From contig CAKUND010000002.1 in assembly GCA_934668295.1 (NCBI GenBank), forward strand, positions 1 through 32,173: a stretch of 32,173 nucleotides of DNA, in the 5' to 3' direction. The position numbers and the translations under genes are program-made. This document shows, piece after piece, positions 1 to 32,173 of the stretch. The DNA is from an uncultured Oscillospiraceae bacterium (lineage in GTDB: Bacteria; Bacillota; Clostridia; Oscillospirales; Oscillospiraceae). Every line of letters starts with the position of its first letter. Position 1 is the stretch's first letter. The notes under the pieces were generated by a model. That model was not told the origin of the DNA, searched no databases, and saw only the letters and a program-made list of their open reading frames with translations.

Positions 1-1758
1 GCGCTCGGCTCCGTCCACTATATCTCGCCCGAGCAGGCCAAGGGCGCGCAGGTCGACTGCCGCGCCGACCTCTATTCGCTCGGCGTCGTCATGTATGAGA
101 TGCTGACGGGCCGCCCGCCGTATGACGGCGATACGCCCGTGTCCGTCGCCATTCAGCACATCGGCGGCCATCCCACCATGCCGCGCGAGCTGAACCCCTC
201 GATTCCGCTCGGCCTCGAGCAGATCACCATGCACGCCATGACGGCGGAGCTGTCCCACCGCTACCCCTCCGCCACGCGCATGCTCCACGATCTGGAGGAA
301 TTCCGCAAGGAGCCGAATATCATCTTCGACTTTACCGCCGAGGCCGACAGCATCGACGTGCAGCGTTTGCTGAACGATCCCGATTATATGCCCAAGACGC
401 TTGGCCGCACAAATGCGGTCAAGGGCGCGCTTGCCGACGCGGTCGCGAAGAAAAAGCAGCTCGAGCACGATAAAAAGGCCCAGCAGGACGCTTCCCGGCG
501 CGGCAGCCGCATCGCGGTCATTGCCGGCATCGTCTGCATCGCGCTGGCCGTGATCGTTATCTGCTATTTCCTGTATAACTATTTCTTCTCCGGCCTGTTC
601 GGCAGGACGGAGGAAAAAGCGGTGCCAAAGCTCATCGGCCTGAACGCCGAGCAGATCCGCGCCGAGGATTACCTGGATTTCGTCATTCAGATCGGCAGCT
701 ACGTCGAAAGCAGCCAGTATGAGGCGGGCATCGTGATCGACCAGTCGCCGCTGCCGGAAAAGCAGGCGAAGGTGGGCAGCACCATCAAGCTGACCGTCTC
801 CGCGGGCGCCAGCGAGACAAAAATGCCGCCGCTTGTCAATCTCACGCGGCAGAACGCCGAGCAGCAGCTGAACGCGCTCGGACTCGACCTGAACATCCAG
901 ATCGAGGAGCGCAAGGACGATATCTACACCGAGGGCTATGTCATCCAGACGGACCCGGCCGGCGGCACGCCGCTCACCAGCGGCCAGACCGTCACGCTCA
1001 CAGTCTCGCTCGGCCCGGATGTCGAGCTCATCGAGGTTCCGACGCTCGTCGGCGAGGACGTGGATAAGGCGCTGCAGATGATCACAGACGCCGGGCTGCA
1101 GAACGGCAGCATCCGCAGCGACGACAGCGATCTGCCCAAGGGCACGGTCACGTTCCAGTCCATCGACGGCGGCCAGATGGTCAAGAAGGACACCGTCATC
1201 AACCTGCGTGTGTCCAAGGGCCCGCAGGAGGCCGAAACGCCGGTCGTGACCAATCTCACGCAGGATCAGGCCGTTTTGCAGGGCGATCCCGTTACGCTTT
1301 CCATTTCCGCCTATTCCGCCGACGATGGGACGCTCCGCTACGCTTGGTATATGAGCACCGACGGCGGCTATGAAAACGCCGCGCTCGTCTCGCGCAGCAG
1401 GGAGGGGAACACGACCTGCGAAGCCGATACCTCCGTCCCTGGCACGTATTACTATTTCTGCGTCGTGGAAAACTCCCTCGGCGACGATACGAAGACCACC
1501 AAGTCCAACATGATCGAGGTCGTCGTGCAGGAGAAGACCGTGGAAAAGACCATTGCGATCACGCTCCCGGATCAGAACGGCCTCTATGAGCTCACCGTCT
1601 ATGTCGACGGCGTGCTGCAATACGGCCCGGCCTCCGTGTCGGTCACGGACAACCGCTCCATCATCACCGAGGTCACCGTCAAGGGCAAGGGGACGCTTCC
1701 GGTCGATGTCTATCTCGACGGCGCGATCTACGATTCGCAGCTGATCCTGTTTGAGTAA
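1..1758 (+). CDS. prkC: PrkC/PknB-type Ser/Thr kinase with PASTA repeats (5' truncated by window)
   Basis: Membrane Ser/Thr protein kinase that senses muropeptides or lipid II through extracellular PASTA domains. The reading frame is open from base 1, so the start and the ATP-binding lobe lie outside the window. Visible parts in order: the end of the kinase domain with [13 protein letters not shown] (activation and P+1 region, SPE in place of APE) and [19 protein letters not shown] (subdomain IX); a juxtamembrane stretch rich in Lys, Arg and Gln; one transmembrane helix at about 515-600; three PASTA repeats at about 622-815, 823-1015 and 1036-1230; an Ig-like beta domain at about 1240-1530; and a final beta-rich segment. 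An Ig-like C-terminal domain is also known in Bacillus PrkC. The next gene is rsgA, the classical prpC-prkC-rsgA order. Family and orientation are secure. Confidence 0.95.
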
Positions 1759-1763
1759 AGCGC

Positions 1764-2642
1764 ATGGAAGAATATCGCATCATCAAAGCCCTGAGCGGCT
1801 TCTATTATGTACAGACAGAAAGCGGCGTCGTCGAATGCCGCGCCAGAGGCCGCTTCCGGCGGCAGGATCAGTCACCGCTCGTCGGAGACTTCGTCCGCAT
1901 CACGCGGCAGGGCAGCAAGGGCGTGCTGGAGGAGCTTCTGTCCCGGAAAAACGCCTTTGTCCGTCCGGCCGTCGCCAACATCGACCAGCTTGTCGTGCTG
2001 GCCTCCTGCGCCATCCCGGTGACGGAGCCGTTTCTCATCGACCGCGTCCTCGCCATCGCCCAGCTGCAGAGCGTCCCGGCCCTTGTCGTTGTCAATAAGG
2101 ATGATCTGGCCCCGGCGCAGCCGCTTGCGGAGATCTACCGCAGGGCGGGCGTTCCCGTGCTCGTCACGAGCGCGGAGACAGGCGAGGGGATCGAGGCTCT
2201 GCGCGAAGCGCTTGCGGGGAAGCTCTCCTGCCTGACCGGCAATTCCGGCGTCGGTAAATCAAGCCTTCTCAACCGCGCCTGCCCGCAGCTGCAGCTGCCC
2301 GTCGGCGAGGTTTCGGAAAAGCTCGGCCGCGGCCGCCATACCACGCGCCATATCGAGCTCTACAGCCTTGGAAACAATACGTTCGTCGCCGATACCCCCG
2401 GCTTCTCCGCGTTCGACACCGAGCGCATGGAGCTCGTGCACAAGGAGCAGCTGCAATATGCCTTCCCGGAGTTTGCTCCGTATCTCGGCCATTGTCAGTT
2501 TCCCGACTGCGCCCACCGGAAGGAACCCGGCTGCGCCGTCCGCAGGGCGCTTGCCGAAGGAAAAATCGGCCAGACCCGCTACGACAGCTACGAGCGCCTG
2601 TACGAACTGGCCAGCCAGCTGAAGGAATGGGAACTCAAATAA
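1764..2642 (+). CDS. rsgA: Ribosome small subunit-dependent GTPase RsgA
   Basis: Circularly permuted GTPase that assists late 30S subunit maturation (YloQ/YjeQ family). The 292-aa product has the family's usual length. An N-terminal OB fold (residues 1-70) is followed by the permuted G motifs: G4 NKDD, then G1 GNSGVGKSSLLN near residue 160, a G2-region threonine, and G3 DTPGF. The C-terminal zinc domain carries CQFPDC, then a His, then a further Cys (CAHRKEPGC). The ATG lies 5 bases after the prkC stop. No strong Shine-Dalgarno is seen, so translational coupling to prkC is likely. In Bacillus and Staphylococcus PrkC-type kinases phosphorylate this GTPase, which fits the co-transcription. Confidence 0.96.
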   Translation: MEEYRIIKALSGFYYVQTESGVVECRARGRFRRQDQSPLVGDFVRITRQGSKGVLEELLSRKNAFVRPAVANIDQLVVLASCAIPVTEPFLIDRVLAIAQLQSVPALVVVNKDDLAPAQPLAEIYRRAGVPVLVTSAETGEGIEALREALAGKLSCLTGNSGVGKSSLLNRACPQLQLPVGEVSEKLGRGRHTTRHIELYSLGNNTFVADTPGFSAFDTERMELVHKEQLQYAFPEFAPYLGHCQFPDCAHRKEPGCAVRRALAEGKIGQTRYDSYERLYELASQLKEWELK

Positions 2643-2647
2643 AAAAC

Positions 2648-2687
2648 GCACCCGGACGCATAACAGATCGTCCGGGTGCATTTTTTA
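2648..2687. terminator. Bidirectional intrinsic terminator between rsgA and kbl
   Basis: A perfect 11-bp stem, GCACCCGGACG (2648-2658) with CGTCCGGGTGC (2669-2679), encloses a 10-nt loop. TTTTTT follows at 2681-2686 on the plus strand. An A6 run at 2641-2646 gives a T run after the hairpin on the minus strand. It can therefore end rsgA on one strand and kbl on the other. Confidence 0.9.
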
Positions 2688-2717
2688 CGGTTGAACGGAT
2701 GCACTGCCGTATTTCAT

Positions 2718-2749
2718 TGCAGGGGCCGATGCAGGCATCAGCCCCTGCA
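2718..2749. repeat. Compound palindrome downstream of kbl, possible dispersed intergenic repeat
   Basis: The outer arms TGCAGGGGC (2718-2726) and GCCCCTGCA (2741-2749) are exactly complementary. Inside them GATGC (2728-2732) pairs with GCATC (2735-2739), leaving a 2-nt loop and one mismatch. There is no U tract on either strand, so it does not look like a terminator. It resembles the GC-rich palindromic intergenic elements that are frequent in clostridial genomes. Only one copy is visible here, so repeat status is an inference. Confidence 0.4.
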
Positions 2750-2772
2750 GACTTTGGCTGATGATCTTACGC

Positions 2773-3960
2773 TTACAGCCCCATTTCCTTCTTGACCTCG
2801 CCGAAGCAGCGGACGGCAAAATCGAGGTCTTCCTTCGTGTGGCCGGCGGAGATCTGCGTGCGGATGCGGTCGCGGCCCTTCGGGACGACGGGATAGCAGA
2901 AGCCGACAACGTACACGCCCTTGTCGAGCATCCGGCGGGCAAACTCCTGCGCGACCTTCGGGTCATAGAGCATGACGGGGACGATCGGGTGTTCGCCGGG
3001 GAGCAGATCGAAGCCGAGCTTTTCCATCTCCGCGCGGAAATAGCGCGCGTTCTCATGAACCTTGTCGCGCAGCGCCGTGGATTCCTCCAGCAGGTCGATC
3101 GTGCGGAGCGTCGCGGCGCAGATGGCGGGCGCGAGCGTGTTGGAGAACAGGTACGGGCGCGAACGCTGCCGCAGCAGGTCGACGATCGGCTGCCGGGCTG
3201 CCGTATAGCCGCCGGACGCACCGCCCATGGCCTTGCCGAACGTGCCGGTGATGATGTCGACGCGTCCAATGACACCGCAGAACTCTGCCGTGCCGCGGCC
3301 GTGCGCGCCCATGAAGCCGACGGCGTGGCTGTCGTCGACCATCGTCAGCGCGTCATAGCGGTCGGCGAGATCGCAGATGGCCTTGAGGTTTGCAATATAG
3401 CCGTCCATGGAGAACACGCCGTCGGTCGCGATCAGGATCTTTTTGCAGCCGGACGCACGCGCATCCTTCAGCTTGGCTTCGAGGTCTTCCATGTTGTTGT
3501 TGAGATAGCGGTAGCGCTTGGCCTTGCACAGGCGCACGCCGTCGATGATGGACGCGTGGTTCAGCTCATCCGAAATGACCGCGTCCTCCGGCCCAAGCAG
3601 CGTCTCAAACAGACCGCCGTTGGCGTCGAAGCAGGAGGAATAGAGGATGGCGTCGTCGGTGCCTGCGAACTTTGCGATGCGGCGCTCGAGCTCCTTGTGA
3701 ATTTCCTGCGTGCCGCAGATGAAGCGCACGGAGGAAAGGCCGAAGCCCCAGCGGTCATAGCTGGCCTTCGCGGCCTCGATGAGCCGCGGGTCGTTGGACA
3801 GGCCAAGATAGTTGTTGGCGCACATGTTGACGACGTGGGATTTCTGCGTGGTGTCGATGCAGGCGCGCTGCGGGGTGGTGATGATGCGCTCTTCGCGCCA
3901 GGTACCGGCTTCGCGGATGGCGTTCAGCTCCTGTTCAAAGGCTTGCAGTGCGGTTTTCAT
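2773..3960 (-). CDS. kbl: Glycine C-acetyltransferase (2-amino-3-ketobutyrate CoA ligase)
   Basis: PLP-dependent cytosolic enzyme of the alpha-oxoamine synthase family. It cleaves 2-amino-3-ketobutyrate with CoA into glycine and acetyl-CoA, the second step of threonine catabolism. The 395-aa length matches the family. Landmarks are [15 protein letters not shown] near the N terminus, the [10 protein letters not shown] motif, and the Schiff-base lysine in [11 protein letters not shown] strong AGGAGG lies upstream of the ATG at 3960. It starts 14 nt after the tdh stop, so the two form an operon and the unstable aminoketobutyrate intermediate is made and used together. Confidence 0.97.
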
Positions 3961-3974
3961 GTGAAATTCCTCCT

Positions 3975-5012
3975 TTACTTCGTCCAGTCGAGGACAACCT
4001 TGCCGGAATTGCCGCTCATCATTGCGTCAAAGCCCTTCTGGAAGTCCGTGTAGTGGAAGCGGTGCGTAATGACGGGGGTCAGATCGAGCCCGCCCTGCAC
4101 CATGTACGACATCTGGTGCCAGTTGTCCATCTTGCGGCCATAGATGCCCTGCAGCGTCAGGCCGTTTGTAATGATCTGGTTCATGTCCACGCTGATGGGG
4201 CCGTCGCCGAGACCGAGCAGCGAGACCTTGCCGCCGCTGCGCATGACGGAGATCAGCTGATGGAAGGCCGCGGCGTTTCCGGACATTTCAAGGCCTACGT
4301 CAAAGCCCTCGGTCAGACCCTGCTCGTGCATGACCTCGTGCAGATCCTCCTTTGCGGTGTTGACGGCGGCGTCAACGCCCATTTTGCGGGCGAGGGCAAG
4401 CCGGTATTCGTTCACGTCGGTGATGACGACGCGGCGCGCACCCGCGTATTTGCAAATGCCGCCGGCGATAATGCCGATGGGGCCCGCGCCGGTGATGAGC
4501 ACGTCCTCGCCGATGAGCGGGAACATGAGGGCGGTATGCGTGGCGTTGCCGAAGGCGTCAAAGAAGGAGACAACGTCCTCCGGCAGGCTCTCGTCGATGG
4601 CAATGACGTTGCGCGCCGGGATGCAGACATACTCCGCGAACGCGCCGTCCCGGTCGACGCCGACGCCGACATGGTGCTTGCACCACTGAATATTGCCGGT
4701 GTGACAGTTGCGGCAGTGGCCGCAGGTGATATGGCCCTCGCCGGAGACGCGCTGGCCGACCGTGAAGCCCGTGACGCCCGCGCCGAGCTCGGCGACCTCG
4801 CCGACATACTCATGGCCGATGACCTGTGGGGGCTTGACGTGCTGCTGCGCCCACTGGTTCCATTTGTAGATATGGACGTCGGAGCCGCAGATTGCGGTTT
4901 TGTGAATTTTGATCAGAACCTCTCCGGGGCCCGGCACAGGAACAGGCACCTGCCGCAGCTCCAATCCGGGGCCGGCTACGGGTTTTACAATGGCATCCAT
5001 CATCTGTTTCAT
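3975..5012 (-). CDS. tdh: L-threonine 3-dehydrogenase, zinc- and NAD-dependent
   Basis: Oxidises L-threonine to 2-amino-3-ketobutyrate with NAD, feeding Kbl. Medium-chain dehydrogenase, 345 aa from the chosen start. Motifs: catalytic zinc ligands in CGSDVHIY and GHEYVGEV, the structural zinc loop with cysteines in CGHCRNC and a later Cys (QWCKHH), and the Rossmann motif [10 protein letters not shown]. An upstream in-frame ATG at 5075 would add 21 residues. It has no Shine-Dalgarno and would leave a leader of only about 11 nt after the predicted promoter. The ATG at 5012 has AAGGCGG at good spacing and matches the normal family N terminus. It is first gene of the tdh-kbl operon. Confidence 0.95.
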
Positions 5013-5092
5013 TCCAAATCCGCCTTTCTTCAGAAATTCATATGTCCACGGTTCAAAGACTTTGTGCGCAATCATGTGCGCCCTATAAAGAC

Positions 5093-5121
5093 ATATTAAC
5101 GGACAACCGCCCGCTTGTCAA
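5093..5121 (-). promoter_or_regulatory. Sigma-A promoter of tdh-kbl
   Basis: On the minus strand a perfect TTGACA (complement of 5116-5121) is followed after 17 nt by TAATAT (complement of 5093-5098). Transcription should begin near 5086, about 75 nt before the preferred tdh start. This supports the start at 5012 over 5075. Confidence 0.8.
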
Positions 5122-5225
5122 GAGAAAAACCGGGTCTGCCAAAAAACTTTTGACGCAAACGGCCAATATAAGCATTCCTGAAGACAGCGTTCAGCAATAT
5201 GAATAAAACAGGCAATTAAAACTTG

Positions 5226-5254
5226 TTGACATTAACAATGCACATCGCTAAAAT
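5226..5254 (+). promoter_or_regulatory. Sigma-A promoter of the hydroxyisocaproate dehydrogenase/ilvE operon
   Basis: TTGACA (5226-5231), a 17-nt spacer and TAAAAT (5249-5254). It diverges from the tdh promoter about 105 nt away. The predicted leader is about 45 nt long. The region between the two promoters (5122-5225) is A+T-rich and holds no recognisable gene. Confidence 0.8.
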
Positions 5255-5306
5255 AAGTGAAAAATTCAGTTTGACTTGTCAACATATCAAAAAGGATGCG
5301 TTTGCT

Positions 5307-6256
5307 ATGAGCAGGAAAAGAAGTCTCGGTGTGATCGGTCTTGGGCATGTGGGCGCGCATGTCGCGTATACCCTTGCCGTACAGGGCATTGCGGACGAGC
5401 TGGTCCTGGTCGACCAAAATGCGCAGAAGCTTGCCAGCGAGGTGCAGGATCTGCGCGACGCGGCTGCCTATCTGCCGCACAGGGTCACGGTTCATGCAGG
5501 CGATTTTCAGGATCTCGGCGGATGTGACGTGATCGTCAACTGCGTGGGCAGGATCGAGCTGCTGCGCGAAAGCCACGACCGGCTGACGGAAATGGACTAC
5601 ACGATCCCGGCGTGCGCGGCTATGTGCAGAAGCTCCGTGAAAGCGGCTTTGACGGCGTACTCATCAATATTACAAATCCCTGCGACATCGTGACCCGTGA
5701 GCTGGCGCTGGGACTCGGGCTGCCGCGCGGCCGCGTGTTCGGCACCGGAACGGGGCTGGATACCTCCCGCCTTTTAAGCGCGCTTGCACGGCAGACAGGC
5801 ATCGATCATAAATCCATTACCTGCTATATGCTGGGCGAGCACGGAAATGAGCAGTTCGTGCCGTGGTCCTGCGTGAGCTTCCGCGGCATGCCGCTGGATG
5901 TCTGGGCGGAAACGGACGAGCGCTTCCGCTTTGACCGTGCGGCGCTGCAGAAGGAGTCCATCGGCGGCGGCTGGGTCACGTTTTCCGGCAAGCAGTGCAC
6001 CGAATACGGCATTGCAGCAACGGCCGCGCGGATGGCGTATATCGTTCTGCACGATGAAAAGGCCATCATGCCGGCCAGCGCCGAGCTTTGCGGCGAGTAT
6101 GGCGAGACGGGGCTGTTCGCAGGCGTTCCGTGCGTCCTTGGGGCAAACGGCGTGGAGCAGGTGATCGAGCTTCCGCTCAGCGCAGAGGAGCAGGCCCGGT
6201 TCCACAGCTGCTGCGAGGGCATCCGCCGCAATCTGCAGCATCTCAAAGAGTTATAA
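5307..6256 (+). pseudogene. L-2-hydroxyisocaproate / L-lactate dehydrogenase family, frameshifted
   Basis: Two reading frames together give one 2-hydroxyacid dehydrogenase of about 316 aa. The first (from ATG 5307, Shine-Dalgarno AAAGGA) carries the Rossmann motif GVIGLGHVGAHVA and the Arg-containing DRLTEMDY. The second (from about 5612) carries INITNPCDIVT, GTGTGLDTSR and the catalytic GEHGNEQFVPWS. Comparison with the family shows one base missing at 5610-5612: an extra base there restores the expected spacing between T-I-P and L-R-E-S-G-F. The closest family I recognise is L-2-hydroxyisocaproate dehydrogenase of lactobacilli, which reduces branched 2-oxoacids with NADH. A branched-chain aminotransferase gene follows, which supports that substrate. 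It is either a real pseudogene or a one-base sequence error. No slippery heptamer is visible. Confidence 0.85.
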
Positions 6257-6294
6257 TTATAAATCATAAACCATTCAGACAGGAGGTTATGACG

Positions 6295-7356
6295 ATGAAC
6301 ATCAGCATCACAAAAACAGCGCATCCCGGCAAGCTGCCGCCGGCCGATCAGCTCGGCTTCGGCTCCGTGTTTACAGACCACATGTTCCTGATGGATTATA
6401 CAGACAAGGAGGGCTGGCATAACGCGCGTATCGTCCCCTTCGGGCCGATCAGCATTTCCCCGGCAGCAAGCGTTCTGCATTACGGCACGGAGGTCTTCGA
6501 AGGGTTGAAGGCGTACCGCCGTCCGGACGGAGCCGTGCAGCTGTTCAGACCCTGGGAAAACGTCGCGCGGCTGAACCGCTCCTGCGACCGGCTGGGCCTG
6601 CCGCGCATCGGGGAAAGCGACGGCCTGCAGGCGATCCGGGAGCTGGTAAGAACGGATGCTGCCTGGGTCCCGTCTGCGCCCGGCACGTCGCTCTATATCC
6701 GCCCCTTCCTGTATTCCACAGACCCCACGCTTGCCCTGCACGGCGTGCATGAGGCGACGTTTGCCATCATACTCTCCCCGTCGGGAAGCTATTTCTCAGA
6801 CGGCCTGAAGCCCGTGCCGATCATGGTCGAGACCGAGGACGTGCGCGCGGTGCGCGGCGGAACGGGCGAGGCCAAATGCGGCGGCAACTACGCCGCAGCC
6901 AATCGTGCGGGCGACAAGGCGATGGAAAAGGGCTATTCGCAGGTCCTGTGGCTCGACGGCGTGGAGCGCCGGTATGTGGAGGAGGGCGGCGGCATGAACG
7001 TCATGTTCAAGATCGCCGGCACGGTCGTCACGCCGATGCTGACGGGCTCAATCCTGCGGGGCGTCACAAGAAAATCCTGCATCGAGCTGCTGAAAAGCTG
7101 GGGCGTTCCAGTCGAGGAGCGGCTGCTCAGCGTGGATGAGCTTTTTGAAGCGGCCAAAAACGGCACGCTGGAGGAAGCATGGTGCGTCGGTACCGCGGCT
7201 GTCATTTCGCCCATCGGAGAGCTGGCATGGAACGATGAAAAGTACGAGGTCAACCAGAACCGCATCGGCGCGCTGTCGCAGAAGCTCTACGATGAGCTGA
7301 CCGGCATCCAGTGGGGCACCCGGCCCGATCCCTTCGGCTGGACCTGCGTCGTATGA
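6295..7356 (+). CDS. ilvE: Branched-chain amino acid aminotransferase
   Basis: Fold-type IV PLP aminotransferase that interconverts leucine, isoleucine and valine with their 2-oxoacids, using 2-oxoglutarate/glutamate. The 353-aa length suits the family. Landmarks: HYGTEVFEGLKAYR near residue 62, YIRPFLYSTDP, the Schiff-base lysine in GEAKCGGNYA, and EEGGGMNV, where most relatives have EVGTMN. AGGAGG at 6281-6286 lies 8 nt before the ATG at 6295 but only 2 nt before the ATG at 6289, so 6295 is preferred. It begins 38 nt after the dehydrogenase stop with no terminator between. The pair could turn leucine into 2-hydroxyisocaproate if the dehydrogenase were intact. Confidence 0.95.
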   Translation: MNISITKTAHPGKLPPADQLGFGSVFTDHMFLMDYTDKEGWHNARIVPFGPISISPAASVLHYGTEVFEGLKAYRRPDGAVQLFRPWENVARLNRSCDRLGLPRIGESDGLQAIRELVRTDAAWVPSAPGTSLYIRPFLYSTDPTLALHGVHEATFAIILSPSGSYFSDGLKPVPIMVETEDVRAVRGGTGEAKCGGNYAAANRAGDKAMEKGYSQVLWLDGVERRYVEEGGGMNVMFKIAGTVVTPMLTGSILRGVTRKSCIELLKSWGVPVEERLLSVDELFEAAKNGTLEEAWCVGTAAVISPIGELAWNDEKYEVNQNRIGALSQKLYDELTGIQWGTRPDPFGWTCVV

Positions 7357-7374
7357 CCGTACAGGCTTCGCATA

Positions 7375-7417
7375 GCCCGGCAGGGGGGCGGACAATTCTG
7401 TCCGCCCCCTGCCGGGC
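7375..7417. terminator. Very GC-rich long hairpin after ilvE
   Basis: The arms at 7375-7394 (GCCCGG...GGACA) and 7399-7417 (TGTCC...CCGGGC) pair over 19 bp with one bulged G and a 4-nt ATTC loop. No T run follows on either strand. It may slow or end transcription after ilvE, or protect the mRNA 3' end. A repetitive extragenic palindrome is the alternative. Confidence 0.5.
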
Positions 7418-7446
7418 CGCTGCGCCTGGCGGATTGCAGAATGTGG

Positions 7447-7475
7447 TTGCTTTTGGGTGAAAGCGGTGGTATGAT
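7447..7475 (+). promoter_or_regulatory. Sigma-A-like promoter in front of the hydrolase remnant
   Basis: TTGCTT (7447-7452), a 17-nt spacer and TATGAT (7470-7475). The predicted start near 7482 falls at the edge of the palindromic operator at 7483-7504. Confidence 0.6.
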
Positions 7476-7482
7476 GAAAGCA

Positions 7483-7504
7483 CTGGTTAGTGCACTCTAA
7501 CCAG
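7483..7504. promoter_or_regulatory. Palindromic operator CTGGTTAG-N6-CTAACCAG
   Basis: Perfect 8-bp inverted half-sites (7483-7490 and 7497-7504) flank a TGCACT spacer. The site begins 8 nt after the -10 box, so it covers the transcription start, as expected for a repressor operator. The TTAG/CTAA half-sites and size would suit a TetR-type dimer. A MerR-type protein would normally bind between -35 and -10 instead. No repressor gene stands next to it; the nearest tetR is at 14230. Confidence 0.6.
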
Positions 7505-7865
7505 CGCGGAATCACCTGAGTCATATCCGCAGCGAAAGCGCAGAGGAGATCGCCGCCGCGCAGGATATGTTTGAGCCGATCTTCAAGGATTACAAGCAGG
7601 AAAAGGATGTGCATATCTCGGGACATCTTGCCGACCTCATGAACCAGAAGCCCGTGACCGAGGCTGATTTTGCCGCGCTTGCGGGGAAAATTCTTCTTAT
7701 CCTGCCGGATCAGGACTTTTTTCGGGAAAAATGCAGGCGGATCTCATTCAATTGATGCACGATCCGCAGATCGTCTATGTTTCGGGCGGCCATCTGTCAA
7801 CGGTACTGAAGACGGACGGCTATATCCGCACGATCCGCACGTTCCTGGATGCAATGGACGCATAG
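7505..7865 (+). pseudogene. Remnant of an alpha/beta hydrolase (N terminus lost, frameshifted)
   Basis: The frame at 7505-7730 encodes a helical cap-like region with NHLSHIRSESAEEIAAAQ and then GKILLILPDQDFF. This matches the beta strand and the acidic catalytic residue of alpha/beta hydrolases. The match continues in another frame from about 7731 with MQADLIQLMHD, the probable catalytic histidine in VSGGHLSTVLK, and the closing helix IRTIRTFLDAM, ending at TAG 7863-7865. One base is missing in the T6 or A5 run around 7717-7731. The N-terminal half, including a nucleophile elbow in frame with the rest, is gone. The promoter and operator now sit directly before the cap region, so a deletion removed the 5' end of the gene. 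Confidence 0.75.
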
Positions 7866-7913
7866 ACGCAGGAGAAGCCCCACGCCCGGTCTGCCGGACA
7901 GTACAGATATCAA

Positions 7914-7942
7914 TTGCAAAATCTGCGGAACCGCATTAAAAT
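7914..7942 (+). promoter_or_regulatory. Sigma-A promoter of yedF
   Basis: TTGCAA (7914-7919), 17 nt, TAAAAT (7937-7942). Transcription should start near 7949, giving a leader of about 36 nt with AGGAGGT at 7972-7978. Confidence 0.75.
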
Positions 7943-7984
7943 AGCTTTGTTTATTTCACGATTTCTTTTGCAGGAGGTAGTATC

Positions 7985-8593
7985 ATGATTCAGGTCAATG
8001 CGCTGGGCGACACCTGCCCGCTGCCCGTCATTAAGACGATGAACGCGCTGAAGGAGCTGAACGGCGCGGGAACGGTCGAGGTGCTGGTCGACAACGAGGT
8101 CGCCGTCCAGAATCTGACGCGCCTTGCAGAAAACAAGGGCTGCACGATCGAGACGGAAAAGCGCTCGGAAAAGGAATACCGCGTTACGCTCACCGCTGGC
8201 GAAGCGGTCGAGGAGACCGGCGACGAGGCAAGCTTCTGCACCGTCCCCGCCGCGCAGAAAAAGATCGTGGTCGTCATTTCCGCCGACCATATGGGAGAAG
8301 GCAGCGACGAGCTGGGGAAGATCCTGCTCAAGGGCTTCCTGTTTGCCCTGACGCAGCAGGAAAAGCTGCCGTCGACGATCCTGTTCTATAACGGCGGCGC
8401 CAGCATCACGTGCGAGGGCTCGGCCTCGCTGGAAGATCTGCATGAGCTTTCCGGGCGCGGCGTGGAGATCCTCACCTGCGGCACGTGCCTCAACTACTAC
8501 GGTCTGACCGACAAGCTGCAGGTCGGCGAGGTCACGAACATGTACGTGATCGCTGAAAAACAGCTGCAGGCCGATCTGGTGCTCCGCCCGTGA
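7985..8593 (+). CDS. yedF: Selenium-metabolism-associated sulfurtransferase-like protein YedF
   Basis: A 202-aa fusion of two small sulfur-handling folds. Residues 1-72 are a TusA (SirA) domain with the CPxP signature in ALGDTCPLPVIKTMNAL, whose Cys would carry persulfide sulfur or selenium. Residues 90-200 are a DsrE/DsrF-like domain starting at KKIVVVISADHMGEG, with the conserved CGTCLNYYG near residue 162. In other genomes this architecture occurs with selD, selA and selB and is presumed to deliver selenium or sulfur. No selenium genes lie in this window, so the role is inferred from the family. Strong AGGAGGT lies 6 nt before the ATG. The gene is monocistronic. Confidence 0.9.
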   Translation: MIQVNALGDTCPLPVIKTMNALKELNGAGTVEVLVDNEVAVQNLTRLAENKGCTIETEKRSEKEYRVTLTAGEAVEETGDEASFCTVPAAQKKIVVVISADHMGEGSDELGKILLKGFLFALTQQEKLPSTILFYNGGASITCEGSASLEDLHELSGRGVEILTCGTCLNYYGLTDKLQVGEVTNMYVIAEKQLQADLVLRP

Positions 8594-8642
8594 CGCGGCG
8601 GGGCTATTCCGCAGGGATGATCCCCAAGTAATGATTTTATGG

Positions 8643-8680
8643 AAAAAAGATCCGTGAAATGACACGATTTCACGGATCTT
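8643..8680 (-). terminator. Intrinsic terminator of the ECF-transporter-like gene
   Basis: A perfect 14-bp stem, AAGATCCGTGAAAT (8647-8660) with ATTTCACGGATCTT (8667-8680), with a 6-nt loop. On the minus strand it is followed directly by a T run (complement of A6 at 8643-8648). On the plus strand no T run follows, so it serves mainly the minus-strand gene. Confidence 0.88.
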
Positions 8681-8704
8681 GGTCTGTATTTCTGTGCCGG
8701 ATGT

Positions 8705-9238
8705 TCAGCTGTTTTTCTTATTGAGCGCGCGGCAGAGAACCGGCGCGATCAGGCAGGCCAGCACACCGCCAATCACGGCAGTGAGAAGCTGCGGCCAGGT
8801 AAAGGCCGCTGTGACGGTGCTGAGCTTCGCCGCCGGGACGACAGCCGGGGCCACCAGCCGGACGAGGACGAGATACAGCGTCACGAACTTTGCTGCGGCT
8901 GCCAGCAGCATGCTGCCGTATGCGGCGGGCAGCTTCTTTTTTTGCAGAAATTTGCCGACGAGCAGACCAAACAGGACGGCGTAGACAGCGTTGCCCAGCG
9001 AAACGCACGGCACCATCGGCAAAAACGCCGGGCCGATGCCGAGCAGATACGCGCAGAACGGCGAAATGACCGCGACCGTCACGCCGGACCAGACGCCGCC
9101 GGTCAGCGCCGCGATGGCCAGCACCAGATTGACGCACGAGCCGGTCACCAGCTGGCCGAGGCTCTTGGTGAAGAACTGAACAGCGAGCAGAAGCGCAAGG
9201 CAGACCGCAGTCCGCGTGATCCATGTTGTTTTTTTCAT
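8705..9238 (-). CDS. ECF-transporter S-component-like integral membrane protein
   Basis: A 177-aa protein with about five or six hydrophobic helices. It opens with MKKTTWITRTAVCLALLLAVQ and contains the glycine-rich segment LTGGVWSGVTVAVISPFCAYLLGIGP, a pattern I associate with substrate-binding (S) components of energy-coupling-factor vitamin transporters. The substrate cannot be told from sequence, and no ECF ATPase or EcfT gene is nearby, so it would share a general energising module. The start at 9238 has GGGGAG upstream; a start at 9253 would lack one. It is divergent from the Crp/Fnr gene, with a palindrome centred about 40 nt before its predicted transcription start. Confidence 0.65.
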   Translation of the reverse strand: MKKTTWITRTAVCLALLLAVQFFTKSLGQLVTGSCVNLVLAIAALTGGVWSGVTVAVISPFCAYLLGIGPAFLPMVPCVSLGNAVYAVLFGLLVGKFLQKKKLPAAYGSMLLAAAAKFVTLYLVLVRLVAPAVVPAAKLSTVTAAFTWPQLLTAVIGGVLACLIAPVLCRALNKKNS

Positions 9239-9270
9239 AAAATATCTCCCCAAGCTTGTATTTTGCTGCT

Positions 9271-9276
9271 ATTATA
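9271..9276 (-). promoter_or_regulatory. -10 box of the ECF-transporter-like gene
   Basis: A perfect minus-strand TATAAT (complement of 9271-9276). No good -35 hexamer lies 16-18 nt upstream. The palindrome at 9297-9312 occupies that area, which suggests an activator-dependent promoter with a start near 9264. Confidence 0.55.
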
Positions 9277-9296
9277 GCAATATCATTCGAAAGCTT

Positions 9297-9312
9297 CGTT
9301 GCAGCTGCAACG
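9297..9312. promoter_or_regulatory. 16-bp perfect palindrome, probable Crp/Fnr-family site
   Basis: CGTTGCAGCTGCAACG is self-complementary over 16 bp. It lies between the divergent ECF-like gene and the Crp/Fnr-family gene. Its centre is about 40 nt upstream of the predicted minus-strand start, the class II activator position for Crp/Fnr proteins. It also lies in the leader of the regulator gene, so it could mediate autorepression. Confidence 0.6.
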
Positions 9313-9324
9313 GGAAGGAGAAAA

Positions 9325-9990
9325 ATGCTGACAGACGAAGAAAAGAAACTCCTGCTGCAAAACAGGCTTTTCGCAGGGCTTCCCGCGGAGCGGCTGAGCG
9401 GGCTGCTGCAAAAGCTATCTGCCCGCACGGCCTGCTTCGGAAAAAACAGCGTCATCTGGGGCATGGGCGAACGGGTCGACCGTGCGGGGATCGTGCTGTC
9501 CGGGCGCGTGGAGGCATGGCGGTATACGCCCGACGGGCAGGAGAGCCTTTCGGCGGTACACGAGACAGGCGGCCTGTTCGGGGACGTGCTGATGTCGGCC
9601 CGGACGGTCGGCAGCCCGGTGGAGCTCCGCACGGCAAAGCCGGCCAAAATTCTGTTTCTTTCGCTGGACGCGCTGCTCCGCTGCTGCGCGGAGGACGGCG
9701 GAAGCGACTGCGCAAGGCTGCTGTCCAATCTGCTGGGGGAGATTTCAGAAAAATACTGGGCATTACAGCGTCATATCCGCCTCCTGTCCATCCCGGACGG
9801 GCGGACGAGACTGGAAGCGTATCTGCGGCAGGAGGCAGAAAAAACCGGCGGGATCGTCTGCACCGGAATGACGCGTGAGCAGATGGCCCGGTACCTCGGT
9901 ATGAACCGCAGCGCCCTTTCGCGCCTGCTCGGCGCCATGCAGCGGGAGGGCCGCATCGAGCTCCGCCGGGGGAGCATCCGGATTTTGTGA
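9325..9990 (+). CDS. Crp/Fnr-family transcriptional regulator
   Basis: A 221-aa regulator with the usual two-domain layout. Residues 10-115 form a cyclic-nucleotide-binding-type beta barrel (GKNSVIWGMGERVDRAGIVLSGRVEAWR, then GGLFGDVLM). A long dimerisation helix follows. Residues 165-221 form a winged HTH with MTREQMARYLGMNRSALSRLLGAMQREG as the helix-turn-helix. There is no N-terminal cysteine cluster as in Fnr, and the barrel lacks a clear cAMP-binding Arg-Ser pair, so the effector is unknown. GGAAGGAG precedes ATG 9325. The divergent ECF-like transporter gene and the shared palindrome suggest it controls that gene and itself. Confidence 0.9.
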   Translation: MLTDEEKKLLLQNRLFAGLPAERLSGLLQKLSARTACFGKNSVIWGMGERVDRAGIVLSGRVEAWRYTPDGQESLSAVHETGGLFGDVLMSARTVGSPVELRTAKPAKILFLSLDALLRCCAEDGGSDCARLLSNLLGEISEKYWALQRHIRLLSIPDGRTRLEAYLRQEAEKTGGIVCTGMTREQMARYLGMNRSALSRLLGAMQREGRIELRRGSIRIL

Positions 9991-10065
9991 GCGCGCGCAA
10001 TGCGCGGATCGCCGCAGAATCGAATTCCAGTTTGTTTCACTCCCGGATTTTTTTGAATCATATTA

Positions 10066-10094
10066 TTGTATATCCGAATTGAATGTGGTAAAAT
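10066..10094 (+). promoter_or_regulatory. Sigma-A promoter of the gtr operon
   Basis: TTGTAT (10066-10071), 17 nt, TAAAAT (10089-10094). The start near 10101 leaves a leader of about 113 nt before gtrII. The leader begins with a weak inverted repeat (TATATG/CATATA) but I recognise no riboswitch in it. The rest of 9991-10065 holds no gene. Confidence 0.7.
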
Positions 10095-10213
10095 GTCGTA
10101 TATGCCTGAAAAAGACATATATTGAAACAAAAAACGTGACGCATCCCATCCGCCATGTTATCCACTTGCGCCAAAGCGGAAAAATCTATTACCAGCTGCA
10201 AAGGAGACAATCC

Positions 10214-11857
10214 ATGCAAGATCATCCCACGGCCCGGGCGGCTTCCTCCATCGGCTCCCGTCTGAAGGCATATGCCGCGCGTTTTTGTCGGGAGTATGGC
10301 GGCTGCGCAGTCTTTGGGCTTCTTTACGGGGCGGTACTCTATGCGCTGATGATGTCCCAGCAGCTCACCAATACCTTTGACGGGCTTTGGCACCAGAATT
10401 ATCATCGCGCAGGCGCGGCGGAGCTTTCCTCCGGAAGATGGGTGCTCGCCGGTATCGACAGGCTTCTCATGGGCATGCACGCAGAACCGATCGCCTCCAT
10501 CGCGGCTCTGGTTCTGTTTATCGCGGGCTTCCTGCTTGTTCTGGATCTGTTCCGGCTCAAACGCAAGCCGGTCTGCTGCCTCTGCCTGGCGCTTTTCCTT
10601 TCGTCGACCCTGATATCCAACACGCTTTCCTACAGATTCACTTCCATCGGCTATGGGTTTGCCTATTTCTTTGCCGTGCTCAGCGTCTATGCGCTCGTGA
10701 AAATCAAAAATTCCGGCCTGGCGATCGGCATTGCCGGCGTCCTTTTGGGGCTGTCCCTGTCCTGCTATCAGGCGTATGCGGCTGTATTCTGTGTCGTCGC
10801 TGTGTTCTGCGTCATTTTTGCGTGCAGACAGGCAGAGCAGAGCGCGGGCGGCGCTTCCGCAAAAAGCATGCTCCGCTGTTTGCTGAGGATCATATTCTGC
10901 CTGTGTGTCGGCGCGGTGTTCTATATTGCGTCGCTGTCGCTGTGCCTGAAGCTGTGCGGGGTCGCCTTAAGCGGCTACAATGGGATCGGACAGACCTCCG
11001 CGGGCAGCCTGCTTGCGGGCCTTCCGCGGAATCTTCTGAAAACATATCAGTATTTTTATTCCTATTTCTTCCTGAACAAGCTGAAGATCAACCGCCTGCA
11101 GCCGTTTGGGATCTTTTATATCCTGTTCGCGGTTCTGGCCGTGGAGGTCGTCGTGACCGCTGTGAGGACGTGGAAGGTCAGCAAGGTGCAGACGCTGCTT
11201 CTGCTGCTGGCAGCCGCAGTCCTTCCGATCGCCGCCAACGCCTATATGCTGCTTGCCGGCGATAAGCTGGAGCTGCAGATGACGGCCGGGCTTGCCATGG
11301 TAGCGCCGCTGACAATGGCGCTCGTGCTCTCCTGTCCGGAAAGGAAGCGTACGCTCAAGCTTGCATGCGCGCTGCTGTGCGCCGCGCTGACCTACGGAAG
11401 CGCCATGCAGGTCTGGATCGATCAGGAGGGCATGTACGAGGGCCAGAACGCCTGCGAGACCATGATGACACAGGTGATCCATGATCTGCGCGGGGAAGAT
11501 CTGCTTTCGGCGGACCATGAATACTTTTTTATCGGCGTGCCGGAGGAGAATCCGCTCTTTTCCACGAGCGAGGCGTATACCCGTGCAAACGCCTACGCAC
11601 AGATGGGCCGCTTCTGGGTAAGCGGAAACTGCAGCCAGATGTCGTACGGGGGCCTGCTTCAGCGCATGGGGCTCGGACTTTCCATGTCTTCCTTGCAGTA
11701 TGAGGACATTGCCGGAAAAATCAACGCCTCAGAGCTGCCTGCATTCCCGTCGGCCGGATATATCGTGCAGCTGGACGAAAATACCGTTGTGATAAAAATC
11801 AGCGAATATAAGACGTATACAGGCGATTCCAAGTATGTCATCGATTCGCCCGCATAG
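10214..11857 (+). CDS. GtrII-type polytopic glucosyltransferase
   Basis: A 547-aa integral membrane protein with about ten or eleven transmembrane helices and a C-terminal extracytoplasmic portion of about 140 residues. It resembles the glucosyltransferase GtrII family, the serotype-specific enzymes that move glucose from undecaprenyl-phosphate-glucose onto a surface polymer outside the membrane. The segments DGLWHQNYHRAGAAELSSGRW and SNTLSYRFTSIGYGFAYF fit the first outer loop and the second helix block of that family. The start at 10214 has AAAGGAG at ideal spacing; an earlier in-frame start at 10079 lies upstream of the transcription start. GtrB and GtrA homologues follow at once, completing the three-component system. 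The acceptor is likely a teichoic acid or capsule, which is an inference. Confidence 0.75.
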   Translation: MQDHPTARAASSIGSRLKAYAARFCREYGGCAVFGLLYGAVLYALMMSQQLTNTFDGLWHQNYHRAGAAELSSGRWVLAGIDRLLMGMHAEPIASIAALVLFIAGFLLVLDLFRLKRKPVCCLCLALFLSSTLISNTLSYRFTSIGYGFAYFFAVLSVYALVKIKNSGLAIGIAGVLLGLSLSCYQAYAAVFCVVAVFCVIFACRQAEQSAGGASAKSMLRCLLRIIFCLCVGAVFYIASLSLCLKLCGVALSGYNGIGQTSAGSLLAGLPRNLLKTYQYFYSYFFLNKLKINRLQPFGIFYILFAVLAVEVVVTAVRTWKVSKVQTLLLLLAAAVLPIAANAYMLLAGDKLELQMTAGLAMVAPLTMALVLSCPERKRTLKLACALLCAALTYGSAMQVWIDQEGMYEGQNACETMMTQVIHDLRGEDLLSADHEYFFIGVPEENPLFSTSEAYTRANAYAQMGRFWVSGNCSQMSYGGLLQRMGLGLSMSSLQYEDIAGKINASELPAFPSAGYIVQLDENTVVIKISEYKTYTGDSKYVIDSPA

Positions 11858-11871
11858 ATAAGGTGTAAAAA

Positions 11872-12804
11872 ATGAGGAAGAAACTATCGGTCATAATTCC
11901 TGCCTATAATGAGGAAGCGGTTGCTGAACCGGCAGCCGCTTCGATCGGGGGGATCTTGAAACGCGCCGACATTCCTTACGAGCTCCTGTTTGTTGACGAT
12001 GGCTCGGAAGACAGCACCTGGGAAAAGATCAGCCGGCTGTCGTCAGAAGATCCCGCCATCCGGGGCATTCGGTTTTCGCGCAATTTCGGAAAAGACGCCG
12101 CGATCATGGCAGGACTGACAGCGGCGCACGGCGATGGCTGTGTGGTGATCGACTGTGATCTGCAGCATCCGCCGGAGAAAATCATAGAGATGTATCATCT
12201 GTGGGAGCAGGGCTATGACATCGTCGCCGGCAGAAAATCCAGCCGCGGCACAGAGGGGAAGCTGCACACGCTGGCAGCAAAGACGTTCTACTCCGCCATC
12301 AGCGCCGCCGTAGGCTTTGATATGGAAAACACCTCCGACTTTAAGCTTCTGGATCGAAAGGCGGTCGACGTTCTGATCCGGATGCGGGAGAAGCACGCAT
12401 TTTTCCGGGCGCTCTCCGCATGGATCGGATTCCGGACCGCGTATGTCGATTTTGACGTGCGGGAACGAATGGCGGGCACATCCAAATGGTCTGTGCGTGC
12501 CCTGACCCGGTATGCGATCAACAGCATTTCATCCTTTTCCACCGTACCGATGCAGTTTGCCACCGTGCTTGGCACGCTCATGCTGCTGGTTTCGATCATC
12601 CTCGGCGTGACCGCGCTGGTTCAGGCATGCAGCGGACATGCGCCGGAAGGCTACACGCTTGTGATATTCGTTCAGCTGCTTTCCAACAGCCTGATTTTGA
12701 TAAGCCTTGGCATTATCGGATACTATATCGCAAAAATCCACGAAGCAAGTATGGACAGGCCGCGATTTATCATCGCCGACACCTGCGGAGATTCGCCCCT
12801 ATGA
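11872..12804 (+). CDS. gtrB: GtrB-type bactoprenol glucosyltransferase (GT2)
   Basis: Family 2 glycosyltransferase that loads glucose from UDP-glucose onto undecaprenyl phosphate on the cytoplasmic face. 310 aa. Motifs: VIIPAYNEE at residue 7, FVDDGSEDST, SRNFGKDAAIMAGL and the DCDLQHPPE metal-binding motif near residue 95, then GTSKWS. Two C-terminal transmembrane helices (about 222-248 and 262-285) are typical of GtrB and related DPM1-like enzymes. It starts 14 nt after the gtrII stop with AAGGTG upstream. It overlaps gtrA by four bases (ATGA), implying coupled translation. Confidence 0.92.
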   Translation: MRKKLSVIIPAYNEEAVAEPAAASIGGILKRADIPYELLFVDDGSEDSTWEKISRLSSEDPAIRGIRFSRNFGKDAAIMAGLTAAHGDGCVVIDCDLQHPPEKIIEMYHLWEQGYDIVAGRKSSRGTEGKLHTLAAKTFYSAISAAVGFDMENTSDFKLLDRKAVDVLIRMREKHAFFRALSAWIGFRTAYVDFDVRERMAGTSKWSVRALTRYAINSISSFSTVPMQFATVLGTLMLLVSIILGVTALVQACSGHAPEGYTLVIFVQLLSNSLILISLGIIGYYIAKIHEASMDRPRFIIADTCGDSPL

Positions 12805-13262
12805 AGAAGCTGCTTTGCAAACTGTTTGACCGCACCTTCTGGAAGTTCATTCTCGTCGGTGTCGCGAATACCCTGTTTGGAACCGCGATCATGTTCCTGT
12901 TTTATAACGTGCTGCATTGCAGCTATTGGATCTCCTCTGCCTCCAATTATTTTTTCGGCAGCATCCTCAGCTACATTCTGAATCGGAAATTTACATTTCG
13001 CAGCGATCGCAAAACAGCCGCAACGCTTCCGCGGTTTATCGCCCACATCGCCGTGTGTTATCTGCTGGCATATGGGATCGCCAAGCCTGCAGCCGCCCAT
13101 ATTCTTTCCGGCTGCTCACAGCCGGTGCAGGAAAATGTCGCCATGCTGGTCGGGATGTGCCTGTTTGTCGGCCTGAACTACCTCGGACAGCGGTTCTTCG
13201 TTTTCAGAGCCGGACAGTCAGCCGAAAAGCAGCAGGACAGCAGCGAGGCGCCCCGGTCATAG
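12801..13262 (+). CDS. gtrA: GtrA-family membrane protein (putative undecaprenyl-P-glucose flippase)
   Basis: A 153-aa protein with four predicted helices and the GtrA hallmarks: FWKFILVGVANTLFGTAIMF at the N terminus, NYFFGSILSYILNRKFTF in the middle, and GLNYLGQRFFVF at the end. Members flip undecaprenyl-phosphate-glucose to the outer face for the GtrII enzyme. Its ATG overlaps the gtrB stop (ATGA at 12801-12804). It is the last gene of the operon, followed by a strong terminator. Confidence 0.92.
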   Translation: MKKLLCKLFDRTFWKFILVGVANTLFGTAIMFLFYNVLHCSYWISSASNYFFGSILSYILNRKFTFRSDRKTAATLPRFIAHIAVCYLLAYGIAKPAAAHILSGCSQPVQENVAMLVGMCLFVGLNYLGQRFFVFRAGQSAEKQQDSSEAPRS

Positions 13263-13293
13263 TCCGCAGCGCAGATCGGACTCCAAGCACGAC

Positions 13294-13329
13294 AAAAAGC
13301 CCTCTGAGGTCAGCCTCAGAGGGCTTTTT
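13294..13329. terminator. Bidirectional terminator after gtrA
   Basis: A perfect 16-bp stem: AAAAAGCCCTCTGAGG (13294-13309) pairs with 13314-13329, with a TCAG loop. The stem ends in A5/T5, so it works on both strands and ends the gtr operon and the converging ABC remnant. Confidence 0.92.
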
Positions 13330-13348
13330 CCGGCTTGGGGGGAGAGAC

Positions 13349-14104
13349 TCAGACCTTCCAGCCTGCGGCCTGCCTGCGTTCGACCACAAAGCGGCGGTAG
13401 AGTCCGTCGGCGTTGATCAGGTCGTCATGCGTGCCCTGCTGGACGATCTCGCCGTGGTCAACGACAAAGATCTGGTCGGCATTGCGCACAGTTTTGAGCC
13501 GGTGCGCGATCATAATGACCGTCTTGTTGTGCGTCAGCTCCCGGACGGCTTCCATCAGCTCCTTTTCGTTCTCCGGGTCGACGTTCGCCATGGCCTCATC
13601 CAGAATGACGACGGGCGCGTCCTTCATGATGGCGCAGGCGATCCCGAGCGGCACGACAATGAACATGGAAAGTCCCATGCGCCAGTCCTTCATAAACAGC
13701 AGCACCAGCACCGCCAGAGCGCCCGCGATGTTGGCCGTCATTTCCGGCAGCAGATGGGCAAGCGTCGTTTCAATGGAATCAACGCGTTCGACGACAATGT
13801 TCTTATATGAGCCCGACGACCGGTCCAGCACTGTGCCGAGCGGGAGCGCTGCCAGCTTGTCCAGCAGCCGCACGCGGGTGTTGGACAGCACATGGAAGGT
13901 CGCGTGATGGGAGAGGGAGGTGGAAACGCTGTGCAGCGCATAGCGCAGCACCCAGCAGCCCGCCATCCACGCGCAGAGCGTCAGGCAGCGGGCGAGCTCC
14001 GCCGTACCCTCCGCAGATTGAAATTCCAATGCAGGCTCGAGCATGGCGCGTGCTTTTTTAATGTAGCGGTCATGTTGATTTGCTCTGCCGGCGCTTTGGC
14101 CCAA
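13349..14104 (-). pseudogene. ABC exporter remnant with internal deletion (permease start fused to end of ATPase)
   Basis: The frame encodes part of an ABC-exporter membrane domain (SHHATFHVLSNTRVRLLDKL, ALPLGTVLDRSSGSYKNIVV, ETTLAHLLPEM, and helices up to MFIVVPLGIACA). This is joined directly to the last part of a nucleotide-binding domain: Walker B and following Asp/Glu in DAPVVILDEAMANVDPENE, and the H-loop in IMIAHRLKTV. Walker A, the Q loop, the LSGGQ signature and about half of the membrane domain are missing. About 300 residues have been lost in frame near 13620-13640. The 5' end is also damaged: the frame before 14040 looks unrelated. A protein without Walker A and signature cannot hydrolyse ATP normally. 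The likely original was a siderophore- or drug-type exporter half-transporter downstream of tetR. Confidence 0.8.
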
Positions 14105-14233
14105 TCTATATTAGATGATAGATCAGCTTCCTTATAAAACAGGCCTTTAAATTTCGCCGCCGCCACTGTCGCTGTCAGCGCGGTCAGCAGCAGGCAGAGC
14201 AGAAGCAGCATCGTAAACAGTCGTTTTTTTCAT
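14050..14233 (-). pseudogene. Frameshifted start of a signal-peptide ORF after tetR
   Basis: The ATG at 14233 overlaps the tetR stop (ATGA) and has GGAGG 7 nt upstream, so it is a proper translation start. It is followed by A7. In that frame only 28 residues follow before a stop. With A6 the frame would give MKKRLFTMLLLLCLLL and an Ala-rich end, a convincing signal peptide or membrane anchor, then KFKGLFYKEADLSSNIDW. I do not recognise the protein. It runs into the ABC exporter remnant, so the original genes were probably tetR, this ORF and an ABC exporter. Confidence 0.5.
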
Positions 14234-14970
14234 TTTGGTACCTCCGTTTCCGTGATCCCCTGCAGGGAAAATTCAAATCGCATGGCCAGCGCCTCGAACA
14301 GCGCGTGCATGACCCGTTCCGCGATGGCGCGGATGTCCAGTCCCTCGACGAAGCGGATCACCTGCTCCAGCTCGTCCTCCGGCACCCGATAGGCCCGCAG
14401 GCTCATGCAGAAAAACAGCCGCAGCTTCTTTTCCAGCGTCAGCTCCGCGTCGCACGGGTGCGCCATGTAGCCGCGCATGATGCTGGCCGAGCCGATCTCC
14501 ATGTCGTAAAAATCCCGCGCCGTCCGCCCCGGCAGGTAGGAGCCGAAGATGCGCTCGAGCTCCTTCGCCGTCTCGCGGAAAATGTAGTCCGAGGCCTCCT
14601 TCTGCGTGTAGGCTTCGATGTAAATTTCGCGCAGATTTTCGTTCAGCTCCGTCAGCGTCATCTGGATGGCCGTTTCCACGGCGTAGATATACACCGGCGG
14701 CAGCTGCGCGCCCGCTGCGCTGCGGGCCATGGCGAACTGATTGGAGAACATGAACTCCACCAGCTCCGTCAGCACGCCGTCCTTCGCGCGGAAAATGTTC
14801 TGGAACGTGCTGTAGGAGACGTCGGCCTTTTCGATGATCTCCGCCAGCGTCGTCCGCCTGTAGCCCTTTTCCAGAAAGAGCTTCACGCAGACGGTCAGGA
14901 TCCGCTTCTTCGCGGGCAGGCTCGCACTCGTAATGCCGATCCAAATCACATCCTTTTCCTTGGTGTGCAT
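14230..14970 (-). CDS. TetR/AcrR-family transcriptional regulator
   Basis: Dimeric repressor, 247 aa from ATG 14970. The N-terminal HTH is KKRILTVCVKLFLEKGYRRTTLAEIIEKADVSYSTFQNIFRAKDG, split here as AKKRILTVCVKLFLEKGYRR and TTLAEIIEKADVSYSTFQNI with the FRAKDG turn. The rest is an all-helical ligand domain of unknown specificity. The predicted promoter places the transcription start close to 14970, so that ATG would be leaderless. A GTG at 14949 with AAGGAAAAGGA just upstream is a good alternative start. The gene is intact, but its presumed operon partners downstream are broken. Confidence 0.9.
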   Translation of the reverse strand: MHTKEKDVIWIGITSASLPAKKRILTVCVKLFLEKGYRRTTLAEIIEKADVSYSTFQNIFRAKDGVLTELVEFMFSNQFAMARSAAGAQLPPVYIYAVETAIQMTLTELNENLREIYIEAYTQKEASDYIFRETAKELERIFGSYLPGRTARDFYDMEIGSASIMRGYMAHPCDAELTLEKKLRLFFCMSLRAYRVPEDELEQVIRFVEGLDIRAIAERVMHALFEALAMRFEFSLQGITETEVPK

Positions 14971-14976
14971 ACCAAC

Positions 14977-15005
14977 TGTATAACACAGTCCCATCAGGAA
15001 CGCAA
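14977..15005 (-). promoter_or_regulatory. Sigma-A-like promoter of tetR
   Basis: On the minus strand TTGCGT (complement of 15000-15005), 17 nt, TATACA (complement of 14977-14982). The predicted start is within 2 nt of ATG 14970. The nearby hairpin at 15057-15086 (CGGCAGGC/GCCTGCCG) lies upstream and has no clear T run. Confidence 0.5.
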
Positions 15006-15100
15006 GAGCGATTGCTGCGCGCGGGATGTCTTTTTTGCCCGCAGGGCAGAATAAATCGGCAGGCCCGGAACCCTCCGAGCCTGCCGCCGGCAGATTGCAG

Positions 15101-15217
15101 CGATTTTACGCAAATCCCAGGCGAATTCGCAACATTTTTGGTCCGACAGGGCATTGGCCCCTACAGGGGATGGCTGCGAATTCTATAGGGTAAACTGCCC
15201 CGTCGCGGCGTATTCGT
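15101..15217. repeat. Possible dispersed intergenic element abutting the truncated epimerase
   Basis: Two copies of GCGAATTC lie at 15121-15128 and 15177-15184. Between them is GGCATTGGCCCCTACAGGGG (15150-15169), with the short palindrome CCCCTACAGGGG, and after them TATAGGG. The coding similarity of the epimerase remnant stops at the right edge of this stretch. It resembles non-coding elements I associate with Oscillospiraceae genomes, but repeat status cannot be shown from one copy. Confidence 0.35.
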
Positions 15218-15382
15218 CCATGCGGCGTCCTTGACGTTTGCGGTTTCATGGGGCAGCTTCGGGTCGTCGGAATGCAGCGTATCCAGAGAAACAACATGCA
15301 CCTGATATCCCATGTTCAAAAGCTCCGGCGTCAGATAAGAGCCCAGCGCCCCGCTCCCGCCGAGCAGCATGATTTTTTTCAT
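15161..15382 (-). pseudogene. NAD-dependent epimerase/dehydratase, 3'-truncated remnant
   Basis: From ATG 15382 (AAGGAGG upstream) the frame encodes MKKIMLLGGSGALGSYLTPE, a clear Rossmann start with GGSGALG, and continues as a family match to about residue 55 (ANVKDAAW). The last residues before the stop come from the unrelated intergenic element. Intact relatives are about 300 aa, so more than 80% is lost. The ATG overlaps the stop of the Gfo/Idh remnant (ATGA), so the two once formed an operon. Confidence 0.75.
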
Positions 15383-15562
15383 ACAGCGTCCTCCTTCCAA
15401 TGATCGCAGGCCTTCAGCAGCGTCCGCTGCATCATCAGTTCATACTCGTAGGTATATGGATTTGCGTGCTCTTTGCGCACGATTTGCGCAAAATCCTCCA
15501 TCATTTCCATATAGCGCCCAAACGGGCCGAAGCGAATATCGCGCCCGGCCTTTCCAAGCTTG
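15379..15562 (-). pseudogene. Gfo/Idh/MocA-family oxidoreductase, C-terminal remnant
   Basis: An open frame without a start codon ends at TGA 15379-15381. It encodes FGPFGRYMEMMEDFAQIVRK, then NPYTYEYELMMQRTLLKACD, typical of the last 60 residues of sugar-type NAD(P) oxidoreductases of this family. Everything N-terminal is missing. At about 15560 the sequence switches to an AraC gene on the opposite strand. Confidence 0.7.
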
Positions 15563-15806
15563 CTGCTCAGCGAATCAAGACTATATCACCTGTTCCGCAA
15601 GGAGATGGGGATCTCTCCGATCAAATACCGCAACGAGATCCGGGTCGAAAAAGCCGCAAATGAGCTTAGGGTGTATCTGAAAACGAAACAAGCAAATTTC
15701 GGATATCGCGTTCGAATGCGGGTTCAACTCCATGACATATTTTTATGAGGTCTTTAAGGCGCATACCGGCATGAAGCCCTCCGAATATCAACAGGCAAAC
15801 GCGTGA
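15558..15806 (+). pseudogene. AraC-family regulator, C-terminal remnant with frameshift
   Basis: The frame from about 15560 encodes the first HTH of an AraC DNA-binding domain (LLLSESRLYHLFRKEMGISP, IKYRNEIRVEKAANELR). The second HTH is in another frame from about 15695 (ISDIAFECGFNSMTYFYEVF, then KAHTGMKPSEYQQANA), ending at TGA 15804-15806. The indel or indels lie at about 15670-15695, with a net change of one base. The N-terminal sensor domain is absent. Confidence 0.8.
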
Positions 15807-15874
15807 GACGCGCGGCTCGCAGAATTCGCCGTGCATTCAAAAAATTCCATGGAAGCCGAGCCGTGAATTCCCAT

Positions 15875-15903
15875 TCATAACACGCCTGCATCGGGTCAAA
15901 CTA
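15875..15903 (+). promoter_or_regulatory. Candidate sigma-G/F forespore promoter of the SASP gene
   Basis: TCATA (15875-15879), 17 nt, CAAACTA (15897-15903). This resembles the sigma-G consensus (GNATR and CATNNTA) with one mismatch in each element. Forespore control is expected for a SASP gene. No sigma-A promoter is visible here. Confidence 0.4.
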
Positions 15904-15959
15904 CGGTTGAAGGAAATCAAACACGGATTTCCCCAAAACAAGTAAGGAGATGCAGAACT

Positions 15960-16223
15960 ATGACGAACCGTAATTCTTCCAACATCAACATCCCGGAAGC
16001 CCGCGAAGCGATGGACAAGTTCAAGATGGAAGCCGCCTCTGAAGTCGGCGTTAACCTGAAGAACGGCTACAACGGCGACCTGACCTCCCGCGAAGCCGGC
16101 TCTGTCGGCGGCCAGATGGTCAAGAACGTGTGCCCCATACGAACTGCGAGCTTTGTCAGGAAGGACAGGACAGCGGCGGGGCACACGGCGACGGTGCGGT
16201 ACATAGCGGAAGTCACAGTGTGA
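15960..16223 (+). CDS. Alpha/beta-type small acid-soluble spore protein with aberrant C terminus
   Basis: SASPs coat DNA in the dormant spore and protect it from UV and heat. Residues 8-56 match the family closely: NIPEAREAMDKFKMEAASEV, GVNLKNGYNGDLTSREAGS and VGGQMVK, including the Glu-Ala germination-protease site region and both DNA-binding helices up to GSVGG. After QMVK the usual short KKMIEAYE-type tail is replaced by about 30 unrelated residues (NVCPIRTASFVRKD onward). The switch coincides with the left arm of a 9-bp inverted repeat at 16128. The 87-aa product exceeds the usual 60-70. AAGGAG lies 10 nt before the ATG. The stop is inside the terminator stem. Function may be kept, because the DNA-binding core is complete. 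Confidence 0.85.
   Translation: MTNRNSSNINIPEAREAMDKFKMEAASEVGVNLKNGYNGDLTSREAGSVGGQMVKNVCPIRTASFVRKDRTAAGHTATVRYIAEVTV
16128..16186. repeat. 59-bp segment bounded by 9-bp inverted repeats inside the SASP 3' end
   Basis: GTGTGCCCC (16128-16136) and GGGGCACAC (16178-16186) are exact inverted repeats. The loss of family similarity in the SASP begins at the left arm. It could be a small insertion or the scar of a rearrangement. Confidence 0.45.
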
Positions 16224-16274
16224 AAAAAGCAGCACGAGCATTCGGGAAAAATCCAGATGCCTGTGCTGCTTTTT
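16224..16274 (+). terminator. Terminator of the SASP gene
   Basis: A 12-bp stem, AAAAAGCAGCAC (16224-16235) with GTGCTGCTTTTT (16263-16274), with an inner GCAT/ATGC pairing. A T run ends the 3' arm. Confidence 0.8.
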
Positions 16275-16308
16275 GCTGTGCGTATTATGCGTGTTGGGGA
16301 ATCGGTGT

Positions 16309-16337
16309 TTGCTTTTCCGGGGTTCCTCTGGTACAAT
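16309..16337 (+). promoter_or_regulatory. Promoter of the sigma/PrsW operon
   Basis: TTGCTT (16309-16314), 17 nt, TACAAT (16332-16337). The predicted start near 16344 gives a leader of about 64 nt. It looks like a housekeeping promoter. No ECF-type autoregulatory motif is evident, though the real motif is unknown. Confidence 0.65.
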
Positions 16338-16407
16338 AGGGGCAGAACCGGGGGCGAGGCAGGCGGCAGGGGATCCTGTGTGCCTGCGGGAAAAGGAAGT
16401 GAACGCT

Positions 16408-16956
16408 ATGACCTGCGACGAGGGCTTATACCGCCAATATCTGAGCGGCGACGACGCCGGGCTGGAGGCTCTGATGAAAAAATACGGCGATCCCCTGACC
16501 CTGTATATCGACGGCTATCTGCACGACGTTCACGAGGCCGAGGAGCTGATGCTGGATGTTTTCGCCTATCTGTTCACCAAAAAGCCCCGCATCCGGGACG
16601 GCGGTTTCAAGGCGTATCTCTATAAGGCGGCGCGGCACATGGCGCTGCGCCATAAGAGCAAACGAAAGCCCTTGTTCAGCCTCGATGCGCTGACCGGCGA
16701 GCCGGACGGACGGCTGCTGGCGGAGGAGGTCATCCGGACGGAGGAGCGAAACCGCGTCCTGCATTTCTGCATGGATGAAATGAACCCGGACTACCGGGAA
16801 ATCCTCTATCTCACCTATTTTGAAGGCATGAGCTACGCGCAGGCGGCGGAGGTCACGGGAAAAACCGTGAAGCAGATCACGAATCTGGTGTATCGCGGAA
16901 AAGAAAGCCTGCGCAGGCTGCTGGAACGGGAGGGGATCACAAATGCGGAGCCATGA
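16408..16956 (+). CDS. ECF-like RNA polymerase sigma factor
   Basis: A 182-aa sigma-70-family factor with region 2 at about residues 15-85 (GDDAGLEALMKKYGDPLTLY, AEELMLDVFAYLF, FKAYLYKAARHMALRHK) and region 4 at about 125-175 (MNPDYREILYLTYFEGMSYA, then QAAEVTGKTVKQITNLVYRG as the DNA-reading HTH). Regions 1.1 and 3 are absent, as in ECF factors. ATG 16408 has AAGGAAG upstream. The stop overlaps the next gene by 14 nt. Downstream genes encode two membrane proteins and a PrsW-type protease, which implies membrane sequestration and proteolytic release. It redirects RNA polymerase to an unknown regulon. Confidence 0.92.
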   Translation: MTCDEGLYRQYLSGDDAGLEALMKKYGDPLTLYIDGYLHDVHEAEELMLDVFAYLFTKKPRIRDGGFKAYLYKAARHMALRHKSKRKPLFSLDALTGEPDGRLLAEEVIRTEERNRVLHFCMDEMNPDYREILYLTYFEGMSYAQAAEVTGKTVKQITNLVYRGKESLRRLLEREGITNAEP

Positions 16957-17305
16957 GGAACGGGTCGCGGAAGCGAAGCGGCGGATCGCCGGACAGGAAC
17001 GGAAAAAACGCATGCGCCGCAGAGCCGTCGCAGCGGCGGCAGCCGCGGCGGCCTGCCTTGCGCTGATCGTGGGCTGCGCCCTTGCCATGCCCGATATGGC
17101 GGGCCGGCTCCGGCCCGGCGGCGAGGCCGGGTTTGAAATGGCGGCGAGCATGTTTGGCGGCAGCGCTGCGCTGGGATATATCGTCATCGGGCTGCTGGCG
17201 TTTGTGCTCGGCGTATGCGTGACCATTCTGTGCTTCCGGCTTCGTCAGCTGGAGCGTGAGGACGCGCGGGAAGCGGAAAGCGAGGGCCGGCATGGAGCTG
17301 ATTGA
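16943..17305 (+). CDS. Small two-TM membrane protein, candidate anti-sigma factor
   Basis: A 120-aa protein I do not recognise as a named family. A strongly basic 27-residue N terminus (MRSHEERVAEAKRRIAGQER plus KKRMRRR) precedes a first helix (about 28-49, Ala-rich). A short loop of about 25 residues contains MPDMAGRLRPGGEAGFEM, then a second helix (about 76-98) and a charged tail. The topology would put both ends in the cytoplasm. It lacks the HxxxCxxC zinc anti-sigma motif. Its place directly after the sigma gene, with a 14-nt overlap and coupled translation, makes an anti-sigma or sigma-partner role plausible but unproven. GGGAGGGG precedes the ATG. Confidence 0.6.
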   Translation: MRSHEERVAEAKRRIAGQERKKRMRRRAVAAAAAAAACLALIVGCALAMPDMAGRLRPGGEAGFEMAASMFGGSAALGYIVIGLLAFVLGVCVTILCFRLRQLEREDAREAESEGRHGAD

Positions 17306-17918
17306 AAACTCCCTGCAATTGCTGGTCACGTTTCTGGGCGCCTGTCTGGCCGGGCTCGACTACCGGAAAAGCGGCAGGCAGGCATACTTCCTGCTGCTCT
17401 GCTTCTATGGCTGCTTTGCGCTCGGCGCGCTGTACTGGACGCTGTATCTGCTGCTGTTTGGGGCGACGCCGCGGGTCTTTTATGTGTCGGAGTTCGGCTG
17501 GGTGGCTAGCGTGATCTTTCTGCGCATGCTGCAGGCGACGCTGTCCGGCCCGGACGAGCGCGCCTTCCGCTGCAGCGCCGCGTGGCTCTCACCGCTGATC
17601 GGCGTGCCGCTGATGGTGTTTTACTGCACCTATGGGGATATTCTTTCCAATCTGATCTGGTGCGGCATGGTGATGGTGCTGGCCTTCTGCTCCATGCGGG
17701 GGCTTGCATACGCAAACAGGCAGACCGGGCCGGCGCGGGAGCTGCGGTACTTCCACATCGGCGTGCTGTGCTTTACCGCTTCGGAATATCTGCTCTGGAC
17801 GGCGGGCTGCTTCTGGCGGAATGATGCGCTGACAAGCCCTGCCTTCTGGTGCGACATTCTGCTGACGCTTGCGATTTCTGCCCTGCTGCCCGCCGTGAGA
17901 AAGGCGGTGCGCGTATGA
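17292..17918 (+). CDS. Polytopic membrane protein of the sigma/PrsW operon (unknown function)
   Basis: A 208-aa protein with about six or seven hydrophobic helices, short loops and no motif I can assign. Examples are AYFLLLCFYGCFALGALYWT and LYLLLFGATPRVFYVSEFGW. ATG 17292 lies inside the end of the preceding gene (14-nt overlap) and the stop overlaps the protease gene (ATGA), so all four operon genes are translationally coupled. It could be a sensor for the system or a partner of the protease. That is inference from position only. Confidence 0.65.
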   Translation: MELIENSLQLLVTFLGACLAGLDYRKSGRQAYFLLLCFYGCFALGALYWTLYLLLFGATPRVFYVSEFGWVASVIFLRMLQATLSGPDERAFRCSAAWLSPLIGVPLMVFYCTYGDILSNLIWCGMVMVLAFCSMRGLAYANRQTGPARELRYFHIGVLCFTASEYLLWTAGCFWRNDALTSPAFWCDILLTLAISALLPAVRKAVRV

Positions 17919-18547
17919 CCTGCATCGAAAATATTTTCATCTGCATGGTCTCGCCTTTGCTGGTGGCCGCGCTGTGCATGGGACGGCGGAAGCTCCGCTT
18001 CTTCCTGTTCTGCTTTGCCGGGATGGGCGTGTGCCTGCTCTCGGCCTATATCAATACCTTCCTTGCGGCGGTGTATCAGGCCGATGCCCTTGCCGCCACA
18101 GCGGAGATCGCGCCGGTGGTGGAGGAAATCATGAAGCTGCTGCCGCTGGTGTTCTATCTACTGGTGTTTGAGCCGGAGAGCGAGAAGATCAAGGCCGCCG
18201 CCATCACGATTGCCCTGAGCTTTGCCACCTTCGAAAATGTGTGCTACCTCATCCAGAACGGCGCGGACCGCTTTTCCTTTATCTTCTTCCGCGGCTTCGG
18301 GACGGGCACCATGCACGTGCTCTGCGGCATGATCGTCGGCGGGGGGCTTGCGTATGCGTGGCAGCGGACATGGCTGAAGATCGCCGGGACCTGCGGCCTG
18401 CTGGGAGCGGCGATTACCTTCCATGCGATCTACAATCTCCTCATTGCCCGCGGCGGGGCTGCGCAGTACGTTGCCTACGCGCTGCCGGCCGCACTGATGG
18501 CGGCGGGCAGGCTGCCCGCGCTGCGGCCGCGGCAAAAAGGCGGATGA
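17915..18547 (+). CDS. PrsW-family intramembrane protease
   Basis: A 210-aa polytopic protein with the PrsW signature residues on transmembrane segments: EEIMK at 70-74 (EExxK), FATFEN at 103-108 (FxxxE), H134 in MHVLCG, and H170/N174 in FHAIYN. PrsW of Bacillus subtilis makes the first cut in the anti-sigma factor RsiW, releasing sigma-W. Clostridial CsfT/RsiT work similarly. Here the gene is the last of a four-gene operon headed by a sigma factor, so its substrate is probably the small two-TM protein. It begins at ATG 17915 overlapping the previous stop (ATGA). Confidence 0.85.
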   Translation: MTCIENIFICMVSPLLVAALCMGRRKLRFFLFCFAGMGVCLLSAYINTFLAAVYQADALAATAEIAPVVEEIMKLLPLVFYLLVFEPESEKIKAAAITIALSFATFENVCYLIQNGADRFSFIFFRGFGTGTMHVLCGMIVGGGLAYAWQRTWLKIAGTCGLLGAAITFHAIYNLLIARGGAAQYVAYALPAALMAAGRLPALRPRQKGG

Positions 18548-18589
18548 TGCGCCGGCGGCATGGCCGCAGGAAATATTGGATTTTAACAG

Positions 18590-18630
18590 CCGGAGCCGGC
18601 GTTCCAAACAAATTGGAACACCGGCTCCGG
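18590..18630. terminator. Hairpin between the sigma/PrsW operon and DUF1836 gene
   Basis: CCGGAGCCGG plus GTTCCAA (18590-18607) pairs with TTGGAAC plus CCGGCTCCGG (18613-18630) over 17 bp with one C-A mismatch and a 5-nt ACAAA loop. TTCATTTT follows on the plus strand and GTTAAAAT on the minus strand, so the U tracts are weak. It separates convergent genes. Confidence 0.7.
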
Positions 18631-18637
18631 TTCATTT

Positions 18638-19237
18638 TCACACCTCGATGCTTCCGCCGTCGGCGAGCGTTTTGCCCTCCAGCAGCACGAGCTTTTCCGC
18701 GAACAGGTTCGTAAAGCCGCTTAAGATCGCGGCGGAGACGATCATCTCCGGCGTGTCACGGACGTTCAGCTCCGTTGTGACCTCGCGGTCAAACATGGCG
18801 GCGGCTGTCAGCCGGACCTGCTCGAGAAAGTATTTCGCGCACCGCTGGTGGCGCAGGGCGAACGCGGCGTAGGCCCTTTTGACATCCTCCTCCGGAAGGT
18901 CGCCGGGCAGAAGCGTGGGCAGCATCGACAGCCGCAGGCTTTGCTTGAGCGTACAGATCATGATGAGATACGCAATGTGGATGCGGTAATAGCGCTTTTT
19001 GCGCGGCTCGGGCAGGAGCTTCGTGCGCACGTAGTTGTTGATGGCTGCCGCCGTGATGGGCTCTGCCTGCTTGAGCTCGGGCGGCAGATAGTCGAGATAC
19101 TGCTTCAGAAGCTGCACGACCTGCTCCATGTAGAGGCCAAAGTCCGGAATGGCGTCCCATTCCGGCAGCCGGTAGGCCGCGAGAAACTTTTCCCAGCGCC
19201 GGAGCTTGCCGACGACCAGATCATTGTCAAAATTCAT
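18638..19237 (-). CDS. DUF1836 domain-containing protein
   Basis: A 199-aa cytosolic protein resembling the DUF1836 family found across Firmicutes (WEKFLAAYRLPEWDAIPDFG, MEQVVQLLKQYLDYLPPE, ITAAAINNYVRTKLLPEPRK, YYRIHIAYLIMICTLKQSL). The ITAAAINNYVR segment looks like a helix-turn-helix of MerR-like character, so DNA binding is possible. The function is not established. The start at ATG 19237 has AAGGTG upstream; an ATG at 19249 would add four residues. Monocistronic with its own promoter. Confidence 0.85.
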   Translation of the reverse strand: MNFDNDLVVGKLRRWEKFLAAYRLPEWDAIPDFGLYMEQVVQLLKQYLDYLPPELKQAEPITAAAINNYVRTKLLPEPRKKRYYRIHIAYLIMICTLKQSLRLSMLPTLLPGDLPEEDVKRAYAAFALRHQRCAKYFLEQVRLTAAAMFDREVTTELNVRDTPEMIVSAAILSGFTNLFAEKLVLLEGKTLADGGSIEV

Positions 19238-19261
19238 TGCTGCACACACCTTTCGGAACTA

Positions 19262-19289
19262 AGTATATCACATCCGGTAAAAAATGCAA
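19262..19289 (-). promoter_or_regulatory. Promoter of the DUF1836 gene
   Basis: On the minus strand TTGCAT (complement of 19284-19289), a 16-nt spacer and TATACT (complement of 19262-19267). The leader is about 18 nt. Confidence 0.6.
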
Positions 19290-19314
19290 GAGCAATTCTG
19301 ATTTGAAAGATGAA

Positions 19315-19343
19315 TTGACATTGCGGTCAAAATGTGATAATCT
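19315..19343 (+). promoter_or_regulatory. Promoter of the degV gene
   Basis: A perfect TTGACA (19315-19320), then 17 nt and TAATCT (19338-19343), or 15 nt and GATAAT (19336-19341). It is divergent from the DUF1836 promoter 26 nt away. Confidence 0.65.
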
Positions 19344-19378
19344 AATATTGAAGATTACATCAAGAAAGAAGTTCTATC

Positions 19379-20257
19379 ATGTTCAGAATCGTTACCGATA
19401 CATCCGCAAATCTTCCGACCGACTATCTGCAAGCCGAGGGAATCATCGTCATTCCCTACACCTTCCAGAGCGGCAAGGGAGAGCAGTCCTGCATGGATCT
19501 GACGACCTTCGACGCGAAGACGTTTTACGCGCAGATGCGCAGCGGCGTGAAGGTCACGACCTCGCAGATCCCGCCGCAGCGCTATCTCGACGTGCTGACG
19601 CCGATACTGGCTGGCGGCGAGGACGTTCTGTTTGTCAGCATGTCCTCCGGCATCAGCGGCTCGTATGCCTCCGGCCAGATCGCCGCGCGGCAGCTGCGCG
19701 AGGAGTTCCCGGACAGGAAGCTCCTTCTGGTCGACACCTACAGCGCATCGCTGGGCGAGGGCCTGCTTGTCATGCGCGCGGCGGACTGCCGCCGCGAAGG
19801 GCTGAGCATTGACGAAACCTATAAGACGCTCCGCGCGCTGCGCCACCGCATGGCGCAGATCTTTACCGTCGACGATCTGCGCTATCTGCGCCGGACGGGC
19901 CGCCTGTCCAATCTGGAAGCCGCCGTCGGGATGGTTCTGCAGATCAAGCCGCTTCTGAAGGGCGATCCGCAGGGAAAGATCGTCTGCTTTGCCAAGCTCC
20001 GCGGACGGCAGCGCGCCGTTGAGGCCATCGCCAAGCGGTATGAGGAGCTGGCCGTAGACGCACAGGAGCAGACGATCGGCATTGCGCATGCCGACTGCGC
20101 GCCTGACGCGCAGATCCTCGCGGCCATGCTCCGCCGCAGCAGCAAGCCGCCAAAAAAGATCCTGATGGTCGATTATGAGCCTGTGACCGGCTCGCATGTC
20201 GGCCCCGGCGCGCTGGCACTGTTCTTCCTGGCGGACGAGAACGTCAGAAGCATCTGA
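19379..20257 (+). CDS. DegV family fatty-acid-binding protein
   Basis: A 292-aa cytosolic protein of the DegV/FakB type, which binds a fatty acid and, in organisms with FakA, presents it for phosphorylation before phospholipid synthesis. The N-terminal FRIVTDTSANLPTDYLQAEG, the TSQIPP loop, SSGISGSYASG (carboxylate-binding region), DTYSASLGEG and DLRYLRRTGRLS are all family signatures. The length is normal. No fakA lies nearby, so the lipid role rests on the family. AAGAAAG is the only weak Shine-Dalgarno before ATG 19379. Confidence 0.93.
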   Translation: MFRIVTDTSANLPTDYLQAEGIIVIPYTFQSGKGEQSCMDLTTFDAKTFYAQMRSGVKVTTSQIPPQRYLDVLTPILAGGEDVLFVSMSSGISGSYASGQIAARQLREEFPDRKLLLVDTYSASLGEGLLVMRAADCRREGLSIDETYKTLRALRHRMAQIFTVDDLRYLRRTGRLSNLEAAVGMVLQIKPLLKGDPQGKIVCFAKLRGRQRAVEAIAKRYEELAVDAQEQTIGIAHADCAPDAQILAAMLRRSSKPPKKILMVDYEPVTGSHVGPGALALFFLADENVRSI

Positions 20258-20265
20258 AGAAGCCC

Positions 20266-20305
20266 TCAAGCGCCAGACCGCGGGTTTCCGCGGCCGGGCG
20301 CTTGA
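20266..20305 (+). terminator. Branched hairpin after degV
   Basis: TCAAGCGCC (20266-20274) pairs with GGCGCTTGA (20297-20305), and inside it CCGCGG (20278-20283) pairs with CCGCGG (20288-20293). A TATAAAAAA stretch follows rather than a T run, so termination on the plus strand is uncertain. Confidence 0.5.
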
Positions 20306-20381
20306 TATAAAAAAGCCTCTCCTGCAGGACTGCGGCAAATCCGTACGACCTCACAATTTTTGAACGCAAAGCAGCAAAAGA
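20306..20381. repeat. Possible dispersed intergenic repeat
   Basis: This stretch between two terminator hairpins carries no gene. Its minus strand would read as SKIVRSYGFAAVLQERLFYI, a short peptide I associate with spurious ORFs repeated in related clostridial genomes. That suggests a dispersed non-coding element. The association is from memory and unverified. Confidence 0.3.
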
Positions 20382-20418
20382 ATCGCCCTGCCCGCCGGGA
20401 AACGGCGGGCGGGGCGAT
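20382..20418 (-). terminator. Terminator of the PH-domain gene
   Basis: ATCGCCC plus GCCCGCCG (20382-20397) pairs with CGGCGGGC plus GGGCGAT (20403-20418), with one G-T pair and a 5-nt loop. On the minus strand TCTTTTGC follows. Confidence 0.75.
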
Positions 20419-20430
20419 CTGGCTGTGTGA

Positions 20431-20826
20431 TCACAGAATGTACGCGGAGATGTTTGCGCAGATGCGCTTGACGTCGACGCGGGAGCGGAAGTCGAACTGC
20501 AGCTGGTTGCCGTCGTTGAAGACGAGCAGAAGCTCGCTGTCAACGTCCAGAATACCCGCCGTCTCGATGCCGAAATACTGTACCTTCGAATACGGGTACG
20601 AGAAATATGAGACCTTTTTTCCTGTGACGCCCTGCACGTTTACGATGAATACGCGCTTGTTTGTAAAGATGACCTGATCGCGGATGGTCTGGAAACACTG
20701 CACGGCCTCCTCGCCGGGGGCAAAGAGATCTGCGATCTCGCGGCGCATCTGCGAAGGGGAGACCTCCTTCAGATTCGGGTAATTTGCATCCTTGGGGATG
20801 GTGCAGGAAATGCTGCTTGTGGCCAT
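20431..20826 (-). CDS. Bacterial PH-domain protein
   Basis: A 131-aa soluble protein with a single PH-like beta-barrel (bPH_1 type): FQTIRDQVIFTNKRVFIVNV, YPYSKVQYFGIETAGILDVD, LLLVFNDGNQLQFDFRS and a closing helix VKRICANISAYIL. The ITNKRV/FTNKRV turn and the final helix are typical. Such proteins have no established enzymatic role. AGGAGG sits before ATG 20826. The membrane protein gene upstream ends 27 nt before this start, so the two probably share a transcript. Confidence 0.8.
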   Translation of the reverse strand: MATSSISCTIPKDANYPNLKEVSPSQMRREIADLFAPGEEAVQCFQTIRDQVIFTNKRVFIVNVQGVTGKKVSYFSYPYSKVQYFGIETAGILDVDSELLLVFNDGNQLQFDFRSRVDVKRICANISAYIL

Positions 20827-20853
20827 AACGGAACCTCCTGTATGTTCTTGATT

Positions 20854-21546
20854 TTATCCGGATTTTTTCAGCATCTGCTGCGCGCAGGCGAGCATCCAGA
20901 ACACGCTTCCCGCGTAGATCAGCAGCTCCGGCAGCTGCGCGCCCGCAAGGCTGACCGCGCCGAACAGAACGCCCAGCAGCGAATAAAACGCCAGTCTGCG
21001 CCGCGCGCCGCGGTCAAAGCTGAACGCGCCCGCGTGGTAGCTTGCCAGCATGAATGCGATCATGGCGAACAGCGAGAAGCAGTAATCGAGAAGCGCGGGA
21101 TTGATCTCCCAGTGGCGGAAATCCCGGAAAAGCTTGGCGATATAGAACAGCACGACGAAGATGGAAAACGCCGCCGACGGCTTTTTGCCCTTCCAACGCA
21201 GCACGGCGCCCGCGCCGAGCGAGAGGCCTGCCAGCAGGCCGAGCAGGCTCACGAGCATCTGCGCGATGGAGCCCCGAAAGCTGAGCACGCAGCCCGCGAG
21301 CAGCCCCAGCGCGCCGAGCAGGGAAAAGGCCAGATCCTGCCCGCAGGGGCGGTAGACGGCCTCATAGGCGGCCTTCTTTTCCAGACTTACCGCGGCCAGC
21401 GCAAAGACAAAGATCATCAGAATGCTGAACGCGATCAGCGGGACGCTGCTGCCGCCGGACAGCTGCGTCGTGCGGAAAAAGTAGCCGGCGATGGCGGAAA
21501 GGATCGCGGCGTAGACGACGCCAATCATGCCGGACTTCTGCTTCAT
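20854..21546 (-). CDS. Polytopic membrane protein of unknown function
   Basis: A 230-aa protein with about seven hydrophobic helices and no recognised motif. Sample segments are SVPLIAFSILMIFVFALAAV, DLAFSLLGALGLLAGCVLSF and AFSIFVVLFYIAKLFRDF. ATG 21546 has GGGGGT 9 nt upstream. The frame extends further upstream, but the promoter predicted at 21574-21601 excludes longer starts. It is followed by the PH-domain gene on the same strand, 27 nt away. Confidence 0.75.
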   Translation of the reverse strand: MKQKSGMIGVVYAAILSAIAGYFFRTTQLSGGSSVPLIAFSILMIFVFALAAVSLEKKAAYEAVYRPCGQDLAFSLLGALGLLAGCVLSFRGSIAQMLVSLLGLLAGLSLGAGAVLRWKGKKPSAAFSIFVVLFYIAKLFRDFRHWEINPALLDYCFSLFAMIAFMLASYHAGAFSFDRGARRRLAFYSLLGVLFGAVSLAGAQLPELLIYAGSVFWMLACAQQMLKKSG

Positions 21547-21573
21547 AACAACATTACCCCCATGCAAACTTTT

Positions 21574-21601
21574 TATATAGTATAGCACACGCGCGGGACA
21601 A
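21574..21601 (-). promoter_or_regulatory. Promoter of the membrane protein/PH-domain pair
   Basis: On the minus strand TTGTCC (complement of 21596-21601), 16 nt, TATATA (complement of 21574-21579). A TATACT at the complement of 21579-21584 is an alternative -10. Confidence 0.5.
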
Positions 21602-21720
21602 AAGACAGTCCGCGGGCGGGATTTTTGCGTTTTTTTCGTGCGCGGCGCGGTTTTGCGCGGATCACGACGAAAAAAGAGGGAAAAAAGCATGAAATTCCGG
21701 GCCAAATGCAGAAATTCTCC

Positions 21721-21749
21721 TTGCAATTTCCGGCGAGGGATGCTATAAT
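21721..21749 (+). promoter_or_regulatory. Promoter of the rimP-nusA-infB operon
   Basis: TTGCAA (21721-21726), 17 nt, a perfect TATAAT (21744-21749). The predicted start near 21756 gives a leader of about 70 nt that includes the hairpin at 21777-21801. The stretch 21602-21720 holds no gene. Confidence 0.85.
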
Positions 21750-21776
21750 ACAACCATCTTGATAGTATTTTACTTG

Positions 21777-21801
21777 AGAGTGGGGAATTGCTCCCCACTC
21801 T
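21777..21801 (+). ncRNA. rimP-leader-like hairpin
   Basis: AGAGTGGGG (21777-21785) pairs with CCCCACTCT (21793-21801) around a 7-nt loop in the 5' leader, 25 nt before the rimP start. A short conserved hairpin ahead of rimP is a known Firmicutes motif (rimP leader). Position and shape match, but I cannot score it against the model. A TTTCTT follows, so it could also act as a weak attenuator. Confidence 0.55.
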
Positions 21802-21826
21802 TTCTTGCTGGTAAGGGGGTATTTTC

Positions 21827-22279
21827 TTGAAGGTAACGGAGCTGGTGGCGCAGTTTGCAGAGCCCGTCGTGCAGGCGCATGGCTGTACGCTCTGGGATGT
21901 GGAATATGTCCGCGAGGGCGGAGAATGGTTTTTGCGGCTGTACATCGACAAGGACGGCGGCGTGGATATCTCCGACTGCGAGGCCATTTCCCGCGCGGTC
22001 GACCCGCTCCTTGATGAGAAGGATCCCGTGCCGGACAGCTACAACTTCGAGGTCTGCTCGGCAGGGCTCGAGCGGCAGCTGAAGCGTCCGTCGGATTTTG
22101 CGCAGTTCATGGGCAGCTCCGTCTCGGTCAAGCTCTTTAAGCCTGTAAACGGCGCAAAGGAATTTGTCGGGACGCTCACAGGCTATGACGACGGCGCCGT
22201 GACCATCGAGACGGCAGGTACCACACATACATTCCAGAAAAACGAGGTCGCGCAGGTGCGGCTTCACGTCGAGTTTTAA
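21827..22279 (+). CDS. rimP: Ribosome maturation factor RimP
   Basis: A 150-aa factor for 30S subunit assembly. The N-terminal domain has GCTLWDVEYVREGGEWFLRL, YIDKDGGVDISDCEAISRAV, and the signature VCSAGLERQLKRPSDFAQF. The C-terminal SH3-like domain follows (FVGTLTGYDDGAVTIET). It starts with TTG 21827, preceded by AAGGGGG at 7 nt. First gene of the long translation operon. Confidence 0.96.
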   Translation: MKVTELVAQFAEPVVQAHGCTLWDVEYVREGGEWFLRLYIDKDGGVDISDCEAISRAVDPLLDEKDPVPDSYNFEVCSAGLERQLKRPSDFAQFMGSSVSVKLFKPVNGAKEFVGTLTGYDDGAVTIETAGTTHTFQKNEVAQVRLHVEF

Positions 22280-22299
22280 AGGGAGGAATTTAGAAAACT

Positions 22300-23412
22300 A
22301 TGAATGCCGAAATTTTTGCAGCGCTTGCGCAGCTTGAAAAAGAACGCGGGATCCCGCAGAGCTACATGATCGAGAAGATCACGCAGGCTCTCGTTGCTGC
22401 ATACAAAAAGGACAAGGACGGCTATACCGACAATGTTTTCGTCGACGTCAAGGACTACGATATGCACATGTACGTGCAGAAGGAGGTCGTTGACGACGTC
22501 ATCACCCCTGCCACGGAAATTACGCTCGACGCGGCCCGCAGGATCAGCAAGACCGCGCAGCTGGGCGACCTGGTAAACGTCGACGTGCAGACGAAGGATT
22601 TCGGCCGCATCGCCGCCCAGACGGCCAAGCAGGTCATCATCCAGGGCATCCGCGAGGCCGAGCGCGGCATGGTCTTCGATACGTTCTCCTCGAAGGAGCA
22701 CGAAATTCTGACCGGCACGGTGCTGCGCATCGAGCCTGCGACCAACGACATGACCATCCGCATTGGCGGCGGCAACGATAAGACCGATGCCATGCTCTCC
22801 GCGTCCGAGCAGGTCCGCACGGAGTATTATCACGAGGGCGACCTCATCCGCGTCTACGTCGTGGAGGTCCGCCGCTCCACCAGAGGCCCGCAGGTCATCG
22901 TCTCCCGGACACATCCGGGTCTGGTCAAGCGGCTGTTCGAGCTCGAGGTTCCCGAGATCGCGTCCGGTCTTGTGGAGATCAAGGCCATCGCCCGCGAGGC
23001 TGGCTCCCGCACGAAGCTGGCTGTCTATGCCTCGCAGGACGGCATTGATCCCGTCGGCGCCTGCGTCGGCACGCGCGGCGCGAGAGTCGGCGCGGTCGTG
23101 GGTGAGCTGCACGGCGAGAAGATGGACATCATCGTCTGGTCGGAGGATCCGGCGAAGTTCGTCGCTGCGGCGCTTTCCCCGGCAGACGTCAAATCCGTGA
23201 CGCTCCTGCCCGGCAGCACGAAGGCCTGCCGTGTGATCGTTCCGGACGATCAGCTGTCGCTCGCCATCGGCAAGGAGGGCCAGAACGCCCGCCTCGCCGC
23301 CCGTCTGACCGGCTATAAGATCGACATCAAGCCCGCCTCGCAGGAGCAGGAGCTTGAAGCGATCGACGCGCAGCCGGATACAGAGCCGGAAGACGCCGAG
23401 CCGCAGGCGTAA
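22300..23412 (+). CDS. nusA: Transcription termination/antitermination factor NusA
   Basis: A 370-aa RNA-polymerase-binding protein that modulates pausing, termination and antitermination. Domains: N-terminal RNAP-binding domain (1-130), S1 (about 135-200, ILTGTVLRIEPATNDMTIRI), KH1 (about 205-275, with the typical SRTHPGLVKRLFELEVPEI entry) and KH2 (about 280-350, including DQLSLAIGKEGQNARLAARL). A 25-residue acidic tail ends the protein. There are no C-terminal acidic repeats, as usual in Firmicutes. GGGAGG lies upstream. Confidence 0.97.
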   Translation: MNAEIFAALAQLEKERGIPQSYMIEKITQALVAAYKKDKDGYTDNVFVDVKDYDMHMYVQKEVVDDVITPATEITLDAARRISKTAQLGDLVNVDVQTKDFGRIAAQTAKQVIIQGIREAERGMVFDTFSSKEHEILTGTVLRIEPATNDMTIRIGGGNDKTDAMLSASEQVRTEYYHEGDLIRVYVVEVRRSTRGPQVIVSRTHPGLVKRLFELEVPEIASGLVEIKAIAREAGSRTKLAVYASQDGIDPVGACVGTRGARVGAVVGELHGEKMDIIVWSEDPAKFVAAALSPADVKSVTLLPGSTKACRVIVPDDQLSLAIGKEGQNARLAARLTGYKIDIKPASQEQELEAIDAQPDTEPEDAEPQA

Positions 23413-23440
23413 GCCTGCTTCTTAAGAGGGAGGCGCGCAT

Positions 23441-23713
23441 ATGCAGAAGAAAATTCCCATGCGGCAATGTGTCGGCTGCCGGGAAATGAAGGCGAAAAAA
23501 GAGCTGGTCCGCGTGGTCAGAAGCCCGGAGGGGGAAATTTCCCTCGATTTTCGGGGCAAGGCTCCCGGCCGGGGCGCGTATGTCTGCCCGCAGGCCGAAT
23601 GTCTCAAACGGGCGATCAAGTCCAAAGCGCTTGAGCGCGGCCTTGACTGCCAGATCCCGCAGGAGATCTACGATCAGCTCCTTTTGAGAATGGAGGCGGG
23701 CGACCATGACTGA
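23441..23713 (+). CDS. rnpM: YlxR/RnpM family RNA-binding protein
   Basis: A 90-aa protein of the DUF448 family with the signature MRQCVGCREMKAKKELVRVV and the GRGAYVCPQAECLKRA turn. In Bacillus this protein (YlxR, renamed RnpM) modulates RNase P. The usual position between nusA and infB is kept. GGGAGG precedes the ATG, and its end overlaps the next gene by 8 nt. Confidence 0.95.
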   Translation: MQKKIPMRQCVGCREMKAKKELVRVVRSPEGEISLDFRGKAPGRGAYVCPQAECLKRAIKSKALERGLDCQIPQEIYDQLLLRMEAGDHD

Positions 23714-24128
23714 CCAGCAGCAAAAAGCGCTGCGCCTGCTGGGGCTTGCCCGCCGCGCGCGGCTTCTGGAGATCGGCGAGGAGCCGGTCGGCATCGCCTG
23801 CCGAAGCGGCAGGGCGAAGCTTCTATTGGTTGCAAAGGACGCCGGCGATCATACGTTCCGCCGGGCACGTTCCTTTGTTTCGGGCGGAAAATGCCCTTAT
23901 ATCTGCGCACCGTATACAAAGGACGAACTGGGAGACGGGCTGGGCTGCAATGCCTGCGCGCTGTGCGCGTTCACCGATCCCGCGTTTGCAAAATCGTTTC
24001 TTGAGGCACTGGGCGATCCGGAACACGATGAGATCCTGGCCCAGCTGACCGTGCAGACGCAGCGCGTTCTGAAGCGCCGGCAGGAGGCGCAGGCGCACAG
24101 GAAAAACATGAAAACAGGGAAGAAATAA
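23706..24128 (+). CDS. L7Ae/L30e-family RNA-binding protein (YlxQ-like)
   Basis: A 140-aa protein with an L7Ae fold: KALRLLGLARRARLLEIGEE, GRAKLLLVAKDAGDHTFRRA, and the DPAFAKSFLEAL helix after a loop holding extra cysteines (LGCNACALCAFTD). Family members bind kink-turn-like RNA. At 140 aa it is about 35-40 residues longer than typical YlxQ, because of a basic Gln/Lys/Arg-rich C-terminal extension (about 115-140). It lies between rnpM and infB, the standard Firmicutes order. Confidence 0.88.
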   Translation: MTDQQQKALRLLGLARRARLLEIGEEPVGIACRSGRAKLLLVAKDAGDHTFRRARSFVSGGKCPYICAPYTKDELGDGLGCNACALCAFTDPAFAKSFLEALGDPEHDEILAQLTVQTQRVLKRRQEAQAHRKNMKTGKK

Positions 24129-24143
24129 CTGGAGGTGGCTGTA

Positions 24144-26570
24144 TTGAGTATTGAAGTGAAACAGAAGATCAAGGAAGTCGCGGACGATTTTGCGATGCCG
24201 GCCAAGAAGCTCATCGAGATCGTCGGGAAGTTCTATGAAAAGCCGAAAAGCAGCTCCCAGAATTTGACGGAAGACCAGCTGAACGTGATTTTCGACTATA
24301 TCACGCAGCAGAACCAGATCGATTCGATCGAGCAGGTCTTTGCCACAGCGGCAAAGAAGGAAGCACCCGCGCCTGCACAGCAGGCCAAGCCCGCCGCACC
24401 CGCGCAGAACGCGCAGACCGGCAGCCAGCCGCGCCCGCAGGGCGGACAAAATCAGCCGCGTCCGCAGCAGAACAATGCGCCGCGCCCGCAGCAGCAGGGC
24501 TTCCAGCGCCCGCAGCAGGCAGGCAATAACCAGCCGCGTCCGCAGCAGAATGCCCAGCAGTCGGCCGCCAAGCAGCCGCAGCCCGAGCGCAAGCGCGAGC
24601 GCCGCGTCATCGACACCAGCGCCGTCACGGTCAACGCGGACCGCTATGACGACCGCGTCGATTCGCTGGTCTCCGACCGCGTGCAGAATTATTCCAGCGG
24701 CAAGCAGAAGATCGGCAACAAGAATAAAAAGCAGCAGCAGGCCCGGCGCTTCGGCACGAAGTCCCGCTCTGAGGAGCAGGAGAAGATGCGCAGGCTTCAG
24801 CTGGAGATCGCCAAGAAGGCGCAGCTGGTCGTCAAGATCCCCGACGAGATCACCGTCGGCGAGCTGGCCTCCCGCATGAAAAAGACGGTGGCCGAGGTCA
24901 TCAAGTGCCTGCTCAAAAACGGCGTCATGGCCACGGTCAACCAGACCATCGACTTTGACACGGCGGAATTCGTCGCGACCGAGCTCGGCTGCAAGGTCGA
25001 GCACGAGGTCATTGTCACCATTGAGGAGCGCCTGTTTGATGACCATCAGGACACTGCCGACGAGCTGGTCACCCGTCCGCCGGTCGTGGTCGTCATGGGC
25101 CACGTCGACCACGGCAAGACGAGCCTGCTCGACTATATCCGCCACGCGAAGGTCGCGGCCGGCGAAGCCGGCGGCATCACGCAGCACATCGGCGCGTATA
25201 CCGTTGAAATCAATGGCCAGCCCATCACCTTCCTCGATACCCCGGGCCACGCGGCCTTTACCGAGATGCGCGCGCGCGGCGCCATGTGCACCGATATCGC
25301 CATTCTCGTCGTCGCCGCTGACGACGGCATCATGCCGCAGACCATCGAGGCCATCAACCACGCCAAGGCGGCCCAGATCCCCATCATCGTGGCGGTCAAC
25401 AAAATGGATAAGCACGGCGCGAACCCCGACCGCATCCTGACCCAGCTGACCGAGCACGGTCTGACGCCGGCAGAATGGGGCGGCGAGACCGAGGTCTGCA
25501 AGATCTCTGCCAAGACGGGCGCCGGCATCGACGAGCTGCTCGAGACGGTCATTCTGACCGCCGAGATGGAAGAACTCAAGGCCAACCCGAACCGTGCGGG
25601 CAAGGGCTGCGTCCTCGAGGCGCGGCTGGATAAAAACCGCGGCCCGATCGCAACGCTGCTTGTCCAGAACGGCACGCTGCGTCAGTCCGACCTTATCATT
25701 GCGGGCACGGCTGTGGGCCGCGTGCGTGTCATGACGAACGACAAGGGCGCGCAGGTCAAGGAGGCCGGCCCGTCCGTTCCGGTCGAGATCACCGGTCTTG
25801 CTGAGGTCCCGTCTCCCGGCGACGAGTTCAGCGTCGTCTCCGACGAGCGCATGGCACGTCAGCTGGTCGAGCAGCGCAAGCAGAAGATCAAGGACGACGC
25901 CAACAAGCTCAACCAGAAGGTCACGCTCGAAAGCCTGTTCTCCAAGCTGCAGGAGGGCGAGATGAAGGAGCTGAACCTCATCGTCAAGGCAGACGTGCAG
26001 GGCTCCGCCGAGGCTGTCAAGGCGTCTCTCGAGAAGCTGTCGAACGAGGAGGTACGCGTGCGCGTCATCCACGCGGGTGTCGGCGCGATCAACGAGTCCG
26101 ATATCCTGCTGGCCTCCACGTCCAACGCCATCGTCATCGGCTTCAATGTCCGCCCGAATGAGCTGGCCCAGGCCGCCGCGAAGCGCGACAAGGTCGACAT
26201 GCGCATGTACCGCGTCATCTATGACGCCATCAACGAGATCACCGACGCCATGAAGGGTATGCTTGCGCCCAAGTTCCGCGAGGCCATCATCGGCCACGCC
26301 GAGGTCCGTCAGACCTACAAGGTCTCCGCCATCGGCACCATCGCGGGCTGCTACGTCAAGGACGGCAAGATCACGCGCGACGCGTCTGTGCGCGTGCTGC
26401 GCGACAATATCGTCATCCATGAGGGCAAGCTCGGCTCCCTGCAGCGCTTCAAGGACGCGGTCAAGGAGGTCGCCGCCGGCTACGAATGCGGCATGTCGAT
26501 CGAGAAGTTCAACGACATCAAGGAAGGCGACATTTTCGAGTGCTTCGTCATGGAGCAGATCAAGGAGTAA
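24144..26570 (+). CDS. infB: Translation initiation factor IF-2
   Basis: GTPase that places initiator tRNA in the ribosomal P site and promotes subunit joining. About 808 aa from TTG 24144 (GGAGG 8 nt upstream; the GTG at 24135 overlaps that Shine-Dalgarno). Layout: an N-terminal IF2N helical domain, a linker rich in Gln, Pro and Arg (about 70-160), a second IF2N domain ([18 protein letters not shown]), then the G domain with GHVDHGKTS at 319, DTPGH near 366 and NKMD near 419, and domains II, III and IV (C2, ending at [15 protein letters not shown]). Complete. Confidence 0.98.
24405..24590 (+). repeat. QPRPQ-type low-complexity repeats in the IF-2 linker
   Basis: The DNA encodes several imperfect copies of Q-P-R-P-Q ([33 protein letters not shown]), built from repeated cag/cgc/ccg codons. 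Such tracts vary in length between strains and are prone to replication slippage. Confidence 0.7.
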
Positions 26571-26579
26571 ACACAGGCT

Positions 26580-26617
26580 GGCCAGCGCCGGAAGCCGGCG
26601 CTGGCCGCACCGTTTTT
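26580..26617 (+). terminator. Hairpin between infB and rbfA
   Basis: A perfect 12-bp stem, GGCCAGCGCCGG (26580-26591) with CCGGCGCTGGCC (26595-26606), with a 3-nt AAG loop. TTTTT follows at 26613-26617 after GCACCG. It resembles an intrinsic terminator set inside the operon. The gap to the T run makes full termination unlikely, so attenuation or RNA stabilisation is possible. Confidence 0.6.
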
Positions 26618-26629
26618 CAAGGAGGTACT

Positions 26630-27010
26630 ATGGCTTCCAATCGAATCGGCCGGATCAATGAGGAGATCCAGCGGGAGCTGGCGGAGCTGATCCGCTCGCT
26701 CAAAGACCCGCGGGTGCAGACCATGATCTCCATCACGCGCGTGGACACCACGCCGGATCTGCGCTACAGTAAAATTTATGTGAGCGTGCTGGAAGAAGCC
26801 CGGTCGCAGGACGCGCTGCGCGGCTTGAAGTCCGCGGGCGGCTGGCTGCGGCGCGAGCTTGGCAGCCGTCTGCAGCTGCGCTACACGCCGGAGCTCATCT
26901 TCACGCTCGACGATTCGCTCAAATACGGCGCGCACATGTTCGATCTGCTCGAAAAGCTCGAACGGCAGGAGGCTGCGCGGGAGGCGGAAAAGGCCAATGA
27001 CGAGGGCTGA
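26630..27010 (+). CDS. rbfA: 30S ribosome-binding factor RbfA
   Basis: A 126-aa KH-fold factor for 30S maturation: RIGRINEEIQRELAELIRSL, DPRVQTMISITRVDTTPDLR, YSKIYVSVL and the RYTPELIFTLDDSLKYGAHM helix. GGAGG lies 5 nt before ATG 26630. The stop overlaps nrnA by 14 nt. Confidence 0.97.
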   Translation: MASNRIGRINEEIQRELAELIRSLKDPRVQTMISITRVDTTPDLRYSKIYVSVLEEARSQDALRGLKSAGGWLRRELGSRLQLRYTPELIFTLDDSLKYGAHMFDLLEKLERQEAAREAEKANDEG

Positions 27011-27944
27011 ATTCTGCGCGTTTGCGCGCGTGCACGACAGGTTTGTCATCCTGACCCACCGCCGCCCGGACGGCGACACCATCGGCTGCGCGAGCGCGCT
27101 GTGCCTCGGACTGCGGCAGCTGGGGAAAACGGCGTTTGTGCTGAAAAACGAGCAGTTCACGCCGCGCTTCGCGCCGTTTCTGGACGGACTCGTCTGTGAT
27201 GAATTGCCTGCGGATGCGACTGTTATTTCCACGGATATCGCGTCTGAGGGGCTTTTGTCCTTTGACGCCGTGCGCATGGGCCTCACGCCCGTCTGCGCGG
27301 TCGACCATCACGGCAGCAATTCGCTTGCCTGCCCGAAGCTTGTCGAGGCGGACAAGGCTGCCTGCGGCGAGATCGTGTACGCGCTTTTGCAGGAGCTTGG
27401 CGTGATGGTCACGAAGCGGATCGCGGCGTGTTTGTATGTCGCGGTCTCGACGGACACGGGCTGCTTCAAATTTTCCAACACCACAGCCAACACCCACCGC
27501 ACGGCCGCCGCGCTGATCGAGGCGGGCGCGGATGTGTATCCCATCAACAAGGTCTTTTTCGACACCAAGAGCTTTTCCCGCCTCCGGCTGGAGGCGAAGC
27601 TCACGGACACGATGGAGTTTTACGCGGATGGGACTGTCGGCGTGTGCGTCATGCCGAAAAACCTGCTTGCGGAATTTTCCGTTACGGAGGACGATCTGGA
27701 CTCAATCTCCGGCTTTGCCCGCAGCATTGAGGGCGTGCGGATCGGCGTCATGATCCGCGAGGTCGAGGACGGCCTCGGCAAGATCAGCCTGCGCACCGAA
27801 GCGCCGTATGACGCGGCGCAGATCTGCGGTCTGCTCGGCGGCGGCGGCCATGCCGCTGCGGCGGGAGCCAGCGTCCCCGGCGGCGTCGAGGGCGCGAAAG
27901 CAGCCATTTTGCAGGCGCTGCGCGACAGCGGCGTGAAGCTTTGA
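26997..27944 (+). CDS. nrnA: DHH-family phosphoesterase NrnA (oligoribonuclease/pAp phosphatase)
   Basis: A 315-aa cytosolic enzyme that degrades very short oligoribonucleotides and dephosphorylates 3'-phosphoadenosine 5'-phosphate. DHH domain: LTHRRPDGDTIG (motif I, residues 20-31), STDIAS (motif II) and VDHHGSN (motif III). The C-terminal DHHA1 domain ends with the GGGGHAAAAG substrate-binding motif. ATG 26997 lies inside the end of rbfA. The order rbfA-nrnA-truB-ribF is common in Firmicutes. Confidence 0.94.
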   Translation: MTRAEFCAFARVHDRFVILTHRRPDGDTIGCASALCLGLRQLGKTAFVLKNEQFTPRFAPFLDGLVCDELPADATVISTDIASEGLLSFDAVRMGLTPVCAVDHHGSNSLACPKLVEADKAACGEIVYALLQELGVMVTKRIAACLYVAVSTDTGCFKFSNTTANTHRTAAALIEAGADVYPINKVFFDTKSFSRLRLEAKLTDTMEFYADGTVGVCVMPKNLLAEFSVTEDDLDSISGFARSIEGVRIGVMIREVEDGLGKISLRTEAPYDAAQICGLLGGGGHAAAAGASVPGGVEGAKAAILQALRDSGVKL

Positions 27945-27953
27945 GGAGAACCT

Positions 27954-28844
27954 ATGGCAAACGGAATCCTTGTGATCGACAAGAGCGCCGGTTGGACGAG
28001 TCAGGATGTGGCGGCCAAGCTGCGCGGCGTGTTTCATGAGCGCCGCGTCGGCCATGGCGGCACGCTCGACCCGATGGCCACCGGCGTTCTGCCCATTTTT
28101 ATCGGCCGCGCGACAAGAGCGGCGGAATTTCTGGAATCGGCGGAAAAGGAATACATCGCGGGGCTTCGCCTCGGCACCGTGACCGACACGCAGGATACGA
28201 GCGGGAATGTGCTCGAAACGCATCCTGTGACGGCTGCGCGGGAGGAGGTGCAGGCTGCGCTCCGGCAGTTCCTCGGCCCCATCGAGCAGATCCCGCCCAT
28301 GTATTCTGCCATCAAAATCGGCGGCCAGAAGCTTTATGAGCTGGCCCGTAAGGGCAAAGAGGTCGAGCGGAAACCCCGCAGCATCACCATCCATGAGCTG
28401 GAGCTGCTGGAGGGGGAGGGGACGGAGTATACCCTTCGCGTCCGCTGCTCCAAGGGGACGTATGTCCGCACGCTCTGCCACGATCTGGGCCGCGCGCTCG
28501 GCTGCGGCGGCTGCATGTCGTCTCTGCGCCGGACGCGGGCCGGGAGCTTTACGCTTTCGCAGGCCGTCACGATGCAGCAGGTGCTGGACTTTGCCGCGGA
28601 GCACGACCCGCAGCAGCTTCTGATGCCGGTCGATGCGATCTTTGCAGAGCACCCGCCGCTCATCGTTACGATGGGACAGGCCGGGAAGCTGAAGAACGGC
28701 GCACAGATCAGGGACTGGCAGTTTCAGCCCGGCACGTACCGCGTCTTTGCCGAGGACGGCGAATTTCTGCTGCTCGGCCGCGTGGAGAACGGCGTGCTGA
28801 CCACCATCAAGAGCTTTTTCGAGGTGAACACACGTGCAACATGA
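27954..28844 (+). CDS. truB: tRNA pseudouridine(55) synthase TruB
   Basis: Makes pseudouridine 55 in the T loop of tRNAs. 296 aa. The catalytic aspartate is D39 in GHGGTLDPMATGVLP. Also visible are the KEYIAGLRLGTVTDTQD strand, the IPPMYSAIKIGGQKLYELAR thumb region, and CSKGTYVRTLCHDLG. A C-terminal PUA-like domain follows. It begins 9 nt after nrnA and overlaps ribF by 11 nt. Confidence 0.97.
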   Translation: MANGILVIDKSAGWTSQDVAAKLRGVFHERRVGHGGTLDPMATGVLPIFIGRATRAAEFLESAEKEYIAGLRLGTVTDTQDTSGNVLETHPVTAAREEVQAALRQFLGPIEQIPPMYSAIKIGGQKLYELARKGKEVERKPRSITIHELELLEGEGTEYTLRVRCSKGTYVRTLCHDLGRALGCGGCMSSLRRTRAGSFTLSQAVTMQQVLDFAAEHDPQQLLMPVDAIFAEHPPLIVTMGQAGKLKNGAQIRDWQFQPGTYRVFAEDGEFLLLGRVENGVLTTIKSFFEVNTRAT

Positions 28845-29727
28845 CCGCGTTCTGGCCCTCGGCTTTTTTGACGGCATTCATCTGGGCCATGCCGCGCTTC
28901 TGAACAAAACGCGGCAGCGTGCACAGGAGCTGGGCCTGACCCCGGCGGCCATGAGCTTTGACACGCATCCGGATACGCTCGTGTTCGGGACGCGCGTACC
29001 GCTGCTCAATACCATGGCCGAGCGTGAGCTTCTCATGCGCAGGCTGTGCGGCATTGAGGAAGTGATCTTCGCGCACTTTGACGAGGCAATGATGCACATG
29101 CCGTGGGAGGCGTTTATCGAGGACTATCTCGTCCGGCAGCTGCATGCCCGGCATGTGGTCTGCGGACACGACTTTCACTTTGGGGACAAGGGGCAGGGGA
29201 CCCCGGAGCGGCTGCGCGAAGCATGCCGCAAGCTCGGCCTCGGCTGCGACGTGATCCCGGAAATTCAGCTGGACGGGCAGTGCGTCAGCTCGACGGCTAT
29301 CCGTGCGCTTCTGCGCTCCGGCGATTGTAAGACCGCCGCACGGCTGCTCGGCCACGGCCAGCTCGTGACCGGCATCGTGCAGAAGGGCGCGGGCAGGGGA
29401 GCCGGGCTCGGCTTCCCGACGGCCAATCTGCCGTTTGCGCCGGACGTGCTCGTCCCGGCTTTCGGCGTCTACCGCGCAGAGGCGGAGCTTGACGGCAGGC
29501 GCTATCCCGCCTGCGTCAACATCGGCGTCCATCCGACGCTCGGCGCGCTCCAGGCGCCGGTGCTGGAGGCCAACCTGATCGGCTTCTCCGGCGATCTATA
29601 CGGAAAGGAGCTCGCGGTCTGGCTGGAGGATCATCTGCGCGGGGAAATGCGCTTTGAGCGCCTGGAGGCGCTCCGCGCCCGCGTGCTGTATGACCGGCAG
29701 CTGGTCGCAGATTTTTATCAGACATGA
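28834..29727 (+). CDS. ribF: Bifunctional riboflavin kinase/FAD synthetase
   Basis: Converts riboflavin to FMN and FMN to FAD. 297 aa. The N-terminal adenylyltransferase domain has LGFFDGIHLGHAALL, VCGHDFHFGDKGQG and VSSTAIRALLRSGD. The C-terminal flavokinase domain has GAGLGFPTANLPF, GVYRAEAEL, and CVNIGVHPTLG. It starts with GTG 28834 inside the end of truB, the usual arrangement. The end overlaps the GNAT gene by ATGA. Confidence 0.97.
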   Translation: MQHDRVLALGFFDGIHLGHAALLNKTRQRAQELGLTPAAMSFDTHPDTLVFGTRVPLLNTMAERELLMRRLCGIEEVIFAHFDEAMMHMPWEAFIEDYLVRQLHARHVVCGHDFHFGDKGQGTPERLREACRKLGLGCDVIPEIQLDGQCVSSTAIRALLRSGDCKTAARLLGHGQLVTGIVQKGAGRGAGLGFPTANLPFAPDVLVPAFGVYRAEAELDGRRYPACVNIGVHPTLGALQAPVLEANLIGFSGDLYGKELAVWLEDHLRGEMRFERLEALRARVLYDRQLVADFYQT

Positions 29728-30284
29728 GGTTTGAACGGATCGACGCGTCCCATCCGCTGTTTGAAGCGTCGTTTGCCCTCTATGAAGCCAGCTTCCCGCC
29801 CAACGAACGGCGCACGCGGGAAGACCATCTGCGCGCCCTGCAGGACGCGGACTTTTCCCCGCTCGGCGCGGTCGAAGACGGGAAGCTGCTGGCAGACGTG
29901 TTTTTGTGGGAAGCAGAGGACTTCTGCTATCTTGAGCATTTTGCCGTCCGGCCTGAGCTGCGCGGTCATGGGACTGGCAGCGCGCTGCTCCGGCAGCTCT
30001 TGAGCCGGGACAAGCCCCTGATCCTCGAAATTGAGCCGCCAGAGGACGAGCTCACCTGCCGCCGCAAGCGTTTTTACGAGCGAAACGGCCTGCAGGCGCA
30101 GCCGTATGCGCACGTACAGCTCCCGTTTCAGGGGGATGGGCCCATCGTCCCGCTCGTCATCATGGCGAACCGGGCGCTGAGCTTGGCGCAATGCCGCGCA
30201 TTCCAGCAATATCTGCTGGATCGTGTCGTGGCGTACACGCAGTACCGGAAAACGCTTGACATTGCGGATATGCTTGGAATATAA
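29724..30284 (+). CDS. GNAT-family N-acetyltransferase
   Basis: A 186-aa protein of the Gcn5-related fold. The acetyl-CoA-binding region is LEHFAVRPELRGHGTGSALL (residues 71-90), with the V-x-P-x-x-R-G-x-G-x-G/A pattern. The N terminus ASFALYEASFPPNERRTRED is typical of small clostridial GNATs. The acceptor is unknown. The ATG overlaps the ribF stop (ATGA), so it belongs to the end of the long operon. There is no terminator before smpB. Confidence 0.88.
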   Translation: MRFERIDASHPLFEASFALYEASFPPNERRTREDHLRALQDADFSPLGAVEDGKLLADVFLWEAEDFCYLEHFAVRPELRGHGTGSALLRQLLSRDKPLILEIEPPEDELTCRRKRFYERNGLQAQPYAHVQLPFQGDGPIVPLVIMANRALSLAQCRAFQQYLLDRVVAYTQYRKTLDIADMLGI

Positions 30285-30320
30285 TACACAACGTATCAGT
30301 GCCAGAGGGAGGTGTGCGCG

Positions 30321-30776
30321 ATGGCGGAGGGCGTGAAGATCGCCGCGAGAAATCAGAAGGCGTTTCATGAATATTTTATCGACGAAAAATTCGAGGCCGG
30401 CATCGAGCTCACCGGGACAGAGGTCAAATCGATCCGACTCGGCACGCTCAGCCTGAAGGAAGCCTGGTGCCAGATCAAGGATGGCCAGCTTTTCATCCGG
30501 CAGATGCACATCGCGCCCTATGAGCAGGGCAATATCTTCAACAAGGACCCGCTTCGCCCGCGCAGGCTGCTCATGCACAAGCGTGAGATCATGCGGCTGT
30601 ATGGCAAGGTGAAGCAGGACGGATATGCGCTGATCCCGCTGAGCGTCTATTTCCGCGGCAGTCTCGTCAAGGTCGAGGTCGCGCTTGCAAGGGGCAAGAA
30701 GCTCTATGACAAGCGCGACGACGCCGCAAAGAAAGACGCCAAGCGCCAGATCGACCGCGCAATGAAAGGACGGTAA
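30321..30776 (+). CDS. smpB: SsrA-binding protein SmpB
   Basis: A 151-aa OB-fold protein that binds tmRNA and brings it to stalled ribosomes for trans-translation. Landmarks: ARNQKAFHEYFIDEKFEAGI, LTGTEVKSIRLGTLSLKEAW, and the basic C-terminal tail after ARGKKLYDKRDDAAKKDAKR. GGGAGGTG precedes ATG 30321; an in-frame ATG at 30312 is less well placed. The tmRNA gene begins 1.3 kb downstream. Confidence 0.97.
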   Translation: MAEGVKIAARNQKAFHEYFIDEKFEAGIELTGTEVKSIRLGTLSLKEAWCQIKDGQLFIRQMHIAPYEQGNIFNKDPLRPRRLLMHKREIMRLYGKVKQDGYALIPLSVYFRGSLVKVEVALARGKKLYDKRDDAAKKDAKRQIDRAMKGR

Positions 30777-30778
30777 CT

Positions 30779-31318
30779 ATGGAAAACCCCATCATGACCA
30801 TTACAATGGCAGACGGCGGCAAGATCGTCTGCGAGCTCTATCCCGAGAAGGCGCCGCAGAGCGTCCGCAATATGATCTCTCTTGCCAACAAGGGCTTTTA
30901 CGACGGCCTGATCTTCCACCGCGTCATCTCCGGCTTCATGATCCAGGGCGGCTGCCCCAAGGGCACCGGCACTGGCGGCCCCGGCTACTGCATCAAGGGC
31001 GAGTTCAAGCTGAACGGTGTGAAGAATACCCTCAGCCACAAGCGCGGTGTCCTGTCCATGGCCCGCGCGCAGGCGGCCAACTCCGCCGGCAGTCAGTTCT
31101 TTATTATGCACGAGGACGGCGAATTCCTCGACGGCCAGTATGCCGCGTTCGGCAAGGTGCTCGAGGGCATGGACGTCGTCGACAAGATCGCCGCCGTGAA
31201 GACCGACGGGAACGACCGTCCGCTCACCGAGCAGAAGGTCGCCTCCATCCGCGTCGATACGAAGGGCGAGGAATACCCCGAGCCCGATAAGCTCCGCGAC
31301 CCCTACGGACGCGGATGA
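30779..31318 (+). CDS. Cyclophilin-type peptidyl-prolyl cis-trans isomerase
   Basis: A 179-aa cytosolic cyclophilin without signal peptide. Active-site segments are FYDGLIFHRVISGFMIQGG, GTGTGGPGYCIKGEF, LSMARAQAANSAGSQFFI and AAFGKVLEGMDVVDKI. It catalyses proline isomerisation in protein folding. It starts 2 nt after smpB and overlaps the next gene by ATGA, so the three genes are coupled. Confidence 0.95.
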   Translation: MENPIMTITMADGGKIVCELYPEKAPQSVRNMISLANKGFYDGLIFHRVISGFMIQGGCPKGTGTGGPGYCIKGEFKLNGVKNTLSHKRGVLSMARAQAANSAGSQFFIMHEDGEFLDGQYAAFGKVLEGMDVVDKIAAVKTDGNDRPLTEQKVASIRVDTKGEEYPEPDKLRDPYGRG

Positions 31319-32067
31319 CCGCGGCCGTCATAACCGGCGCATCCGCCGGACTCGGTGCGGAGTTCACGCGTCAGCTCGTGCGGGAATTCCCGGAGATCGA
31401 GGAATTCTGGCTCATCGCCCGCCGCGTGGGCAAGCTCGAGGAGCTGGCGCAGCAGTTCCCGGAAAAGAAATTCGTCTGCATGGGGCTGAACCTGCTCGAT
31501 CCCAAAAGCTTCCGCTATCTCGGCGAAAAGCTTGCCGAGCAGAAGGCCGACGTGCGCGTACTCGTCAATAACGCGGGCTGCGGCACGACGGGCAATATCG
31601 GCTCAAGCGCGTCTTCGGCGGACGTCATGCGTGTGGTCGACCTCAATGTCCGCGCGCTGACCATGGTCACGCAGACCGTCGTGCCGTTCATGACGCGCGG
31701 CGCGCGGATCATCAATGTCTCGTCCATCGCAGCCTTCTGCCCCACGCCCCGCATGACGGTCTACAGTGCGTCCAAGGCCTATGTCTCCGCCTTTACCGGC
31801 GGCATCGCCGACGAGCTGCGGCCCAAGGGCATTTCCGTTACGGCGGTCTGCCCCGGCCCGATGAAGACTGAGTTCTTCGACGCCGCGGACGACCATGACC
31901 TGTTCGGCAATATCCCGTGGTGCGACCCCGAAAAGGTCGTCGCCGGGACGATCCGGGCGGCCAAAAAGGGCCGGACGTTCTACACGCCGACGGCGTTCAA
32001 TAAGTTCTATCGCTTCGTAGCCAAGCTTTTGCCTATGAAGTGGATGATAAAAGCAACAAGAGTTTAA
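31315..32067 (+). CDS. Short-chain dehydrogenase/reductase
   Basis: A 250-aa classical-type SDR: TGASAGLG cofactor motif at 7-14, NNAGCG, catalytic Ser in NVSSIAAF, YSASKAYV as YxxxK, and CPGPMKTEFF. The substrate cannot be predicted. The ATG overlaps the cyclophilin stop. The last residues are basic (KWMIKATRV). Confidence 0.9.
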   Translation: MTAAVITGASAGLGAEFTRQLVREFPEIEEFWLIARRVGKLEELAQQFPEKKFVCMGLNLLDPKSFRYLGEKLAEQKADVRVLVNNAGCGTTGNIGSSASSADVMRVVDLNVRALTMVTQTVVPFMTRGARIINVSSIAAFCPTPRMTVYSASKAYVSAFTGGIADELRPKGISVTAVCPGPMKTEFFDAADDHDLFGNIPWCDPEKVVAGTIRAAKKGRTFYTPTAFNKFYRFVAKLLPMKWMIKATRV

Positions 32068-32111
32068 GTTAGAGTTTTCCAGCGATCCGCAGCGGCTTTC
32101 CGCTGCCATAT

Positions 32112-32173
32112 GGGGCTGCACTGGTTTCGACGGGGGCAGTGAGGCTGGATAAGCGGGCGGAGGCGCCTGGCCT
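32112..32173 (+). ncRNA. ssrA: Transfer-messenger RNA, 5' end (cut by window)
   Basis: GGGGCTGCACTGGTTTCGAC (32112-32131) followed by GGGGGCAG is the conserved 5' end of tmRNA. The GGGGCTG would pair with the tRNA-like 3' end outside the window. A short hairpin, GCAGCGG (32089-32095) with CCGCTGC (32100-32106), lies 5 nt upstream and may belong to the precursor leader. I see no convincing separate promoter in 32068-32111. SmpB is encoded just upstream. Confidence 0.92.

Follow-up and report, generated by a model that had tools for sequence, protein, structure and literature searches.

A sigma factor and PrsW-family protease cassette in an uncultured Oscillospiraceae bacterium: the probable regulatory half of a transferable surface-protein switch

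The window, i.e., the whole stretch of 32,173 nucleotides of contig CAKUND010000002.1 (assembly GCA_934668295.1) from an uncultured Oscillospiraceae bacterium, carries four overlapping genes in the same direction, with a putative promoter upstream and a stem-loop downstream:

16309..16337, + strand: putative SigA-like promoter of the four-gene operon, TTGCTT-17-TACAAT, read from the sequence
16408..16956, + strand: sigma factor, ECF-type, 182 aa; Pfam and TIGR02937 matches above cut-offs
16943..17305, + strand: gene 2, two-TM hairpin protein with a basic N-tail, 120 aa; TM segments and paralogy to gene 5 (see below)
17292..17918, + strand: P3, seven-helix membrane protein, 208 aa; AF2 model and hhalign homology
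17915..18547, + strand: PrsW-family intramembrane protease, 210 aa; PF13367 and conserved catalytic-type residues
18590..18631, + strand: strong stem-loop 3' of PrsW, terminator-like as judged by eye
18638-19249, opposite strand: DUF1836 gene, next after the stem-loop

A sequence-only reading of this DNA had proposed that the four frames have overlapping stops and starts, and an ORF check of positions 16408-18547 confirmed this: the sigma gene overlaps gene 2 by 14 nt, gene 2 overlaps P3 by 14 nt, and P3 and PrsW share an ATGA. The promoter of that reading is present as a sequence at 16309-16337, but its -35 element matches at only 3 of 6 positions and the site is absent from the list of a consensus scan. 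A TTGTGT...TATAAT-type site lies upstream of the sigma gene in several of the 13 related loci described below.

The first protein, read as a sigma factor with regions 2 and 4, matches the Pfam models of both region 2 (25 bits, cut-off 24) and region 4_2 (50.9 bits, cut-off 25.7), as well as TIGR02937 (70.4 bits, cut-off 42.9). It consists of regions 2 and 4 only, in about 180 aa, which places it among the ECF (group IV) sigma factors, and its family profile matches the solved SigH, SigW and SigE. For the fourth protein, FxxxE is a motif of the PrsW family. This protein scores 65.5 bits against PF13367 (PrsW-protease; cut-off 23.5) and has the EExxK, FxxxE, His and HxxxN/D elements as E70-E71-x-x-K74, F103-x-x-x-E107, H134 and H170-x-x-x-N174. 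Across 11 diverse PrsW sequences, window included, E70, K74, F103, E107, H134 and H170 are invariant, and E71 and N174 nearly so; the profile score and the conserved residues bear out the assignment made from the sequence. The search for solved relatives gave one weak match only (E 0.033). The accessible part of PMC4602095 lists EExxK, HxxxD and an extra His as PrsW motifs, and that of PMC5358783 describes the cutting of the anti-sigma factor RsiW by PrsW, in agreement with the earlier statement that PrsW enzymes cleave anti-sigma factors. The name RsiT, which that statement also used, was not found in the accessible part of PMC7438776.

The third protein, P3, had been described as polytopic, and its AF2 model (mean pLDDT 85.6) shows seven main helices. 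Hybrid histidine kinases and HD-domain proteins carry an unnamed seven-helix domain at the N-terminus, to which P3 is homologous over the whole domain (hhalign probability 99.8%, E 6.6e-28, 204 columns). In those proteins the domain is fused to output domains, whereas P3 stands alone beside a protease and a sigma factor. Because its homologue is the N-terminal domain of multidomain signalling proteins, P3 is most likely a sensor, and the earlier suggestion that the third protein senses the signal is well supported by this homology. Searches of solved structures returned no relative of P3 at E <= 1, and fold searches in which GPCR, rhodopsin and alkaline ceramidase folds were considered gave only general seven-helix bundles. 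Neither P3 nor the gene 2 product matched Pfam or NCBIfam above cut-off, and in the proteins scanned no Pfam model covers the seven-helix sensor domain, which is common to sigma and kinase signalling. We also considered P3 as a dead PrsW and rejected this (hhalign probability 0.3%).

Homologue searches with P3, the hairpin and PrsW gave 757, 3605 and 2544 clusters, respectively, with the best 120 of each listed. A first scan of genome contigs with a P3 alignment identified 13 loci in 12 genomes, which belong to Agathobaculum, Hominifimenecus (two), a Christensenellaceae MAG, Pseudoflavonifractor, Gemmiger, Pseudoruminococcus, Oscillibacter, an Oscillospiraceae bacterium, Lachnospiraceae GAM79, Blautia (two) and Flavonifractor. 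All 13 loci have the same organization: sigma, hairpin, P3 and PrsW, then a conserved promoter-like block, GTGAGAGTTTT..TTNTGTACC, a second hairpin gene (gene 5) whose product starts with MYDT... and has 106-117 aa, and a gene for a large protein with a signal-like start and at least 780 aa (7 of the 13 run off the available stretch).

Surveys with P3 profiles, one over the class (alignment A4) and three over single families (alignment A5), found the gene in 9 of 391 genomes and in 21 of 400, 27 of 397 and 5 of 297 genomes, respectively. After the merging of split matches, these amount to 68 places; at 12 of them P3 is fused, or apparently fused, as the first part of a long protein, and at 56 it stands alone. 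PrsW follows P3 at 54 of the 56 stand-alone places, and at the other two (L131 and L141) the contigs end before PrsW. Besides the window, we assembled 61 PrsW-anchored cassettes from these 54 places, five first-scan loci not covered by the surveys and two phage-labelled scaffolds; they were chosen by P3 and some are near-copies of one another, so that counts among them are not independent. A sigma gene is present in 58 of the 61 (absent in L050, L052 and L117), gene 2 is next to P3 in 54, and gene 5 follows PrsW in 50. The order sigma-hairpin-P3-PrsW is kept down to 26% P3 identity to the window. The constancy of PrsW (54 of 56), sigma (58 of 61) and hairpin (54 of 61) indicates that the grouping of the four genes is not due to chance, and the neighbourhood survey on which the sequence-only reading had staked its case finds them together in related genomes. 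The 11 cassettes without gene 5 comprise four with at most 1.1 kb of contig after PrsW (L062, L063, L144 and L145), two that by eye keep the block without an intact gene 5 (L120 and L121), three four-gene solo units like that of the window (L114, L115 and L122, the last with broken frames) and two degenerate ones (L052 and L117).

Each of the 13 first loci has a single block, in front of gene 5; the pattern was derived from these loci and matches there by construction, and none lies upstream of the sigma gene there. The evidence for its linkage to the cassette rests on its absence elsewhere, on two extra matches and on a search of 400 genomes. Within the 12 genomes of the first loci the pattern has 15 matches, all before a gene 5 (reversed control, 0), and the two extra ones precede a gene 5 and a large gene at a contig start (L016) and beside a transposase-like frame (L026/L038). 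Among 400 genomes of the family of G004, the exact core block occurs in five (G004, G007, G012, G534 and G753), once in each and always at the cassette, again with 0 matches in the reversed control. All five are among the 21 P3-bearing genomes, and the 379 family genomes without P3 have no exact block, where the sets of the P3 survey and of the block search are taken as identical from the same family, number and, as far as listed, handles. The exact block is missing in 16 of the 21 P3-bearing genomes, some of which by eye carry altered versions and some no output half. Divergent cassettes have altered blocks at the same place, namely GGTGGGGAGTTTTT..TGTAT, GGTGGAAGGATTTT..ATGTCTTT, GGTTCGGGTTTT..GACAC and GGGGGGAATTTT..AGCACC. 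A loose pattern, written after viewing the sequences and not used as a test, covers 40 of the 50 gene-5-bearing cassettes; by eye, seven more are block-like and three are ambiguous (both L119 copies and L129). We infer that the block is a promoter read by the cassette sigma factor.

Behind the block, gene 5 and the frame after it share exactly 4 nt in 28 of the 50 cassettes, and a frame with a hydrophobic start follows gene 5 in 45 of the 50, the remaining ones being L046, L051, the first copy in L119, L146 (contig end) and L150. Secreted surface proteins of diverse types, often of 1000 to over 3000 aa, are encoded next to gene 5 in 43 of the 50, a count that discounts, by eye, L050 (a 343-aa lipoprotein-like product, 428 nt away) and L118 (320 aa); the surface protein of L136 has only 247 aa. 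In Pfam searches of five of these proteins, four had Flg_new/InlB-type repeats, to which some added Ig-like, LysM or SLH domains, and that of L011 gave no match above cut-off. Comparison of 20 downstream proteins, some of them incomplete, separated several families (L001/L002/L004/L006; L003/L009; L005/L013/L047/L048; L008/L038; L011/L012/L016), and single proteins such as those of L010, L045 and L049 share only short stretches with others. One family stands behind both the core-type regulator L005 (P3 73% identical to that of the window) and the divergent L047 (29%), which suggests that cargo and regulator are exchanged.

The two hairpin genes are paralogues (hhalign probability 99.3%, E 1.3e-20). 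In alignments restricted to sequences less than 80% identical (42 of 56 for gene 2 and 39 of 52 for gene 5), both families have two hydrophobic segments, as had been read for the 120-aa protein, and a basic N-tail with a mean net charge of +5.2 in gene 2 and +6.1 in gene 5, so both ends should face the cytoplasm. Gene 2 has a conserved E-R pair in the N-tail (E6-R7) and a well conserved GY...F..G..T..C in the second segment. The AF2 model of the hairpin is poor (pLDDT 65.5, pTM 0.35) and consists of two long helices. The cytoplasmic N-tail has about 27 aa before TM1, and almost nothing of the protein would face the outside of the cell. According to the accessible parts of PMC5358783 and PMC7406223, class I zinc anti-sigma factors, the RsiW type, have a four-helix cytoplasmic domain with a CHCC motif, and the number of helices in known anti-sigma domains ranges from two to four (PMC7406223, accessible part). 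The gene 2 product has neither the motif nor such a domain, as the sequence-only reading had noted for the motif, and its N-tail is too short for a class I domain. Known anti-sigma families gave no match to the hairpin above cut-off, and solved structures gave no credible relative (best E 0.49). Pfam membership of gene 2 was also rejected, since all 13 listed matches are below cut-off, the best being DUF6069 (18.3 of 27.2 bits), with DUF4179 at 15.4 of 30.1 bits.

At least one of the two hairpins is present in all 58 sigma-bearing cassettes; the four that have no gene 2 (the first copy in L119, L124, L129 and L130) all have gene 5. The solo units without an adjoining surface gene (window, L114, L115 and L122) retain gene 2, which points to a function of this hairpin with the regulator rather than with the surface protein. 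Gene 2 is plausibly a minimal anti-sigma factor and the substrate of PrsW. The anti-sigma role would be the weakest step, as one N-terminal helix, perhaps together with the C-tail, would have to suffice. In the four gene-5-only cassettes the brake would come from the output operon, and a resting hold on the sigma factor would require basal expression of that operon.

The window itself has sigma, gene 2, P3 and PrsW, and neither gene 5, nor a surface protein, nor, with up to three mismatches allowed, the block. It is the regulatory half of the proposed switch alone, with the output half missing, and the unit may therefore act in trans, be retained after losing its target, or be heading for decay. 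That it is a decaying relic is a possibility to which we give limited weight: degenerate copies do occur elsewhere (L052, L117 and L122), in line with the absent output half, whereas all four window frames are open, near-identical database clusters exist for PrsW (96%), P3 (95%) and the hairpin (97%), and intact four-gene solos are found in L114 and L115, the latter on a contig that extends just 1.1 kb further.

Apparently the unit is passed between families. The P3 proteins of Agathobaculum and the Christensenellaceae MAG share 93.8% identity and those of the MAG and Hominifimenecus 89.9%, with NusA identities of 55% and 54%, respectively. The L123 cassette adjoins a serine recombinase (Resolvase and Recombinase domains), and that of L006 a large helicase-type gene (Helicase_C), which we take to have the look of a mobile element. 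Two cassettes stand in tandem in G1076. Searches for carriers yielded 34 candidate stretches among viral contigs, none of them a relative of the unit, and no match among plasmids. Two scaffolds labelled 'Bacteriophage sp.' match the cassette, but a phage-borne copy was rejected because L053 looks bacterial, with frames that by eye are presumably dihydroorotase, pyrF and pyrD.

Taken together, we consider it probable that the four genes form the regulatory half of a switch that moves horizontally and controls the expression of surface proteins, and in which sensor-gated PrsW proteolysis frees a dedicated sigma factor. A signal would reach P3, the predicted membrane sensor, which would gate PrsW; the hairpin would act as a minimal anti-sigma factor that retains the sigma factor at the membrane, and its cleavage by PrsW would let the sigma factor leave. 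The freed sigma factor would read one promoter, the block, normally just downstream, driving gene 5 and the gene for an exported giant protein of the wall or S-layer, and the gene 5 hairpin may then reset the system as a feedback brake. The self-contained four-gene switch proposed from the sequence alone is partly supported: it holds in outline, and is better founded with regard to the sensor, but most relatives have a far larger unit, which adds its own output operon behind the cassette-linked block.

Anti-sigma genes usually lie directly behind the gene of their sigma factor. Gene 2 occupies that position, with overlapping frames, which together with the hairpin present in 58 of 58 sigma-bearing cassettes and the cutting of RsiW by PrsW (PMC5358783, accessible part) makes it rather unlikely that the hairpins are instead assembly partners or activators of PrsW and P3, with the sigma factor held by P3 or PrsW, or controlled by its expression level alone. 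Such a role would fit a hairpin without a known anti-sigma fold or motif, whose best conserved stretch by eye is the second TM segment, though E6-R7 is also conserved, and it would fit the four sigma-bearing cassettes with no hairpin beside the sigma gene.

With regard to the target, the sigma factor would have other targets if the block were a housekeeping (SigA) promoter or some other element. TATATAA inside the block of most core loci is compatible with this, as is an assignment made from sequence and position, with a genome-wide search that covered the exact form only. We judge it improbable, given that none of the 379 family genomes lacking P3 has the exact block and that the -35-like GGTGRGAGTTTT and the -10-like TGTAYC/TGTCTT hold their positions in divergent cassettes while drifting, by eye, into subtypes. 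The ECF sigma gene next to PrsW, and SigW among the closest solved relatives, would fit a conventional SigW-RsiW-PrsW envelope-stress system with a broad regulon; the missing zinc anti-sigma factor, the additional seven-helix sensor, the confinement of the exact block to gene 5 units, both in the 12 genomes and in the 400, and the patchy distribution with signs of transfer render it very improbable.

The switch that we propose shares an ECF sigma factor, a PrsW-family site-1 protease and the suggested release of a membrane-held sigma factor with SigW-RsiW-PrsW of B. subtilis, as described in the accessible parts of PMC5358783 and PMC4602095. It differs in a candidate anti-sigma factor with two TM helices, an N-tail of about 27 aa and no zinc domain, in a separate seven-helix sensor, and in one linked promoter and surface protein instead of a broad regulon; the accessible part of PMC3498285 counts 89 strictly SigW-regulated genes. 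In C. difficile, likewise among gut Clostridia, PrsW occurs with ECF factors such as CsfT (csfT is named in the accessible part of PMC7438776). The cassette, set apart from that system by description, adds a seven-helix sensor, paired hairpins and a surface-protein target. The C. difficile PrsW and ECF factors were reportedly treated by Ho and Ellermeier in 2011. In B. subtilis, YxlC of the SigY operon is a small membrane protein described as an anti-sigma factor without a zinc motif, and gene 2 resembles it by description. In the SigI/RsgI sets the anti-sigma factor itself bears the outside sensor, whereas in the cassette the sensor and the candidate anti-sigma factor are separate proteins and the protease lies within the operon. 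Like the cassettes, these sets are paralogous sigma modules; in C. thermocellum they control cellulosome genes with limited cross-talk (PMC6056542, accessible part).

Among open-licence papers we found nothing describing the cassette, which may be described elsewhere, and nothing on the control of these giant surface proteins. It may well be, though we put it forward tentatively, that the unit is an undescribed mobile device in which a stand-alone seven-helix sensor from the domain pool of histidine kinases gates the intramembrane proteolysis of a two-helix anti-sigma factor, with a single-promoter sigma factor, a swappable giant surface cargo and feedback by a second hairpin. Carriers include the gut bacteria Agathobaculum, Gemmiger, Blautia, Flavonifractor and Oscillibacter, which encode giant surface proteins. 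If the reading is correct, each such protein would have a sensor, a protease and a sigma factor of its own to switch it, packed into one transferable unit, gut Clostridia would have a signal-controlled, exchangeable surface display, and the gut signal would be directly testable with a one-promoter reporter. The sigma factor and its promoter may also form an orthogonal pair in commensals.

As a separate observation, the host of the window is probably related to the genomes with the most similar NusA: identity to the NusA of the window is 62% in Flavonifractor, Agathobaculum and Pseudoflavonifractor, 61% in Oscillibacter and 51-55% in the other 8 of the 12 compared.

The output half, consisting of the conserved promoter-like block, gene 5 (the second hairpin) and a large surface protein gene, stands without an adjoining regulatory half at two loci from other genomes, L038 (GAM79) and L016 (Blautia MSJ-9). 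A transposase-like frame lies upstream of this unit at L026/L038, and at L016 the contig starts upstream of it. The L038 and L016 units are possible targets, in trans, of the other cassette of the same genome.

Unusual layouts were also found within cassettes. L119 carries a tandem pair, the first copy of which lacks gene 2 (the two-TM hairpin) and a surface gene of its own. In L116 and L118 the block and gene 5 are separated by an extra gene or insert, with gaps of 1560 and 1908 nt.

Based on Pfam matches, two genes were identified upstream of the cassette, one in a relative and one in the window:

L013:4868-5068, small excisionase-like HTH_17 gene, immediately preceding sigma
window 15960-16223, gene for a small acid-soluble spore protein of the alpha/beta type, a short distance 5' of the cassette

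Several loci of the first scan have a small gene at a similar place directly 5' of sigma; the HTH_17 assignment refers to L013 alone. The spore protein aligns with its 59-position Pfam profile only as far as position 49, and its C-terminus as read differs from that of its family, so this protein may be truncated or altered at its C-terminal end.

The N-terminal seven-helix domain, homologous to the cassette membrane protein P3, occurs in hybrid histidine kinases and HD-domain proteins at L093, L095-L100, L102, L104, L105, L069 and L128; in the three of these proteins scanned, it had no Pfam match.

The cassette is also present in L053 and L054, GenBank records named 'Bacteriophage sp.'. Despite this label, L053 looks bacterial. 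By eye, L053 additionally has frames resembling pyrimidine synthesis.
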